A stretch of 64,000 nucleotides of DNA, taken from assembly GCF_003003795.1 (NCBI RefSeq), contig NZ_PVWK01000142.1, positions 62,001 through 126,000 of the forward strand, given 5' to 3'. A program made the position numbers and the translations under genes. This DNA is from Stenomitos frigidus ULC18 (lineage in GTDB: Bacteria > Cyanobacteriota > Cyanobacteriia > Leptolyngbyales > Leptolyngbyaceae). The notes below the pieces were generated by a model, which saw only the letters and a program-made list of their open reading frames with translations, ran no database searches and had not been told where the DNA came from. Below are positions 1 to 64,000 of the stretch, one piece after another (position 1 is the first letter of the stretch; the number at the start of each line of letters is the position of its first letter).

Positions 1-1
1 G

Positions 2-1210
2 GCTCCGATCGTGGACGTGAACAATAATCCTGATAATCCCGTGATTAATGTGCGATCGTTTGGCGAAACGCCCGCGATCGTTAGTCAACTCATTACAGCC
101 TTCTTGCGAGGCGCACAACGCCATCCCGTTTTGACGGCTGCGAAACATTTCCCCGGTCATGGTGACACAGCGGTTGATTCTCATTTGGCCTTACCTGTTT
201 TACCCCATGCGCTCGATCGTTTGGCTCAAATCGAAATCCCACCGTTTAAGGCTGCGATCGCGGCAGGGGTGGATACGGTGATGAGTGCCCACGTGAAAAT
301 TCCAGCGCTAGATCCAGAGTTTCCGGCAACGCTGTCGTCGCGTATTTTGACGCAGGAGTTGCGGCAGGCACTGGGCTTCGACGGTTTAATCGTCACCGAT
401 GCTTTGGTCATGGGAGCGATCGCCGATCGCTACGGTGCCAATGAAGCAGCCGTTCTAGCAGTCGAAGCGGGTGCCGATATTCTGCTGATGCCGCTCGATC
501 CAGAGGGTGCCATCCAAGCTATCTGCGAGGCGATCGAGACGGGGCGAATTGCTGTCGAGCGCATCCAGTCATCGGTTGAACGCATCTGGCGAGCCAAGTA
601 CAAAGTTTGCCCCTCGGTTGAAGGTGGCACGTCTCACGCCTGGGAAACACCACACTCAGTCCCGATCGAGACACAAACACTGACTACGCAGTTGGCGCAA
701 CCGCAGGCACAAGCGACGGTGGCTGCCATCTTGCAGGATTCAATGCAAGTCCATTGTCCGGAACACTCACGGTTGACGCAACCACGTTGGTCGCAAAATC
801 CCCGCAATCTGATCATTGTTGATGAGCTGTTGGCGTGTGAGGGTTTAGGACGGCATACGCCTGCGATCGCCTTGCCCCAAAGCCTGGGCTATCAGCTGCA
901 AGTGGTCGATCGCCATACACCTGCGATCGCGCTTAATGCCGCTACCATAACCTGGCAACCGACTCTGCTACAGCTCTTCATTCGCGGCAATCCCTTTCGT
1001 GGTAGTGCTGGCTTGACTCACACTGCGATCGATTGGTTTCATTTTTTGGTGGAAACTGATCAACTTCTGGCGCTGGTGCTTTACGGTAGTCCTTATGTTC
1101 TCGACAAATTCTTGCCGAGCCTGCCAGCCGGTGTGCCTTACGTGTTTACCTATGGACAGATGCCGTCAGCACAGACGATCGCGCTAGAGTTTTTGCGAAC
1201 TCCTCAATAG
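2..1210 (+). CDS. Glycoside hydrolase family 3 (NagZ-like), 5' end outside window
   Basis: The frame is open from the first bases, so the start and N-terminal barrel strands lie upstream. What remains shows the family 3 beta-N-acetylhexosaminidase signature KHFPGHGDTAVDSH, whose Asp-His pair is the NagZ-type acid/base loop, followed by TDALVMGAI, which holds the nucleophile Asp. From about residue 230 a less conserved C-terminal domain follows; NagZ enzymes of Gram-negatives often lack one, but cyanobacterial homologues carry it. The family removes beta-linked GlcNAc from glycans, in NagZ from muropeptides during wall recycling. An eight-residue stretch, RHTPAIAL, occurs twice about 21 residues apart and each copy is built around a HIP1-like site. 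Substrate is inferred from the motif only. Confidence 0.85.
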   Translation, partial: APIVDVNNNPDNPVINVRSFGETPAIVSQLITAFLRGAQRHPVLTAAKHFPGHGDTAVDSHLALPVLPHALDRLAQIEIPPFKAAIAAGVDTVMSAHVKIPALDPEFPATLSSRILTQELRQALGFDGLIVTDALVMGAIADRYGANEAAVLAVEAGADILLMPLDPEGAIQAICEAIETGRIAVERIQSSVERIWRAKYKVCPSVEGGTSHAWETPHSVPIETQTLTTQLAQPQAQATVAAILQDSMQVHCPEHSRLTQPRWSQNPRNLIIVDELLACEGLGRHTPAIALPQSLGYQLQVVDRHTPAIALNAATITWQPTLLQLFIRGNPFRGSAGLTHTAIDWFHFLVETDQLLALVLYGSPYVLDKFLPSLPAGVPYVFTYGQMPSAQTIALEFLRTPQ

Positions 1211-1276
1211 AAAACGGGTTCCTGGACGCAACCTCAACACTCAAATGCCACATGGTAAAGAAATCCGGTTTCTGGA

Positions 1277-1840
1277 TTAAATTACATCCAACAGCGATCG
1301 AAATGTTGCTGCGAGATCCTTGAGCTGATAATGCGCGTTCAAACCACTGGGATTGGGCAACACCCAGACGATCGTGCCTTGCAACGCGTCTGATGGTAGT
1401 CCTTCTGACTGTCGCCCGATCGTTGCTTTGGGTCGTCCAAAGGCCGTGCGATAAGCACCAATGCCTAACACCGCAAGCACCTGGGGCTGATAGCGCTGCA
1501 CTTTGGCTAAAAGCTGCTTTCCACCCACAATAAGCTCATCGGTTGAAAGCTGATCGGCGGTGGCTGTTGCGCGATCGACCACATTGGTAATGCCATAGCC
1601 CAACTGCAACAGATCGCGATCGTTTCTAGGCGCATACAAGCGCTCTGTAAAACCAGCAGCGTGAAGAGTCGGCCAAAACCGATTACCAGGACGCGCAAAA
1701 TGATGCCCAACCACTGCACTGTACAGACTGGGATTAATGCCACAGAACAAGACCCGTAAGTCAGGCGCAATAAGATCGGGAACCGTTGTACCGATCGCCG
1801 CTTGAATCTCGGCTTTGGTCGGCTTATGGAGAGGGGGCAT
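1277..1840 (-). CDS. mug: G/T(U) mismatch-specific DNA glycosylase
   Basis: The 187-residue protein belongs to the Mug/TDG branch of the uracil-DNA glycosylase superfamily, which excises uracil or thymine mispaired with guanine. The diagnostic GINPS motif lies near residue 33, in the substrate pocket, and NPSGLNAHY near residue 162 is the second conserved loop that intercalates into DNA. The Asn of GINPS is the residue that activates water in this family. The length is close to that of E. coli Mug with a short N-terminal extension. It converges on the GH3 gene with a 66-base gap. Its start lies next to a heptamer repeat block. Confidence 0.87.
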   Translation of the reverse strand: MPPLHKPTKAEIQAAIGTTVPDLIAPDLRVLFCGINPSLYSAVVGHHFARPGNRFWPTLHAAGFTERLYAPRNDRDLLQLGYGITNVVDRATATADQLSTDELIVGGKQLLAKVQRYQPQVLAVLGIGAYRTAFGRPKATIGRQSEGLPSDALQGTIVWVLPNPSGLNAHYQLKDLAATFRSLLDVI

Positions 1841-1841
1841 A

Positions 1842-1876
1842 GGAGTGGGGAGTAGGGAGTAGGGGATGGAGAGTAG
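1842..1876. repeat. Tandem heptamer repeat (GGAGTRG type)
   Basis: Five consecutive 7-base units (GGAGTGG, GGAGTAG, GGAGTAG, GGGATGG, AGAGTAG) sit directly upstream of the mug start codon. This is the short tandemly repeated repetitive sequence class known from filamentous cyanobacteria. Confidence 0.8.
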
Positions 1877-2025
1877 GGGAAATTTAACATGAACAGACTT
1901 TGCAAAAGCAAGCTAAGTTCTGCGTCAATATTGACTACTTCGTCAGGGCATTTCGGAGAGCCAGCACTATTGCGAATCACTTCAGCCTAAGATGGAAAGT
2001 TGTTGTCATCGGGATGGTGAAGGTC

Positions 2026-2961
2026 ATGCGGATCTTGATTATGGGAGGTACCCGGTTTGTCGGCGTTTACCTGACGCGTCTTTTGGTGAAACAAGGGCAT
2101 GAGGTTGTGCTGTTTAATCGAGGCAAAAAGCCTGCCCCTGTAGACGGCATTCAACAGATTCATGGCGATCGCACCAACGCTACCGATCTCAAAGACAAGC
2201 TCTCTGACGAAACTTTCGATGTCATCTTCGACAACAACGGGCGCGAGCTGAGCGACACCCAACTGCTTGCAGAACTCTTCAATGGCAAAATGCAGCAGTT
2301 TGTCTACATGAGCTCTGCTGGTGTGTATTTAAAGTCTGACCAGATGCCTCATTTAGAAGCCGACCCGGTCGATCCTCAGAGTCGGCACAAGGGGAAACAT
2401 GAAACGGAAGCTTACCTGGTGAGACACGATGTTCCCTTTACGTCGATCCGCCCTACCTACATCTACGGACCACAAAACTACAATGATCTGGAAGCCTGGT
2501 TTTTCGATCGCATTGTGCGCGATCGTCCCATTCCGATTCCGGGTCACGGTCAACATTTGACCCAATTTGGGCACGTACAGGATCTGGCACAAGCCATGAC
2601 TCAGGTTTTAGGTAAGGCCAGCGCTGTAGGCCAAATTTACAATGTTTCGGGCGATCGCTACATCACCTTCGACGGTCTTGCTCGTGCCTGTGCGGTGGCG
2701 GCTGGAAAGTCTCCTGAGGCGCTTGCGATCGTTCATTACGATCCCAAACAATTCGATTTTGGTAAGCGCAAAGCCTTTCCCCTTCGCGCACAGCACTTTT
2801 TTGCTTCGATTCAAAAGGCTCAAAACGAACTCAACTGGCAACCTCGGTACGATTTGGTCTCAGGACTCAAAGACTCCTTCCAAAATGACTATCTGAGTTC
2901 GGGACGAGACAAGACAGAAGTAGATTTCTCCGTTGACGAGGAAATTCTGGCAGTGAGGTGA
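2026..2961 (+). CDS. NAD-dependent epimerase-like protein, CSP41b-related
   Basis: An atypical short-chain dehydrogenase/epimerase of 311 residues. It opens with a Rossmann beta-strand and the glycine motif GGTRFVG and continues with YMSSAGVY and RPTYIYGPQNYND, which match the family of plant chloroplast stem-loop binding proteins CSP41a/b and their cyanobacterial relatives. Plant members associate with ribosomes and chloroplast RNA; the cyanobacterial role is not settled. The open frame extends to 1900, but homology begins at the ATG at 2026 (ATG at 2014 is possible), so the upstream 42 codons are left out. It stands alone, with mug divergent on the left. Confidence 0.8.
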   Translation: MRILIMGGTRFVGVYLTRLLVKQGHEVVLFNRGKKPAPVDGIQQIHGDRTNATDLKDKLSDETFDVIFDNNGRELSDTQLLAELFNGKMQQFVYMSSAGVYLKSDQMPHLEADPVDPQSRHKGKHETEAYLVRHDVPFTSIRPTYIYGPQNYNDLEAWFFDRIVRDRPIPIPGHGQHLTQFGHVQDLAQAMTQVLGKASAVGQIYNVSGDRYITFDGLARACAVAAGKSPEALAIVHYDPKQFDFGKRKAFPLRAQHFFASIQKAQNELNWQPRYDLVSGLKDSFQNDYLSSGRDKTEVDFSVDEEILAVR

Positions 2962-3126
2962 GAGAAAGGCTGCAAGCTGAAGCCTGAAGCTTTGAGTTTT
3001 GAGTTCTAAGCCTTCTGCTGGCCACTGACCGCTGATCGCTGGTTCCTCACTCCTCACCTCTCCATGCTGCAAAACTCCCAACTCCTACTAAACTTTTTAA
3101 CAGAGTGATTAGGCAAAGTAACGTTT

Positions 3127-4302
3127 GTGGGGATTATTGGGAGCATTGCGATCGCGATCGTTGTTGTAGCAGTTTTCTTGCTGCTCGCATTAGATCTTCA
3201 GTACCGCCTTCGACCGGGAAATAAGCTAGAGCTAACGGCTGGTAATTGGCAGCTTGAGAGCTATGAACCGCAGCGCTACTTGCTAGTCGGTGAGTTGGCA
3301 TTTCATAACCTCACCCAGCGGTTTGAAGTGATGGTGCCAGAAATCTGGGTAGAGGTAAAACTGCTCTCTGCTGCTAGCCTCAAAGGCATTACAACCAGCA
3401 CGCAGGTCATTCCCCGCTATCAGGGTGCCGAATTCAGAGCCGATGGGTACTGGGAAGGGCACATTGTGAAGCAGGATGTGTCGCCGATCGAAATTCAGGT
3501 TGAATTGCAGGGAGATGATTTGATTGGGCTGAGAGTGGCCTGGATACGAGTGCACTACATGACTTATGGTCCGCAGGGACGTTTTCCCAAAGTGCGTCAT
3601 GTGATTGTGCCACTGACCTTTCCCAGCGCAGACGATTCTAAACACTGGCGACCGGCTAACAATGCTGATGTGCTGCCCATTCGTACCCATTTGCTGACGC
3701 ATTTAGACAACCCTGTAGCGGTCATCCAGCGCTATGTGTTGCCCAACGCTCAACCGGGTGATGTCGTCACGATTGGGGAAACCCCGTTAGCAATCATGCA
3801 AGGCCGCTTTCGGCACCCCAGTGAAGTGAAGCCAGGATGGGTGGCGCGGCGGTTATGCTACCTCTTTTTACCAACATCTAGTTTGGCAACCGCCTGTGGC
3901 TTGCAAACGTTGGTAGATTTGGTGGGTCCTGTACGAGTGTTGGTGGCGTTTTTAGTGGGCGCGATCGCTAAAGTGTTGGGCAAACCTGGCGTGTTTTACC
4001 AACTGGCTGGGGAGCAGGCTCGTCTCATTGATGATGTTACGGGTACCATCCCACCCTACGACCAGTTCATTGTCTTGGGGCCGGACAATCCGCAGCAGGT
4101 GGTTGATCAAATCAAGCGCGAAACGGGGTTATCCGCTGCCATTGTAGATGTCAACGATTTAAGAGCGGTAAAGGTCTTGGCAGCATCCTCAGACCTTTCA
4201 GTGCCGTTTCTCAAACAGGCATTAATCAAAAACCCAGCAGGCAATGCCAGCGAACAAACGCCTGTTGTTCTGATTCGACCCGTTAAAGCGTTAGGCGAAT
4301 AG
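3127..4302 (+). CDS. Membrane-anchored F420-0:glutamate ligase-like protein
   Basis: A 391-residue protein with one N-terminal membrane segment (about residues 4-22) and a long soluble part. The stretch around residues 214-230, GDVVTIGETPLAIMQGR, resembles the CofE/FbiB gamma-glutamyl ligase family, and cyanobacterial proteins of this type are commonly annotated that way. Cyanobacteria with this gene do not necessarily make classical F420 by the archaeal route, so the reaction should not be assumed. A hydrophobic segment near residues 265-285 may be a second membrane contact. Translation starts at GTG 3127; no in-frame ATG fits better. The function is unproven. Confidence 0.6.
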   Translation: MGIIGSIAIAIVVVAVFLLLALDLQYRLRPGNKLELTAGNWQLESYEPQRYLLVGELAFHNLTQRFEVMVPEIWVEVKLLSAASLKGITTSTQVIPRYQGAEFRADGYWEGHIVKQDVSPIEIQVELQGDDLIGLRVAWIRVHYMTYGPQGRFPKVRHVIVPLTFPSADDSKHWRPANNADVLPIRTHLLTHLDNPVAVIQRYVLPNAQPGDVVTIGETPLAIMQGRFRHPSEVKPGWVARRLCYLFLPTSSLATACGLQTLVDLVGPVRVLVAFLVGAIAKVLGKPGVFYQLAGEQARLIDDVTGTIPPYDQFIVLGPDNPQQVVDQIKRETGLSAAIVDVNDLRAVKVLAASSDLSVPFLKQALIKNPAGNASEQTPVVLIRPVKALGE

Positions 4303-4465
4303 ACGGCGAAAGGCCAGCAGACTGGCGGTCGCAATCCTTAAGCTGATCAGTGATTGCAGCCTCTACGTGTGAGGGACGTCCTGTTTCGTCTGTAAACCCT
4401 TTAGAATGTAAATTAAGCCTTCAAGTTCTGGACGTTGCGCGCGGCTGGTTGCAGCCATACCCACG

Positions 4466-5803
4466 ATGACTCAAGTTCTCCCTCAGACGACTCAAGTCGT
4501 GATTCGATCAATTCAGTATCGCGATTTGGAAACGATCGAGCGTCTCTGTGAAGCAGACTCTGACCAAGAAAGTGTCCCTACCACTGACACTGGAAAGCCT
4601 TTAAAAGCTTTGTCATTGCTACCTTGGCGGGGCTTGAAGAAAGCCCTTAGTCTCGTGTGGACACCATCGCAGCAAACCTTTGGGGCATACTTTGCCGATG
4701 ATCAGGACAATCAGCTCCGAGGGATGATTCGCATTTCGCCCTTTAATCGCACCCGCAGCACCTGGCGCGTCGATCGCGTTGCGGTTGTGCATCACGCTGA
4801 GCCAGTTGCCGAGGCTCCTACTCCTGAAGTGCCTGAGCCATCAAAACTGCCTCCCAAGCTGAGCCTCGCAACCGTTGGTTCGCAGCTACTGCGGCACTGC
4901 TTTGAAAAAATCTGGGAGGCGCGTACCTGGCTTTTGGAAGTGGATGTCAACGATACAGCACTGTTGGCGTTATACCGTCAGAACGGGTTTCAGCCGTTGG
5001 CGCAGATGACCTATTGGTTGCTTGCGCCTGAACAACTCCAGGAGATCGCCGAGCGGGAGCCTGACTTGCCCAACCTGCTGCCGATTAGTAATGCGGATGC
5101 TCAACTGTTGTATCAACTCGATACAGCCGCCATGCCACCCTTAGTACGGCAGGTGTTCGATCGCCATGTGCTCGATTTCAAAACAAGCTTGCTTAGCTCG
5201 CTGATGGGTGGCGTCAAAAATTGGTTTAGCCATGCTGAGGTCGTCAGTGGCTATGTCTTTGAGCCACAGCGGAAAGCCGCGATCGGCTATTTTCAAATTC
5301 GGCTCTGTCGCGATGGCTCGCAGCCCCACCAGGCGCAGCTGACTGTGCATCCTGCCTATACCTGGCTCTACCCTGAACTTATGTCCCAAATGGCGCGTAT
5401 TACTCAAGAAGTGCCGCCTCAAATTCTGGAGCTGGCGTCGTCTGATTACCAGCCAGAACGCGAAGAGTATCTAGAGCGCATTGGCGCCAATCGAGTCGCT
5501 CATACGTTGATGATGTCGCGATCGGTCTGGCACAAACTGCGGGAATCCAAGCTGCCTATGGCACTCGACTCCCTCCAACTTTCCGAAGTACTGCAGGGGT
5601 TTAAACCCGCCCGTAAACCAGTACCGGGACGTATTTCACTGCTGCGGTTGTGGAATCAATCAACGACCGATCCCAAAGCAGATGTCAGTCAGCCGAGCGG
5701 CGATGCCACTGCAGCAGATGATTCTTTGCGAAGCAATCCCTTGCTAAACTTACCGACCTCAACCGACTTTTCTGACCCGCCTCAAGAAGGCCCTTGCTGC
5801 TAA
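4466..5803 (+). CDS. GNAT family N-acetyltransferase, two-lobed
   Basis: A 445-residue protein whose N-terminal half shows the GNAT layout: substrate strand (IRSIQYRDLETIERLCEAD), a region near residues 132-145 in the position of the acetyl-CoA loop, and the downstream ALYRQNGFQPL motif typical of GNAT strand 5/helix 4. The second half is less conserved but has a similar ending (EEYLERIGANRVAHTLMMSR), suggesting a tandem GNAT-like fold. The canonical Q/RxxGxG/A loop is poor, so catalysis is uncertain. The gene ends 13 bases before ruvX and probably starts that transcription unit. Confidence 0.65.
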   Translation: MTQVLPQTTQVVIRSIQYRDLETIERLCEADSDQESVPTTDTGKPLKALSLLPWRGLKKALSLVWTPSQQTFGAYFADDQDNQLRGMIRISPFNRTRSTWRVDRVAVVHHAEPVAEAPTPEVPEPSKLPPKLSLATVGSQLLRHCFEKIWEARTWLLEVDVNDTALLALYRQNGFQPLAQMTYWLLAPEQLQEIAEREPDLPNLLPISNADAQLLYQLDTAAMPPLVRQVFDRHVLDFKTSLLSSLMGGVKNWFSHAEVVSGYVFEPQRKAAIGYFQIRLCRDGSQPHQAQLTVHPAYTWLYPELMSQMARITQEVPPQILELASSDYQPEREEYLERIGANRVAHTLMMSRSVWHKLRESKLPMALDSLQLSEVLQGFKPARKPVPGRISLLRLWNQSTTDPKADVSQPSGDATAADDSLRSNPLLNLPTSTDFSDPPQEGPCC

Positions 5804-5816
5804 GCGGTATCTTTGG

Positions 5817-6308
5817 ATGCACATTTCCGCCCTGGGGCTAGACGTTGGAAGTAAGCGAATTGGTGTTGCTGGCTGCGATCGCACGGGCTTGATTGCTATA
5901 GGGCTGACTACGATTGAGCGTCAATCGTTCCAGCAAGTGCAAGCCGAGCTACAGCAGTTGGTCGCTGAACGTGAGGTGCAAATCCTGGTCGTTGGCTTGC
6001 CCTATACCATGAACGGAGCAATTGGTGCTCAAGCGCGACAGGTGCAGAAATTTGCGCGGGCAATGGCAAAAGCACTACAACTACCTCTGGAATATGTTGA
6101 TGAACGGTTGACCTCTTACCAGGCAGAACAACTCCTGCATGCACAGAATCTTTCGCCTTCTCGCAATAAAGGACTAATCGATCGCAAAGCAGCGTCACTC
6201 ATTCTGCAACAATGGTTGGATGAGCGCCGCCTCAAGGCAACTTATACACTAACGTCTCCGCAGCCCGATGCGGCTGACTCCGAAGCCTTGGATTCAACCT
6301 TCTTCTGA
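5817..6308 (+). CDS. ruvX: Putative Holliday junction resolvase RuvX (YqgF)
   Basis: A 163-residue RNase H-fold protein of the YqgF/RuvX family. It begins with the metal-binding strand LGLDVGSKRIGVA, has VVGLPYTMNG in the middle and DERLTSYQAEQ near the C-terminal third, which supplies the second acidic residue; a late Asp in LIDRKAA completes the set. Members process Holliday junctions and in E. coli also act in 16S rRNA 5' maturation. The ATG at 5817 follows the GNAT gene by 13 bases. It is in line with DUF3727, mltG and YqeG-type genes, a common neighbourhood in cyanobacteria. Confidence 0.92.
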   Translation: MHISALGLDVGSKRIGVAGCDRTGLIAIGLTTIERQSFQQVQAELQQLVAEREVQILVVGLPYTMNGAIGAQARQVQKFARAMAKALQLPLEYVDERLTSYQAEQLLHAQNLSPSRNKGLIDRKAASLILQQWLDERRLKATYTLTSPQPDAADSEALDSTFF

Positions 6309-6341
6309 GTCACGGGTAGAGATGTGTAAAGAGCCTGTAAC

Positions 6342-6929
6342 ATGACCGATTTTAGTGGAGAGTCCGGAATGGATGAAGACGATCTTGAGATGGATGTAGA
6401 AACCGTTACCTTGACGGATGATGCCGGACGGACGATTACCTGCACCATTGAACATGCTCTCGAAGTCGAAGGGCAGGACTACGTGCTGCTACTGCCAGTA
6501 GACTCGCCCGTCGAAATCATTGCTTGGCAAGAAGATGGTGACGAGGAGGAAGCTGTCCCAGTCGAAGACGATGAAGACATTAATCTTCTCTTTCCTGTGG
6601 CCAAAGTGGTGTTGGAAGAGCAGAATCTTGTGCTCAAGCGTACCGCTGTCACCTTGACCGTTGAGGGTGATCTTCCCGATTTAACTGAGGAAGATGATCT
6701 GGCAGGTTTGGAATCTGATGGAGAGGGCGAAGAGGAGGAGCTTCAGTTCCTGGCAAGCTTCTATTATGAAGAGCAAGAATTCGGCATTTACGCACCGCTG
6801 GATCCCTTTTTCATCCTGGCGCGGGTAGATGCTAACAATCAACCTCAGCTGCTTTCGCCCGAAGAGTTGGAGAAGATTGAACCACTGCTGCCAATGATTG
6901 AAGACCAGTTGATTGATCAGTTCGAATAA
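6342..6929 (+). CDS. DUF3727 family acidic protein
   Basis: A strongly acidic 195-residue protein rich in Asp/Glu runs. Residues 19-60 (VTLTDDAGRTITCTIEHAL and following) form the DUF1292-like half, and the second half (FLASFYYEEQEFGIYAPLDP) the DUF3727 part, so the protein looks like two related small beta domains. The family is found in cyanobacteria and in plastid-bearing plants. No enzymatic motif is visible. It is 33 bases after ruvX and precedes mltG, the usual cyanobacterial order. Function unknown. Confidence 0.8.
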   Translation: MTDFSGESGMDEDDLEMDVETVTLTDDAGRTITCTIEHALEVEGQDYVLLLPVDSPVEIIAWQEDGDEEEAVPVEDDEDINLLFPVAKVVLEEQNLVLKRTAVTLTVEGDLPDLTEEDDLAGLESDGEGEEEELQFLASFYYEEQEFGIYAPLDPFFILARVDANNQPQLLSPEELEKIEPLLPMIEDQLIDQFE

Positions 6930-7049
6930 GTTTGCAAGTTGTTAGTGTTTGGTTGTTAGCTGTTAAAGTGGTGGGCTGCTAGATGCCGATCGCTGGCGGC
7001 TAACAACTGATTTCTTTGCCCCTTTTAAAGCGATTAAGCCATCTTAATA

Positions 7050-7091
7050 GTGCATGAAAGCAATAAAGAGGTGCATGAAAGCAATAAAGAG
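7050..7091 (+). repeat. Perfect 21-bp tandem duplication at the mltG start
   Basis: Two identical 21-base copies, each containing an ATG followed by codons for K-A-I-K. The duplication is in frame and adds seven codons to the predicted N-terminus. Confidence 0.93.
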
Positions 7092-8253
7092 CATGACTAA
7101 AGGTGTGATCGTCCTACTGCTGCTATTGGCAGCGACCGGGGCGATTGGCTGGCGCGCTTGGGCTTGGTGGACAGCTGCCAGTGCCCCCCCGATCGCGTCA
7201 GGAGCACCGGATAAACCAGTGAAGCTTCGCGTTCCTCAGGGTACCTCTGCTCAGGAAATTGGCAGGGATTTACAGGCGCTGGGCGTCATTCGTTCGGCGA
7301 CAGCGTGGGATCTCTGGTCGCGTTGGCTGATGTTTCACGAGCCGGAGGGAGGCTTTAAGGCAGGCATCTATCAACTGTCGCGCACAGAAGCACTGGAAGA
7401 TGTGGCGACTAAAATCTGGTCAGGGGACGTCGTCCACTTGAGCTATACGATCCCTGAAGGCTGGTCGCTGCGGCAAATGGCAGCTTACTTTGAGGCCGAA
7501 GGTTTTTTCTCGGCGCAGGACTTTCTCACCGCCGTGGAGCGCTTGCCAACGGCTCAGTATGCCTGGCTACCGACTAATAGAGCACCTGGGCAACTTCTCC
7601 TGGAAGGCTTTCTCTATCCCGATACCTATCAGGTTTCTGGCTTACCTGCAAAGCCGGAGACCGTCTTGAAACAAATGCTCGATCGGTTTGAGCAGGTAGC
7701 ACTCCCTCTTTACGAGCAAGGGCACAAACAAAAGCAGTCGGAACATAAGCAAACAGCCTTAAGCTTTACCCAATGGGTTACCCTGGCCAGCATTGTCGAG
7801 AAAGAGGCGGTGATCGCTAATGAACGCACTCGCATTGCAGGCGTCTTTATGAATCGCTTAAGGAAGAAAATTCCCCTTGGCGCTGACCCAACGGTTGAAT
7901 ATGGGCTAGGCATCCAGCAAACGCCAGACCAACCCCTTTCTCTTGCGCAAGTACGAACGCCGTCTGCCTACAATACTTATCTCAACACGGGCTTACCACC
8001 AACTCCGATCGCTAGTCCTGGTTTAGCTAGCCTTAAAGCGGCGCTCAACCCAGAAAACACTGATTTTCTCTACTTCGTTGCACGGTACGATGGTACTCAT
8101 GTCTTTAGCCGCACCCTGGCAGAACACCAGGCCGCCCAAGTCATTATTCAGGATAAGCGCAAATCTACCAAACAAAGCAACGCTCAGGGGCAAAGCCAAC
8201 CAGATCAGGGCTCTCAAAGTAGCCTACCCGGACGCGATCGTGCGCTGCTTTAA
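7054..8253 (+). CDS. mltG: Endolytic murein transglycosylase MltG
   Basis: A 399-residue YceG/MltG family protein with one N-terminal membrane segment (about residues 16-36) and a periplasmic catalytic part. The catalytic Glu lies in ASIVEKEAVIANERTRIAG, and YNTYLNTGLPPTPIASPG plus the ALNPENTDFLYFV stretch are the conserved C-terminal features. The enzyme cleaves nascent glycan strands and is thought to set their length. The start is ambiguous: a perfect 21-bp tandem duplication (7050-7091) repeats the beginning of the gene, giving in-frame ATGs at 7054 and 7075 and another at 7093. ATG 7075 or 7093 may be the ancestral start. The C-terminus is Gln/Ser-rich. Confidence 0.92.
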   Translation: MKAIKRCMKAIKSMTKGVIVLLLLLAATGAIGWRAWAWWTAASAPPIASGAPDKPVKLRVPQGTSAQEIGRDLQALGVIRSATAWDLWSRWLMFHEPEGGFKAGIYQLSRTEALEDVATKIWSGDVVHLSYTIPEGWSLRQMAAYFEAEGFFSAQDFLTAVERLPTAQYAWLPTNRAPGQLLLEGFLYPDTYQVSGLPAKPETVLKQMLDRFEQVALPLYEQGHKQKQSEHKQTALSFTQWVTLASIVEKEAVIANERTRIAGVFMNRLRKKIPLGADPTVEYGLGIQQTPDQPLSLAQVRTPSAYNTYLNTGLPPTPIASPGLASLKAALNPENTDFLYFVARYDGTHVFSRTLAEHQAAQVIIQDKRKSTKQSNAQGQSQPDQGSQSSLPGRDRALL

Positions 8254-8322
8254 GACACTTTCTGCCTGTGAAAAGGTGGTTCCCAGTGCCTTCTGTAATC
8301 GTATTCTTTACTATTTTTGCTT

Positions 8323-8844
8323 ATGTCCTGTGGCGAACTTCTCCAACCCGACTTGATCTTACATGGACCGATCTTGAAGCTAACGCCTGATCTGCTGCGG
8401 CAGCATCAACTCAAAGGGTTAGTGCTTGATGTGGATGAGACGTTAGTGCCCATCCGTATGTCTGAGGTTTCAACAGAATTGCTGCCCTGGGTCAACGAGA
8501 TCCGCCAGGTCGCGACGTTGTGGCTGGTGAGTAATAACATCAGTGAAGGTCGGATTCAGCGCATTGCTAAAACGTTGGATCTACCTTACATCGCGGGTGC
8601 TGGTAAACCGTCTCGCCGGAAACTAAGACGAGCAGTTGATGATATGGCCTTGCCTGTAGAGCAAGTCGCGATGGTCGGCGATCGACTGTTCACCGACGTA
8701 CTTGCAGGTAATCGACTGGGCATGTTCACGATTCTTGTTGAACCGATGGTCAACCCTAACGAAGTGGTCAAACGGTCTCCTATCCATTCCTTTGAAGTTT
8801 GGCTGTCTCAAATGTTAGGGGCATCCTTTGTAACGGATAAGTAA
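8323..8844 (+). CDS. YqeG family HAD IIIA-type phosphatase
   Basis: A 173-residue HAD-superfamily phosphatase. LVLDVDETLVP carries the DxDxT nucleophile motif, LVSNN is motif II, GAGKPSRRKLRRA contains the motif III Lys, and MVGDRLFTDVLAGNRLG is motif IV. YqeG-type proteins resemble phosphatidylglycerophosphate phosphatases (Gep4/PTPMT-like), but the substrate here is not known. ATG 8323 (MSCGELLQPDL) fits the family's N-terminus; an in-frame TTG lies two codons upstream. The gene follows mltG by about 70 bases in the same direction. Confidence 0.87.
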   Translation: MSCGELLQPDLILHGPILKLTPDLLRQHQLKGLVLDVDETLVPIRMSEVSTELLPWVNEIRQVATLWLVSNNISEGRIQRIAKTLDLPYIAGAGKPSRRKLRRAVDDMALPVEQVAMVGDRLFTDVLAGNRLGMFTILVEPMVNPNEVVKRSPIHSFEVWLSQMLGASFVTDK

Positions 8845-9082
8845 GAGTCCCAGGTTGACCTCAAGCTTGCTTGACGTGGGTGATCAAAAATCTAAAAAAA
8901 AGCTTAAGTCAGTCAGGGATCAATGAAAACGGCTGCTAAATTGATGAACATAGTATTGGAGTCAGCTTATTTAAAGACTCTAACGACGAATGACTGTGAA
9001 TATGTGTGTGGGACGCTAGACCTTTCTGATGATGGTTCTGGCGTTTCGCCATTTTAAAGTGAGTTTTTAACTCGCTCATCAA

Positions 9083-9182
9083 TATAGCAGTTGCCACAAA
9101 GCTTAGGACATGGGGATCAAAGGGGGCGTGCCCCCAGCCAGGGGTTTTACCCCTGCACCCCGTCCTAACTAGTATGGCTATA
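9083..9182. repeat. 100-bp cloverleaf-like palindromic element
   Basis: Nested inverted repeats: an outer TATAGC/GCTATA pair (9083-9088, 9177-9182), an inner TTAGGAC/GTCCTAA pair (9103-9109, 9162-9168), and two tight hairpins inside, GGGGGC-GT-GCCCCC (9122-9135) and AGGGG/CCCCT (9140-9154). The layout looks like a small non-autonomous mobile element or an interspersed palindrome. The remainder of the 416-base gap (8845-9260) shows only a weak GAGTT/AACTC hairpin at 9061-9073 and presumably the proB promoter. Confidence 0.7.
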
Positions 9183-9260
9183 GCTATAGTATTTAACGAT
9201 TTTTAGTCTGAAAAAAGATTTGGGTTTCCTTCCTATCCTTATGGCTGTAAATATCTCATT

Positions 9261-10385
9261 GTGACGACTGACACCCTCTCTCAAACCCTGGTGGTCAAAA
9301 TCGGTACCTCTAGCTTGACGCAACCAGAGACTGGGCGTTTAGCCTTAGCGACGATCGCGAGCCTTGTTGAGGTGCTTAGCAATCTGCGGCGGCAGGGCCA
9401 TCGTGTGGTCCTGGTGTCATCGGGTGCTGTTGGTGTTGGCTGTGCTCGCCTGGGCATGACCGAACGACCACGCGCCATCGCCCTTAAGCAAGCTGTTGCG
9501 GCCGTCGGGCAGGGGCGGCTCATCCGCATCTACGACGATTTTTTTACCTCTTTGGAGCAGCCGATCGCTCAAGTCTTGCTCACTCGAAGCGATCTGGTAC
9601 AGCGCAACAGCTACCTCAACGTTGAACGTACTTTTCGGCAACTGCTTCAGTTGGGTGTGATCCCCATCGTCAACGAAAACGATACGGTGGCTGTGGATGA
9701 GCTGAAGTTTGGCGACAACGATACCCTTTCGGCGCTGGTTGCCAATCTGGTTCGGGCAGACTGGCTATTTTTGCTTACTGATGTCGATCGTCTTTACTCA
9801 GCCGATCCGCGCAATGATCCCGATGCCCAACCGATTGTGCGCATCAACCGCATGGAGCAACTGCACGATCTACAGATTAGTGTTGGCAACCCCGGCTCCC
9901 GTTGGGGCACTGGCGGCATGGTGACAAAAATTGCGGCGGCACAGATTGCGACGGGTGCAGGAGTCCGTACAGTCATTACCAACGGTCGGTTTCCCAAAAA
10001 TCTGGAAAAGATCTTGCAGGGTGAAGCGATCGGCACTCAGTTTGAACCCCAACCTCGACCGGCGAGTGCCCGCAAACGTTGGATTGCCCATGGCTTGGTG
10101 CCCACTGGCAAACTATACCTGGATGATGGCGCGGTCAACGCCATTCGCAGCGATGGACGATCGCTCCTCGCTGCTGGGATTGTTCAAGTAGACGGTGAGT
10201 TTCAAAGCCAGGAAGCTGTGTTGTTGTGCGAACGCTCTGGTCAAGAGATCGCCAGAGGCATCGTCAATTACCGCAGCAGCGAACTCCAGCAAATTAAAGG
10301 GCACCAATCTGACGCGATCGCGGCTATTCTCGGCTACCCTGGCGCTGAGACCGTGGTACATAGAGATAATTTGGTGCTGAGTTAA
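9261..10385 (+). CDS. proB: Glutamate 5-kinase
   Basis: Catalyses ATP-dependent phosphorylation of glutamate, the first step of proline synthesis in the cytoplasm. The 374-residue protein has the amino acid kinase domain first ([10 protein letters not shown] at the N-terminus, [40 protein letters not shown], and [15 protein letters not shown]) and a C-terminal PUA domain from about residue 280, the same domain order and length as E. coli ProB. The start is GTG 9261. It is the last gene of the plus-strand block and converges on the response regulator, with 9 bases between stop codons. Confidence 0.95.
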
Positions 10386-10394
10386 AGGATGGTT

Positions 10395-11195
10395 CTAACT
10401 CCTGGCACGTTCGCCTACCATCATGCGATTAGACGAACGTGCCAGGGATTTTCGGTGCGGTGGGTAATCGGTTGGTTGAGCCGATGCCGCCGTGAGAAAC
10501 TCCAGATTAAATCGATAGCCCACATTACGAACGGTTTGAATGAGGCTGGGTTGACGCGGATCGGATTCGATTTTTTTGCGCAGTGACAGAACGTGAGTGT
10601 CTACCGTACGAGGATTGTCGATCGCGTCAGGCCATGCTCGTCTCAGCAACTCCAAACGGCTGAGTGGCAGGCCGCCTGCCTGCGCTAGCACATATAGCAG
10701 GCTGAACTCTTGCGGCGTTAAATCGACCAGATCACCCTTAAACCGCACTCGACGATGGACGAGATCGATCTTGAGGTCGCCATAGTCTAGCGATGCAGGG
10801 GGGGATGGCGATTTGCTGCGTCGAGTCAGTGCTTCCACCCGGGCGAGAAATTCCTGCATCCCAAAGGGCTTGGTTAAATAATCGTCAGCGCCTGCCCGTA
10901 GCCCCTCCACAATATCGGTTTCGGTGCTGCGAGCAGACAACATTAAAATAAGTGACTGCTGCTGCTGTTGGAGCCAACGACAAAATTCAATGCCGTTGCC
11001 ATCGGGCAGTTCAGAGTCCAGAATGACCAGCGTTGGCTGGCGATGCTGGAACACGTCCCTTGCTTGATGCAGGTCAGCCGTTTGATGAACCCAATACCCT
11101 GCCTGCTGCAAATGCCAACCCAGTAGCGATCGCAGATGCGGATTTGCCTCGACAATTTGAATACAAAAAGCTCCCACGGAGGCTGCATTCCTCAA
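10395..11195 (-). CDS. OmpR/PhoB-type response regulator with incomplete acidic pocket
   Basis: A 266-residue two-component regulator: receiver domain (about residues 10-125) and winged-helix DNA-binding domain (about 140-230). The phospho-acceptor Asp is present in VILDSELPDG, the Thr/Ser switch in MLSARS and the Lys in LTKPF. At the start of the receiver, where PhoB has the metal-binding Glu-Asp pair, this protein reads VEANP, so one acid is missing. Atypical regulators such as cyanobacterial NblR show comparable changes and can act without phosphorylation; identity with NblR is only a possibility. The C-terminal tail is encoded by the proB terminator hairpin. No partner kinase is adjacent. 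Confidence 0.85.
   Translation of the reverse strand: MRNAASVGAFCIQIVEANPHLRSLLGWHLQQAGYWVHQTADLHQARDVFQHRQPTLVILDSELPDGNGIEFCRWLQQQQQSLILMLSARSTETDIVEGLRAGADDYLTKPFGMQEFLARVEALTRRSKSPSPPASLDYGDLKIDLVHRRVRFKGDLVDLTPQEFSLLYVLAQAGGLPLSRLELLRRAWPDAIDNPRTVDTHVLSLRKKIESDPRQPSLIQTVRNVGYRFNLEFLTAASAQPTDYPPHRKSLARSSNRMMVGERARS
10401..10446. terminator. Hairpin shared by proB and the convergent regulator
   Basis: A perfect 13-bp stem (10401-10413 with 10434-10446) and a 20-base loop lie just after the proB stop and are followed by GATTTTC on the plus strand. The same bases encode the last residues of the minus-strand regulator, so the terminator lies inside a coding sequence. Confidence 0.75.
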
Positions 11196-11215
11196 AGATT
11201 GTGACTATAAACCTA

Positions 11216-11534
11216 TCAGAGCCTTCAGTGTGGGTTTGTAATCGGCGCTACCCCTACCAATTCAGCCTTTCCAGGAAGGCGTGCGTTAATTCAGCCTGAT
11301 CCACTTCTAAGCGCTGCAACGGCTTTCCGGGTGGTTCAAAAAAGTTTTACATATTAAAGCCCTGAGAAAGAGCAAGATCCTAATTCATTAAAGTTAAAAT
11401 GATTACAGATAGTAGTTTCGTTTAGGACAAATGATTGGAGAAATTGGTTTTGCAGTCGCAGCCTTTTGTCCTTCCCCGACACACCGCTGCCCTTTTAAGT
11501 CTTAACTGTTAACCTAACTACTCTAACGCCAACT
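11216..11534. other. Spacer between regulator and DUF6761 gene
   Basis: Divergent promoter region for the response regulator (minus) and the small gene at 11535 (plus). Two copies of AATTCAGCCT occur near 11259 and 11287. No gene or RNA structure recognised. Confidence 0.4.
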
Positions 11535-11777
11535 ATGTTGCAGGACACTCTCACCATCCGCTACTACCAGAAGCTAAGCGACGCCTTAGTCGACCTCTGG
11601 AACCGGGGGTATCGCTTTGACGACTTACGCCTCTTTGTGGATGGTTATCTGGCTTCTCTCAGGCACACCAATGGCCTTGAGCCCTATTTGATTCATCGGC
11701 TTGAAGAAGAGATCGTGCGCTATCTCTACGACCCGTCTAACTTTGAAAAAACTGAGACTGAGCTGGACTATCGCTAA
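11535..11777 (+). CDS. Small cyanobacterial protein, DUF6761-like
   Basis: An 80-residue soluble protein beginning MLQDTLTIRYYQKLSDA, with WNRGYRFDDLRLFVDGYL and YLIHRLEEE motifs that I recognise from a conserved short cyanobacterial family (DUF6761). It is predicted to be mostly helical with no membrane segment and no catalytic motif. The start ATG follows a spacer rich in A/T and no operon partner is evident; the next gene on the right is on the opposite strand. Function unknown. Confidence 0.75.
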   Translation: MLQDTLTIRYYQKLSDALVDLWNRGYRFDDLRLFVDGYLASLRHTNGLEPYLIHRLEEEIVRYLYDPSNFEKTETELDYR

Positions 11778-11865
11778 AGCGCGATCGCATCTACCCTCCG
11801 CTCCACCACTGACTACTTCACTGTGTTGTACCGTCGTCGCTTTTGAACGGCACTTCAGAGTGCGT

Positions 11866-12390
11866 TTAGCTTTTCGGCTTGTTAACCGTATAAGTAATTT
11901 GTACCAGCCCTGAACTATAAGCTTGGCAGTCAATGAGGTTCAATGGCTGTGTTGAAGTGCTAGTTTGAAAGAGTGGCATACCACTGCCGAGCAAGATGGG
12001 ATGGATGGAAAGAACCACCCCGTCTAGCAGCGCGTGCTCTATAAAGGGATGAATGAGCGTGGGTCCCCCGACCAACCAAATATTTTTGCCATCGGTTTGG
12101 CGTAACGCTTCCACAAAGGCTTTGACATCAGTGCGAACCGTTTTGGCATGAGGGGACGCATCAAAATCAGGCTGGCTGGAAAAGACGTAGTTTTGCTTCT
12201 CGTGATAGGGAAATTCGCCGAACGTGAGTACCTGCTCGTACGTTTTTCGTCCCATCAATATGGTGTCAACACCAGCCAGAAAGTCGGTGTAGCCATAGTC
12301 CTGGTCGGTGAAGAGCCAATCAACCTCACCGGATGGACGAGCAATGTAACCATCCAGACTCGTGGCGATATAAAGAATAAGGCGACGCAT
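11866..12390 (-). CDS. Dihydrofolate reductase family protein (RibD C-terminal type)
   Basis: A 174-residue protein with the RibD C-terminal/DHFR-like fold: MRRLILYIATSLDGYIARP at the start, VDTILMGRKTYEQV and then IWLVGGPTLIHPFIEHALLDG for NADPH binding, and IHPILLGSGMPLF near the end. This matches the YwjB/YyaP-type reductases, whose physiological substrates are unknown. The open frame extends six codons upstream to 12408, but the ATG at 12390 is the usual start. It is about 70 bases downstream of the HIT gene on the same strand. Confidence 0.85.
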   Translation of the reverse strand: MRRLILYIATSLDGYIARPSGEVDWLFTDQDYGYTDFLAGVDTILMGRKTYEQVLTFGEFPYHEKQNYVFSSQPDFDASPHAKTVRTDVKAFVEALRQTDGKNIWLVGGPTLIHPFIEHALLDGVVLSIHPILLGSGMPLFQTSTSTQPLNLIDCQAYSSGLVQITYTVNKPKS

Positions 12391-12460
12391 CGTGCCAAGG
12401 CCGTTCAAATTGCCTTGGCTAGATTACCACAAGAACGTCTTACACGTATGCAGATTCAAA

Positions 12461-12907
12461 TTACAGTCGATGCTGAATGGCGTTGGCGATCGCTTGCATA
12501 AGTGGACGATCGCGCTCCTCATCAAACACGATCGACTGACGATAGGCTTGTTCGTACGACTGCGGCAACGAAGTACGGTGGGGCTCCGGTTCTGTCAAAT
12601 ATCTAGGAAATACGTGTGCATGTAAGGCTGGTTCCAGATTGCCCAAAATTTGGTAATTGATGCGACAGGCCTCAGTCACCTCCAGTAGGGCATCGCCTAA
12701 AACCGCCATATCGTGCAGGAACTGTATACGCCCTTGCTGATCGAGCGCATTCAAGGCAGGTATTACCGGATCTGGCAACAGCAGAGAGTAGCCACGCAAA
12801 AACTGTACATCCCCCAGAACTAGCCATCCCGACGTTACGCGACTAATAACCATTGGGTTTGTTCCGTTTCGTGCCGCTTCAACGCGACGATGAATCAAAG
12901 TTCGCAT
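12461..12907 (-). CDS. HIT family protein with altered histidine triad
   Basis: A 148-residue protein of the HIT superfamily, which hydrolyses or transfers nucleotidyl groups. The C-terminal motif reads ALHAHVFPRY where the family has HxHxHxxPRY: the middle His that acts as nucleophile and the third His are kept, while the first is Ala. The N-terminal part (SGWLVLGDVQFLRGYSLLLP) fits the HIT strand pattern. No substrate can be assigned. It is on the same strand as the RibD-like reductase and diverges from asnS across a repeat-filled spacer. Confidence 0.75.
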   Translation of the reverse strand: MRTLIHRRVEAARNGTNPMVISRVTSGWLVLGDVQFLRGYSLLLPDPVIPALNALDQQGRIQFLHDMAVLGDALLEVTEACRINYQILGNLEPALHAHVFPRYLTEPEPHRTSLPQSYEQAYRQSIVFDEERDRPLMQAIANAIQHRL

Positions 12908-12935
12908 CTTCGCTTTCGATCGATAGCTTTTGTAA

Positions 12936-13032
12936 GATGTGTTAGCGCAGCGTAACGCACCGCCCCCAGGAGTTAATGCGTTACGTGATTGTCTTCAAGG
13001 ATTAATGTGTTACGGCGATTGCCTAACACATC
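12936..13032. repeat. 97-bp interspersed palindromic element
   Basis: Outer inverted repeat GATGTGTTAG/CTAACACATC (12936-12945, 13023-13032) encloses an inner pair CGTAACGCA/TGCGTTACG (12951-12959, 12977-12985). Sequences with this GTGTTAGCGCAGCGTAACGCACC core are familiar as dispersed repeats in cyanobacterial genomes. Confidence 0.7.
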
Positions 13033-13051
13033 CTATCAAAAGCCAATGTTA

Positions 13052-13097
13052 TTTAATTGCCATCTCTAAGCACTTTTAATTCCCATCTCTAAGCACT
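13052..13097. repeat. Two 23-bp direct repeats upstream of asnS
   Basis: TTTAATTGCCATCTCTAAGC is repeated 23 bases later with one G-to-C change. It lies about 60-105 bases before the asnS start and may overlap its promoter. Confidence 0.85.
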
Positions 13098-13123
13098 TTG
13101 CTACACTCAAATTCAGCGCTCCT

Positions 13124-13151
13124 CCCTACACCCCACACCCTACACCCCACT
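13124..13151. repeat. Tandem heptamer repeat (CCCYACA type)
   Basis: Four 7-base units (CCCTACA, CCCCACA, CCCTACA, CCCCACT) end five bases before the asnS ATG, leaving no purine-rich ribosome-binding site. Confidence 0.85.
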
Positions 13152-13156
13152 TCCTC

Positions 13157-14551
13157 ATGCCTACGACTCGACGCATTGTAGATCTTCTCCGTCACGGGCA
13201 GCCTGACGAATCTGTCACCATTAAAGGCTGGGTGCGTACCAAGCGAGAGCAGAAAGAATTTAGCTTTGTGGAAGTGAATGATGGCTCTTCGTTAGCGGGG
13301 CTTCAGGTCGTTGTCAACCAAGAGGTGCCGGGGTATGCGGAGACGATCAAGCGAATCAACACAGGCGCATCGGTAGAAATTTCGGGCACCTTAGTCGAAT
13401 CCCCTGCCAAGGGACAGCGCGTCGAACTCAAAGCAGCGTCGATCGCCGTGTATGGCGAAGCTGACCCAGAAACCTATCCCTTGCAGAAAAAGCGACATTC
13501 GTTTGAGTTTCTGCGAGACATTGGGCATTTGCGATCGCGCACCAACACACTCAGCGCTGTTTTCCGCGTCCGTAATGCGGCTTCGACGGCAATCCACCAG
13601 TTCTTTCAGGAACGTGGGTTTCTTTGGGTGCACACACCCATCATCAGCGCCAGCGATTGTGAAGGTGCAGGCGAAATGTTCACTGTCACCGGCTTTGATT
13701 TGAAAAAAGTGCCGTTAACGGCTGAACAGGGCGTTGACTTTAGCAAAGATTTTTTCGGCAAGCATGCTTACCTCACCGTTAGCGGACAGCTCGAAGCCGA
13801 AATTATGGCGATGGCGTTCAGCAATGTGTACACGTTTGGCCCTACTTTTCGCGCTGAGAACTCCAATACCTCGCGACACCTGGCAGAGTTCTGGATGGTC
13901 GAGCCAGAGATGGCCTTTTGCGATCTTGAAGGCGACATGGATCTGGCAGAAGCCTTCCTCAAGTACATCTTTAAGTACGTGCTGGAAACCTGCCCGGAAG
14001 ATATGGAGTTTTTTAACCAGCGGATCGATAATTCCGTGCTGGCAACTGCCGATAATATCATCAACAACGAGTTTGCCCGCGTCACCTATACAGAGGCGAT
14101 CGCACTGCTCGAAAAAGCCAGTAAAACCTTTGAATATCCCGTTGAGTGGGGGTTGGATCTGCAATCGGAACACGAGCGCTATCTGGCAGAAGAGCATTTC
14201 AAAAAGCCGACGATCGTCACCGACTATCCCGCCAAAATCAAAGCTTTCTATATGCGGTTGAATGATGACGAAAACACCGTCCGGGCAATGGATATCCTTG
14301 CGCCCAAGATTGGTGAAATCATCGGCGGTTCGCAGCGTGAAGAACGGTTGGATGTGTTGGAACGCCGCATCCAGGCACAGGGACTCGACCTGGCAGAGTA
14401 CTGGTGGTATCTCGATTTGCGTCGCTATGGTACGGTGCCTCATGCAGGCTTCGGACTAGGCTTTGAGCGTCTTGTACAGTTCCTTACAGGCATGAGCAAC
14501 ATCCGCGACGTGATACCCTTTCCGCGGGCGCCGTTGGATGTAGAGTTTTAG
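13157..14551 (+). CDS. asnS: Asparagine--tRNA ligase
   Basis: Charges tRNA-Asn with asparagine in the cytoplasm. The 464-residue class II synthetase has an N-terminal OB-fold anticodon-binding domain (about residues 15-100) and a catalytic domain with motif 2 ([21 protein letters not shown]) and motif 3 ([21 protein letters not shown]). The asparagine-specific form is supported by the [10 protein letters not shown] stretch and by the length. The ATG at 13157 is preceded by pyrimidine-rich heptamer repeats and has no clear Shine-Dalgarno sequence. It is monocistronic by position. Confidence 0.95.
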
Positions 14552-14659
14552 AAAGGCGATCGCTGAGACCAATCTCCCTGCCGAATCCTTGCCACGATCG
14601 TGCCCTTACACCGTTGCAGCTACGCTAGATTCTAGCTATTGGCCAGATGAAGACGACCG

Positions 14660-14935
14660 TCAATAGTTTTTTGCCTGCTGATCTGTAAAACACCACAGCC
14701 ATTGTTCTCCCAACTCTGCTGAACTAATCACAGGATGTCCCGTTTCCTGGTAGTGATGGCTAGCATGTTGGTTGGGGGAAGAGTCGCAACACAGCATCTT
14801 GCCACACTCCTGACAAATCCGCAGGTGCACCCATCGACTATTGGTTTTGACGCACTCTTCGCAGCGAAAGACAGGATAGTTGGCTTTTGGAATGATGGTT
14901 TCTGTCGTCAGCGTTTGTAGATGTTCGCAGGTCAT
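14660..14935 (-). CDS. UBP-type zinc finger domain protein
   Basis: A 91-residue single-domain protein with the Cys/His spacing of the ubiquitin-hydrolase (UBP/ZnF-UBP) zinc finger: CEHL, CEEC, WVHLRICQECGKMLCCD, then the His cluster NQHASHHYQETGHPV. In eukaryotes this finger binds the C-terminal Gly-Gly of ubiquitin; bacteria carrying it generally lack ubiquitin, so the ligand is unknown and may be another free C-terminus. It is monocistronic between the convergent asnS and the upstream histidine kinase. Recognition of the fold is secure, the role is not. Confidence 0.85.
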   Translation of the reverse strand: MTCEHLQTLTTETIIPKANYPVFRCEECVKTNSRWVHLRICQECGKMLCCDSSPNQHASHHYQETGHPVISSAELGEQWLWCFTDQQAKNY

Positions 14936-15067
14936 ACAGTCTTAAGGGTAGGTGTTGAGTTAAGGAGTTAGGCACAGAGGTTCGAACACGTGTTCAGATA
15001 CTGCGGCTAGAGCGATCGCCTTGTCATCTGCTTAAAGTGAGAAATGACTTATTTGGCTAACTTTTAC

Positions 15068-16471
15068 TTATTTTGCTAATAATGGCAAGCAGATTGTAAA
15101 ACAGGTTCTGCCAGGTTTGGACTCGAAGGTCAGCGTTCCGTGGTGACGATTTTCCACGATACGGCGCACGGTTTCTAGCCCTAGCCCAGAGCCGTGACCC
15201 ACCGCTTTAGTGGTAAAAAAGGGTTCAAAAACGCGCGTTTGAATGTCAGGTGGAATGCCTCTGCCGGAGTCGATGATATCAATGCGGGCACGGCGATCGC
15301 ACTGCTTGGTGATGATTTCCAACACTCCTTTGCCATCCATTGCATCGATCGCGTTATCAATTAAGTTTGTCCATACCTGATTCAGCTCGCTGCCATACGC
15401 CAGCACGTTCGGGAGCTGTTGATCGTAATGGCGCTTTACCTCAATGCCATGTTTGAGCTTGTGATCAAATAACCGTAACGTATCTTCCAGCCCTTGATGC
15501 AGATTTACTTCTTGCTGCACACCTTGATCGAGATAGGAGTAGGATTTCATTGCTTTTACAAGGTCTGAAATGCGTTCAGCTCCCCGTAAGCCATGTTTCA
15601 GCATCGACATCACTTCAAAGGAAAGCGCTAACCAGTGCAAGCCCATCTCTCGTAGTTCAGTCGTATCATCTCGCCAGCGCTCGGTGATCTGTTCCAGGGC
15701 TTCTACTGCAACGCCGCCTTCGGCTAAGGGTTCTGACAGTTTCCATGCCTGCTTAACTCCGTAGTCTTCTAGCCATTCCAGCAGGGTTTCTTCACGATCG
15801 CTCAAGGTTGCCGGATCAAGGCGACCGTTGAGAATGGCATCATACCCCCGGTCACGCATCTGCAACCATTGCTGCGTATGGTCTTCTTCAACCTGACGCT
15901 GCCCGTAAACCAGACTCATCCGTTGCAACTCGACGACAGCAGCAGGAATTTCGCGGAACGATCGCACCAGGGCTGCGGCTGGGTTGTTCAGTTCATGCGC
16001 CAGACCAGCCGCGAGTGTTCCCAATGCTGCCATTTTTTCGCGCCCGCGAATGAATGACTCTAACCCCCGCGTTCGCTGCTGCATCGTGCGGAAAATCATC
16101 CGTTCAAAGTCACGGCATTCATGCAGCAAGGTGCGGAAGTCGTCGCTCTCAATTTCGTAGAGTCGGCAGTCTCCGAGCGCCCGCATGGTCACCGGAACGG
16201 GATCATCAGTCAGGATTGGAATTTCACCAAAAAACGAGGGAGCATTGTGCTGCCCGATCGGGATTTCAATGCCGTCACTGCGCCGAGTGATGCTCATTTG
16301 ACCTTCGATGAGGAGAAACAAGCCTCTATGAGGATCGCCTTCATGCACCAGCACCTCTCCCGCAGGGAGCATAACCGTTTGGGCGCGATCGCATACCCAC
16401 TCCAGACGTTCCTGGGGCAACTGTTGAAAGGGATTTAGATGAATCAAATCCTCAACATACAGCATGAGCAT
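15068..16471 (-). CDS. Cyclic-nucleotide-binding-domain sensor histidine kinase
   Basis: A 467-residue soluble kinase. Residues about 12-130 form a cNMP-binding/CRP-type sensor domain (GEVLVHEGDPHRGLFLLIEG), followed by a long helical linker and a histidine kinase core. The phospho-acceptor is His159 in GLAHELNNP, and the ATP-binding domain shows NLIDNAIDAMDGKG (N box), DSGRGIPPDI (G1), FFTTKAVGHGSGLGL (F/G2). The linker between H box and N box is unusually long (about 190 residues). No membrane segment is seen, so it senses a cytoplasmic signal or works with a partner. It lies 63 bases after the AAA ATPase gene on the same strand. ATG 16465 is an alternative start. Confidence 0.88.
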   Translation of the reverse strand: MLMLYVEDLIHLNPFQQLPQERLEWVCDRAQTVMLPAGEVLVHEGDPHRGLFLLIEGQMSITRRSDGIEIPIGQHNAPSFFGEIPILTDDPVPVTMRALGDCRLYEIESDDFRTLLHECRDFERMIFRTMQQRTRGLESFIRGREKMAALGTLAAGLAHELNNPAAALVRSFREIPAAVVELQRMSLVYGQRQVEEDHTQQWLQMRDRGYDAILNGRLDPATLSDREETLLEWLEDYGVKQAWKLSEPLAEGGVAVEALEQITERWRDDTTELREMGLHWLALSFEVMSMLKHGLRGAERISDLVKAMKSYSYLDQGVQQEVNLHQGLEDTLRLFDHKLKHGIEVKRHYDQQLPNVLAYGSELNQVWTNLIDNAIDAMDGKGVLEIITKQCDRRARIDIIDSGRGIPPDIQTRVFEPFFTTKAVGHGSGLGLETVRRIVENRHHGTLTFESKPGRTCFTICLPLLAK

Positions 16472-16534
16472 CTCCAGCTAAACGACTCACAACCTGTCCC
16501 TCTGGCGGAGTGGCGGCCCCTACTTTGTCTATAT

Positions 16535-18343
16535 TTAACGCTGTTCAAGAAGACGTTGATAGGCGGCCGTGAAGTCATCAGCAATGATCTGAATCGCTCC
16601 AGGGTCGCTGGCTCCTTGCCGACGATAGCGACGGATGGCTTCTAACGCGGCCTGATTGGTCAGCAGCGTCAAGTCAGCCCCGTTCCAGCCCTCTGTTTGA
16701 GCTGCCCAAGACGCTAAATCGACGTCTGCTAAAGGCCGATCGTCATTGTGCACATGCAAAATCGCCAAACGACTCGCCTCGTCAGGGAGATCAACTTTTA
16801 GCTGTAAATCTAACCGTCCAGACCGCAGCAAAGCTGGATCAAGCGCTTCTGGGCGATTGGTTGCTCCTACCAACAGGACATTGGGACATTCGTGTAAGCC
16901 ATCCAGTTCCGTAAGCAATTGACCCACGACGCGATCGCTCACGCCTGTATCGCCATGCCCCCCTCGCGCTGGAGCTAATGTATCCAGTTCATCAATGAAA
17001 ACCACGCAGGGTGCAGCCTGTCGCGCCTTTGCAAACAAGTCTCGTACAGCCTGCTCTGAGGCACCGACCCATTTGCTCATCAGTTCAGGACCATTGACAG
17101 CAATAAAATTCGCGCGTGCTTGCGAGGCAACCGCTTTGGCAAGCAACGTTTTGCCTGTGCCTGGAGGCCCCCACAGCAAAATGCCACGCGGCGCTTTGGC
17201 TTTGGTGTGGTGGTAAAGCTCAGGATAGAGTAACGCGCCCTCAACCGCTTCTTGCAAGGTTTGCTTGAGGCTGTCTAGCCCGCCGATCGCATCCCATGTA
17301 ACGTTGGGAGTTTCAACCTCCACCGATCGCAATACCGCAGGCTTCACCTGCTTGGTTGCGTGAATAAAGTCTGCCTGGTTCACGGTCATCGCCGTTGGCA
17401 TGGGAGCATTCGGCGACGGCACAAACCGACGCAAGGCAGTATAAGCCGCTTTCTGGCAGAGCGCTTTGAGGTCAGCGCCCACCATGCCCACAGAGCGATC
17501 GGCGATCGCGGCCAGATCTACCCCGTTCAGAGGCATTGTTTTGGTCAGAATCTTGAGAATCTCCAGCCGTCCCGCCCGATCGGGGACACGAAACTGAACT
17601 TCGCGATCGAAGCGTCCAGGTCGGCGCAGTGCCGGATCGAGATGATCGGGGCGATTGGTTGCAGCGAGCACAATCACGCCTTTCGTTTTGGCGAAACCAT
17701 CCATCAAGCCCAGCAATTGAGCGACGACACGCTTCTCGACTTCGCCTTCGACCTGGGAGCGATCGGGCGCAAGGCTGTCAATCTCGTCAATAAACACAAT
17801 ACAGGGTGCCGATCGAGACGCTTTTTGAAACAGGCTTCGCAAGCGACCTTCGGCTTCTCCGTAGTATTTGCCCATGATCTCAGGGCCGACGATCGCGATG
17901 TAGTTAACCCCTAGATCGTGAGCTAGGGCACGAGCCGTCAGGGTTTTGCCTGTTCCGGGTGGTCCCACCAGGAGCACACCCGATGTAGGTTCCAGCCCAA
18001 GCATGGTGAGCAAGTCTGGACGCTTAAGTGGCAACTCTACCAACTCTCGCAGTTCGCTTAAAACCTCTGTCAGCCCGCCGACGCCTTTCAGTGAGACAGG
18101 AGTGGCTGATGGTGCGTCAGTGGTATCTCTGACAGTGGCAGTTGCTGTGCGATCCGAACGGGCAGCAGCGTCAACCGTAGATCTCTGCTCTGGGCGATGG
18201 TCCGCATCACCATTAGAGGCGCGTCTCACATCCGTCGAGAATGTTTCTGGCTCTGCTCTGCCTTCAATCACTCTCACTATATCCAGCAACCCATCAACGC
18301 CCTGATCAAACAGGTCGCTAAATTCTTTCAATAAGTCATCCAT
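16535..18343 (-). CDS. CDC48/VCP-like tandem AAA ATPase without N domain
   Basis: A 602-residue protein with two AAA modules. Both Walker A motifs read GPPGTGKT (about residues 127-134 and 392-399), Walker B motifs are IVFIDEID and VVFIDELD, pore loops KYYGEAE and KWVGASE hold the aromatic residue, and sensor/Arg-finger motifs ATNRPDHLDPALRRPGRFDR and ATNRPEALDPALLRSGRLD follow. Archaeal and eukaryotic CDC48 have an N-terminal substrate-binding domain; here it is replaced by about 85 residues of low-complexity acidic and Ser/Thr-rich sequence. The likely activity is ATP-driven unfolding; the substrate is unknown. It is upstream of the cNMP histidine kinase, possibly one transcript. Confidence 0.9.
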   Translation of the reverse strand: MDDLLKEFSDLFDQGVDGLLDIVRVIEGRAEPETFSTDVRRASNGDADHRPEQRSTVDAAARSDRTATATVRDTTDAPSATPVSLKGVGGLTEVLSELRELVELPLKRPDLLTMLGLEPTSGVLLVGPPGTGKTLTARALAHDLGVNYIAIVGPEIMGKYYGEAEGRLRSLFQKASRSAPCIVFIDEIDSLAPDRSQVEGEVEKRVVAQLLGLMDGFAKTKGVIVLAATNRPDHLDPALRRPGRFDREVQFRVPDRAGRLEILKILTKTMPLNGVDLAAIADRSVGMVGADLKALCQKAAYTALRRFVPSPNAPMPTAMTVNQADFIHATKQVKPAVLRSVEVETPNVTWDAIGGLDSLKQTLQEAVEGALLYPELYHHTKAKAPRGILLWGPPGTGKTLLAKAVASQARANFIAVNGPELMSKWVGASEQAVRDLFAKARQAAPCVVFIDELDTLAPARGGHGDTGVSDRVVGQLLTELDGLHECPNVLLVGATNRPEALDPALLRSGRLDLQLKVDLPDEASRLAILHVHNDDRPLADVDLASWAAQTEGWNGADLTLLTNQAALEAIRRYRRQGASDPGAIQIIADDFTAAYQRLLEQR

Positions 18344-18407
18344 ACACTTCTACGTAGGGAGTGCTGGAGACGATTGCCCAGCCCAATGACTTCATTATAG
18401 ACATGGG

Positions 18408-18449
18408 GGTGAGGAGTGAGGGGTGAGGAGTGAGGGGTGAGGGGTAAGG
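18408..18449. repeat. Tandem heptamer repeat (RGTGAGG type)
   Basis: Six exact-register 7-base units alternate GGTGAGG and AGTGAGG and end in GGTAAGG. It lies upstream of the AAA ATPase gene. Confidence 0.92.
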
Positions 18450-18556
18450 CGTTTTGAGTTGGAAGAGAGGGGCGATCGAAAAGGGGAAGCACTACCCAGT
18501 TTCCGTGCATCCTGCCTCATTCAAGACCATTGCAGACTTATGAATGAAGTATCTCG

Positions 18557-18790
18557 TCCTCATTCACAACGATAAGAGGCGCTTTAATAACCAGTAAGGT
18601 GTTCATTCACGACTGTCCGGGACTCATTCACCAGCATCCGAAGCGTATTCGCGAGTAGCCGAGACTCATTCGCGAGTATCCGAAACTCATCCACGAGTAT
18701 CCAGGACTCATTCACCAGCATGCTCAGGCTCATTTCCGAACATCAGAGGCTCATTAAAGAGAATCAGCTACTCGTAAATGACGATCGTGG
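18557..18790. repeat. Degenerate 21-bp-period tandem array, about 11 units
   Basis: Units resembling GACTCATTCACCAGCATCCGA begin at 18557, 18600, 18621, 18642, 18663, 18684, 18705, 18727, 18748 and 18769, so the spacing is 21 bases with a single 22-base step; the unit near 18579 is decayed. Since 21 is a multiple of three, several frames stay open across it. In the minus-strand reading a seven-residue pattern of the form xLVNESR recurs, and in the plus-strand reading DSFxSIR recurs. No homology to a known repeat family is claimed. Confidence 0.85.
18584..18733 (-). CDS. Possible 49-codon heptad-repeat peptide
   Basis: An open frame with ATG starts at 18733 and 18721 and a stop at 18584-18586 runs through the 21-bp array. 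It would encode a helical peptide with near-repeats MLVNESW, ILVDEFR, ILANESR, LLANTLR, MLVNESR, a plausible coiled coil. There is no convincing ribosome-binding site, and the openness could simply follow from the repeat period. It is listed because the heptad register and leucine spacing are striking. Confidence 0.2.
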   Translation of the reverse strand: MSLSMLVNESWILVDEFRILANESRLLANTLRMLVNESRTVVNEHLTGY

Positions 18791-18812
18791 GTTGAACGTT
18801 GATGCGAGATAC

Positions 18813-18840
18813 CTCACACCCCACACCCTAAACCCCACAC
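18813..18840. repeat. Tandem heptamer repeat (CCCACAC type)
   Basis: Four units (CTCACAC, CCCACAC, CCTAAAC, CCCACAC) end eight bases before the stop codon of the next minus-strand gene. Confidence 0.85.
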
Positions 18841-18847
18841 CCTTCCA

Positions 18848-19060
18848 TCAGTAGCTATCATCCCGACCGACCGTTTGGGTTTCAAGCAAATGATTGGCCT
18901 CATGGAGTCGGTTGGCGATCGCCTGTCGCCACACGAGATCAATGCTGGGATCGGCTAACACATCCTGAGCCAGTTCACGATACACGGCGCTGGTGGCAGC
19001 GTTTACATGTTCGAGCATACGGAGGTTGTGATAAACCACACGAGGAGAAATAGCGTCCAT
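18848..19060 (-). CDS. Small hypothetical helical protein
   Basis: A 70-residue protein starting MDAISPRVVYHNLRMLEHV and ending in NHLLETQTVGRDDSY. It is predicted soluble and helical and carries no motif I recognise. The ATG at 19060 is chosen over the longer frame to 19111 because GGAAGG lies a few bases upstream of it. It follows gltD by about 75 bases on the same strand and could be transcribed with it. Confidence 0.6.
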   Translation of the reverse strand: MDAISPRVVYHNLRMLEHVNAATSAVYRELAQDVLADPSIDLVWRQAIANRLHEANHLLETQTVGRDDSY

Positions 19061-19136
19061 AGTTCCTTCCTTGAGGTGGGGATTGTCTACGCAGGGGCAT
19101 GGGATTGCCACGTCCCTACCTGTTAATTTACGCTCT

Positions 19137-20621
19137 TTACGGCAAATCGGTGTGCTTCATGAGGTAGCGATCGCACTCGCGAGCGGCTCCTCGTCCTTCG
19201 TTCAGCGCCCAAACAACAAGGCTTTGTCCACGACGGCAATCTCCAGCGGCGAAGACACCGGGAAGGCTGGTGGTGTAGGTTTGTTCATCTGCTTTGACGT
19301 TGCTGCGGGCATCGCGATCGAGTCCGAGTGCCTCCAGCAGCGGTTGTTCGGGTCCGAGAAAGCCCATTGCCAGCAGGATCAGTTGCGCGTGAACGACCTT
19401 TTCAGTGCCCGGAACATGCTGGGGAATGAACTGCCCTTTGTCGTTTTTCGCCCATTCCACCTGAACGGTGTGGATCGCTTTGACGTGACCGTTCTCATCG
19501 CCTTCAAACCTGGTGGCGGTGGTGAGATAGCCACGGGGATCATCCCCAAACTTGGCAGCGGCTTCTTCCTGCCCGTAATCCACCTTGTACACTTTGGGCC
19601 ATTCGGGCCAGGGATTGTTAGCAGCGCGAGTCAGCGGTGGTTTGGGCATAATTTCCAGTTGGGTCACACTGTTGCAACCATGCCGTAAGGAGGTGCCCAC
19701 GCAGTCGGTTCCGGTGTCACCACCGCCAATGATTACCACATCCTTACCAGCCGCAGAAATGAACTGGTCGCTTTCATGACCATCGAGCACGGCTTTGGTA
19801 TTCGCGGTGAGGAAGTCCATTGCAAAATGGATGCCCTTTAAGTCCCGCCCGTCGGTCGGTAAATCGCGCGGCTTGGTGGCTCCGGTGCAAAGGACGATCG
19901 CGTCAAACTCTTTGAGCAAGGTCTCAACAGGCAAGTCTTTGCCGATTTCGGTGTTGCAGACGATCGTGACGCCTTCCGCTTCGAGAACATTGAGGCGGCG
20001 CATCACCACATCTTCTTTGTCTAGCTTCATGTTGGGAATACCATACATCAGCAGCCCACCGGGACGATCGGCGCGTTCATACACCGTCACCCAATGCCCA
20101 GCCGTATTCAGTTGAGCCGCAGCCGCCAAGCCAGCGGGACCCGAACCGATAACGGCAACCTTTTTGCCTGTGCGGTTGCTAGGCGGATTGGGTGTGATCC
20201 AACCTTCTTGCCAGCCTTTTTCGGCGATCGAATACTCAATGTTCTTAATGGTGACAGGCGGGTTGTGGATGCCCAGCACACAGGAGCCTTCGCAGGGAGC
20301 GGGACACACACGCCCCGTAAATTCGGGGAAGTTGTTGGTTTTGTGCAGGCGATCGAGGGCATCTTTCCACAGTCCCCGATACACCAGATCGTTCCATTCG
20401 GGGATCAAGTTATTAATGGGGCATCCGCTCGCCATACCGCTGATGATCGTCCCGGTGTGGCAGAATGGCGTACCGCAATCCATACACCGTGCGCCTTGAG
20501 TGCGGAGATTTTCCTCCGGCATGGGCAGATGAAATTCGTCCCAATTGTGGATGCGATCGAGGGGTGTTGTCTCAGCCGCAACCTCACGCAGATATTCGAT
20601 AAAGCCGGTTGGTTTTCCCAT
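19137..20621 (-). CDS. gltD: Glutamate synthase, small (NADPH/NADH) subunit
   Basis: The 494-residue beta subunit of GOGAT, which takes electrons from NAD(P)H to FAD and on to the large subunit for making glutamate from glutamine and 2-oxoglutarate. The N-terminus has the iron-sulfur cysteines [20 protein letters not shown] and [12 protein letters not shown] binding is seen in [17 protein letters not shown] and a second dinucleotide site in [13 protein letters not shown]. The C-terminal [16 protein letters not shown] is the conserved FAD-contacting segment. Length is normal. It is on the same strand as gltB but separated from it by about 2.2 kb of accessory genes. Confidence 0.95.
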
Positions 20622-20697
20622 TGTGGTGTCTCAGTTTTGAAGGTTAAGCTTGGTTAATAGAGCGAAGTAGATTGTTCTGGCATGGGAAAGAGAAGCG

Positions 20698-21003
20698 ATG
20701 CAAATACCAGAGAATCCAAACAACAATGACATTCGGGAAGCCTTGATTCAGTTAGGAATAGAATTGAATCAGATACGGGATGAGTTTGGTCAGAAATTCG
20801 AGGAACTTAATAACAAGATTGAAAAAATCACGATCAAGAAAAGCGATTACAACAGATTTGATGCTTATGGTAACGGTACGAATGGCATGGTGAGGCTATC
20901 AATCACGATCATCATTGCGACGGCTTCTATAATGGTTCTTTTTAGCCTGAGCCTAGCAGTGATCGCCATTATTACAGCGCTGTCAAACGCAAATGCGGGG
21001 TGA
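20698..21003 (+). CDS. Small coiled-coil protein with C-terminal membrane segment
   Basis: A 101-residue protein. Residues 10-50 (IREALIQLGIELNQIRDEFG and following, then LNNKIEKI) have heptad spacing consistent with a coiled coil, and residues about 66-95 are a strongly hydrophobic segment (LSITIIIATASIMVLFSLSL), one or two membrane passes. No family recognised. It is divergent from gltD and convergent with the DUF5615 gene, within the block that separates gltD from gltB. Its codons look more A/T-rich than those of the flanking glutamate synthase genes. Confidence 0.6.
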   Translation: MQIPENPNNNDIREALIQLGIELNQIRDEFGQKFEELNNKIEKITIKKSDYNRFDAYGNGTNGMVRLSITIIIATASIMVLFSLSLAVIAIITALSNANAG

Positions 21004-21049
21004 GGTGATAGCTTAAGGTCATCACGAGCCTCTTTAATCAATGTTGTAC

Positions 21050-21400
21050 TTACAAAGGTAGATAAGCAATTCGATTTATCCAATCCTCTGCTTCCGATGT
21101 TCGCCATATTTTGATTAAATTGTTGATTGCTTCACTAATTGGAAAGCTCTGTAACACGATAATCACACCTCCACTTGCTTGATTCATCACAAATTCTGCA
21201 AAATACTTGGGCATTGTTCTTTGATCATGAGAAACAAGAATCTTACCGTCCTGTGCCGCCAAAGCTAAAACCTCTAAATCACTTAATCCAGACAAGCTTG
21301 CTACATTTGAGGTTTGAAAATCAATGGTTGGTTCAAGTCTCAAAATCCCCGTGACGATCGCTTGATTCAGATCCGCATCGGCTTGAAAGCGAATTTTCAT
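21050..21400 (-). CDS. DUF5615 family PIN-like protein (putative toxin)
   Basis: A 116-residue protein starting MKIRFQADADLNQAIVTGIL, with acidic residues in the positions expected of the PIN-like metal site (ADADL, LSDLEVL, and SHDQRTMPKYF near residue 60). DUF5615 proteins are predicted nucleases found next to DUF433 antitoxins. The partner is 11 bases upstream on the same strand. Activity is inferred from family and context. Confidence 0.82.
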   Translation of the reverse strand: MKIRFQADADLNQAIVTGILRLEPTIDFQTSNVASLSGLSDLEVLALAAQDGKILVSHDQRTMPKYFAEFVMNQASGGVIIVLQSFPISEAINNLIKIWRTSEAEDWINRIAYLPL

Positions 21401-21411
21401 AGACTGCTAAT

Positions 21412-21720
21412 CTAAGCGCTATATAACTTTTGATAAAGCAAGGAGTTGTTAGCTCTTGCTTGCTGTCTCAATTGTTCAAAAAGCTGCTCTCCTTCCGCTA
21501 AATATGTATCAATGGTTGCACGATTGGCAAGGTAGAAGGCAATCGCTCCGTATACGTCTTCTAACGTGAGTACAGGAAATGATTGAGCAATGCTCTCAGG
21601 TGATTGTCCTGATAGAAACGCATAGACGATCGAATCGAGAGAAACCCGCTTACCAACAATGCGATAAGCTCCTTCTCGTTCTTCAACATATTGCTTTGTC
21701 GTAACAACTACGGTACTCAT
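21412..21720 (-). CDS. DUF433 family protein (putative antitoxin)
   Basis: A 102-residue protein with the DUF433 helix-turn-helix pattern: YRIVGKRVSLDSIVYAFLSG, SPESIAQSFPVLTLEDVYGA, then AIAFYLANRATIDTYLAEGE. DUF433 proteins bind DNA and pair with PIN-like DUF5615 nucleases, and the two genes here form such a pair with an 11-base gap. The antitoxin comes first in the transcript, the common order. Autoregulation is expected but no operator was identified. Confidence 0.85.
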   Translation of the reverse strand: MSTVVVTTKQYVEEREGAYRIVGKRVSLDSIVYAFLSGQSPESIAQSFPVLTLEDVYGAIAFYLANRATIDTYLAEGEQLFEQLRQQARANNSLLYQKLYSA

Positions 21721-21789
21721 ATGTTTTCGCCAATCTTATTATTTGCAGAATACTTCAGTGGGGTGAGTAGACTTAGAGTAGCAATGCTA

Positions 21790-22038
21790 CTACACGGCAA
21801 CCTCATTAGCGAGCCTTACAGTTGGCCGATCGGCATGGGAGGGCGATCGCAAAGAACTTCCAGGCAAGGTGACAACGGCTACGGTGTTTCCCAACATATC
21901 AAAAAACTCGACGCTATAGCCTGTCTCTAGTCCTTCAACGTCATGTCGGTCTACAAGCGTTCCAACATCACCAGCGAACAAGCCTTCTTCGGGAAGGTCG
22001 CGCAGCAAAATAGTGTCTGTGTAGAGTTCGTAGTCCAT
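21790..22038 (-). CDS. DUF4926 family protein
   Basis: An 82-residue protein with DTILLRDLPEEGLFAGDVGT and GYSVEFFDMLGNTVAVVTL, the beta-rich pattern of DUF4926, which often occurs near toxin-antitoxin or HEPN-type genes. It lies 27 bases after the HEPN-like gene on the same strand, and 69 bases before the DUF433 start. A HIP1 octamer at 21843-21850 is within its coding region. Function unknown. Confidence 0.75.
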   Translation of the reverse strand: MDYELYTDTILLRDLPEEGLFAGDVGTLVDRHDVEGLETGYSVEFFDMLGNTVAVVTLPGSSLRSPSHADRPTVRLANEVAV

Positions 22039-22065
22039 AGCATTTCTACTAATTAGCTTCTAATA

Positions 22066-22785
22066 TCAGGATGCTATAGGGAGTAAATTAAAATCCTTAT
22101 ATATCTTGACTAACAACTCCATGCCAAAGGTAACGAGATGTTTGCAATAAACGTAGTTAGGAGCTAATCGCATACATCCTGCTGCGTAGAGGTTGTACTT
22201 GATAAGATATTGGTACAAATTTTGATTTATGGGAAGATAAATAGAACCATCTTCATCCAAATCAATCTCTACCATATCTGGCTTTGTTCTATCAGGTTTG
22301 GGGATTAAACGACCACCTTCATGAACTAGTCTGTTGCGAACTTGGCGAACAGCTTCAAGCTCCTGCCAATGCTTATCATCAATCTTATAATTTGCTGCTT
22401 TGCCTAGAAAATTATATGCTCGCCTAATTCCTTCCTCAAAACGTGTTTTATCCTGGATTGAAACATTTATTGTAAGTTTTAGAGATTTGCATAGACTAAT
22501 CAATTCATGTTCAATAAATGAATACCAACTAATAACAAAGCCTGAAAAAAGAAAGACCGGGAAATCACTACCTAAGTTGATCATGTCATCTTCGTAAAAA
22601 TCATAAAAATCAAGCTTTTCTTCTTCAGTCATACTCTCAGCTCTTGCTTTAAGATCTACTTCAAGTTTCTGCTGGCTATCCTTTATCGAAGAATCAATGA
22701 GATCAAGATACTCTGACATTCGATCGATCTCAGAGATGATAAAGTGGCATCTTAATTTTTTCCAGGAGTCCATAATCTTTGGCAA
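22066..22785 (-). CDS. HEPN-like hypothetical protein
   Basis: A 239-residue, mostly helical protein that is visibly A/T-richer than gltB. The segment WQELEAVRQVRNRLVHEGG, about residues 140-160, contains Arg-Asn-x-x-x-His, the motif that defines HEPN ribonuclease domains, in a helix with the expected surroundings. An upstream acidic, Lys-rich helical region (EEEKLDFYDFYEDDM) may interact with it. Many HEPN proteins act as RNases in defence or toxin systems; that role here is inference from the motif and from the adjacent toxin-antitoxin pair. The ATG at 22785 or 22773 may be used. A hairpin separates it from gltB. Confidence 0.5.
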   Translation of the reverse strand: MPKIMDSWKKLRCHFIISEIDRMSEYLDLIDSSIKDSQQKLEVDLKARAESMTEEEKLDFYDFYEDDMINLGSDFPVFLFSGFVISWYSFIEHELISLCKSLKLTINVSIQDKTRFEEGIRRAYNFLGKAANYKIDDKHWQELEAVRQVRNRLVHEGGRLIPKPDRTKPDMVEIDLDEDGSIYLPINQNLYQYLIKYNLYAAGCMRLAPNYVYCKHLVTFGMELLVKIYKDFNLLPIAS

Positions 22786-22814
22786 TATCCTAAGCAGCTA
22801 GTCAAGTAATAGAG

Positions 22815-22843
22815 CTGTCGGGTAGGCAGTGCCTACCCGACAG
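22815..22843. terminator. Perfect hairpin between gltB and the HEPN-like gene
   Basis: A 13-bp perfect stem, CTGTCGGGTAGGC with GCCTACCCGACAG, and a 3-base loop lies just past the gltB stop. Reading along gltB there is no T-run after it, so it may be an attenuating or RNA-stabilising hairpin instead of a strong intrinsic terminator. Confidence 0.6.
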
Positions 22844-22848
22844 AAAAA

Positions 22849-25800
22849 TCAACTACCACCAATACGGGCAACGTCTTTGGCGTTGGCTTCAAAGGCGGCG
22901 GTGAGGGCATCGTCGCCGCTCAGACCGTCTTCTAGCGCTTGCTTCAGGGCTTGCAGGACGCGTTTGTAGTCTCTGGGCATCACCTTGACGAACTTGGGTA
23001 GCATGGCATCCCAGTTGGCGAGTACCGTTGCGGCTTTCTGGCTTTGGGTGTAATCGGCGTGGTGCTGGATGAGTTGGCGTAACTCCTCGATTTCTTCAGG
23101 GTCGTCGAGGGTTTCGAGTCCGACCATAGAGGGGTTGCAGCGAGTGGCAAAATCGCCTGCTTCATCCAGAATGTAGGCAACGCCACCGCTCATGCCTGCT
23201 GCGAAGTTGCGTCCGGTGGCACCCAGCACCACGACTTTGCCGCCCGTCATGTATTCGCAGCCGTGATCGCCCACGCCTTCCACCACGGTATTCACGCCAG
23301 AGTTACGGACACCGAAGCGTTCACCGACCATGCCGCGAATGTACACTTCGCCGCTGGTGGCACCGTAGAGGGCGACGTTTCCAGCGATGATGTTGTCCTC
23401 AGCAACAAAGGTCGAGGCAGCAGGCGGATAGAGGATGATCTTGCCGCCGCTGAGTCCTTTGCCGAGGTAATCGTTGGCATCGCCTTCCAGCTCCAGCGTC
23501 ACACCTTTGGGCACAAACGCGCCGAAGCTCTGCCCTGCACTGCCCTGGAAATGAAGGTGAATCGTGTCTTCGGGGAGTCCATCCCAGTGGCGCTTGGTGA
23601 TTTCGTTGCCCAGGATAGTGCCCACGACGCGATTGACGTTTTTGATGGGTAAGGTGGCTTTCACTGGTGTACCGTTTTCGATCGCAGGCTTGCACAAATC
23701 CAGCAGCACGGTCATATCCAGCGATTTTGCCAACCCGTGGTCTTGGGGAATCTGGCAGTAGAGACCCACATCCGCACCGACTTGTGGCTGATAAAGAATC
23801 TTGGACAGGTCGATGCCTTTTGCTTTCCAGTGCTCGATCGCCGCATGAGATTCCAACACATCCGTGCGACCGACCATTTCGGTGAGTGTGCGGAACCCAA
23901 GCTGCGCCATCAGTTCCCGCACTTCTTGAGCAATGAACGTCATGAAGTTGACGGCGTGTTCCGGTTCACCCACAAACTTTTCGCGCAACTGTGGGTCTTG
24001 AGTCGCAATCCCTGCGGGACAGGTATTCAGATGGCAGACGCGCATCATGATGCAGCCCAGCGTGATGAGCGGCGCGGTGGCAAAGCCAAACTCTTCGGCA
24101 CCCAGCAGGGCTGCAATGACCACGTCGCGTCCGGTTTTCATTTGTCCATCGGTTTCGACGGCGATGCGCGATCGCAGGTTGTTCAGCACAAGCGTCTGGT
24201 GCGTTTCGGCAAGTCCCAGTTCCCAGGGCAATCCGGCGTGCTTGATGGAGGTTTGGGGCGAGGCTCCCGTCCCACCGTCGTAACCCGAGATCAGCACCAC
24301 ATCGGCATGCGCCTTCGCTACGCCTGCCGCGATCGTGCCGACACCCACTTCTGAGACCAGCTTGACGCTGATCCGCGCCTCCCGGTTGGCATTCTTCAGG
24401 TCATGGATGAGTTCGGCAAGGTCTTCGATGGAATAAATATCGTGGTGAGGCGGGGGCGAAATCAGTCCCACACCGGGCGTAGAGTGGCGCACCTTTGCAA
24501 TCCAGGGATAGACTTTTTTGCCCGGAAGCTGTCCGCCTTCTCCTGGCTTTGCACCCTGCGCCATCTTGATCTGGATTTCCCGTGCCTGAGACAGGTACAG
24601 ACTGGTCACGCCAAAGCGACCAGAGGCCACCTGCTTGATGGCGCTATTCTTCGAGTCGCCCTGGTCATTCGTCCAGGTATAGCGATCGGGGTCTTCGCCC
24701 CCTTCCCCGGTATTCGACTTGCCACCAATCCGGTTCATGGCGATCGCCAACGTTTCGTGCGCTTCTTTGGAAATCGAGCCATAGCTCATCGCCCCGGTTT
24801 TGAAGCGCTTCATGATGGCGTCGATCGGCTCCACTTCGTCGATTGAGATCGGCTCCCGTGCCTTAAACTCCAGCAATCCGCGCAGAGTGAAGTGCTTCTG
24901 GTTCTGCTCATTGACGAGGCTGGCGTATTTTTTGTAGGTGTCGTAGCTGCCCGTGCGGACGGCTTGTTGCAGCGAGTGGATGGTTTGTGGGTTGAACAAA
25001 TGCGCTTCACCGTCTTTGCGCCACTGGTAGTCACCACCCACATCCAGCGTATGCCCGTTAACCTCGCGATCGGGGAAGGCATGACTGTGCCGTAACATGG
25101 CTTCCTTTGCCAGCACCTCCAGATCCATGCCCTCAATGCGCGAAGCTGTACCCGTGAAGTAGCGATCGATGACCGTGTGATTCAGCCCGATAGCCTCAAA
25201 AATCTGTGCGCCCCGGTAGCTTTGCAGCGTCGAGATGCCGATTTTAGACGCAATCTTCACCACTCCTTTCGTCGCAGCTTTGATGTAGTTTTTACACGCG
25301 GTTTTGTACTCCACACCGACCAGCAAACCCTGCTGGATCATGTCGTCGATCGTCTCAAAAACCATGTAGGGATTGATGGCACCACAGCCATAGCCAATCA
25401 GCATGGCATGGTGATGCACTTCGCGCGGTTCGCCCGATTCCAGCACCAGACCGACCCGCGTGCGTGTGCCGTGTCGGATCAGATGATGATGCAACCCAGC
25501 GACTGCAAGCAATGCGGGAATGGGAGCTTCGTCAGGACTGATGCCCCGATCGCTCAAAATCAGAATGCTCACTCCATTCTCAATGGCACGATCTGAATCG
25601 GCACACAACTGCTCGATCGCCTGTTCCAGCCCCTTCACGCCATCTAACGACTTGAACAGAATCGGTAACGTAATGGACTTGAAGTCACCCTCATGCAACG
25701 CTTTCAGCTTCGCCAGTTCTTCATTGCTGAGAATCGGCGTTTTGAGCTTGATGAGGTGACAGCTTTCGGGTTCCGGTGTGAGTAGATTGCGTTCAGCGCC

Positions 25801-27453
25801 GATCGTCGTTTCGGCAGAAGTGATAATCTCTTCGCGAATGGAGTCGATCGGGGGATTTGTGACCTGGGCAAACAACTGCTGGAAGTAGTCGTACAGCAGC
25901 TTGGGACGATCGGACAGCACGGCTAACGGGGTGTCTGCTCCCATCGAACCAACCGCTTCCACGCCATCGCGCGCCATCGGGGTCAGCAACAGGCGGAGAT
26001 CTTCAAAGGTGTAGCCAAAGGCGGTCTGCCGCTGGATCACGCTCGGTAGGGACGTTTCGGACGTAGCAGGGATCGTTTCCACAGGCGTATCCTGCAATTG
26101 CGACAGATCCACGAGATGCTGGTTCAGCCATTCGCGATACGGATGTTCAGAGGCGATCTGGCTCTTAATTTCCTCATCGGCGACGATGCGACCTTCTTTC
26201 ATATCCACCAGAAACATCCGTCCTGGTTGCAGGCGACCTTTGTGGGCCACCCGTTCTGGTTCGATCGGCAGCACGCCCGCTTCCGATGCCATGATGACCA
26301 GATCATCCTTCGTCACGTAGTAGCGCGATGGACGCAGCCCGTTGCGATCGAGCACGGCACCCATCATCGTGCCATCGGTAAAGGCGATCGACGCAGGTCC
26401 ATCCCACGGTTCCATCAGGCAGGAGTGGTATTCGTAAAACGCTTTCTTCTCATCGCTCATGGATTCGTGTGCCGTCCACGGTTCCGGGATCATCATCATT
26501 ACGGCATGGGGCAGCGATCGACCCGCCAGCGTCAGCAGTTCCAGCGCGTTGTCAAAAATCAGCGAGTCGCTGCCATCCACATTAATGATCGGCGTAATTT
26601 TTTTAATGTCGTCGCCAAACTGCTCAGACTCAAACAGCGATTGCCGTGCGTTCATCCAGTTGATGTTGCCGCGCAGCGTGTTGATTTCGCCGTTGTGGGC
26701 AATGTAGCGGTAGGGGTGCGATCGCTCCCAGCTGGGGAAGGTGTTGGTGCTAAAGCGAGAATGCACCAGCGCCAGGGCACTCTCAAACTCAGGATCGCTC
26801 AAATCCAGAAAATACTGTCCCACCTGCACGGGCATCAGCATCCCTTTGTAGACGATCGTTCGGCTGGAAATGCTGGATGGGTACCAGTAGGGATCAATTG
26901 CAGTTGCCCGAATCGCAGTGTGAGCGCGCTTGCGGATCACATACAGCTTCCGCTCAAATGCCAGATCATCCGCCAGATCAGACGATCGCTGGATAAACAC
27001 CTGCTCCACAAACGGCTCGCTCGCCTTTGCCGTATTACCCAGCATGGAATCATCGGTGGGTACCTCGCGCCAACCCAATACCTTTTGCCCTTCTTCCGCC
27101 ACAATCTGAGCAAACAGTTGGCGTCCCTTCTCCCGTTGTGCGCGATCGGGCGACGAATAAATCATGCCCACGCCGTACTGCCCTGCTTCAGGTAGGGTAA
27201 TGCCCACAGCCGCAGCGGCTTTCGCTAAAAACTTGCGCGGTAGCTGTAGCAAAACACCTGCGCCATCGCCTGTGTTCGTTTCAGCACCCACCGCACCCCG
27301 ATGCTCCAGGTTTAGGAGAATGGTCAACCCATGCTCCACGATCGCGTGAGACTGTGTGCCCTTCATGTGGACAATGAAACCAACGCCGCACGCGTCATGC
27401 TCATAGCGCGGATCGTACAAACCTTGTGGTAATGGCATTTTGTTACTGTTCAT
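22849..27453 (-). CDS. gltB: Glutamate synthase, large subunit
   Basis: The 1534-residue alpha subunit of GOGAT. After a 21-residue propeptide, Cys22 in [11 protein letters not shown] would be the N-terminal nucleophile of the glutamine amidotransferase domain (about residues 22-430), followed by the central domain, the FMN-binding synthase domain ([29 protein letters not shown]) with the 3Fe-4S motif CxxxxxCxxxxC ([15 protein letters not shown]), and the C-terminal beta-helix (GxxG repeats). It makes glutamate together with GltD; a ferredoxin-dependent role cannot be excluded from sequence alone. The gene has no adjacent gltD downstream: four accessory genes follow. A 1.38-kb gene-poor region lies upstream. 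Confidence 0.95.
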
Positions 27454-28829
27454 TTGGGTGCGTGCTGACTGCCTGAGAAGGGCAAGAGGTGAGCAAGAGC
27501 GTCGAAGCCATTAAATTAAAACGTTAACGAACCCTCGGTCAAGTAGGGTTTGCAGGCTAACGTCTTTAGGACTTTGCCGACCAGACTGAATCAAGCTGTT
27601 ACTTTCATTGTTTAAAGTGCCTAAAGTGCCTTGACCGCCTTCAGCATTCTGATCGCTTTAATCTGATTGTTTCAAACAGTCGTTAAAGCTTCTAACGAGA
27701 CCGTGCGTCGATCGCCAGCTCTAATAAAATTATCAGATCTGCAACAGCGATAAATTGTGTCACTGCATACCCTCTTGCAGTCCTCAATCATTTGTAATCA
27801 GAGCTTAGGAAACCGTTTCTCTCCACGAGACGATGCCGTTTAAGTCTCCAGGTTTCGTCCCAAGAAGCGGGTTGTGCTCAAACCGTATGTCATTCCTAGT
27901 CATAAAAAGTCGTGCAAGAAAATTGACCAGAAAAAGATCTTACCTCTAGAGACGAATGCTTGCTGCTCAAAAAGAAGGGTGCCAAGCACTTTTGCAGAGA
28001 CTAAATCTGCTTTACTCTCTATGCTCTGCTCTCAAAATAAGGAGTAGTGACGTTAAACCTGAATGCAAAATCACATCAGTATTTAAAAGCGCTAGTCCCA
28101 CGATGCTACAAAGCTTGGAAAACCTGTTTTTTGAACTGATGTTGTTTCTGCACAACGAAATAGAAATCTTTCCCCATTAATTGTGATTATTCTTGACAAT
28201 GAGTGTTGAAAAGCAACAATTTCCAACTGGCTTTGGCAAAACTACTTTAAGTCTAGTCTCCTATATTTGAATGCTAACGCGTGCTTTTCATCACGTCTCT
28301 TTTCATCGCGTCTAATGTTGTCCATCCTCTTGTAATGTACGTCCTTTAGGGTGCGAAATGGAGTAGGGTGCGAAATGGAGACCAACGTGTGGCTTCGTGA
28401 TGGATGTCTCTACAACTAGCTAAACAGGGTCAATTTTGGGCACGCTAACGCTGGCAATGCTCTACACGATCGCTCCAGCAACCTAACTCAACGAAAGAGT
28501 CGTACTGCCGCCAGTTGCGTAGCTAGGCCACCGGTAGCGTTTTCGCGTATCGTAGGCATAAAATTCTGCCTTTAAATGCGTGGATTCGCTGAAGCAATCT
28601 GTTGTCGTGCGATCGGTGAGACTCCAAACGGTACCTTCCCTGCACCTAAAGCTCACAAGAAAGCTGATTGCCAAGCCCGTTACTGCTGTTGAAGTTTAAT
28701 CACTACGGGTCAATTCCCCGCCCCTGGGAGCGCATGAGGCACAGCAGTCCGAATGGGCGCTGTTGAGCGAAGCCGAGCCGCGAAGCGTGTGAGGCGTAGC
28801 GAAGTGATACTCCGTCCGCTTGCGGCGGA
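27454..28829. other. 1.38-kb gene-poor region upstream of gltB
   Basis: Holds the gltB promoter at its left end. TAAAGTGCC occurs twice in tandem near 27613-27630. Two short frames, 27956-28180 plus and 28483-28674 minus, match nothing I recognise. From about 28700 there is a C/G-rich dispersed-repeat-like stretch with GCGAAGC/GAGGCG blocks and a CTCCG/CGGAG hairpin at 28810-28830. I saw no NtcA box (GTA-N8-TAC) and no glutamine riboswitch near gltB. Confidence 0.5.
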
Positions 28830-29391
28830 GACGTTCATTTGAAAACGGTCTTTCAGGAAGACTTAGGCAACGTTTTTGTAGACGAACGTCGCATGCGGCA
28901 AGTACTGCTCAACTTGCTCAACAATGCCGTTAAATTTACGCCCCCCGGTGGACAGGTAACGCTGTTAGTCCACCTAGAACAACCAGAGGCTTACAAAGAC
29001 AGCGATTGCATCCAACCGATACCTTCAGGTGCCTGTAACCTCTGCTTCTCGGTGCTTGATACAGGCATCGGGATTGCTGCTGCCGATCATGCCAAACTTT
29101 TTCAGGCGTTTGTTCAGATTGATAGCAGCCTCAACCGTCAATATTCAGGCACGGGCTTGGGTCGGATGTTGGTCAAGCAAATCGTAGAGCTACATGGCAG
29201 TAGTGTCATAGTCAACAGCGAGGTGGGAAAAGGAAGTTTTACTGTACGTTTGCCGTATGCGTGCCAGGCGCCAAACGTTATCGCAGCAGCACCGAAGATG
29301 ATACCTAGTGAGGCATTCTTACTGCCGAACGATCGCGTCTTGATTGTCGAAGATTCTACCGCTGCCGCAGAACAAATTGCCCGCTATCTCA

Positions 29392-30299
29392 GAGGCTGTT
29401 TGGAAAGCCGGATCGACCGTAAAAAACTCACACGGTTAGGCTGTAAGTAGTGAACTCCAACCCCGTGAGAGCGATGGTTAAATTTTACTCAAGCAACCTG
29501 ACCTACGCCCAATTTGACTTAATCCGACCGCTGCTGCCGCCTGCCAAACCCGGCGGTCGCCCCCGCAGTACCAACCTGTGGGCAGTGCTGAACGCCATTT
29601 TTTACGTGGTCACGCAGGGCTGTAAATGGCGAGACATCCCCGGCGACTTTCCGGCTTGGCAAACGGTGTACACCTACTTCCGCAACTGGCGCAAAGACGG
29701 CACCTGGCAAGCGATCCATGCGCGCTTACGAGCGTGGACACGAGTCGCAGTCGGACGCCCAGAAAGTCCTTCCGAGGTGATTCTCGATAGTCAAACGGTG
29801 CCCACGGTAGCGATGGTGCAGCAGGCAGTGGGGTTTGACCGCTTCAAAGCCACCAAAGGGCGCAAACGTCATACCGTTGTGGATACGCTGGGTTTAGTGA
29901 TGTCTGTGCTGGTGACCGCGGCGAGCCTGCCGGAACGCGAGGGGGGCAAACGGGTGCTGCAACGCTTGTCTGAACTGGGTGCGAAGGTTTGTCGCCTTTA
30001 CCTCGTTTGGGTGGATGGCGGCTATAGTGGTCAACCCTTTGTGCAATGGGTAATGGATCGCTTTCGTTGGGTGGTTTACCCAGTGCTGCGCCCCGAACAG
30101 ACCAAAGGCTTTGTACTTCTGAAAAAGCGTTGGGTCGTGGAACGGACGTTTGGCTGGTGGCAATGGTATCGGCGGCTCAATTGTGATTATGAGGCACTGC
30201 CGGAAACTGCGGAAACGATGATTTATCTCGCCATGATTCGGCTTATGGTCAGGCGACTGGCGTAATTTGTTACACCCCTAACCCTTTTCAAACAGCCTC
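29392..30299 (+). mobile_element. IS5-family insertion sequence, complete, 908 bp
   Basis: Ends are inverted repeats beginning GAGGCTGTTTG(G/A)AAAG, 15 of 16 bases identical. The flanks carry TCA on both sides (29389-29391 and 30300-30302), the 3-base TNA-type target duplication seen in the IS1031-like branch of IS5; because of symmetry it can also be written as CTCAG. Removing the element and one target copy restores the kinase reading frame exactly. Confidence 0.88.
29474..30265 (+). CDS. IS5-family DDE transposase
   Basis: An intact transposase of 263 residues from ATG 29474 (271 from an upstream GTG at 29450). The N-terminus has the helix-turn-helix-like YAQFDLIRPLLPPAKPGGRP, followed by RAILNAI-type residues (NLWAVLNAIFYVVTQGCKWRD). 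The DDE triad is seen in VILDSQTVPTV, LVWVDGGYSGQPF and WVVERTFGWWQWYRRL. It lies inside the 908-bp element and shows no frameshift, so the element may still be active. Confidence 0.92.
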   Translation: MVKFYSSNLTYAQFDLIRPLLPPAKPGGRPRSTNLWAVLNAIFYVVTQGCKWRDIPGDFPAWQTVYTYFRNWRKDGTWQAIHARLRAWTRVAVGRPESPSEVILDSQTVPTVAMVQQAVGFDRFKATKGRKRHTVVDTLGLVMSVLVTAASLPEREGGKRVLQRLSELGAKVCRLYLVWVDGGYSGQPFVQWVMDRFRWVVYPVLRPEQTKGFVLLKKRWVVERTFGWWQWYRRLNCDYEALPETAETMIYLAMIRLMVRRLA

Positions 30300-30563
30300 T
30301 CAGTGACCTGAGCTTAGAGGCCGTGATTTATCCTCGTGGTGAGGGCGCAGTAGAAGAGGCGTTGTGCCTTCAACCCGCGTTGATCTAAAAAGCGTTGCGG
30401 TCACTCGGCACTTATAGGTAAATGTCGCCGACTTAGGAGCTTTCTAGTCAACAAAATACCCGTAGGGGCAGGTTTGATCACAGGATTAACGGCTAGAGGC
30501 AAGATTGATCGACTATAAGCAGTTGATCCAAGAATGAGTGCAATAATAGTTTTGCAGGCGTGT

Positions 30564-31013
30564 CTACTTGATGAGCATTAAGTAATCTGCATAGGCAACG
30601 TGAAAAAAACGCTTAATCGTATCGGGAAAATGACCTGGTAACAGATCAATACCGATCGCAGACTTCATTAAGTAGGCTGCCAGGAGAATAAACGCGCTTA
30701 TGGTCAAATTGGCTCCCAGCAAAATGATGACGATGGCGATCGTATTGCCCATCTTCGTCATGACCTGAGGAACGTAGCGTCGCTTTTTGGCGCGACGATC
30801 TTTGCCAATAAACAGCACTATATAGAAGCGTGAAACAAGCAGATCAATGACAAACCGCAGATCAACCAGCTTGGCCGATGGTTTCGGAATCGCCTCGTTC
30901 AGAATTTGGTGAAAAGCTTCTAATTGTTCTGGTGTGAGGCTGTTTCGTATCGGTGCAGCAAGCTTTGATAAATAGTAATTGGGAGTGTGCGATGAATAGT
31001 CAGGACGGTTCAC
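30564..31013 (-). CDS. Hypothetical membrane protein
   Basis: A 149-residue protein: a soluble N-terminal third with a helical segment (LTPEQLEAFHQILNEAIPKP), a basic stretch GKDRRAKKRRYVP, then two hydrophobic segments (about residues 89-107 and 108-123). Similar cyanobacterial proteins exist, but I cannot name a family. The neighbour at 31048 is also a small membrane protein on the same strand with a 34-base gap, so the two may be expressed together. Confidence 0.6.
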   Translation of the reverse strand: MNRPDYSSHTPNYYLSKLAAPIRNSLTPEQLEAFHQILNEAIPKPSAKLVDLRFVIDLLVSRFYIVLFIGKDRRAKKRRYVPQVMTKMGNTIAIVIILLGANLTISAFILLAAYLMKSAIGIDLLPGHFPDTIKRFFHVAYADYLMLIK

Positions 31014-31047
31014 AATGACTTCCTATAGCTGAATTAAGCCCTAAACG

Positions 31048-31497
31048 TTATGGCAACAAAACTCTGGTGCCTTGGCCCAGAGTTAAACCAAGATTGGTCA
31101 CGATCATCAGCAAGCAAAACGTTTTTGCTCTGTTCCAGCTATTTGAGCGGAGAAACTGATGGGTAAATGCCAGTTGAAACGTTAAAACTGTTGCTAAAAG
31201 CCAATTCACCACAAGTTCGATGGCCCAATTCTGGGCGGATGTCAGGTCTGTACCAGACCACACAAAGAACATGGCCTCGTGGTGAAAGAGGGTAGTGCAC
31301 CAGAGCAGACCAAGAACGCAAACCACCGATCCAGCGATCGCTCCAAAACCTGCCCAGGCAAGGTAAAAAACGATCGCTTCGATGCTCACCCAAACGGCAA
31401 AGGATGCCTTATAACTGCACAGCACGTAACCTGCCAGCCCACAGCTACAGAACAGCACCAGCAACTGTATGCCGGTTTTTCGCATGAAGCTTGACAA
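31048..31497 (-). CDS. Hypothetical multi-pass membrane protein
   Basis: A 149-residue protein with about four hydrophobic segments: residues 8-27, 33-64, 88-112 and 125-145. No conserved motif stands out. The start ATG at 31497 or 31485 is possible. It is directly upstream of the membrane-protein gene ending at 30564 on the same strand, and next to an AT-rich regulatory spacer that precedes the deaminase gene. Function unknown. Confidence 0.55.
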   Translation of the reverse strand: MSSFMRKTGIQLLVLFCSCGLAGYVLCSYKASFAVWVSIEAIVFYLAWAGFGAIAGSVVCVLGLLWCTTLFHHEAMFFVWSGTDLTSAQNWAIELVVNWLLATVLTFQLAFTHQFLRSNSWNRAKTFCLLMIVTNLGLTLGQGTRVLLP

Positions 31498-31629
31498 CGT
31501 GATTATCCTTACGAGCTTGCAACTCTTCCCAGTATTCCCAAATCTGCTGGGTAGAATGAGTTCTTCTCTTCGATTGGTGAGGTTGTGTCGGATGCATTGA
31601 TGGCGCTGCGCTTAGTGAGGGGCTGTTGG

Positions 31630-32142
31630 CTAAGAAAACTGCCAGAACTCACGATGCACTTCGATAATTTCAGCTTCTACTGCAGGCAAAGGACCCCAGA
31701 CTTGAATCGGTTTCTGACCGCGATCGAACACCTCACGACAGGGCAGATGCAACGTTGGGTTTGCCTCATGGTTGCCTGTTAACGCGAGTAACCGAGTTTC
31801 AGCGATGCCATACACAAGGCGACCAATATTTGCCCAGTATTGCGTTCCGGCACACATTGCACAGGGCTCAGCCGTCGTATAAAGTGTGCAGCCCCAGAGA
31901 TAATCTGGCGAGAAATTGAGCCATGCTGTGCGAATCAGCACCGCTTCTGCGTGATTGACCGTATCCACATTGCCTTGCTCCAACAGCACCGTTTCGCGAT
32001 CGGGTGCCACCAACAGGGCGCCAAACGGATGATGCCCAAACTCACGCGCACGCATGGCAATTTGATTGGCCCGTCGCAAATGCTGAAGCATCTGTTCAGG
32101 CGTTGGGTCAGGATTGGGCGGGAGGGAAGGGCGATCGGGCAT
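31630..32142 (-). CDS. Nucleoside/guanine deaminase family protein
   Basis: A 170-residue zinc-dependent deaminase of the cytidine/deoxycytidylate family. The zinc site is complete: NHAEAVLIRTA supplies His and the catalytic Glu, and EPCAMCAGTQYW the two Cys. The C-terminal LLALTGNHEANPTLHLPCRE is typical of a bacterial guanine-deaminase-like subgroup, whereas tRNA adenosine deaminases look different after PCxxC. If it acts on guanine it would yield xanthine. The HpxO-type gene lies 241 bases upstream on the same strand, which supports a purine role. Substrate is unproven. Confidence 0.75.
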   Translation of the reverse strand: MPDRPSLPPNPDPTPEQMLQHLRRANQIAMRAREFGHHPFGALLVAPDRETVLLEQGNVDTVNHAEAVLIRTAWLNFSPDYLWGCTLYTTAEPCAMCAGTQYWANIGRLVYGIAETRLLALTGNHEANPTLHLPCREVFDRGQKPIQVWGPLPAVEAEIIEVHREFWQFS

Positions 32143-32291
32143 AGGCGTGAGGAGTAAAAGCAGAGGGCAGGAGGCTAGAGGAGTTCTTAGTTGTTAGTTT
32201 TTAATTATTAGAAAAAATTGGAAAAGGCAGAGAGCAGGAGGAGTTGTTGGTTGTTAGAAAGGCTAAAGGCTGACGGTTAAAAGCAAGAAAA

Positions 32292-32337
<46 letters not shown>

Positions 32338-32383
32338 CTAGCCAAACTCAAAACTCAAAACTCAAAACTTTCCCCCTTCCTTC

Positions 32384-33547
32384 CTACCCTAGCGGTCCAC
32401 CCAAAATTGTTTTGGCGATACCGTCGATTGTTTCGGTTCCATCGTCGTACTTCAGTTCTTCGTACCACTTTTGGGTCTTTTCAGGGTCTTTGCCATGAAT
32501 CATGTCAGCGCGTTTACGGGCACGAGTGATGATGTCGGCAACGCGATCCTTCCGTTCTGCTTCGTAGCGCCTGAGGGCATCGGCAACGCTGAGGTTAGTC
32601 GTTTTCAGGTAGTTAGTGAGCACGAACGCATCCTCCATCGCCTGACTGCCACCCTGTCCTAAATCGGGAGCGGTGCCATGTGCCGAATCACCCAGCAGGG
32701 CAACGCGGCCGCGTACCAGGGTTTCCAGTGGTTCAATATCGTGGATTAAGACACGGTTGGTTTTCTCTGGTTCTAAGCGTTGAATCAGCGCTTGCACGGG
32801 TGCTGCCCAACCCGCAAAAAAGTGTTCTAGCTCGGTACGAATCTCACCGGCGTCCTGAGCCTGTTCCTTGGACATTGGGACATCGAAGAAGAAGTAGAAG
32901 CGATCGCTCGCGATCGGCATCAGCGAGGCGCGTTTGTGTTCACCCACATAGATAACCCAACTTGTCTTCGGCGCTAGATCGTCTGTGGCAGGTACTAGCC
33001 CGTTCCAGTTGACATAGCCCACATAGCGGCGATCGAGGGGATGCCCCACAACGTAGGGACGCAGGCGTGAGTGAGTGCCATCTGCTGCAACCAGTACATC
33101 GCCTGTAGCACTGCTACCGTCTTCAAAAAGGGCGGTCACGCTATCGGCGTCTTGCTCGACGCCCACACACTTCGCGCCTAGCTGGACATTTTCTGTCCCA
33201 AACGCTTGCAGCAGCATTTGCTGGAGTTCTGTCCGTGCTACGGGATACGGTCGTTGTCCGACCTGTTCAATTAATGGCAAAAGGCTGAAATCATTCAGTG
33301 GTTCTCCTGCGCGGCTGTAATAGGCCATGCGATCCATCTGCCCACCAATGCTGGCAATCTCGCTGGCTAGCCCCAGGTGATTCAACACTTTCACGCCATT
33401 CGACCAGAGAGAAATAGCGGCTCCTGCAGGACGTAATTCGCTGACGCGATCGTAGATTTTGACGGTATATCCTGCCTGCTGCATAGCGATGCCTGTAGTC
33501 AAGCCACCCATCCCAGCACCGATGATAATGACCTTCAGGCTATCCAT
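32384..33547 (-). CDS. hpxO: FAD-dependent urate hydroxylase, HpxO type
   Basis: A 387-residue flavoprotein monooxygenase. FAD motifs: VIIIGAGMGGLTTGIAMQQA (residues 5-24), RTELQQMLL, and LLGDSAHGTAPDLGQGG (about residues 285-301). The regions GYVNWNGLVPATD, KRASLMPIASDRFYFFFDVP and the end (HGKDPEKTQKWYEEL, TILGGPLG) match the HpxO family in detail, and not simply a generic salicylate-type hydroxylase. HpxO converts urate to 5-hydroxyisourate with NADH and O2. It is read toward the guanine-deaminase-like gene, and the pair suggests nitrogen recovery from purines. No xanthine dehydrogenase or later ureide gene is in the window. Confidence 0.85.
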   Translation of the reverse strand: MDSLKVIIIGAGMGGLTTGIAMQQAGYTVKIYDRVSELRPAGAAISLWSNGVKVLNHLGLASEIASIGGQMDRMAYYSRAGEPLNDFSLLPLIEQVGQRPYPVARTELQQMLLQAFGTENVQLGAKCVGVEQDADSVTALFEDGSSATGDVLVAADGTHSRLRPYVVGHPLDRRYVGYVNWNGLVPATDDLAPKTSWVIYVGEHKRASLMPIASDRFYFFFDVPMSKEQAQDAGEIRTELEHFFAGWAAPVQALIQRLEPEKTNRVLIHDIEPLETLVRGRVALLGDSAHGTAPDLGQGGSQAMEDAFVLTNYLKTTNLSVADALRRYEAERKDRVADIITRARKRADMIHGKDPEKTQKWYEELKYDDGTETIDGIAKTILGGPLG

Positions 33548-33746
33548 GACGTACTCCTTTCAATACTTCCAAAAGATGCACAATTATTCGAATAAAACTG
33601 AACTCTACGATACAAATCTACCACCTGGATGATGTGCTTCCCGGCTCTCCGTCTTAATCTAAAGCTATTCGTTCGAGCGCTGCTACTCATCCTTTCGTGA
33701 TCTCAGCCACACATTAACGCAAAGGGTGGCTGAGAGGCGCATCATT

Positions 33747-33786
33747 AACGACTTCAATCCATATAAAACGACTTCAACCCATATAA
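33747..33786. repeat. Two 20-bp direct repeats
   Basis: AACGACTTCAATCCATATAA and a copy with one T-to-C change are tandem with a 20-base period, ending 13 bases before the gene at 33800. They could be duplicate regulator sites or a slippage product. GGGAGC between them and the ATG is the only ribosome-binding-site candidate. Confidence 0.9.
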
Positions 33787-33799
33787 ATGGGAGCTTTTT

Positions 33800-34054
33800 A
33801 TGCAAACTCAATGGGAAACCTATAAAGGGCTGGAGCTAATTCCAGACTCTGCACCGGAACCAAAAGTGAATCACTTTATGCATGGGCTCTTGCTCAGCCA
33901 TCTTTGGCGATCGCTCATCAATGCCCTGGCGCAAGAGCATTTTTATGAGCAACGACGCGACTATTTTGAGCGGTGCTGGGCGATCGATTATGCCGATCCT
34001 TATACAATTAAGCATGCAGACCAACTCAAAAAGCTGTTGACGTTGATGGACTAA
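33800..34054 (+). CDS. Small hypothetical protein
   Basis: An 84-residue soluble protein rich in aromatic, charged residues (HFYEQRRDYFERCWAIDYAD). No family recognised. It has a plausible start with a short upstream GGGAGC, and two 20-bp direct repeats immediately upstream could be its promoter region. It ends 18 bases before the stop of the convergent minus-strand gene at 34073. Confidence 0.5.
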   Translation: MQTQWETYKGLELIPDSAPEPKVNHFMHGLLLSHLWRSLINALAQEHFYEQRRDYFERCWAIDYADPYTIKHADQLKKLLTLMD

Positions 34055-34072
34055 TACGTCATCTGCAAACAG

Positions 34073-34741
34073 CTAAACGAGAGAACGAAAAACAGCGACC
34101 ATCAAGCTGTAGCCAAGAAACACTAGTAACGCACCGATGAGGTTAAGCCTGCCGTCCATCTGCTGCGGTTTTAACCAAAAACTGAGCAGCCATGTCACCG
34201 ATGGCATAACTACCCATGTCAACAAAGAGCAACTGACTAAATTGCTCACAAACATTTGGTAGGGCAACGCCCATGCGTCCATAAAGCGCAATTTGGCAAA
34301 CAGTAACGTTTCTACCATCACCGTTGGATAAAGCCCAAATAGCACTGCAAAATTCTGTTTCCAGGCCGGTGGATGAGAGCGTTTACCGTTGGTATCGATG
34401 CGTTTAGAGAACCAGGCTTCCAAGCCCGTCAGCCCATTACCCATGTGATAACGATAGGCACCAAAGCGCCGCTTTCCCATGCTGATGAGGCGATGACGCG
34501 TATCTGAATCGAGCCATTGACTCAGGTTGGCAGGAGTGTCGAAATGCACAATGATGTACCATTTGTCCTGCGCATCTTTGATCGCTGGGAAGACATCCGT
34601 GCGTAAATAGCCTTCAAACTGAGTGACCCCCGATCGAATCTCTGACTGCCATTTCCGAAACTCTGTTTCTTTTTCTCCAGGGATGCCGTCATACTCAATC
34701 ACAATGCTGCCATCGGGCATCGGCTCAATTTGATCCGTCAT
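34073..34741 (-). CDS. ABM-superfamily protein with C-terminal membrane segments
   Basis: A 222-residue protein whose first 110 residues resemble the antibiotic biosynthesis monooxygenase (dimeric alpha-beta barrel) fold: IVIEYDGIPGEKETEFRKWQ, then EGYLRTDVFP and WYIIVHFDTPANLSQWLDSD. The rest contains three hydrophobic segments (about residues 130-150, 165-185 and 198-218), so it is probably membrane-anchored. Such two-part ABM/membrane proteins are known without an established function. It is convergent with the small gene at 33800. Confidence 0.65.
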   Translation of the reverse strand: MTDQIEPMPDGSIVIEYDGIPGEKETEFRKWQSEIRSGVTQFEGYLRTDVFPAIKDAQDKWYIIVHFDTPANLSQWLDSDTRHRLISMGKRRFGAYRYHMGNGLTGLEAWFSKRIDTNGKRSHPPAWKQNFAVLFGLYPTVMVETLLFAKLRFMDAWALPYQMFVSNLVSCSLLTWVVMPSVTWLLSFWLKPQQMDGRLNLIGALLVFLGYSLMVAVFRSLV

Positions 34742-34877
34742 AGATAGAAGACAAAAATAAGGGGCAGGAAGCGGTGCAACAGCGGGCTGCAGTAGGTGTT
34801 CGCTGAAATGTATGACTGTAGTTTGATGCAGTTTAGAGCAGGATCGGTATTCTGGGGATAGCCGTTATCCCAGAACT

Positions 34878-35363
34878 ATGTCCACCATTCCTAAAAACAT
34901 CAACAAGCCGTCAGCACTCAAGCGTGTTCGTCTTGTTAGCCATCTGCTCGACAATGCGATTCCGATTCCTGGGACGCGCTTTCGCGTTGGGCTCGACCCG
35001 ATTCTGGGGCTACTGCCTGGTGCAGGCGATTTTCTTGGGGCAGCCCTTTCTGCTTACATTGTGATCGAGGCGGCTCGGTTTGGCTTGCCACGAGAAACAT
35101 TGACGCAGATGGTGACGAATTTGGTGCTCGACTCGGTTGGCGGTTCGCTACCTGTGCTAGGGGATGTGTTTGACGCAACCTGGAAAGCGAATAGTCGCAA
35201 TTTGGCGCTTTTAGAAGCTCATGTGGCGACACCATCACCGAAAAAGGCCGCGAATCGTGGCTTTGTCGTTCTGATCATCCTCTTGTTGGTCGTGCTACTT
35301 GTCGGCATTGCTGCGATTGCAACGCTGCTGATTACCTGGCTGCTGAAGACGATATCTGGCTAG
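34878..35363 (+). CDS. DUF4112 family membrane protein
   Basis: A 161-residue protein matching DUF4112: RLVSHLLDNAIPIPGTRFRV, GLDPILGLLPGAGDFLGAAL, VLDSVGGSLPVLGDVFDATW. A membrane segment is predicted at the C-terminus (VVLIILLLVVLLVGIAAIAT, residues about 130-150) and a weaker one near residue 55. The role of the family is unknown. Its 3' end overlaps the convergent GNAT gene by 32 bases (35332-35363). Confidence 0.82.
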   Translation: MSTIPKNINKPSALKRVRLVSHLLDNAIPIPGTRFRVGLDPILGLLPGAGDFLGAALSAYIVIEAARFGLPRETLTQMVTNLVLDSVGGSLPVLGDVFDATWKANSRNLALLEAHVATPSPKKAANRGFVVLIILLLVVLLVGIAAIATLLITWLLKTISG

Positions 35364-35808
35364 CGATCGACTGCGATCGCGGAGCGTCAATCGGCTGATT
35401 GTGTAGCACCATCGTTGTACTGGTGTTGCACTCAAAGCCAATGCGTTCGTAAAACGACTGCTGATGTGTGGTCATCAGATAGATCCGCTCAACGCGACTC
35501 ATTTTGGGATGACTCAACACCGTTTGGACGAGCTTCCGTCCCAAACCTGCGCCCTGATAGTGCGGATGAATCACAACATCCCAAATGGTCGCACGGTAAA
35601 CACCATCAGAGGTCGCTCTAGCGAAACCGATCAACTGTTCGCCATCCCACGCGGTGATCACAGGCTCACTGTTGGCGATCGCCAGGCTCATATCTTTAAG
35701 AGAACGATCGGTCGCCCAAAAAGTAGCCACCTGGAAGAGCGCCTGAAGCTGGATCAAGTCCACACGTCTCTGGTCAGAAAACCGAATATGACGACAATCC
35801 ATTCCCAC
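35332..35808 (-). CDS. GNAT family N-acetyltransferase
   Basis: A 158-residue acetyltransferase. The acetyl-CoA loop is clear in VVIHPHYQGAGLGRKLVQTV, preceded by VITAWDGEQLIGFARATSDG and followed by FYERIGFECN, so strands 4 and 5 are present. Substrate unknown. The 3' end overlaps the DUF4112 gene tail-to-tail by 32 bases. Confidence 0.85.
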   Translation of the reverse strand: MGMDCRHIRFSDQRRVDLIQLQALFQVATFWATDRSLKDMSLAIANSEPVITAWDGEQLIGFARATSDGVYRATIWDVVIHPHYQGAGLGRKLVQTVLSHPKMSRVERIYLMTTHQQSFYERIGFECNTSTTMVLHNQPIDAPRSQSIASQISSSAAR

Positions 35809-36034
35809 ATCACTGTAATAACGGTACGAACATAATCTAACTTTACATAACCTAACTTCAAAGACGGCGGCTTTGTCTGTTTAGAGGGAACTCATTGCCA
35901 AAATTTCGACTCATGCATCATGAAAGCTTGACCACCGCCAGCTAGAATACAAACAGTAGTTATCAGTTTCTAGTTTTCCGGTTGGATGACAGCCCAGGAC
36001 TTAACGCTCGTAACTCAAAAATTCTCGTCTTTCT

Positions 36035-36670
36035 ATGCCCCATCCTGCCCGCCAACGTTCTCGTTACCCTCTCCTCCGATTGACCCGCGATCGGTGGCAG
36101 ACGCTCAGGCGAGGGCGATCGGCGATTGTATTGTTGCTCCTGCTGTTGACCTGGAGCCTTTGTTTAGGATGGGGATTGGCACAGGCAAAAGAACCGCGTG
36201 CGTCCCAACCCATCGCGCAACCTCTGCCGGCACCCACCACCGTGCAGCCAACCACCGCGCCACCAGTCACCATTGGCACCGTTGATGTCGTTCCGAAAAG
36301 CCTCAAGCTGGGTCAAGATCTGTATCTAGAGAATTGCGCGAGCTGCCATATTGGTGTGCCGCCCCAGGTCATGCCAACCGAAACTTGGCGACAACTGATT
36401 CAAGATTCCCAGCATTACGGTGCCCAAATTCAGCCACTCGTTCCACCCAATCTGCAAATTGTCTGGCAGTACATCCGTACGTTCTCGCGACCTCAGGGTG
36501 CAGATGAAGACATTCCGTATCGGGTGTACCAAGCACGTTACTTCAAAGCGTTACATCCTAAAGTCAAGCTACCGACACGATTAGGGCTGAGCAGTTGTGT
36601 CTCTTGCCATGCTGGCGCTGGCAAATACGATTTCCGCAGCCTCACGGCCGAGTGGCAGAACGCGCCGTAG
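36035..36670 (+). CDS. Diheme cytochrome c-type protein
   Basis: A 211-residue exported protein. A basic N-terminus and a hydrophobic segment (residues 29-48) form a signal peptide or anchor. Two c-type haem motifs are present: CASCH (101-105) and CVSCH (188-192). The spacer between signal and first haem is Pro/Thr-rich and disordered. Cyanobacterial diheme cytochromes of this kind lack a firm role in thylakoid or periplasmic electron transfer. It is followed by a 237-base spacer and secA. An overlapping frame at 35986 is a shadow. Confidence 0.8.
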   Translation: MPHPARQRSRYPLLRLTRDRWQTLRRGRSAIVLLLLLLTWSLCLGWGLAQAKEPRASQPIAQPLPAPTTVQPTTAPPVTIGTVDVVPKSLKLGQDLYLENCASCHIGVPPQVMPTETWRQLIQDSQHYGAQIQPLVPPNLQIVWQYIRTFSRPQGADEDIPYRVYQARYFKALHPKVKLPTRLGLSSCVSCHAGAGKYDFRSLTAEWQNAP

Positions 36671-36907
36671 GGAAGAAAGTATGAAGTCTAAAGGCTAAAG
36701 GCTCAATTGACTAATCCTTTAGCCTTTAGCCTTCATCCTGCCCCTTCTAATTGCGGTGATAGGATTAAAGTAGACCGAATTGTGGCTTCAAAGGTTCGTC
36801 CTAGCGGTATGTCCTGTCGATTCGAGGGCTTACTAAGCTTTGACCGAAGCATTTTAACGTTTTGTCAAACACACTTTCCAAACATTAGGAACTGGTTTCT
36901 TTCTGCC

Positions 36908-39742
36908 ATGCTTAAGACTCTGCTGGGCGATCCCAACGTACGCAAACTCAAGAAGTACCAACCGCTCATTACTGAGGTCGCCCTACTCGAAGCGGAAGTG
37001 CAACCTCTGTCTGATCACGAACTACAAGGCAAAACAGCAGAGTTTAGACAGCGCGTTGAAAATGGCGAATCTCTAGACGATCTGCTACCGGAAGCCTTTG
37101 CAGTGGTTCGAGAAGCTGCTAAGCGAGTGTTAGGCATGCGCCACTTTGATGTGCAGGTGTTAGGCGGCATTCTGCTGCACGACAACGAAGGCGGCCGTGT
37201 GAAAGGGCACCTGGCTGAGATGAAAACTGGGGAAGGTAAAACCCTGGTTTCGACGCTGCCAGCCTATCTGAATGCGATCGCGGGCAAGGGTGTCCACGTG
37301 GTTACAGTGAATGACTATCTGGCACGACGCGATGCTGAGTGGATGGGACAGGTACACCGTTTCCTGGGGTTGAGCGTAGGGCTGATTCAGCAGAGCATGA
37401 CTCCGGCCGATCGCCAGCGCAACTACGCGTGCGACATTACCTACGCTACCAACAGCGAGCTTGGGTTTGACTACCTGCGTGACAACATGGCGACGGCAAT
37501 GGTCGATGTGGTGCAGCGTCCCTTTAACTATTGCATTATTGACGAAGTGGATTCGGTGCTGATTGATGAAGCCCGCACACCGTTGATCATTTCTGGTCAG
37601 GTCGAGCGTCCGAGTGAGAAGTATGTGCGCGCGGCAGAGGTGGCGGCATCGCTCACCCGCAAGGCGAACGAAGATGACCCTGACAATCACTACGAAGTAG
37701 ATGAAAAGCAGCGGAATGTAATCCTTGCCGATGAAGGATTTATTGCAGCAGAGCAATTTCTGGGCGTGACAGATTTGTTTGACCCGCAAGACCCGTGGGC
37801 GCACTATGTTTTCAATGCCATTAAGGCAAAAGAACTGTTCATCAATGATGTGAACTATATCGTTCGCAACGACGAGATCGTGATTGTGGATGAGTTTACT
37901 GGCCGCGTGATGCCGGGTCGTCGCTGGAGTGATGGTTTGCACCAGGCGATCGAAGCCAAAGAGCGCGTTGAAATTCAGCCCGAAACGCAAACGCTGGCAA
38001 CCATTACCTATCAAAACTTTTTCTTACTCTATCCCAAGCTAGCGGGCATGACGGGGACGGCAAAGACCGAAGAAGCGGAATTTGGCAAAATCTATAACCT
38101 GGAAGTTGCTACTATTCCGACGAATCGTCCTACTGGCCGACGTGATTTGTCCGATGTGGTTTACAAAACCGAGGACGCGAAGTGGAATGCGATCGCCGAA
38201 GAATGCGCTCAAATGCACGAAGTGGGTCGCCCTGTGCTTGTGGGTACCACCAGCGTTGAAAAGTCGGAACTCCTCGCTCGGCTGCTGAATGAGCGCAACA
38301 TTCCACTCAATCTGCTCAATGCCAAACCAGAGAACGTGGAGCGAGAGTCAGAAATCATCGCCCAAGCGGGACGCAAAGGCGCAGTGACGATCGCCACCAA
38401 CATGGCTGGTCGTGGTACCGATATTATTCTCGGTGGTAATGCCGACTACATGGCGCGTCTGAAAGTCCGGGAATACTTCATGCCCAGGATTGTGCAACCA
38501 GAGGACGAAGATACCTTTGGTGTTGCCGATGTTCCAGCTTTAGCGGCTAGTCGTGGTGGTGGGCAGGGCTTTGTTCCTGGTAAAAAAGTGAAATCCTGGA
38601 AAGCCTCGCCCCAAATTTATCCCACGTCTCTATCGAAAGAAACTGAGCGACTGCTGAAGGCAGCGGTAGATGTTGGCGTACAGCAATATGGTGAGCGATC
38701 GCTACCCGAACTGGAAGCGGAAGATCGCGTTGCCGTTGCTTCGGAAAAAGCGCCCACCGAAGACCCTGTGGTGCAAAAGCTACGCGAGGTTTACAACCTG
38801 ATTCGGAAAGAATACGAAGCGTTTACGACCCGTGAACACGATGAAGTGGTTCAACTGGGCGGCTTACACGTCATCGGTACAGAGCGGCACGAATCCCGAC
38901 GCATCGACAACCAGTTGCGTGGTCGAGCGGGTCGGCAGGGTGACCCTGGCTCTACCAAATTCTTCCTGAGTCTGCAAGATAACCTGCTGCGGATTTTTGG
39001 TGGCGATCGCGTAGCGGGCTTGATGAATGCCTTCCGGGTTGAAGAAGATATGCCAATCGAGTCGGGGATGCTGACTCGATCGCTAGAAGGTGCCCAGCGC
39101 AAAGTGGAAACCTACTACTACGACATTCGGAAGCAGGTTTTTGAATACGACGAAGTGATGAATAATCAGCGTCGTGCTATCTATGCTGAACGTCGTCGCG
39201 TTCTGGAAGGGCAAGACCTGAAAGAGCAAGTCGTCAAATACGCTGAGCGCACGATGGATGACATCGTCGAAGCCAAAGTCAATCCAGACCTGCCCTCAGA
39301 AGAGTGGGATCTCAAGAGCCTGGTCAGCAAGGTGCAGGAATTTGTTTACTTGTTGTCTGACCTGGAGCCGGATCATCTCATCGATATGACGATCGGCGAA
39401 ATTAAAACCTTCTTACATGAGCAAGTTCGCATTGCTTATGACCTCAAAGAAGCCCAAATTGATCAGATTCAACCCGGATTGATGCGACAAGCTGAGCGCT
39501 TCTTCATCCTGCAACGGATTGATACGCTTTGGCGTGAACACCTACAGCAGATGGATGCTCTGCGCGAATCGGTAGGTCTACGCGGCTACGGGCAAAAAGA
39601 TCCGTTGATCGAGTATAAGAGCGAAGGTTACGAAATCTTCCTGGAAATGATGACCGAAATCCGTCGTGATGTGGTTTACTCGTTGTTCCAGTTTCAACCT
39701 CAGATGCAGCCCACTGCTGCTGTTGCGTCTGAAACAATCTAG
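36908..39742 (+). CDS. secA: Preprotein translocase ATPase SecA
   Basis: The motor of the Sec export pathway. With the start at ATG 36908 ([20 protein letters not shown]) it has 944 residues, typical of cyanobacteria; the open frame extends 67 codons upstream to 36707, but those lack homology. Walker A is in [15 protein letters not shown], the DEAD-box variant in [20 protein letters not shown], and NBD2 shows [12 protein letters not shown] and [14 protein letters not shown]. The C-terminal zinc-binding tail of E. coli SecA is absent, and the protein ends with the FQFQPQMQ region. A hairpin terminator follows. Confidence 0.96.
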
Positions 39743-39769
39743 AACTCAGTTAATAGGGTGGAGATCTCG

Positions 39770-39795
39770 AAGGGCAATCAATCGATCGCCCTTTT
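39770..39795 (+). terminator. Putative intrinsic terminator after secA
   Basis: AAGGGC (39770-39775) pairs with GCCCTT (39788-39793) across a 12-base loop, followed by TT, 27 bases past the stop codon. Confidence 0.65.
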
Positions 39796-40377
39796 ACCCA
39801 GCTTTCGACCCGATGCCCTAACTTCTGTGGCGAAAGCTATACTTGACAAAGCTAAAGCGTGGTTTGTAGGTTTTGAGGCAATGAATGCTTGGGCGCTTTT
39901 TACGCTTTGGTGCTGATGGTAGAAATAATAACGGTAGTCCTAACCAAAACTACACCAGTCAATCTATAAGGTTACAGTCTTTGGCGTTTACTCTTTGAGG
40001 CTGATCAGTCGATGCTTTGCTCATCCGGTGCATTAAAGCCATTCCTAGCGATCGCGTCTCTTCAAGAGCACGGCATGGGCAAAACACAGGGGCGCTGGTA
40101 CACTTGATCCAGGTTTGCCGAGCATTATTCTTTATTCCACAAGTTTGAAATCCTCCGATCGGGCGACTTGAATAGGTGAAGCCTGCTCTACGCTCTTGCG
40201 ATAACCTGACCACAGCGAGATTTCATACGTATCTAAAAGATTTCGTATGCCATGCAGCAATGATCATTGGAATGAGATGCTTCAACGCTAAGTGTTTGAC
40301 TTTGTAATGGCTTGTGTCCTTCTTAAGCGACGCTCATCTAAAGCATACGGTTACGCTTTGTTAGTCCTTTAAAGTGA
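39796..40377. other. Spacer between secA and the efflux genes
   Basis: About 580 bases with no convincing gene; an 84-codon minus frame at 39959-40213 has no support. The right end carries the promoter region of the efflux operon, with TTTCATACG/TTTCGTATG near 40222-40250. Confidence 0.4.
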
Positions 40378-41847
40378 GTGAACAACCCTATGAATGTTGA
40401 AGGGACAAGCAAAAATCATAATAGGCAACCTTTTCCACATGAGAGGGGCAGTTCCAAGCCAGTAGGAGATTCTGAGCGTGACCCTCAACCACCACGCAGA
40501 GGGAGGCGACGTTTCCTGATACCTGCCCTTATTGCAGCGGCAATTTTGGGAGGCGTTGGGTGGATCGTGTTCAGTCGGTTCATCATGCCGATACTCATTT
40601 TCAGCAGCATGAAGCCACAGCTAACACCAGTTGAGTTATCGTCGCCAAAGACAGCGCCAATTGCCGATAGCTCAGACTATGCGGCTAACCTTGATTCGCG
40701 CCAGTCTGTCACTTTGCAGCCACGGGTGTCGGGGCAGATTGCGGCTATTTACGTCAAGGCTGGCGATCGCGTTGAGGCAGGGGCACCTATCATTCAAATT
40801 GATGCAGCGCAACAGCGAGCACAGGTTGCCAGTCGGGATGCGGCAGTAGAATCTGCTGATGCTGATATCTCGGTTGCGCAGTCCGACGTGTCAAGCGCTC
40901 GAGATAATCTGCGATCACTCCAGGCAAAGCGAACAGCTAATCAATCTGATGTGCAGTTCAATGAGGGTGAGTACAAGCGTTATCAGGATCTGTTTGCTCA
41001 GGGAGCCAGCAGCAAGCAAGTGCTCGATCAAAAGCTAAACGCGGTGCAAACTGCACGCGCAACCCTCAGGCAGACAGAGGCTGATATACAGGCTCAGCGG
41101 TCAGCTATTGCGCGATCGCAGTCAACCGTTGCAAAAAACCAGCGTACTTTACAGCAAGCACAAGCAAATGTGACTGAAGGGCAAGCAGAGCTTCAGTATT
41201 ACACCATCAAAGCGCCCTTTTCGGGGGTTGTTGGTAACATTCCTGTCAAGGTGGGCGATTTTGTTGATAACACCTCCCCAATGCTCCGCCTTACGCAGAA
41301 CGAGCAGCTTGAGGTGCAAATGCAAATTCCTTTAGACAGGGCACCTGCCTTGCGATCGGGGTTGCCTGTACAACTACTGGATGAGCAAGGCAAAGTACTG
41401 CAAACTGGTAAGGTGTCTTTTATTGCGCCAGATGTTGACCCGTCTACGCAATCCATACAAGCAAAAGCGGTTTTTAACAATTCGAGCGGCAAGCTACGAA
41501 CCTCACAATTTGCTCGCGTGAGAGTCATTTGGTCAACCCGTCCGGGTGTTTTGGTACCAGTAACTGCGATTTCGCGGTTAGGCGGTAAGGATTTTGTGTT
41601 TGTCGGTACGTCGTTCAAGGCTTCAGGCTGCAAAGCTGCCTCTGCGGGAGAGGGGGCACCACCACCAACTAACGTTGACCCTGAACAACTAACGGTGGCT
41701 CAAAAGGCAGTCAAGCTAGGCAAGATTGTGGGCAACGAGCAGGAAGTGCAGGACGGACTTGGCAAAGGCGATCGCCTCATCACTTCCGGCATCCTGAGCT
41801 TGCAAAATTGTCTGATTGTTCAAGAAGCGGCAGCCACACCAAAGTAA
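40378..41847 (+). CDS. RND efflux periplasmic adaptor (MFP) subunit
   Basis: A 489-residue membrane-fusion protein. An N-terminal membrane segment (about residues 46-66), a lipoyl half-motif (SGQIAAIYVKAGDRVEAGAPI), a long Ala/Gln-rich coiled coil (about 135-275), the second lipoyl half (YYTIKAPFSGVVGNIPVKVG) and beta-barrel/membrane-proximal domains follow in the AcrA/MexA order. The protein links the inner-membrane pump to an outer-membrane channel, which is not encoded here. The start GTG 40378 or ATG 40390 is uncertain. The RND gene follows after 100 bases. Confidence 0.88.
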   Translation: MNNPMNVEGTSKNHNRQPFPHERGSSKPVGDSERDPQPPRRGRRRFLIPALIAAAILGGVGWIVFSRFIMPILIFSSMKPQLTPVELSSPKTAPIADSSDYAANLDSRQSVTLQPRVSGQIAAIYVKAGDRVEAGAPIIQIDAAQQRAQVASRDAAVESADADISVAQSDVSSARDNLRSLQAKRTANQSDVQFNEGEYKRYQDLFAQGASSKQVLDQKLNAVQTARATLRQTEADIQAQRSAIARSQSTVAKNQRTLQQAQANVTEGQAELQYYTIKAPFSGVVGNIPVKVGDFVDNTSPMLRLTQNEQLEVQMQIPLDRAPALRSGLPVQLLDEQGKVLQTGKVSFIAPDVDPSTQSIQAKAVFNNSSGKLRTSQFARVRVIWSTRPGVLVPVTAISRLGGKDFVFVGTSFKASGCKAASAGEGAPPPTNVDPEQLTVAQKAVKLGKIVGNEQEVQDGLGKGDRLITSGILSLQNCLIVQEAAATPK

Positions 41848-41947
41848 TTTCCACGGCTCAACTTAAAGTGGGCTAGCGGGCAGGAGTGCGTAGTTCATGG
41901 CACATCACTATTGACAGCGGGCAGTTTCCTCAGGACACCTGTGCTTT

Positions 41948-44900
41948 ATGATTCTCTCCATTTCAACCTTCTTTATTCGTCGCCCGATTTTTGCAACAGT
42001 TTGCTCGATCGTGGTGACGCTGCTGGGGATTGCGTGTATTCCAACGCTACCGATCGCCCAGTATCCTGATATTGTGCCGCCACAAGTTACAGTCACCTCC
42101 AACTACATTGGCGCTAGTGCGGAAACGGTTGAATCAACCGTGACCAACATCTTGGAACGAGAGCTAAACGGCATCAACGACCTGCGGTACATCAAATCCA
42201 CCAGCGCTAACGATGGTTCTAGCAGCATTAATCTCACCTTTGAACTCGGACGCGATCAGGATCTCGCAGCGGTCGATGTGCAAAACAAGGTGTCCACGGT
42301 GCAATCACGTTTGCCAGGACCCGTGACCCAAACAGGTGTGCAGGTAGCAAAAGCAAACAGCAACCTTCTGCTGGCGATCGGGATGTACTCCGATCGCGAC
42401 GAGAAAACTGGACAAGACGTTTACGACAGCACCTATCTCAGCAACTATGCCGATTTGTACATTGCTGATGCGCTCAAGCGAATTAAGGGGGTGGGTGGAG
42501 TACAAACCTTTGGTGAGCGGAAATATGCCATGCGCCTCTGGGTTGATCCAGAGCGTCTCGCTAGTCGGGGACTGACCTCCCAGGATGTGATCACAGCCTT
42601 GAAAGAACAAAACCTCCAGGTGGGTGCGGGGCAGATCGGGCAACCACCGATTGACGATGGACAGCAATATCAATATGCCGTCACGGCTCAGGGTCGCTTC
42701 AAAAATGCAGAGGAATTTAATGACCTTGTTGTCAAAACTACCGCTACTGGCACTTTAGTCAAGTTGCGGGATGTGGGTCGCGCCGAACTGGGGGCGGAAA
42801 ACTACGGGTCTTTGCTGCGCTTTACGCCCAGTGACCGCATTACACACCAGGGGATTGGACTTGGCATTAATCAGCAATTTGGTACCAATGCGCTGGATAC
42901 TGCCCGTGATGTGAAGGCAGAAATGCAAGTGCTGGCGGCGAATTTCCCGCCAGGAATGCGCTATGCCGTTGCCTTTGATACCACGACCTTTATTGAGGCA
43001 GGTGCAGAAGAGGTCATCATTTCACTCATCCTGGCGATCGTTCTGGTGGTCTTGATCATCTATCTCTTTTTGCAGAATTGGCGATCGGCGCTTATTGCGT
43101 CCATCGCAATTCCAGTTGCCTTGCTGGGTACCTTTATCTTCGTCAAACTGCTGGGCTTCTCAATTAACACACTCACCCTCTTTGGTTTGACGCTGGCAAC
43201 AGGGTTGGTGGTGGATGATGCCATCGTCATTGTGGAAGATATCACTAAGCGTGTTCAAGAAGATGGAATGCGACCGCTAGATGCCGCACTTTCATCAATG
43301 GACTCGCTTATTGGTGCCGTTGTTGCCACCTCTGTGGTTTTGGTGACGGTTTTCGTCCCCGTTGCCTTTTTCCCTGGTACCACCGGGCAACTTTACAAAC
43401 AATTTGCGTTGACGATCGCCTTTTCGATCACGGTTTCCACTTTTAATGCGATCACCTTGACCCCAACATTGTCAGCACTCTTGCTGCGGCGTGGTCAAAT
43501 GCCCAACAACTGGTTCTTTAACCGTATCAACGTAGGGATTGATTACACCCGCCAACGGTACAGCCGATTGCTGGGTAACGTAACGCGGCGCAAAGGGTTA
43601 GTCATGGGGCTGTTCGCGGGGGCATTGGCGCTAACTGGCTGGGTCTACACGCTCGTACCGGGTGGCTTCCTTCCCGATGAAGACCAGGGCTACTTTATTA
43701 CGATCGTCCAGGCACCAGAAGGCGTATCGCTTAACTACACGCGCAATGTACTGGAAAAGGCAGAGGCAATCCTCAAGCAGCAGCCGGAAGTCCAAAATAT
43801 TTTTGCGGTCGGTGGCTTTAGCTTTAGTGGCTCCACTCCCAATAATGGCTTGATTTTTTCAACCCTCAAGCCCTGGGAAGAGCGCAAGGGAGCCGATCAG
43901 TCTGTGAAGGCGATCATCGGTGGCTTCTTCCCTAAACCATCAGGGCTATTCCCCCAAATGCTAGGCATCAAAGAAGCAACGGTGATTCCGGTAGCGCCAC
44001 CAGCGTTACAGGGTGTGGGTAACTTCGGGGGCTTTGATTTTCAACTGCAAGACCGTACTGGGCTTGGCTTTAATGTGCTTGGCGAAAACCTTAACAAGTT
44101 TATGAGCCGTGCTGCTACCTATCCCTCTCCAGACAAAGCTCAGTTGACTGGATTACGACCGACCTTCAATGCGAATACCCCCCAAATTTCAGTAGAAGTC
44201 GATCGCACACGGGCAAACCAACTTCAGGTGCCACTACAGGATATTTTCAACACCCTGCAAACCTCGTTAGGTTCCACGTATGTGAACGATTTCAATCAAT
44301 TTGAACGTACTTATCGGGTTTATGTGCAGGCAGATCAACAGTTTCGCTCCAACCCCGAAGACATTAAGCGGCTCTATGTGCGATCGCAGACAGGCAAAAT
44401 GATTCCACTGAGTAATCTGGTCACAGTAACTCAAACGATCGGTCCGTCCATCATCTCGCACTACAACCTGTTCCGCTCAGTCGAAATCACGGGCGCTCCC
44501 GCTCCAGGTGTTAGTTCTGGGCAGTCCCTCCAGGCAATGCAAGCAGTCGCGAAGGAAACCTTACCCAAAGGGTTTGGCTATGAATGGTCTGGCTTATCGC
44601 TAGAAGAAGTTAGTGCGGGCGGCAGCGCCATCTTTATCTTCGCACTAGGGATTATCTTTGTTTATCTGACGTTGGCAGCCCAGTACGAGAGCTACATCGA
44701 TCCCTTCATCATTCTGCTGACAGTGCCGCTGGCAATTCTCGGTGCGTTGATTGCGCTACTGCTGCGGGGGACTGCCAATGATGTCTACACCCAGATTGGC
44801 TTTGTCATGCTGATTGGGATGGCAAGTAAAAATGGCATTCTCATCGTGGAATTTGCGAACCAGCTTTATGCGGAAGGGTGGAGCATTACCAAAGCAGCAG

Positions 44901-45208
44901 TGGAAGCAGCGCAAGATCGGCTACGGCCAATTTTGATGACGGCAATCTCCACGGTGATTGGTGCCTTTCCCCTCTTTATTGCCACAGGTGCCGGTGCTGG
45001 TGCCCGACAATCGCTGGGAACGGCTATCGTCGGTGGGATGTGTGTTGCCACGATCCTCAGTCTCTTGGTCGTACCTGTCCTCTACATCGTGATCAAAACG
45101 GCTGAAGCACGCTATCGCCGAGGCCCCTATAAGCCTGCGATCGCCGACGCTCCGGAGGCCGAATCGGATGGCACTCGTACGGGTGAAGAAGTAACGTCCA
45201 AACGTTAG
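41948..45208 (+). CDS. RND efflux transporter, HAE1/AcrB type
   Basis: The 1086-residue inner-membrane pump with two sixfold membrane repeats and two large periplasmic loops. The N-terminus FFIRRPIFATVCSIVVTLLG and the motifs SSMDSLIGAVVAT and FPGTTGQLYKQFALTI are HAE1 hallmarks. Proton-relay acids lie in GLVVDDAIVIVEDI (TM4), and the partner Lys in MLIGMASKNGILIVEFAN (TM10). It exports hydrophobic or amphiphilic compounds; the substrate cannot be told from sequence. The 39-residue C-terminal tail is acidic and unconserved. No outer-membrane TolC-like gene is adjacent. Confidence 0.95.
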   Translation: MILSISTFFIRRPIFATVCSIVVTLLGIACIPTLPIAQYPDIVPPQVTVTSNYIGASAETVESTVTNILERELNGINDLRYIKSTSANDGSSSINLTFELGRDQDLAAVDVQNKVSTVQSRLPGPVTQTGVQVAKANSNLLLAIGMYSDRDEKTGQDVYDSTYLSNYADLYIADALKRIKGVGGVQTFGERKYAMRLWVDPERLASRGLTSQDVITALKEQNLQVGAGQIGQPPIDDGQQYQYAVTAQGRFKNAEEFNDLVVKTTATGTLVKLRDVGRAELGAENYGSLLRFTPSDRITHQGIGLGINQQFGTNALDTARDVKAEMQVLAANFPPGMRYAVAFDTTTFIEAGAEEVIISLILAIVLVVLIIYLFLQNWRSALIASIAIPVALLGTFIFVKLLGFSINTLTLFGLTLATGLVVDDAIVIVEDITKRVQEDGMRPLDAALSSMDSLIGAVVATSVVLVTVFVPVAFFPGTTGQLYKQFALTIAFSITVSTFNAITLTPTLSALLLRRGQMPNNWFFNRINVGIDYTRQRYSRLLGNVTRRKGLVMGLFAGALALTGWVYTLVPGGFLPDEDQGYFITIVQAPEGVSLNYTRNVLEKAEAILKQQPEVQNIFAVGGFSFSGSTPNNGLIFSTLKPWEERKGADQSVKAIIGGFFPKPSGLFPQMLGIKEATVIPVAPPALQGVGNFGGFDFQLQDRTGLGFNVLGENLNKFMSRAATYPSPDKAQLTGLRPTFNANTPQISVEVDRTRANQLQVPLQDIFNTLQTSLGSTYVNDFNQFERTYRVYVQADQQFRSNPEDIKRLYVRSQTGKMIPLSNLVTVTQTIGPSIISHYNLFRSVEITGAPAPGVSSGQSLQAMQAVAKETLPKGFGYEWSGLSLEEVSAGGSAIFIFALGIIFVYLTLAAQYESYIDPFIILLTVPLAILGALIALLLRGTANDVYTQIGFVMLIGMASKNGILIVEFANQLYAEGWSITKAAVEAAQDRLRPILMTAISTVIGAFPLFIATGAGAGARQSLGTAIVGGMCVATILSLLVVPVLYIVIKTAEARYRRGPYKPAIADAPEAESDGTRTGEEVTSKR

Positions 45209-45467
45209 GTGCCTCCCCTAGTTCAAGCCCATGCGTTCCTGGTTTAACACTAATGGCTAAATAAAGACCTGGCAACGTGATCACCAGTCTCCCATTCTCG
45301 ATCGCAAAACTATCTTAAAGTTGCAACTCAAAATCCTGATTGCGCTCACTTTTTCTGTAGAAAGGAGAGGTATCCATAAGCCTGTACGGATTGATGACTC
45401 CTCTCCAACATCAGCCCTTGGCTCGCTTTGAATGGTGCGCTATCTACGGCGTTCATGAGTGCAAATA

Positions 45468-46208
45468 ATGATTGATCAAAAGGATTTGCTTCCGGCGGAT
45501 GGCCTATCGCAGTTACGTTACCCTGCTGCAAAGATGCTCACGTCCGCGTTCCTGTCAACGACAGCGTTGCTCCTGCTCAGTGTGTATCAACCGAGCGCAC
45601 AGGCACAAAACTGTGCATCATCCTATGAGCCTGGAACGCTGCAACAGCGCACTAAATCTGGTCTGTTGGATAGCAGAATCGGACCCATCAAGATCGTAAA
45701 CAATACTCAAACCGCGACGATTGTTTCGCTCTACCATCCTGATGCGCCAAAACGGATCTTTAAATACTGGTATGCCGAACCTGGCAAGAGCTATTTACTG
45801 GGTACCGATAGCTATAGTAGCGATTGGGGCATTCAAGTGGATGAGGGGCCCATTTGCCTGGTGGGGCGTGTAGCCAGCTGGGATGGCCACATATTTACGA
45901 CGTTTCCCAGCCGTCTCTTTATCGTCGATGCACCAGTCGCGGTCGAGCCAGCTGTTACCAGGAGCCAAACATCACGGGCGCTTACACTACCGCCGCTCCA
46001 GCCCCCTGAAGCCTATGAAGCGATCGCTACCAAGCAGATTACCCAGGGAGACGCACGCACTGGCTTGATTTCCTTGCTGCGGGCGGCTGATCTTTACCGG
46101 GTCAGTGGACGCTTAAAAGAAGAGCAGCGCGTGCGCGATCGCATCAAGCAGATTCGTGACGGTGGTAAAGCGGCTGCCTTCAGGCTAAAGGACGAACGAA
46201 CGCAATGA
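45468..46208 (+). CDS. Secreted hypothetical protein
   Basis: A protein of about 246 residues with an early hydrophobic segment (MLTSAFLSTTALLLLSVYQP) and a likely cleavage after AQA, so it is exported. The mature part has two Cys (in NCASSYEP and GPICLVGRVAS) that may form a disulfide, and a helical Arg/Lys-rich C-terminal region. No family recognised. The short region before the signal suggests the start may instead be internal. It is on the same strand as the RND gene but 259 bases later, so co-expression is doubtful. Confidence 0.6.
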   Translation: MIDQKDLLPADGLSQLRYPAAKMLTSAFLSTTALLLLSVYQPSAQAQNCASSYEPGTLQQRTKSGLLDSRIGPIKIVNNTQTATIVSLYHPDAPKRIFKYWYAEPGKSYLLGTDSYSSDWGIQVDEGPICLVGRVASWDGHIFTTFPSRLFIVDAPVAVEPAVTRSQTSRALTLPPLQPPEAYEAIATKQITQGDARTGLISLLRAADLYRVSGRLKEEQRVRDRIKQIRDGGKAAAFRLKDERTQ

Positions 46209-46265
46209 TTGCCGCTAGTATTGTAATTGCTAGCACCTTGCAATGGTCATCCTGCGCGTCTTGTC

Positions 46266-46646
46266 ATGTCTTCCAAGCAAAAGCCCGCCAATGCTAACGC
46301 CTCTAAGGCAAAACCCTCTGATCACGGACGAGTCGTCTACTCAGAGTTTGGTAACGCAAACAATGATGACGCGTTTAAACGAGCCGTCCCCGACCTGCCA
46401 CCTAACCAGCAGAACCTGAGAGTCGAAGCGTCTCGCGCTGGACGCAAAGGCAAAACGGTCACGATCGTGCGTGGCTTTCAAGCTCATACAGAGACGTTGA
46501 CAGAACTGCTCAAAAAGCTCAAAGCCCATTGTGGCGCTGGCGGTACGCTGAAAGAAACGGAGCTTGAAATCCAGGGCGATCACAAGCAAAAAGTGGTCGA
46601 GTTTCTGATCAATCTGGGCTATAAGGCAAAAAGCAGCGGCGGCTAG
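46266..46646 (+). CDS. SUI1/YciH translation initiation factor-like protein
   Basis: A 126-residue protein with a basic, disordered N-terminus and a SUI1 domain (KGKTVTIVRGFQAHTETLTE, KKLKAHCGAGGTLKETELEI, GDHKQKVVEFLINLGYKAK). Bacterial YciH and archaeal/eukaryotic eIF1 share this fold; it affects start-codon selection or dissociation of initiation complexes. The open frame extends 13 codons upstream to 46227, but ATG 46266 gives the expected N-terminus. Confidence 0.9.
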   Translation: MSSKQKPANANASKAKPSDHGRVVYSEFGNANNDDAFKRAVPDLPPNQQNLRVEASRAGRKGKTVTIVRGFQAHTETLTELLKKLKAHCGAGGTLKETELEIQGDHKQKVVEFLINLGYKAKSSGG

Positions 46647-46721
46647 AACATTTTCAGTGTTGATCAGCTTTAAGGTTGATTAGCTTAGACGTATGTTCAA
46701 CCTCTCCAGTCTGCTGACAAG

Positions 46722-48293
46722 CTACCGTCGTCTAGAGCCTAAAATACCGCCTAGCACGCCTCGTACAATACTTTTGCCCTGAGACCCACCGCCTAGTGCT
46801 TGAGCTGCATTGCCAGCAAGGTTAAGGAGGAACTTCTCACGTTCACGTGCCAGGCGAGCCTCTTCCTTTGCCTGAGCCGCCGCTGCTTTCTCTGCCAGTT
46901 TCTGCGCCTGAGTCGCCTCTTTCTCAGCTTGTTTACGCTCCTGCTCTGCTAGTTTTTCAGCGTCGGCCTGAGCAGCCGCTTGAGCAACTGATTGAGCGGC
47001 TGCAGCTGCTTTCGCTTTGAGAAGCTCGTAGGCTGACTCACGGTCTTCCGCCGCCTCGTAGTGCCCGTATAGGACTGAGCCCTGGACACTCTGCTGACGC
47101 TGTTGAGGGTCGATCGCACCAACCTGGCTTTGAGGCGGCAACACAAATGCACGTTCTACAATGGTCGGGATGCCCTGTGCATCTAGAAACGAAACCAGCA
47201 CTTCGCCAATGCCCAACGCTGTAATCACCTGCTCGACGTTCAACGAAGGGTTTGGGCGAAAGGTGGTAGCAGCAGCTTTAACTGCTTTCTGATCGAGGGG
47301 CGTAAAGGCTCGGAGCGCATGCTGCAATCGGTTACCCAGCTGACCTAACACTTTTAGCGGCACGTCAGTCGGGTTTTGGGTGCAGAAATAGATGCCAACG
47401 CCTTTGGAACGAATCAAACGCACAACCTGTTCCAGCTTGTCTTGCAGGGCGCTAGAGGCATCAGCAAAGAGGAGATGTGCTTCATCAAAAAAGAAGACTA
47501 GCTTAGGTTTATCCATGTCACCGACTTCTGGCAACTGTTCAAACAATTCAGAGAGCAGCCAGAGTACAAAAGTGGCATACAGTTTGGGTGCTTGTATCAG
47601 CTGATTAGCCGCGAGGAGGTTGATCACGCCATGACCATTTGCATCGGTCTGTAGCAAATCCATTAAGTCAAGCGCCGGTTCGCCAAAAAAACGATCGCCC
47701 CCTTGCTGTTCTAGAGTGAGTAGACCCCGCTGGATGGCACCCACACTCGCAGCCGAAAGATTGCCATACTCAGTTTTAAAGTCCTTTGCCTTATCGCCAA
47801 CGAATTGCAAGAGCGATCGCAGATCCTTAAGATCAAGCAGCAATAGCCCCAAATCGTCAGCAATCTTGAAGGCAATGGTCAGCACCCCCGCTTGCGTTTC
47901 GTTCAGGTTCAGCAGTCGTGCCAAGAGCAGCGGCCCCATCTCTGATATCGTGGTGCGTAAGGGATGACCTTGCTCGCCAAACACATCCCAAAACTCGACA
48001 GGGCAACTGGCAAACTGAAAGTCCAAAAGCTCTAGCTGCTGAATGCGATCGCGAATCTTCGGTTTGTCGCTCCCTGGTTGACTGATACCAGATAGATCGC
48101 CCTTAATATCAGCCATAAAAACAGGCACCCCAATTTGACTGAAGCGCTCAGCCATGACTTGCAGTGTGACCGTTTTGCCCGTGCCTGTTGCTCCCGCAAT
48201 CAGTCCGTGACGGGTTGCCATCGCAGGTACGAGACAACAGTCATGGCTACCTTGAGTGGCGGTAGTTTTGGCAATGAGCAAGGAATCGGTCAT
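46722..48293 (-). CDS. HerA-like ATPase, DUF853 family
   Basis: A 523-residue P-loop ATPase: Walker A in [20 protein letters not shown], Walker B in [16 protein letters not shown], then [20 protein letters not shown] as the conserved downstream segment. DUF853 resembles HerA/FtsK DNA translocases, but no partner nuclease such as NurA is encoded nearby, so DNA translocation is inference. From about residue 420 a long Ala/Glu/Lys-rich coiled coil follows, ending in Gly-rich GGILGSRRR. It is divergent from the glycanase gene. Confidence 0.85.
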
Positions 48294-48391
48294 GGCAGTT
48301 AGCGCTCACTTGGGAATCTCCTGAAATTATACAGAGAGAATGTGGTTGTGAATTCTGCCAGCAGGCTGCTTTGAGGCACTTTTGGGTGTAA

Positions 48392-50167
48392 TTGGCGTCA
48401 CAATCTACAGCATCCGCATGTCTGATCAGTGGGAGTCAACGATTTGCAAATTCGGTAAGGTCTATGATTCAACTTGAGCGATGGCTTCGATGGCTGGGCA
48501 CTGCTGTAAAACCGTTGCAGCGGGTCTGTATAAAAGACGGTTGGCGATCGCTCGCCGCAGCCGCACTGCACACTAAAACAGGCAACCTCAGGCAGAAGCG
48601 CTTGCGTTGGCTTTGGGGTGGGCTCTTCCTCTCAACGATTGTCCTGAGTCTGGCGCTACATAGACTCAACCCAGCAGATGCTGCGGTTGTGCAATTCCCC
48701 CTCTCAACTAAGGGGGCTCAAATTGTGGATGCCAGCGGTCAGCCTGTCTTGCTACGGGGCGTGAATTGGTTCGGCATCGAAACCGAAACGCAAGTTCCTC
48801 ATGGGCTTTGGGCTCGCGATTATAAGGAGATGTTGGCGCAAATCAAGAGTCTGGGCTACAACCTCATCCGGCTACCGTATGCAGTGCAGAGTTTACGTGC
48901 GTCTACCATCAACGGGGTTGATTTCACTATTGGCAATAACCGCGACCTGCAAGGCAAAACGCCCCTGGAAGTGATGGATTTGATCATTCAAGAGGCTCAG
49001 CGACAGGGACTGATGATCCTGCTGGATAGCCACCGTCTGAACAACCAGCGGATTCCGGAGCTGTGGTATGGGGATGGTTTCACTGAAGCGGACTGGGTTG
49101 ATACCTGGAAATTGCTGGCAACTCGCTACCAAAAACAGCCCAATGTGATTGGAGCAGATCTGAAAAACGAACCCCACGGTCGCGCAAGTTGGGGCACTAA
49201 TGACCGGGCTACTGACTGGCGACTAGCAGCCGAACGTGCGGGTAACGCTGTTTTGGCGATCGCTCCTCACTGGCTCATCGTCGTTGAAGGCGTAGAAAGG
49301 AATGTACCCGGACAGAAACTAGCGCGACACTGGCAGGGTGGCAATCTAGAAGGCGCAGGCCGCTATCCAGTGCGCCTGAACAAGGCGCGTAAACTGGTCT
49401 ACTCACCTCACGAGTATGGTCCTGGTGTCTATAACCAGCCCTGGTTTTCCGAAGCAGCCTTTCCAAAAAATCTGCTCAACCGCTGGGAGGTTGGCTTTAA
49501 TTACCTTGCCAGTCGCAACATTGCTCCCATCCTGATCGGTGAGTTTGGTGGACGACAGGTGGATGCCAGTTCTAAAGAGGGTCTTTGGCACCGTCAGCTA
49601 GTCAATTTTATTCAGCAAAAAAAGCTGCACTTTACCTACTGGAGTTGGAACCCTAACAGCAGCGATACAGGCGGCATCTTGCAAGATGACTGGCGTACGG
49701 TAGATCAAGCGAAGCAGCAATTGCTCAGTCAGCTACTGACAGTGCCAGGCCCGACAGCACTGGCACTGTCAGTACGGCAGTCGGTATCGCCATTGGCGCC
49801 ATTGGTTGCCCCGACATTGCCTTCACCACGTCCTACAGGCGAGATCGTCCCCTCTAGCGCTGATGGTCAATTAGAGGTGCAGGCAACCATGCAATCAGAC
49901 TGGCAAACGGGCTTTTGTACTGCTATTCGCGTTACCAATCACACTAAGCTGAGTCGTCGCAACTGGCGGCTGAAATTTCAGATGAACCAGGCAACCATTC
50001 GCAACAGTTGGAATGGAACTTTTGCGCATCAAGGTTCCCGCTATACCGTTGATCCACCCGAATGGGGACGAGTGCTTGAGCCGAATCAGTCGATCGATTT
50101 AGGGTTTTGTGCTGCGAAGCAAGGTGTAGATTATCGGTTGAAGAAGCTGGCTGTTTCGGGTTTGTAG
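48392..50167 (+). CDS. GH5-type glycanase with C-terminal CBM2 domain
   Basis: A 591-residue exported enzyme. A membrane segment near residues 72-90 suggests a signal anchor; ATG 48464 (residue 25) is an alternative start. The catalytic domain spans residues 103-450, with the acid/base Glu260 in ADLKNEPHGRASW and the nucleophile Glu384 in PILIGEFGGRQ, plus LLDSHRLNNQ and YSPHEYGP motifs, the GH5 pattern of endoglucanases and mannanases. After a Pro/Ser linker, residues 494-591 form a CBM2-like cellulose-binding domain (DWQTGFCTAIRVTNHT, NSWNGTF, GFCA). The target may be cell-associated cellulose or sheath polysaccharide. Confidence 0.9.
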   Translation: MASQSTASACLISGSQRFANSVRSMIQLERWLRWLGTAVKPLQRVCIKDGWRSLAAAALHTKTGNLRQKRLRWLWGGLFLSTIVLSLALHRLNPADAAVVQFPLSTKGAQIVDASGQPVLLRGVNWFGIETETQVPHGLWARDYKEMLAQIKSLGYNLIRLPYAVQSLRASTINGVDFTIGNNRDLQGKTPLEVMDLIIQEAQRQGLMILLDSHRLNNQRIPELWYGDGFTEADWVDTWKLLATRYQKQPNVIGADLKNEPHGRASWGTNDRATDWRLAAERAGNAVLAIAPHWLIVVEGVERNVPGQKLARHWQGGNLEGAGRYPVRLNKARKLVYSPHEYGPGVYNQPWFSEAAFPKNLLNRWEVGFNYLASRNIAPILIGEFGGRQVDASSKEGLWHRQLVNFIQQKKLHFTYWSWNPNSSDTGGILQDDWRTVDQAKQQLLSQLLTVPGPTALALSVRQSVSPLAPLVAPTLPSPRPTGEIVPSSADGQLEVQATMQSDWQTGFCTAIRVTNHTKLSRRNWRLKFQMNQATIRNSWNGTFAHQGSRYTVDPPEWGRVLEPNQSIDLGFCAAKQGVDYRLKKLAVSGL

Positions 50168-50500
50168 GCAGGAGGCCGGGGAACAGGGGGACGTAGAGGC
50201 TTGTTTTGATCTTAGAACTCAAAACTCAGGGGGCAGTCTCAACTTAAAACTTTTCTAACCAACAACTAATAATTAGCAACCAACAACCCCGCAGAGATGC
50301 CGAGTGTCAAACATTCGGATAAGCTGTATACAGAGGAGCCGTTTTGGGAATTCTGCTTAAATAGGCTACAGTTTTGTCTGACAAGACTCGATCGCCCTGA
50401 CGGTAGCAACTTAATTCAGCCCCGTGAGTGGCGCTGGTTTATCTCTGCGGCCGATGCCCCACCCTGAGCCTCCCAAACGGGGAATGAAGGAAGTCCCACC
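50168..50500. other. Spacer upstream of the PP2C gene
   Basis: Contains AACCAACAA-type short repeats near 50257-50290 (AACCAACAAC occurs twice) and the presumed promoter. GAAGGAAG precedes the ATG at 50501 by a few bases and fits as its ribosome-binding site. Confidence 0.55.
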
Positions 50501-52618
50501 ATGCTTGTCTGTCCTCAATGCCAGTTTGAAAATCCCAACACCAACAAGTTTTGTCAGGAGTGCGGTACATCACTGACTCAGAATACTTGCCCTGAATGCT
50601 CTAGTCTCGTGCCTTTTGATGTTGTGCAATGTCAGGAGTGTGGCGAGATCGCTGGCGTGATCTGGTGGGCACTGATGGTAGACGACCAACGGCGAGTCGT
50701 TGAGCTGCCTTCAACTCCTGCTGCAATAGAAGTAACCGCTGACGATCGCCCTATTGCAGTGAATGACGCCGAGCGAGGGTACGCCTATCTTGATCGTCGT
50801 CAGCGGTATCGGCTGTTGGAGGTCTTACCGGCACCTGATGGTACCAACGTTGAGCGGCACGTTCGGGTGTTGGATTGTCAACCGTTTCAGATGTCGCTTT
50901 TAGAAGCGCTGGCAAAGCATGAGGCAGACGAGCCCATTGGGTCTATGCCGATCGAAAGTCAACCTGATGCGATCGAACGCGCTGATCCAACGGCACTTGC
51001 AGGCAATCGTATACATTCCGTGCAAGCGATGGCAGTGCCTGCGATCGCCCAACCGTATCTGGCCTTGGGCAGCAAATTTCATCAAGCTTTACCGGTGATT
51101 CACGACGCCTGGCAGCAAGACGGGCAGCAGATCATCCTATTAGAAGATCGGGCGCTTCTCCCACGGCTCGTCGATTTGTGGCTGGATGAGGATCTTGCCT
51201 TACCCGCCCTACAGCTTTTGCATTGGCTTTATGAAATGGTGGAGCTATGGAGTGTGTTAGACGAGTGGCAAGCCTGCCGCAGCCTGCTAGAAATTGAAAA
51301 CCTGAAAGTAGATGAAGATCAGGCAATCTGTCTGCAACGCTTGCATTTGAACTTGCCTGATGCACCAGCGACCTTGCAAGATCTAGGGCAATTGTGGCAA
51401 ACTTTGTTCGCTCAATCACAGCGCACTCAAATTGGTGCAATTTATGTACTGCTTGCAGATTTAGAGGCTGGCAAGCTAGAAACTATCGCTGATTTGCGAT
51501 CGCGCATTGAGGAAATCGCCCATGAGCTCCAGGCAAACCAACCTGAAACCGAGATGATGCCCAATCTTGAGAGTTTTGAACCGACTGATGAATCTGTTGA
51601 TGATCTGGCGCTCGACTCAGAGCCATCACGTTCGTCGAGCGTGGCGGATCTAAGTACAGCCGCTGCCTCGACTCGGTTAGAAGTCTCCTTGCCAGAGCCA
51701 ACGCTGCCGCCGGATGTCGATAGCGACGGGGATAGCGACGACCTGCCGACGGTCGTTTTGCCAATGCAGCTATTTAACCTGGAGGATGCCGGTCGGACTG
51801 ATATTGGAAGACAGCGCGACCACAACGAAGACTACTTTGGCATCGAGACCCAAACGGCAAAGCTCGAAAGCCCTTCTGGTAAAACAGTGCATGCTCGTAG
51901 TCTCTACATTTTGTGTGACGGCATGGGTGGGCATGCGGGCGGCGAAGTGGCCAGTGCACTGGCAGTCGATACCTTGCGCCGCTATTTCAAGGAAAAGTGG
52001 CAGAGCGCTCCCTTCTCTGATGGCGCCTCAAATAAACTGCCTGGGCCAGAGGTTTTAATTGATGCCGTACAGCTTGCTAACAAGGCAATTTACGATGTCA
52101 ATCAGCAAAATGCCCGCTCAGGCAGTGGTCGCATGGGTACGACGTTGGTTGTGCTGCTTGTTCAAGATACGGAAGCGGCGGTGGCCCATGTCGGTGATAG
52201 TCGCCTGTATCGCTATACCCGTAAACGGGGGTTAGAGCAGATTACGATCGACCACGAAGTGGGGCAGCGCGAGATCCAGCGGGGCGTTGACCCTGATATT
52301 GCGTACGCTCGTCCTGACGCGTACCAGTTGACCCAGGCGCTAGGACCTCGTGATGAGCATTTCATTAAGCCTGACATCCAGTATGTCGAACTAAACGAAG
52401 ACACCTTGCTGTTGCTGTGCTCGGATGGGCTGACTGACAATGACCTCCTGGAAACGCACTGGCGCACTCACGTAGAACCGTTGCTCAGTTCGCAAGCCAA
52501 TCTAGAGCAGGGCGTTTCTCAGCTGGTTGAGCTGGCGAACCAATACAATGGGCATGACAACATCACCGCGATCGCAATTCGCGCTAAGGTTCGCCCCAAT
52601 CTGGATCATTTGCGCTAA
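50501..52618 (+). CDS. Zinc-ribbon PP2C-type Ser/Thr phosphatase
   Basis: A 705-residue protein. The N-terminus carries two zinc ribbons (CPQCQFEN..FCQECG and CPECSS..CQECGE, residues 3-46). The middle 370 residues have no named domain and are Asp/Glu-rich. The C-terminal PP2C domain, about residues 430-700, shows RQRDHNEDYFG, ILCDGMGGHAGGE, LCSDGLTDND and GHDNITAIAIR, which hold the metal-binding Asp residues. It removes phosphate from Ser/Thr. The FHA/zinc-ribbon kinase lies 137 bases downstream, so the two probably act as opposing partners. Confidence 0.9.
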   Translation: MLVCPQCQFENPNTNKFCQECGTSLTQNTCPECSSLVPFDVVQCQECGEIAGVIWWALMVDDQRRVVELPSTPAAIEVTADDRPIAVNDAERGYAYLDRRQRYRLLEVLPAPDGTNVERHVRVLDCQPFQMSLLEALAKHEADEPIGSMPIESQPDAIERADPTALAGNRIHSVQAMAVPAIAQPYLALGSKFHQALPVIHDAWQQDGQQIILLEDRALLPRLVDLWLDEDLALPALQLLHWLYEMVELWSVLDEWQACRSLLEIENLKVDEDQAICLQRLHLNLPDAPATLQDLGQLWQTLFAQSQRTQIGAIYVLLADLEAGKLETIADLRSRIEEIAHELQANQPETEMMPNLESFEPTDESVDDLALDSEPSRSSSVADLSTAAASTRLEVSLPEPTLPPDVDSDGDSDDLPTVVLPMQLFNLEDAGRTDIGRQRDHNEDYFGIETQTAKLESPSGKTVHARSLYILCDGMGGHAGGEVASALAVDTLRRYFKEKWQSAPFSDGASNKLPGPEVLIDAVQLANKAIYDVNQQNARSGSGRMGTTLVVLLVQDTEAAVAHVGDSRLYRYTRKRGLEQITIDHEVGQREIQRGVDPDIAYARPDAYQLTQALGPRDEHFIKPDIQYVELNEDTLLLLCSDGLTDNDLLETHWRTHVEPLLSSQANLEQGVSQLVELANQYNGHDNITAIAIRAKVRPNLDHLR

Positions 52619-52755
52619 CCTCCAGCATTGTAAGCAAACGATTGACCGATCGCTGGACTGGAGACTCTTGACTCTGAAGTAATCACAGCGTCAGCAGTCT
52701 ACCAGCATCTAGACCATCCGCAGCTAGAGTCTCAGTCTAGAGTCTACCCGTTCAC

Positions 52756-54060
52756 ATGGTCATCCTGACCCTTCTTCATCCTCAACACAGAACACCGCTC
52801 AGGCAATGGTGCTTTCCAAATGAACCGCTGATTCGGATTGGCCGCGCACCGGGAAATCACGTCATTCTTAACGATCTCCTGGTTTCTCGGCACCATCTGG
52901 ATTTGCGTCAGGTTGATGTGTCTACCGCTGACGCTAGATCGGCGGGGACTGTTTCCTGGCACCTGGTCAATCACAGTTCCAACGGCACGTTTGTCAACGG
53001 TGCTGTCATGTCACAAGGGCTGCTAGGAGCCAATGCGTTGCTTCAATTAGCGCAGGGTGGTCCACTGCTGAAACTGCAAATTCTAGCAGCGACCGGCTCC
53101 GTTTCAAAGAGCCCGTTGGCGATCGCCAAAGCTCCTCAATTACCAGCGCTTCCTCAACCGCCACTGTTGGTTAAGCAACCTCTGCGACTGTTTTGCAACC
53201 ATGCTGGCAATCCACCTGACAATCTTTTCTGCATGCACTGTGGCTTACCGGTCAAGGTCGAGAAGACGATTCGTCAGTATCAAGTGTTGCGCGTGCTCGG
53301 TAAGGGTGGTATGGGCACCACTTACCTGGTGTGGCATCCAGCGGCAAGCCAGGTGTCTGGGCAACCGCAAAATGCGCTCCGAGTGCTCAAAGAAATGAAT
53401 GCGGACATGGCTAAAATCCCCAAGGCGCAAGAGTTGTTTGAACGGGAGGCAAGTACCCTTCAAACGCTCAGCCATCCTGGCATTCCCAAGTTTTACGATT
53501 TTTTCGTTGAGGCAGGCAAGAAGTACCTGGTGATGGCGCTGCTGCACGGTCAAGATCTGGAAAAACGGATTCGCCATCAGGGACCTGTGTCAGCCCAGCA
53601 GGCGATCGCCTGGATGATCCAAACCTGCGATATTCTGTCTTATCTTCACACCCATAGAACGCCGATCATTCATCGCGACATTAAGCCCGGCAATCTGTTG
53701 GTGCAGACGCTCACTAACAGCATCGTAGTGTTGGACTTTGGAGCCGTTAAAGCCGTTGGCATCCCTTCTGGTACCCGCATCGGTGCAGAAGGCTATGCAG
53801 CGCCAGAACAAGCTCAAGGGCGACCCGTCACCCAGTCTGACCTCTACGCGATCGGCCCCAGTCTCATCTTTCTCATTACTGGTCAGAACCCCGTTCGACT
53901 GTATACAAAAGGCAATCAGAGTTACCGCTTTAGCTTGGATAACTACCCAGAGATTACACCCCCCTTACGTAAAGTGATCGATCGGGTGACACAATCACGC
54001 GCTAGCGATCGCTACCAAACCGCGAAGGAGTTAATGCAAGCGCTGTCAAACTGCCTTTGA
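52756..54060 (+). CDS. FHA-domain, zinc-ribbon Ser/Thr protein kinase
   Basis: A 434-residue protein. The FHA domain (residues about 24-99) shows IRIGRAPGNHVILNDLLVSR and NHSSNGTFVNG, which binds phosphothreonine. A short zinc ribbon follows, with CNH and CMHC as ligand candidates (residues 147-165), one Cys less than canonical. The kinase domain from residue 174 (VLRVLGKGGMGTTYLVWH) has VLKEMN for the ATP Lys, HRDIKPGNLLV and LDFGAV with GAEGYAAPEQAQG. It lies behind the PP2C gene. The FHA could bind its own autophosphorylated sites or phosphatase partner. Confidence 0.9.
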   Translation: MVILTLLHPQHRTPLRQWCFPNEPLIRIGRAPGNHVILNDLLVSRHHLDLRQVDVSTADARSAGTVSWHLVNHSSNGTFVNGAVMSQGLLGANALLQLAQGGPLLKLQILAATGSVSKSPLAIAKAPQLPALPQPPLLVKQPLRLFCNHAGNPPDNLFCMHCGLPVKVEKTIRQYQVLRVLGKGGMGTTYLVWHPAASQVSGQPQNALRVLKEMNADMAKIPKAQELFEREASTLQTLSHPGIPKFYDFFVEAGKKYLVMALLHGQDLEKRIRHQGPVSAQQAIAWMIQTCDILSYLHTHRTPIIHRDIKPGNLLVQTLTNSIVVLDFGAVKAVGIPSGTRIGAEGYAAPEQAQGRPVTQSDLYAIGPSLIFLITGQNPVRLYTKGNQSYRFSLDNYPEITPPLRKVIDRVTQSRASDRYQTAKELMQALSNCL

Positions 54061-54104
54061 AAAGGCTAAAGGCTAAAAAGCTTTCAGACTTCAAACTTTC
54101 TTGT

Positions 54105-54326
54105 CTACTCTTCCTCTTCCCAACTTTCGACTGCAAGCAAATCGCTCACTGGGTCTTGCATGGTGAATTCGAACGCGAATAACTCTTGCTTCAAATGAGA
54201 CCAATCGTCTCCATAAAGAAGCGCAATTTTCCAAATGCTGTCTGTTGGTTTTAGCAGCTTGCCATCGACGAGCGATCGCACTTGACGCTGCAATTTAACC
54301 ATTGGGTGAATAACCTGCTGGCTCAT
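54105..54326 (-). CDS. DUF4327 family protein
   Basis: A 73-residue cyanobacterial protein with HPMVKLQRQVRSLVDGKLLK and the Trp/Glu-rich tail DWSHLKQELFAFEFTMQDPV. The ATG at 54326 matches the family's usual N-terminus; an open frame to 54458 continues upstream with unlikely sequence. It is convergent with the FHA kinase gene. Function unknown. Confidence 0.7.
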   Translation of the reverse strand: MSQQVIHPMVKLQRQVRSLVDGKLLKPTDSIWKIALLYGDDWSHLKQELFAFEFTMQDPVSDLLAVESWEEEE

Positions 54327-54742
54327 ACCGGTTTGGATCATGTAATTGAATTGTGTGAATACTCTGCTTGGTGCTTCCCAATAAAGTCTCGGCAGCGTGT
54401 AGATGAATGCTAGGAGGGGGAAGCAGCCTTTCCAGCCATTGATATTAGCATACTCCAATGAGCTAGCAAGCGATTCCTTAAAATACTTGTTTAAATTGGG
54501 GAATTACCGAACTTAACCGCCCTAAAAGGAGCGTAAAGGGCAAGAGTCAAGCACCAAAAGACGCAAACTTACATTTTACGGGTTGGTAGGTTTCCAGGCG
54601 TTGCTGGTTTGAGGACTGAATTTCGTAGGGCGTAGGAGCGGTTCGCGTTTCTTGCCTGTCACAGGGGATAACTTCCCTACAGCAGAGTCAGGGTCTCTCA
54701 AGCATCCCCAGATTCAGAGCGACGCCCGTTTTAACCATGCAC
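54327..54742. other. Spacer with no clear gene
   Basis: About 400 bases. No RNA, repeat or gene recognised. The left part is the promoter region of the DUF4327 gene. Confidence 0.4.
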
Positions 54743-55030
54743 CTAACCGTGAGGGTGCAGGCGTGGGTGGAGGAGTTTTGTTACAGGGTGACCTTGCTTG
54801 AAATGCTGCTCAACGATCGTCCTGACATCTTCGGATTTTACGCGACAATACCAGGTGTCATCAGGCAGCACGCGTACGGTGGCTCCCATATTGCATTGTC
54901 CCTGGCAACCACAGCCAATGACCATTGCACCCGGTATGGAATAGCCCTGAAAAGCTGCCAGTACACCTGCAGACCCATTTCTAAGGCAGTTGGTGTACTG
55001 GCAAACGAGAATCTGACGGCTGGAATCCAT
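54743..55030 (-). CDS. Thioredoxin-like [2Fe-2S] ferredoxin
   Basis: A 95-residue protein with the four Cys of the thioredoxin-like ferredoxin fold: CQYTNC at residues 10-15 and CGCQGQC at 40-46, with the GATVRVLPDDTWYC region completing the fold. These proteins bind a 2Fe-2S cluster and act in electron transfer or, in NuoE-like relatives, complex assembly. The frame on the opposite strand is a shadow. It is followed by the convergent-strand spacer and, further right, a COG0523 GTPase on the same strand. Confidence 0.82.
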   Translation of the reverse strand: MDSSRQILVCQYTNCLRNGSAGVLAAFQGYSIPGAMVIGCGCQGQCNMGATVRVLPDDTWYCRVKSEDVRTIVEQHFKQGHPVTKLLHPRLHPHG

Positions 55031-55133
55031 ACAGTAAAGTTATGAGTTAAGAATTAAGGGTTTTGAGTTGAGGGCCGTTGAGAACTCAAAACTCTCTAGT
55101 TTGTCGACGCGGAGCGCTACTCAAAACTCAAAA

Positions 55134-56282
55134 CTACTTCCCAAAGCCTTTGCCGCGACCAACTGATGCGACGGTGAGACAATTTTCGACCTGCGATCGC
55201 AGCGCGTCGTGATCCAGATTTTGACCAATCAACACAAGTTGGTTCTTGGGTTCACCTTTCCAGTCGTCATCATCGAGCGAGAAGCGTTTGCCGCTGAGAT
55301 GGAAGATGTGCCGCTTCGGACTTTCGCTGAACCAGAGAATACCCTTGGCACGAAAGACGTTGGCGGGTAGCTGATTGTCCAGGAAGAACTGGAATTTACG
55401 GATATCGAACGGTTTGTCGCTGGCAAAGGAGACGGAAGTAAAGCCATCGTTCTCTAAGTGGTGAGAGTGATGGTCGTGATCGTGGTCATGCTCACAGTGA
55501 CCATGATCGTGATCGCAAGCAGCATGATCAGCGTGTTCATGCTCGTCATGCTTGTGCTCATGACCATGCTCGTGATGCTCGTGGTCATGATGCTCGTGAT
55601 CGGGCGCTTTGTCAGCGGGATCAAAGTATTTGTCTGATTCAAACAGCCCAACGCTGAGCAGCATTGCCAGAGGTACCTGTCCCTTCACAGTGCGCAGGAT
55701 TCTCGCGCCCTCTTTGATATCGCGGATTCTCACTTCCAGCGCATCCAGATTAGCTTCTTCCACAAGATCGGCTTTGTTCAGCAGAATAATGTCGCCGTAG
55801 CTGATCTGGCTGTAAGCCGCTTCGCTGTTGAATAGATCCAGGCTAAAGTTTTCGGCATCGACCAGGGTGATAATAGAGTCAAGCCGCGTTAGATCGCGCA
55901 GTTCCGTGCCCAGGAAGGTGAGCGCAACAGGCAGTGGATCGGCGAGTCCGGTTGTTTCGACGACCAGATAATCGATCGAGTCTTGCCGCTCCAGGACTTT
56001 ATAAACGGCTTCTACCAGGTCGTTGTTGATGGTGCAGCAGATACAACCGTTGCTCAACTCCACCATGTCTTCGCCGGTGGTGATGATGAGTTCGTTGTCG
56101 ATCCCAATTTCACCAAATTCGTTGACCAAAACGGCTGTTCTCACGCCTTGCTGATTGGTCAGAATATGGTTCAGTAGAGTTGTTTTGCCGCTACCCAGAA
56201 ACCCTGTAATGATAGTGACAGGTAAGCCATGCTTGGGAGCGTCGATCGCAGAAGAAGAGGCAGGAGTGACCGCTGATTGCAT
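55134..56282 (-). CDS. COG0523 GTPase (CobW/ZNG1 family metallochaperone)
   Basis: A 382-residue GTPase from ATG 56282. Walker A is in ITGFLGSGKTTLLNHIL, the metal-binding CxCC motif in LSNGCICCTIN, and NKADLV for guanine specificity; the C-terminal CobW domain is complete. A His/Asp/Glu-rich segment of about 45 residues lies in the middle, just before the C-terminal domain, and fits metal binding or buffering. Members deliver zinc, cobalt or iron to client proteins; the CxCC and His-rich insert favour zinc. A TGATAATG half-site resembling a Zur box lies upstream, and the gene diverges from cysS, an enzyme that binds zinc. Confidence 0.88.
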   Translation of the reverse strand: MQSAVTPASSSAIDAPKHGLPVTIITGFLGSGKTTLLNHILTNQQGVRTAVLVNEFGEIGIDNELIITTGEDMVELSNGCICCTINNDLVEAVYKVLERQDSIDYLVVETTGLADPLPVALTFLGTELRDLTRLDSIITLVDAENFSLDLFNSEAAYSQISYGDIILLNKADLVEEANLDALEVRIRDIKEGARILRTVKGQVPLAMLLSVGLFESDKYFDPADKAPDHEHHDHEHHEHGHEHKHDEHEHADHAACDHDHGHCEHDHDHDHHSHHLENDGFTSVSFASDKPFDIRKFQFFLDNQLPANVFRAKGILWFSESPKRHIFHLSGKRFSLDDDDWKGEPKNQLVLIGQNLDHDALRSQVENCLTVASVGRGKGFGK

Positions 56283-56365
56283 AGCGCAAATGTCCGAGAC
56301 GTCAGAAGATAGAGGTTGGGACGTGATTGTTAAAATGAACAGCTTGCACAACGGCATAGCCATTC

Positions 56366-56380
56366 TTTTTCATTATCACC
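56366..56380 (-). promoter_or_regulatory. Possible Zur-like operator half-site
   Basis: On the minus strand the sequence reads TGATAATGAAAAAG, matching half of the cyanobacterial Zur consensus TGATAATNATTATCA. The second half is poor, so this is a weak candidate about 90 bases upstream of the COG0523 start. Confidence 0.3.
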
Positions 56381-56467
56381 GATCTGGGGTGGGTTGTTTT
56401 TCGATTGCAAACGAACCGACTGTTGCCCATTCTAAACTGCTCTTATCAACTCTGGAATAGTTTTGCC

Positions 56468-57934
56468 ATGCCATTAATGCTCTACAACACGCTCACCCGT
56501 CGCAAAGAACGGTTTGAACCGATCGAACCCGGTAAGGTGCGGATGTACGTGTGTGGCATTACGGCGTACAACTACTTTCATGTGGGCAACGCCAGAGCCT
56601 TTGTGATTTTTGACGTGGTGCGGCGCTACCTGATGTGGCGCGGCTATGCGGTACGGTATGTCCAGAATTTTACGGATATTGATGACAAAATTCTGAAACG
56701 GGCGATCGCAGAAAACAGCACGATGGAACAAATTGCTGAGAAATATATTGCTGCCTATTTTGAGGATTCCGATCGCCTGAATATTCTCCGCGCCGATGTC
56801 TATCCACGAGCAACGCATACGATCGACGGCATTCAGCGCTTAATCCACGAATTGGAACAACGTCATTACGCTTATGCTGCCAATGGCGATGTCTATTATG
56901 CAGTCCGTCAGTTTCCAGAGTACGGCAAGCTCTCTGGACGCCAGTTGGACGATATGCAAGCAGGTGCTAGCGGTCGGGTTGACGTGGAAGAAGACGCAGA
57001 CAAAAAGAAAGATCCCGCTGATTTTGCGTTATGGAAAGCAGCCAAACCGGGTGAACCATCCTGGGAATCACCCTGGGGGGCAGGTAGACCGGGCTGGCAC
57101 ATTGAATGCTCGGCAATGGTGCGGGATGAACTGGGTGAGTCGATCGACATCCACGCAGGCGGCATGGATTTGACCTTTCCCCATCACGAAAACGAAATTG
57201 CTCAAAGCGAAGCGGTGACGGGTAAGCCCTTGGCACGATACTGGCTGCATAACGGCTTTATTAATATGGATGGCGAGAAGATGTCCAAATCGCTGGGCAA
57301 CTTCCGCTTGACGCGCGATTTGTTAGCAAACTATGACCCAATGGCGTTTCGACTGTTTGTCTTGCAAGCGCAATATCGCAAGCCGATCGACTTCACATCC
57401 GATGCCCTGGATGCTGCCGAAAACGGCTGGAAAACCTTGAAAGAAGCGCTTCAGTTTGGGGCACTATTTGTAGCCTTAACTGCCTGGAGTCCCGAAGCCG
57501 ATGTGTTAGAGCAGGAGGCTATCGATCGCTTCAACGAGGCAATGGATGACGACTTCAACACGCCGATCGCGCTTTCTGTTCTCTTCGAGTTGGCAAAGGA
57601 TCTCCATCGCGGACGTAATCTAATAATTCATGATCAAGAACGGGAAATACCTGTTACGCAGCTACAGCAAAAATGGCACACCTTTGAGGCACTTCTGAAG
57701 GTTTTAGGGTTGGAGGTGAAAGAGCCTGGAACAGTTGAGCTTCCTATTGAAGCCAACGATACAGGAACAGTTGGGCTAACGGATGGCGAAATTGAAACAC
57801 TCATTCAGCAACGGAAAGAGGCACGACAGTCAAAAAATTGGGCAGAGAGCGATCGCATTCGTAATGAACTACAGGCTCAGGGCATTACGTTGATCGATCA
57901 GAAGGATGGCGTAACGCGTTGGCATCGGGGTTAG
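56468..57934 (+). CDS. cysS: Cysteine--tRNA ligase
   Basis: A 488-residue class I synthetase from ATG 56468. The first part has [19 protein letters not shown], where HVGN replaces the common HIGH. Zinc ligands are Cys29 of the CGIT motif, Cys in HIECSAMV, and the HHENE pair in [21 protein letters not shown] is the KMSKS loop, and the helical anticodon domain follows. No shortening is seen. It diverges from the COG0523 GTPase with a shared upstream region of about 185 bases, and ends next to heptamer repeats. Confidence 0.95.
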
Positions 57935-57961
57935 GGAGTGGGAAGTAGGGAGTAGGAAGAA
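57934..57961. repeat. Tandem heptamer repeat (GGGAGTR type)
   Basis: Four 7-base units (GGGAGTG, GGAAGTA, GGGAGTA, GGAAGAA) begin at the final base of the cysS stop codon. Confidence 0.85.
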
Positions 57962-58064
57962 AGAGTTTTAGATTGCGCTTTTTCTCGTGTGAATCGGTAG
58001 AGTTAAGTCGTCACTTAAAACTCGGTGAGGAGTCAGAAGCCAGGAGTTAGTGGCTGGTAGTTCC

Positions 58065-58092
58065 AAAACTCAAAACTCAAAACCCAAAACTT
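58065..58092. repeat. Tandem heptamer repeat (AAAACTC type)
   Basis: Four units (AAAACTC, AAAACTC, AAAACCC, AAAACTT) end ten bases before the AI-2E family gene. Confidence 0.88.
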
Positions 58093-58101
58093 CTTCTATC
58101 C

Positions 58102-59220
58102 ATGTCCGAACAGCGCATTACCATTTCCCTTTCTAGCCTCTTCAGCATTTTGCTCATCGTGGTGCTGCTGGTATTGCTGTGGCAGTTGCAGAGTTTGTTA
58201 ATTTTGCTGATGATTTCGGTGGTGTTGGCGGCGACATTGAGTCCGATCGTCAACTGGGCAGAAGGTCGTCGAGTACCACGCTGGTTAGCGGTGATCGGCG
58301 TTTATCTCGCCTTGATTGGTGGTTTTGTGGGCGCTGGAGTGTTAATCGGCCCTACGGTGGTAGAGCAAACCGATCGCCTGATCACTCAAATTCCCGTTTA
58401 TTCAGAAGCCTTATTCAACTGGATTCAGGGCCTTGCCCTACGACTCAACACATCGCATCCAGAGCTTGTGCCGCAGTTGGTGAATCCGCAAGCGTTAACC
58501 AATTGGGTGATTCGCTCCAGTCAGCAGGTGCTGCTGCGATCGTTTGGCTTGACGAAAAATATTGTGGGCGCGTTGTTCAGCGTGATTTTGATCCTGCTCA
58601 TTTCGGGCTATATGGTCGCAGGTAGCAAAACGCTGCTTCAGGGGTTTGTTCAGCTCTTTCCGCAGCCCTGGGATCGCCGCTTGCTGGCGCAGGTTAAACC
58701 AGTGAGTCAGCGGATGGGCGGGTTTATTCAAGGTCGAGTGGTCGTATCCGCGATTCTGGGCGTTGTGACGACGGTTGGTTTAAATATCCTGGGTTTGTCC
58801 GAAGTCTCGCTGGCGCTGGGTGTGATTGCTGGCTTCACGAATCTGATCCCATTTGTGGGCCCTTTCTTAGGCGCAATTCCTGCACTGATCGTGTCGCTAT
58901 CAATGGGCGGTGTCACCTGGCTGTGGGTCTTGCTGCTATTTGCGATCGTCCAAAACCTGGAAAGCTATATTCTCGACCCGCTGCTGGTCGGCTCGTCTGT
59001 GAACATCCATCCGCTGTATCAGCTTTTAGCCGTGTTTGGTGGCACACAGGTTTTGGGCATTCTGGGTGCCATTATTGTGCCGCCCTGGATCGCTGGAGCG
59101 GCTGTGCTGCTGGAGAATCTCTACATCCGACCCAAACGCATTGCTGAAGCCAGGATTGAGCGGGCACGGAATGAGGAGAGTAGTGCGATCGATAAAGACT
59201 TCGTGCCTACAACCCGCTAG
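58102..59220 (+). CDS. AI-2E family (PerM/UPF0118) transporter
   Basis: A 372-residue membrane protein with about eight membrane segments. The first four lie near residues 9-35, 36-53 and 63-86, followed by a large extracytoplasmic loop; the C-terminal half contains GFTNLIPFVGPFLGAIPALI and VVSAILGVVTTVGLNILGLS, hallmarks of the family. Members export AI-2 or act as Na+/H+ antiporters in other bacteria; the substrate here is unknown. It is on the same strand as cysS at 167 bases. Confidence 0.88.
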   Translation: MSEQRITISLSSLFSILLIVVLLVLLWQLQSLLILLMISVVLAATLSPIVNWAEGRRVPRWLAVIGVYLALIGGFVGAGVLIGPTVVEQTDRLITQIPVYSEALFNWIQGLALRLNTSHPELVPQLVNPQALTNWVIRSSQQVLLRSFGLTKNIVGALFSVILILLISGYMVAGSKTLLQGFVQLFPQPWDRRLLAQVKPVSQRMGGFIQGRVVVSAILGVVTTVGLNILGLSEVSLALGVIAGFTNLIPFVGPFLGAIPALIVSLSMGGVTWLWVLLLFAIVQNLESYILDPLLVGSSVNIHPLYQLLAVFGGTQVLGILGAIIVPPWIAGAAVLLENLYIRPKRIAEARIERARNEESSAIDKDFVPTTR

Positions 59221-59229
59221 ACGATCGAC

Positions 59230-59269
59230 CCCTCTGCAGGGACGTTCCATGGAACGTCCCTGCAGAGGG
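59230..59269. terminator. Perfect 40-bp palindrome (likely bidirectional terminator)
   Basis: Bases 59230-59269 form an uninterrupted inverted repeat centred on CCATGG, flanked on the plus strand by ATCTTTTGG. It lies between the stop codons of two convergent genes. Palindromes with an ACGTTCCATGGAACGT core recur in cyanobacterial genomes, so it may also be a dispersed repeat. Confidence 0.75.
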
Positions 59270-59289
59270 ATCTTTTGGCATTTAGAACA

Positions 59290-60495
59290 CTAACTCTTGA
59301 CTGTCCCCAACACACCTTCAACTAACCAATCCATCTTTTCTAGCTCAGTGTCTTTCTGCTTAAACTCTTTCCCAGCAGGGATCACAACCTTACCTTTGTT
59401 GTCTTTCAGCGGTCCCTTATAAATGATGAGGGTTTCTGCTTCCAGCTTTGTCTTGGCAGCATCGGCATCTTTCTTAGCAGCATCCGTCACAGCAGGACCA
59501 TAGTCTGACACTTTGATATAGCCTTCCTTGTAGCCACCGCGCACGAGATGCGGAATGCCCCCATCTGTGACCGATTTACCTTCCTGGATGAGCTTGGCAT
59601 ATTCACCATAGATTTTTGACCAGTCCCACTCTGCCCCAGTCAGGTAGCCCTTGGGAGCCAGCTTGGACTGATTGGTGTGATAACCCGTGCAGTAGATCCC
59701 CCGCTTTTCAGCGGTTTCCATGATCACTTTAGGGCTATCCACATGGCAGGTGATGACTTCGATGCCCTGGTCTGCCATGCTGTTAGCGGCCTCTGCCTCT
59801 TTGACGGGTAACGACCAATCGCCTGTAAAGACGACTTGTGTAGTCGCTTTGGGATTCACGGTACGTGCGCCGAGGGTATAGCTGTTAATGTTACGAACGA
59901 CTTGAGGAATGGGCTTGGCAGCGATGAAGCCGAGTTTCCCGTTCTTTGCCATATGCGCGGCTACGATGCCTGCCACGTACTGCGCTTCATCGATATAGGC
60001 AAAATAGCTGCCAACATTTTTAGGATGCTTGCCTTCGACGTAAAGACCACCCGCATGGAAAAACTGCACGTTAGGGTTGCCGGGTGCCACCTTCAAAATA
60101 TGCGGATCAAAGTAGCCAAAGGACGTGGGAAAAACCACCGTCGCTTTGTCCTGGTTGATCATATTAAGCATCGCTTCCTGGACTTCGTTGGTTTCTGGAA
60201 CGCTTGCCTGCTCAACCGTTTTAACCCCAGGCAATTTGGCAACGCCTTCTTTGCCTTCAAAATGTGCCTGGTTCCAACCGTAGTCATCTTTGGGACCCAC
60301 GTAAATAAAACCCATGACCACTTCTTTGGTGGGGCTTGCCGAACCACTGGCGGCAGGGCTACCGGAACTGGTTTCGGGCGTTGGCGTGGGGGTACAACCC
60401 ACCCACAGACGGGAGGTTGCACCGAAGGCACCAGCAGCGAGAAGTCCTCGAATGATCTGGCGACGTGGTACAGACAAGGGGCGTTTAGTGGTCAT
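59290..60495 (-). CDS. BMP family ABC-type substrate-binding protein
   Basis: A 401-residue periplasmic binding protein. The N-terminus has a twin-Arg (PRRQIIRGLLAAGAFG) and a Cys at 29 (WVGCTP) that could be a TAT-dependent lipoprotein site, though the -3 Trp is unusual. The mature domain shows GFIYVGPKDDYGWNQAHFEG and YIDEAQYVAGIVAAHM with the pattern of PnrA/TmpC nucleoside-binding proteins. No permease or ATPase is encoded near it, so it is either an orphan or relies on a transporter elsewhere. The ligand is inferred from family to be a purine nucleoside. Divergent from the DAO gene. Confidence 0.85.
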   Translation of the reverse strand: MTTKRPLSVPRRQIIRGLLAAGAFGATSRLWVGCTPTPTPETSSGSPAASGSASPTKEVVMGFIYVGPKDDYGWNQAHFEGKEGVAKLPGVKTVEQASVPETNEVQEAMLNMINQDKATVVFPTSFGYFDPHILKVAPGNPNVQFFHAGGLYVEGKHPKNVGSYFAYIDEAQYVAGIVAAHMAKNGKLGFIAAKPIPQVVRNINSYTLGARTVNPKATTQVVFTGDWSLPVKEAEAANSMADQGIEVITCHVDSPKVIMETAEKRGIYCTGYHTNQSKLAPKGYLTGAEWDWSKIYGEYAKLIQEGKSVTDGGIPHLVRGGYKEGYIKVSDYGPAVTDAAKKDADAAKTKLEAETLIIYKGPLKDNKGKVVIPAGKEFKQKDTELEKMDWLVEGVLGTVKS

Positions 60496-60765
60496 GGTTA
60501 ACTCCTCAAAGTTGCGAGAACGATTTAATTTACGAGAAAGAATCCAAAAAATAGTCTGCGATCGCTGGAAGGATAGTGTTGATCGAATAGTGACGCTCAG
60601 TCAGATTCGTTACACATCTGCTGGCTGAGCCAATCCTGCCCGATCAAGCACAGCACTGTTCGCTCAAATCGCTCGTACACGATCGCACGGCACAGTACGA
60701 AACAAACTGTAACAGTACAATTAGTGGGCAAAGATAAGTGATTGCCTACGTTAGGCATTTGGGCT

Positions 60766-61941
60766 ATGCGAATCTATGACTGGATTGTGGTGGGTGGGGG
60801 GATTACGGGAGCCGCTCTTGCGTATGAATTGCTTAAACAGGGGTTTTCTGTTTTGCTCTTGGAGCGACATCAATCCCTGCAAGGAGCGACCCGCTTTGGC
60901 TATGGAGGCATCGCATATTGGTCTGGAACAACCGATCTAACTCGTCAACTGTGTGCCGAAGGCATTGCCTTACATCGCACATTATCCGCAGAACTAGACG
61001 CTGAAACAGAATTTCGTGAGCTGGATTTGGTGTTAACCATTGCTGCCGACGAAGACCCCGAGGCGATCGCACAATCCTATACACACTTTGCTATTCCCCC
61101 AAGTTTGGTGAGCGTCGCGGAAGCCTGCGAGCTAGAGCCGCTGTTGAATCCGAATGCGATCGCTGGCGCGCTGACGGTGAAACATGGTCACATTTCCACT
61201 ACTGCCACTACGAACGCTTACACAAAAGCATTCACTAAATTGGGTGGCAGCATCCAAATCGATCAGGTAAAAGAACTGCTGAAGGGTGAGAACTCGCGCG
61301 TCACAGGTGTTGTCGGCAAACAGGACACCTACCACAGCGCTAATGTGGCTATCTGTGCCGGTGCACTCAGTCGATCGTTGCTGAAGACCGCAGGTATTCC
61401 CACCAGACTCTACTTTACGCATGCAGAATTGATTGAAACACCTCCAGTCGAGGTTTGCTTGCAAACGTTAGTCATGCCAGCGGATACCAAACGGTTTCAA
61501 CTAGAAGCAGAAGCAAGCACAACGGCATTGGATGCTTTGTGGGATCAGCCTGGACATGAGCCAAGTCCACCGATCCTGGATGCGGGAGCGATTCAATTGC
61601 TAGATGGCAGGCTGAGAATAGGGCAGATGAGCCGAGTGCTGACCGATCCAGATGCTCCTATTAATGCAACTGAGAGCGAAGTCATAATGCGAACCAAAGT
61701 TGGCACCGTCCTACCTGCCTTAAACGATCTGCCTGGTCAATGGCATCACTGTCTGATTGGGTTTAGCAGCGATCGCCTACCCTTAATCGGCACACTTCCA
61801 GGCGTAGATGGCGTTCACCTGTTTTCAGGCTTCAGCAATCCCCTGGCGATCGTGCCAACCCTGGCAAGACGGTTTGCTAGCAATGCGATCGGGCAAGGAG
61901 ATGAGATCATTGCCCAACTCTCGCCCGATCGCTTTGAGTAG
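60766..61941 (+). CDS. FAD-dependent oxidoreductase, DAO type
   Basis: A 391-residue flavoprotein of the D-amino-acid oxidase/glycine oxidase superfamily, starting IYDWIVVGGGITGAALAYEL, with FGYGGIAYWSG and, near the end, IGFSSDRLPLIGTLPGVDGV and LFSGFSNPLA, the C-terminal FAD region. The ATG at 60766 is used; the open frame starts eight codons earlier. The substrate is not evident. It is divergent from the BMP protein gene and convergent with the porin gene, and is monocistronic. Confidence 0.8.
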   Translation: MRIYDWIVVGGGITGAALAYELLKQGFSVLLLERHQSLQGATRFGYGGIAYWSGTTDLTRQLCAEGIALHRTLSAELDAETEFRELDLVLTIAADEDPEAIAQSYTHFAIPPSLVSVAEACELEPLLNPNAIAGALTVKHGHISTTATTNAYTKAFTKLGGSIQIDQVKELLKGENSRVTGVVGKQDTYHSANVAICAGALSRSLLKTAGIPTRLYFTHAELIETPPVEVCLQTLVMPADTKRFQLEAEASTTALDALWDQPGHEPSPPILDAGAIQLLDGRLRIGQMSRVLTDPDAPINATESEVIMRTKVGTVLPALNDLPGQWHHCLIGFSSDRLPLIGTLPGVDGVHLFSGFSNPLAIVPTLARRFASNAIGQGDEIIAQLSPDRFE

Positions 61942-61996
61942 TTGTTAGCTCTTAATGGCTAGTGCTTAGTTTTATAAAATCACTAACCACTAACGA

Positions 61997-63949
61997 CTAG
62001 AAACTAAACTGTGCCCGCAAGTTACCGACAAAAATCGTCGGATTACTGTCGAAGTTGTTGGCATTGAAGATGGCGTAGAACGCAGGCACCAGAGCGATAT
62101 TATCCGTCAGCGGGTAGAAGTAGGAGGCTTCTAACTCGTACATGGTGCCGCCATCACCAGCACCCGCTGCAAAGTAGCGATCGCCCCGAATGATGTCCAT
62201 TGGCATCAAGAACGTCACAACTCCCAAGGCACCTTTTTTGAGTAAATCGGGGAAACCAACACCCACCTGGAAGGATTGGACATCAACGGCCTTGTCGATT
62301 GGCTTCAGATTAGTGTTACCAAAGCCATAGCGTCCAAAGATGCCAAAGCCAGGTGTAATCAGCCAATCAAAGTTAAAGGTAAACGTGTTGGCATAGGCGT
62401 ATTTCAGACCGCCACCAACCCCGTTTTCAGAGAAGCCCGGACCCGCATCAACATAACCATAAGGAATGGGTTCACCGATCGCACCACCGACCTGACCACC
62501 GTAGGCTTGAATCCGGCTGTAGTTGTATAGAAAGCGGAAGTTGAGCGTGCTGCTAGGTGAGAAGGTCAACTCAGCTGTTGCGGTGTTTGTACCACCAAAC
62601 AAGCCGAAGGTAGGACTGCTTGAGGTGTTAAAGCCAAACTGGCTGGGTAGAAACTCGGTATTCTCACCCAAATAAGCGGCTGCAAACCGGAACTGCTTGT
62701 TGATATTCCACTCAACGATCGCACCCGACCCACGATCGATTGCGTTTGTCTGGGTACTACCGATCGAGTCAAAGCTACCTGAACCGGTTAGGAAGAAGGT
62801 AAAGCGGTTGAAGTCAAAGGCACGGTACCAGTTAACACGAGGCCCAACGGTGACTTTAATGGAGTCACCAACTGGGAAACTGTAGAACAAATCGTGAATG
62901 ACCACATCGCTGCGACCGTTGACCGTTCCCGCTGTTTGATCGGTAAACGGAGCACCGAAGGCGTTAAAGAAGCCCGCCGACGCATATTGGTTGATTGGCG
63001 AAATACCGTTACCTGCCGATAGCTGCGTGACCAGGTTGTCTTTACCCGAAAACGAGGTATTGAGAGTCAACCAGGTCAAAAAGCTAAACGTTGGTTCTGG
63101 CGAACCGGTGACTTGTCTGGTTGGCTGACCGTTAGTCCGAGTCGTAAAGAACCGTCCGTTGGCAGCATCATTCACACCGCTAGCAGGGCCTTCATAGGTC
63201 ACGTCGCGGCTGGCACCAGCGCCTGAGAGGTTAAACCAAACTAAACCATTCAGCTTGGTCGTCGTCGAAAACTGCTGCTTCTCCAGCGTGGCAGTACGAG
63301 CTTCCAAGGCACCGACCCGACCCCGTAAGGTGGCTAGTTCCGCTGCAAACTCTTCTTGAAGCTTTTGTACGGCTAATAAGTCTTCTTTTTTGACCAGGTC
63401 AGCCGTTCCCGCCGCAATCAGTTCGTTGATGCGATCCATGCAGGCGTTTAGACCAGCCGCAAATTCATAACGGGTCAACGCACGGTTGCCGCGGTAGGTT
63501 TTGTTGGGATAGCCCACAATACAGCCGTACCGTTCAACTAACGATTGCAACGCCTGGAAAGCCCAGTCAGTTGGTTTAACGTCAGTCAACTGAGAAACAG
63601 ATGTCACCTGATCCAGTACGCTAGGCTCAACTTCTTGAGCGTCGGCTGCATATAGCATTGGCTGGATCTCAGCCCCTTGGACAAGCGGATCGCTTGCCAC
63701 TGCACTTGCCACCAGACGTGGGCTCAATGCTTGCCGATCAGAAACAGCTGGGGTCGCTTGTGTGTTCGCTGAGAGCACAGGCGCTTGAGGCACAACCGAT
63801 ACGACACGCTGTGATGCGTCGATCGAGCTTTGCGAAGCCTTGGCACCAGACGCTAGTAGCCCTGTTGCCGTGCTTGCAAGGAACAACGCTGTCCACAGGC
63901 TCACTGGCGAAAGCAACAAAGATTTCCATCGATTATTAAGACTAGACAT
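61997..63949 (-). CDS. Iron uptake porin (SLH domain plus OprB-type barrel)
   Basis: A 650-residue outer-membrane protein from ATG 63949. A signal peptide (SPVSLWTALFLASTATGLLA) precedes a spacer of about 75 residues, then an SLH domain (about residues 125-185: QLTDVKPTDWAFQALQSLVE, IVGYPNKTYRGNRALTRYEF), a coiled coil (ELIAAGTADLVKKEDLLAVQ and following), and a beta-barrel with alternating aromatic strands ending in the terminal Phe (NLRAQFSF). Cyanobacterial relatives such as SomA and Slr1841 form small-ion or iron-related pores anchored to peptidoglycan by the SLH domain. The upstream start at 63982 lacks support. Confidence 0.92.
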   Translation of the reverse strand: MSSLNNRWKSLLLSPVSLWTALFLASTATGLLASGAKASQSSIDASQRVVSVVPQAPVLSANTQATPAVSDRQALSPRLVASAVASDPLVQGAEIQPMLYAADAQEVEPSVLDQVTSVSQLTDVKPTDWAFQALQSLVERYGCIVGYPNKTYRGNRALTRYEFAAGLNACMDRINELIAAGTADLVKKEDLLAVQKLQEEFAAELATLRGRVGALEARTATLEKQQFSTTTKLNGLVWFNLSGAGASRDVTYEGPASGVNDAANGRFFTTRTNGQPTRQVTGSPEPTFSFLTWLTLNTSFSGKDNLVTQLSAGNGISPINQYASAGFFNAFGAPFTDQTAGTVNGRSDVVIHDLFYSFPVGDSIKVTVGPRVNWYRAFDFNRFTFFLTGSGSFDSIGSTQTNAIDRGSGAIVEWNINKQFRFAAAYLGENTEFLPSQFGFNTSSSPTFGLFGGTNTATAELTFSPSSTLNFRFLYNYSRIQAYGGQVGGAIGEPIPYGYVDAGPGFSENGVGGGLKYAYANTFTFNFDWLITPGFGIFGRYGFGNTNLKPIDKAVDVQSFQVGVGFPDLLKKGALGVVTFLMPMDIIRGDRYFAAGAGDGGTMYELEASYFYPLTDNIALVPAFYAIFNANNFDSNPTIFVGNLRAQFSF

Positions 63950-64000
63950 CGAATCCTCACACCACGCGATTAAACAAATCAAGACGTAAGCATACTAAAG

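Follow-up and report, generated by a model that had tools for sequence, protein, structure and literature searches.

A dispersed family of 21-bp palindromic tandem arrays linked to a small-protein gene in two bacterial phyla

Phased binding sites that adjoin the gene of a small binding protein are familiar from plasmid iterons and from parC/parS-type centromeres. Among cyanobacterial repeats, the SDRs of Nostoc punctiforme (Elhai et al. 2008) reportedly have units of a size similar to those treated here (21–27 nt) and often lie beside heptamer repeats; they are said to be scattered singly and to have compensatory secondary structure, rather than to form phased tandem arrays. The heptamers in the DNA described below are presumably the STRR heptamer repeats of cyanobacteria. 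Two further systems bear a close resemblance to the arrays reported here. As outlined in one study, REP elements are short extragenic palindromes that fall into sequence types, each beside a distinctive single-copy RAYT gene, and a long co-evolution of the two has been proposed (PMC3116915). BrickBuilt of Porphyromonas gingivalis is presented in its abstract as a MITE/minisatellite with a 23-nt unit, flanked by a leader and a tail with inverted-repeat ends (PMC4596501). The open-access literature that we searched, mostly titles and the beginnings of abstracts, yielded no description of the array analyzed here or of its pairing with a gene.

The array in the window

The window, that is the whole stretch of 64,000 nucleotides from Stenomitos frigidus ULC18 that we analyzed, contains a 21-bp-period array at about 18514–18789, slightly longer than the span assigned to it in an earlier sequence-only reading. 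Over 18514–18790, 21 is the top of all periods from 8 to 89, with a self-match of 0.531. None of 2000 first-order Markov resamples reached this value at any period from 8 to 63 (maximum 0.398), and TRF also calls period 21, at 18603–18715, confirming that the degenerate array is real. Its unit consensus is the 21-mer GACTCATTCACGAGTATCAGA, and the recognizable units are:

18514–18789, plus strand: whole array of 21-bp imperfect palindromes, a solo copy of the family
18514–18534, plus strand: unit GCCTCATTCAAGACCATTGCA, set apart, 43 bp upstream of its neighbor
18557–18577, plus strand: unit TCCTCATTCACAACGATAAGA
18600–18620, plus strand: unit TGTTCATTCACGACTGTCCGG
18621–18641, plus strand: unit GACTCATTCACCAGCATCCGA
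18642–18662, plus strand: unit AGCGTATTCGCGAGTAGCCGA
18663–18683, plus strand: unit GACTCATTCGCGAGTATCCGA, nearest to the consensus
18684–18704, plus strand: unit AACTCATCCACGAGTATCCAG
18705–18725, plus strand: unit GACTCATTCACCAGCATGCTC, after which comes the only 22-base step
18727–18747, plus strand: unit GGCTCATTTCCGAACATCAGA
18748–18768, plus strand: unit GGCTCATTAAAGAGAATCAGC
18769–18789, plus strand: unit TACTCGTAAATGACGATCGTG, the final and weakest unit

From 18600 on, the units follow one another at 21 bases with one 22-base step. The ten unit starts of the sequence-only reading are therefore present with the spacing it gave, except that the first gap, from 18557 to 18600, measures 43 bases, that is two units plus one base. 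We read this gap as holding a decayed unit. The unit at 18514, again 43 bases upstream of its neighbor, is an extra one, and a model path through the array counts about 13 units, decayed ones included, with three off-register steps.

Two minus-strand genes flank the array, which faces the start of an AAA ATPase gene and the end of a small gene. The ATPase gene (16535–18343, minus strand) encodes two AAA domains, and the array lies in the spacer upstream of it, as had been noted before. G-rich and C-rich heptamer arrays occur on both sides (18406–18449 and 18811–18842) and are roughly complementary to each other (72% over 36 nt). The array itself had been viewed as intermediate between these heptamers and a true minisatellite, a view that its periodicity does not bear out. 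Its six best periods (21, 64, 42, 85, 43 and 63, of those from 8 to 89) include multiples of seven only as multiples of 21; 14, 28 and 35 are outside the six, and the array does not appear to share the 7-bp period of STRR heptamers. Moreover, the corresponding spacer of a sister genome, G005, lacks the array, though the neighboring small protein is 94% identical, and keeps heptamer-like repeats after the small-protein gene. Heptamers thus occur there without the array. Most of the window array is also bracketed by a 12-nt inverted pair (92%; 18545–18556 and 18805–18816). This pair is not kept in the orthologous array of genome G006, and we rejected a MITE with terminal inverted repeats for this reason.

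Both heptad readings described earlier, DSFxSIR on the plus strand and xLVNESR on the minus strand, are present in the array. Open frames run through it, extending from stop to stop over 87 amino acids on the plus strand (18591–18854) and 52 on the minus strand (18584–18742), which would suit an array that encodes a heptad (coiled-coil) protein, as the title of the sequence-only reading hinted. We examined 41 uninterrupted in-register runs of at least 210 bp in all six frames. Every frame contains stops over this set; the least interrupted one is stop-free in 12 of the 41 runs, and stop rates per frame (0.026–0.096) are close to the 0.023–0.106 expected from independent columns, given the base composition by register. 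No open frame is conserved over the set, with the exception of four copies inside genes. These copies, from four genomes of the genus, are free of stops and use the same register frame, and they speak for coding at their own loci. For the intergenic arrays as a set, however, the stops in all six frames at near-chance rates already contradict a heptad protein, and we rejected it, together with the peptide proposed earlier, as highly improbable.

The four in-gene copies are arrays of 300–400 bp lying in frame inside an alpha-mannosidase ORF in G000 (the source genome), G001, G003 and G006 (L073, L078, L084 and L091), whose Glyco_hydro_38 domains were identified by running Pfam on the G003 copy. 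Heptamers of the type CCCCACTC adjoin the alpha-mannosidase array in several of these four species. A related gene in G002 (L083) contains no array according to our model and gives a short blastn-type match only.

A dispersed family linked to the A2 gene

The sequence-only reading had raised the question of whether the unit recurs in related genomes. Homologous arrays exist there, and the unit is conserved. By a blastn-type search, 12 of 97 genomes contain arrays, counting the source genome. A sequence-only profile built from four units matched all seven genomes of the genus, again including the source genome, in which it detected about ten arrays (the two weakest at E 0.02–0.06); at E 1e-6 it matched 34 of 388 genomes of the class, representing 18 of 160 genera. 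Among the matches listed by a pattern scan are Nostoc, Fischerella, Tolypothrix, Scytonema, Westiellopsis, Calothrix, Brasilonema, Stenomitos and others, and also one Chitinophagaceae MAG (L213). A cyclic 21-state model resolved 59 arrays with 814 units and 42 off-register steps (57 loci; one locus gave none). At the listed pattern loci, some of which duplicate loci of the first set, it resolved 82 arrays with about 1026 units and 15 off-register steps (80 of 111 loci), one of these arrays being very weak at 3.2 bits per unit. Across the family, array lengths differ, and the 21-bp spacing is nearly free of indels despite heavy divergence.

The genes around the arrays are arranged in tandem in 28 cases, convergently in 13 and divergently in nine; four arrays lie inside a gene and three at a contig edge. 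Because these orientations look random, we rejected a promoter or terminator role. Proteins combining TIR and AAA_35 lie beside or near arrays in several genomes (L070, L085 and L121, and by ORF clustering L087 and L098; three of the five were run against Pfam). We take them to belong to a common large family and set them aside on this ground.

Clustering of the flanking ORFs revealed that eight arrays adjoin the 3′ end of one protein family, an unnamed family of about 160 amino acids that we call A2. It has no match in Pfam or NCBIfam at the cut-off; its best Pfam hit, CFAP58_CC, was obtained with one member at E 0.0026, below the cut-off. Comparison with PHROG, PADLOC and the PDB gave no convincing relation (best solved structure at E 0.05), and we found no relatives in viral_contigs or among phages, so we rejected a defence or phage link. 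A2 alignments contain no invariant or majority-conserved histidine, and A2 therefore has no HUH motif. The median pI of the family is 6.2, and the one protein that we examined has no more than a basic tail, features that weigh against DNA binding. The AlphaFold model, built from four sequences, is poor (pLDDT 45) and with low confidence suggests a helical protein.

A2 occurs in 33 of the 97 genomes; among the relatives that we searched, a single genome gives as many as 11 matches. It is present in all 12 genomes with blastn-detected arrays versus 21 of the 85 others (Fisher p 5e-7 by genome and 0.0025 by genus, uncorrected for phylogeny). For the linkage at the level of loci, we scored an array wherever the best period within a 700-bp flank was 21, 42 or 63 with a self-match of at least 0.45. 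By this measure, 53 of the 65 A2 loci examined, which come from cyanobacteria and from the L213 MAG, have a period-21-type array beside the gene, 47 of them on the 3′ side and 6 others on the 5′ side. The control flanks of an unrelated gene gave 2 of 60, and these two are the window array and its orthologue. Fragments and contig ends are among the 12 A2 loci that failed. Two of the 12, L294 and L295, are followed by a window-type array at a distance of about 0.85 kb, and at a third, L272, such an array lies just 3′. Diverged A2 genes with the array on the 5′ side are found at L316, L320, L321 and L324 (G060), L313 (G000) and L292 (G036). At L299, L306 and L296, the best repeat measures 42 bp and consists of two units in alternation, which hints at a higher-order repeat of two units.

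Seen from the arrays, the linkage is sparser. We counted 168 window-type arrays that are 90 bp or longer, a set that includes duplicated records. Thirteen of them have an A2 gene or part of one within 900 bp, on the same side in 12 of the 13. No A2 gene lies within 900 bp of the window array and no A2 remnant adjoins it, which led us to reject the idea that it is the leftover of a local A2 gene. The window array is a noncoding solo copy of the dispersed 21-bp family. The closest A2 clade has no member in the assemblies of G001, G003 and G004, despite their strong window-type arrays.

From one A2 subfamily to another the units change, and their similarity follows protein identity (47 loci; Mantel rho 0.385, 0 of 1000 permutations), a signal that shared descent of gene and array alone could produce. 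A second A2 gene of the source genome, on contig C95, carries a different unit, and this unit recurs at five further places in the same genome (C95:12153, C143, C157, C89 and C92). These five solo arrays are of the period-21 type. The flanks retrieved around them contain no full A2 gene, and one array adjoins a 22-amino-acid A2 remnant. Solo arrays of the matching unit are thus found in the source genome for two A2 subfamilies.

Such a pairing of a gene-linked array with scattered solo arrays of the same unit type, with units that differ by subfamily, is also what a selfish element of the REP/RAYT kind would display. A2 would then mobilize or copy the arrays, and the solo arrays would be non-autonomous passengers with no host role. 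The scattered positions, the lack of a preferred gene orientation and the presence or absence of an array between sister species agree with this, our main rival explanation. Nevertheless, A2 lacks the conserved histidine and hence the HUH motif, the orthologue of the window array does not retain the inverted pair, orthologous arrays are kept between species and relatives in viral_contigs or phages were not found. We regard a selfish element as unlikely, while ranking it first among the alternatives.

The linkage extends to a second phylum. The Chitinophagaceae MAG, whose class we take to be Bacteroidia, contains, besides the solo array L213, an A2 gene that is followed on its 3′ side by a window-type array (L298). 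Counting the MAG, A2 homologues at E 1e-10 are present in 23 of 295 Bacteroidia genomes. We examined 29 of the 42 Bacteroidia A2 matches other than L298, with gene positions taken from tblastn. At a self-match of at least 0.5, 23 of the 29 have a 3′ array (18 at periods 21, 42 or 63 and five at 43 or 44) and six fail; on the 5′ side three of the 29 pass, at periods 8, 20 and 35. Some of these arrays run at 22 (44) or 43 instead of 21 (L365, L374 and L377; L362 and L376 at 43). The 3′ gap of one gammaproteobacterial A2 homologue contains no period-21 array, and its 5′ gap, at 159 bp, is too short to score.

Symmetry and constraint of the units

Upon inspection of the family profile, roughly GACTCRNNNAYGAGNNTYNRA, we noticed that the unit is near-palindromic about two axes, the second of which follows at a distance of 10.5 bp because of the 21-bp period. 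Dyad symmetry exceeds that of column shuffles (p < 0.05) in 37 of 47 A2-linked arrays and is significant in 16 of 20 Bacteroidia arrays tested. Palindromes of this kind, together with the usual position of the array directly 3′ of the A2 gene, raise the alternative that the arrays are transcribed, often with A2, into chains of hairpins that bind or regulate A2. The minus strand of the window array does fold better than shuffles (z −2.7), and unit positions 2–13 and 13–23 covary positively. By contrast, positions 5–10 are anti-correlated, and the net covariation of the pairs is nil (Stouffer −0.75 over 47 arrays, all cyanobacterial except one from the L213 MAG, and 0.57 over 17 from Bacteroidia; each array is short and has low power). 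Neither as RNA (z −0.6) nor as DNA does the plus strand fold better than shuffles, and Rfam gave no match at the gathering score; its single hit falls outside the array and scores 13.6 bits where 49 are required. Furthermore, hairpins have no need of an exact 21-bp spacing, and some arrays lie 5′ of the gene. With the plus strand indistinguishable from shuffles and covariation nil in sum and mixed at single pairs, we rejected RNA or single-strand hairpins; an RNA element appears rather improbable. The absence of net compensatory pairing fits better with half-sites in duplex DNA than with hairpins.

Comparison of orthologous arrays shows where the unit tolerates change. The corresponding neighborhood of G006, a sister species, contains an orthologue of the window array with 75% identity over 273 bp and no gap. 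We compared 18 array pairs, two of which gave no alignment (L073–L078 and L069–L096). Many gaps in the better aligned pairs are multiples of 21, although some measure 2, 15, 27 or 44, and further lengths appear in the weaker alignments. Across six intergenic orthologue pairs, core positions differ at 49 of 454 sites versus 107 of 454 for free positions, and substitution depends on register (chi-square 82.9 over all 21 registers). The window pair alone has a weaker contrast (core 14 of 77, free 20 of 77). Unit-to-unit conversion, that is concerted evolution, could account for part of the difference between core and free positions.

These comparisons bear on the view that the arrays are neutral minisatellites spread by slippage, their period and gene linkage being historical accidents. 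Unit-sized gains and losses between orthologues, the variable array lengths and the local similarity of units are in line with slippage. Yet the same period recurs in two phyla and among units of unrelated sequence, most arrays tested have dyad symmetry, substitution is register-dependent and indels are few relative to heavy substitution. The neutral reading is already weakened by these observations, and we consider it quite improbable. Neutral decay in the absence of homologous arrays, the outcome against which the sequence-only reading had set its own proposal, is likewise not what we found: homologues exist, their indels are few and core positions have changed about half as often as free ones.

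A candidate protein–site pair and its relation to known systems

Our data reveal a family of arrays with a fixed period and a palindromic unit, linked to the same gene in two phyla and with units that differ by subfamily. A protein–site pair is the most economical account of these observations; from them we infer binding, cooperativity and function. The A2 protein would bind its own unit type as a dimer on duplex DNA. Because 21 bp corresponds to two turns of B-DNA, neighboring sites face the same side of the helix, and their cooperative filling would build a nucleoprotein patch. Such patches would form beside the A2 gene and would also arise in trans, on the solo arrays. The latter may have arisen from gene–array pairs by copying or by gene loss and may then have grown or shrunk by whole units, with selection on core bases and spacing keeping them in place. 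That the solo arrays belong to a family tied to A2, whose proteins bind their own unit type on duplex DNA, is a reading we hold to be evenly poised, judging from sequence.

What the pair does is a further step. Chromosome marking or organization is our leading guess. The results point to an undescribed gene-plus-array system in two phyla. We tentatively propose, as a possibility to which we give less than even weight, a two-part system of Cyanobacteriota and Bacteroidota. It would consist of small helical proteins that each have, beside the gene, a rapidly diverging palindromic array phased at two helical turns, and cognate solo arrays elsewhere on the chromosome; the resulting patches would organize or mark the chromosome, and array and protein would co-evolve while period and symmetry stay fixed.

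An anonymous degenerate repeat thereby becomes a testable candidate protein–DNA pair. If the predicted binding is true, A2 and its arrays would be a new chromosomal site/partner system, and many “minisatellites” of filamentous cyanobacteria could be explained. The unit sequences change by A2 subfamily while the 21-bp spacing and the dyad symmetry persist; given binding, proteins and sites that match each other in nature would be at hand for work on specificity.

Among the known systems, STRR heptamers lie in the same spacer, but they differ from the array in period and occur in G005 without it. Like BrickBuilt, which belongs to Bacteroidota, the A2-type arrays are intergenic tandem arrays of a short unit with many copies per genome (PMC4596501). 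Unlike it, they have a partner gene, none being linked to BrickBuilt in its abstract (PMC4596501), and the window array has no conserved terminal inverted repeats of the kind that bound a BrickBuilt-like MITE. The likeness to REP/RAYT, as that system is outlined in the source considered here, lies in palindromes beside a partner gene with matching types dispersed elsewhere, an arrangement that we find here as well. The differences, on the same outline, are that A2 has no HUH motif and does not qualify as a Y1/HUH tyrosine transposase, that long tandem arrays spaced by two helical turns take the place of REP doublets, and that the repeats show no net compensatory pairing of the kind expected of hairpins. 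Iteron and centromere systems differ in that A2 could be placed in no named family from the libraries we searched and that many solo arrays lie on the chromosome, some of them inside a coding gene. Apart from solo copies such as the window array, however, the gene-linked arrays resemble iterons and centromeres in placing phased dyad sites next to a gene.
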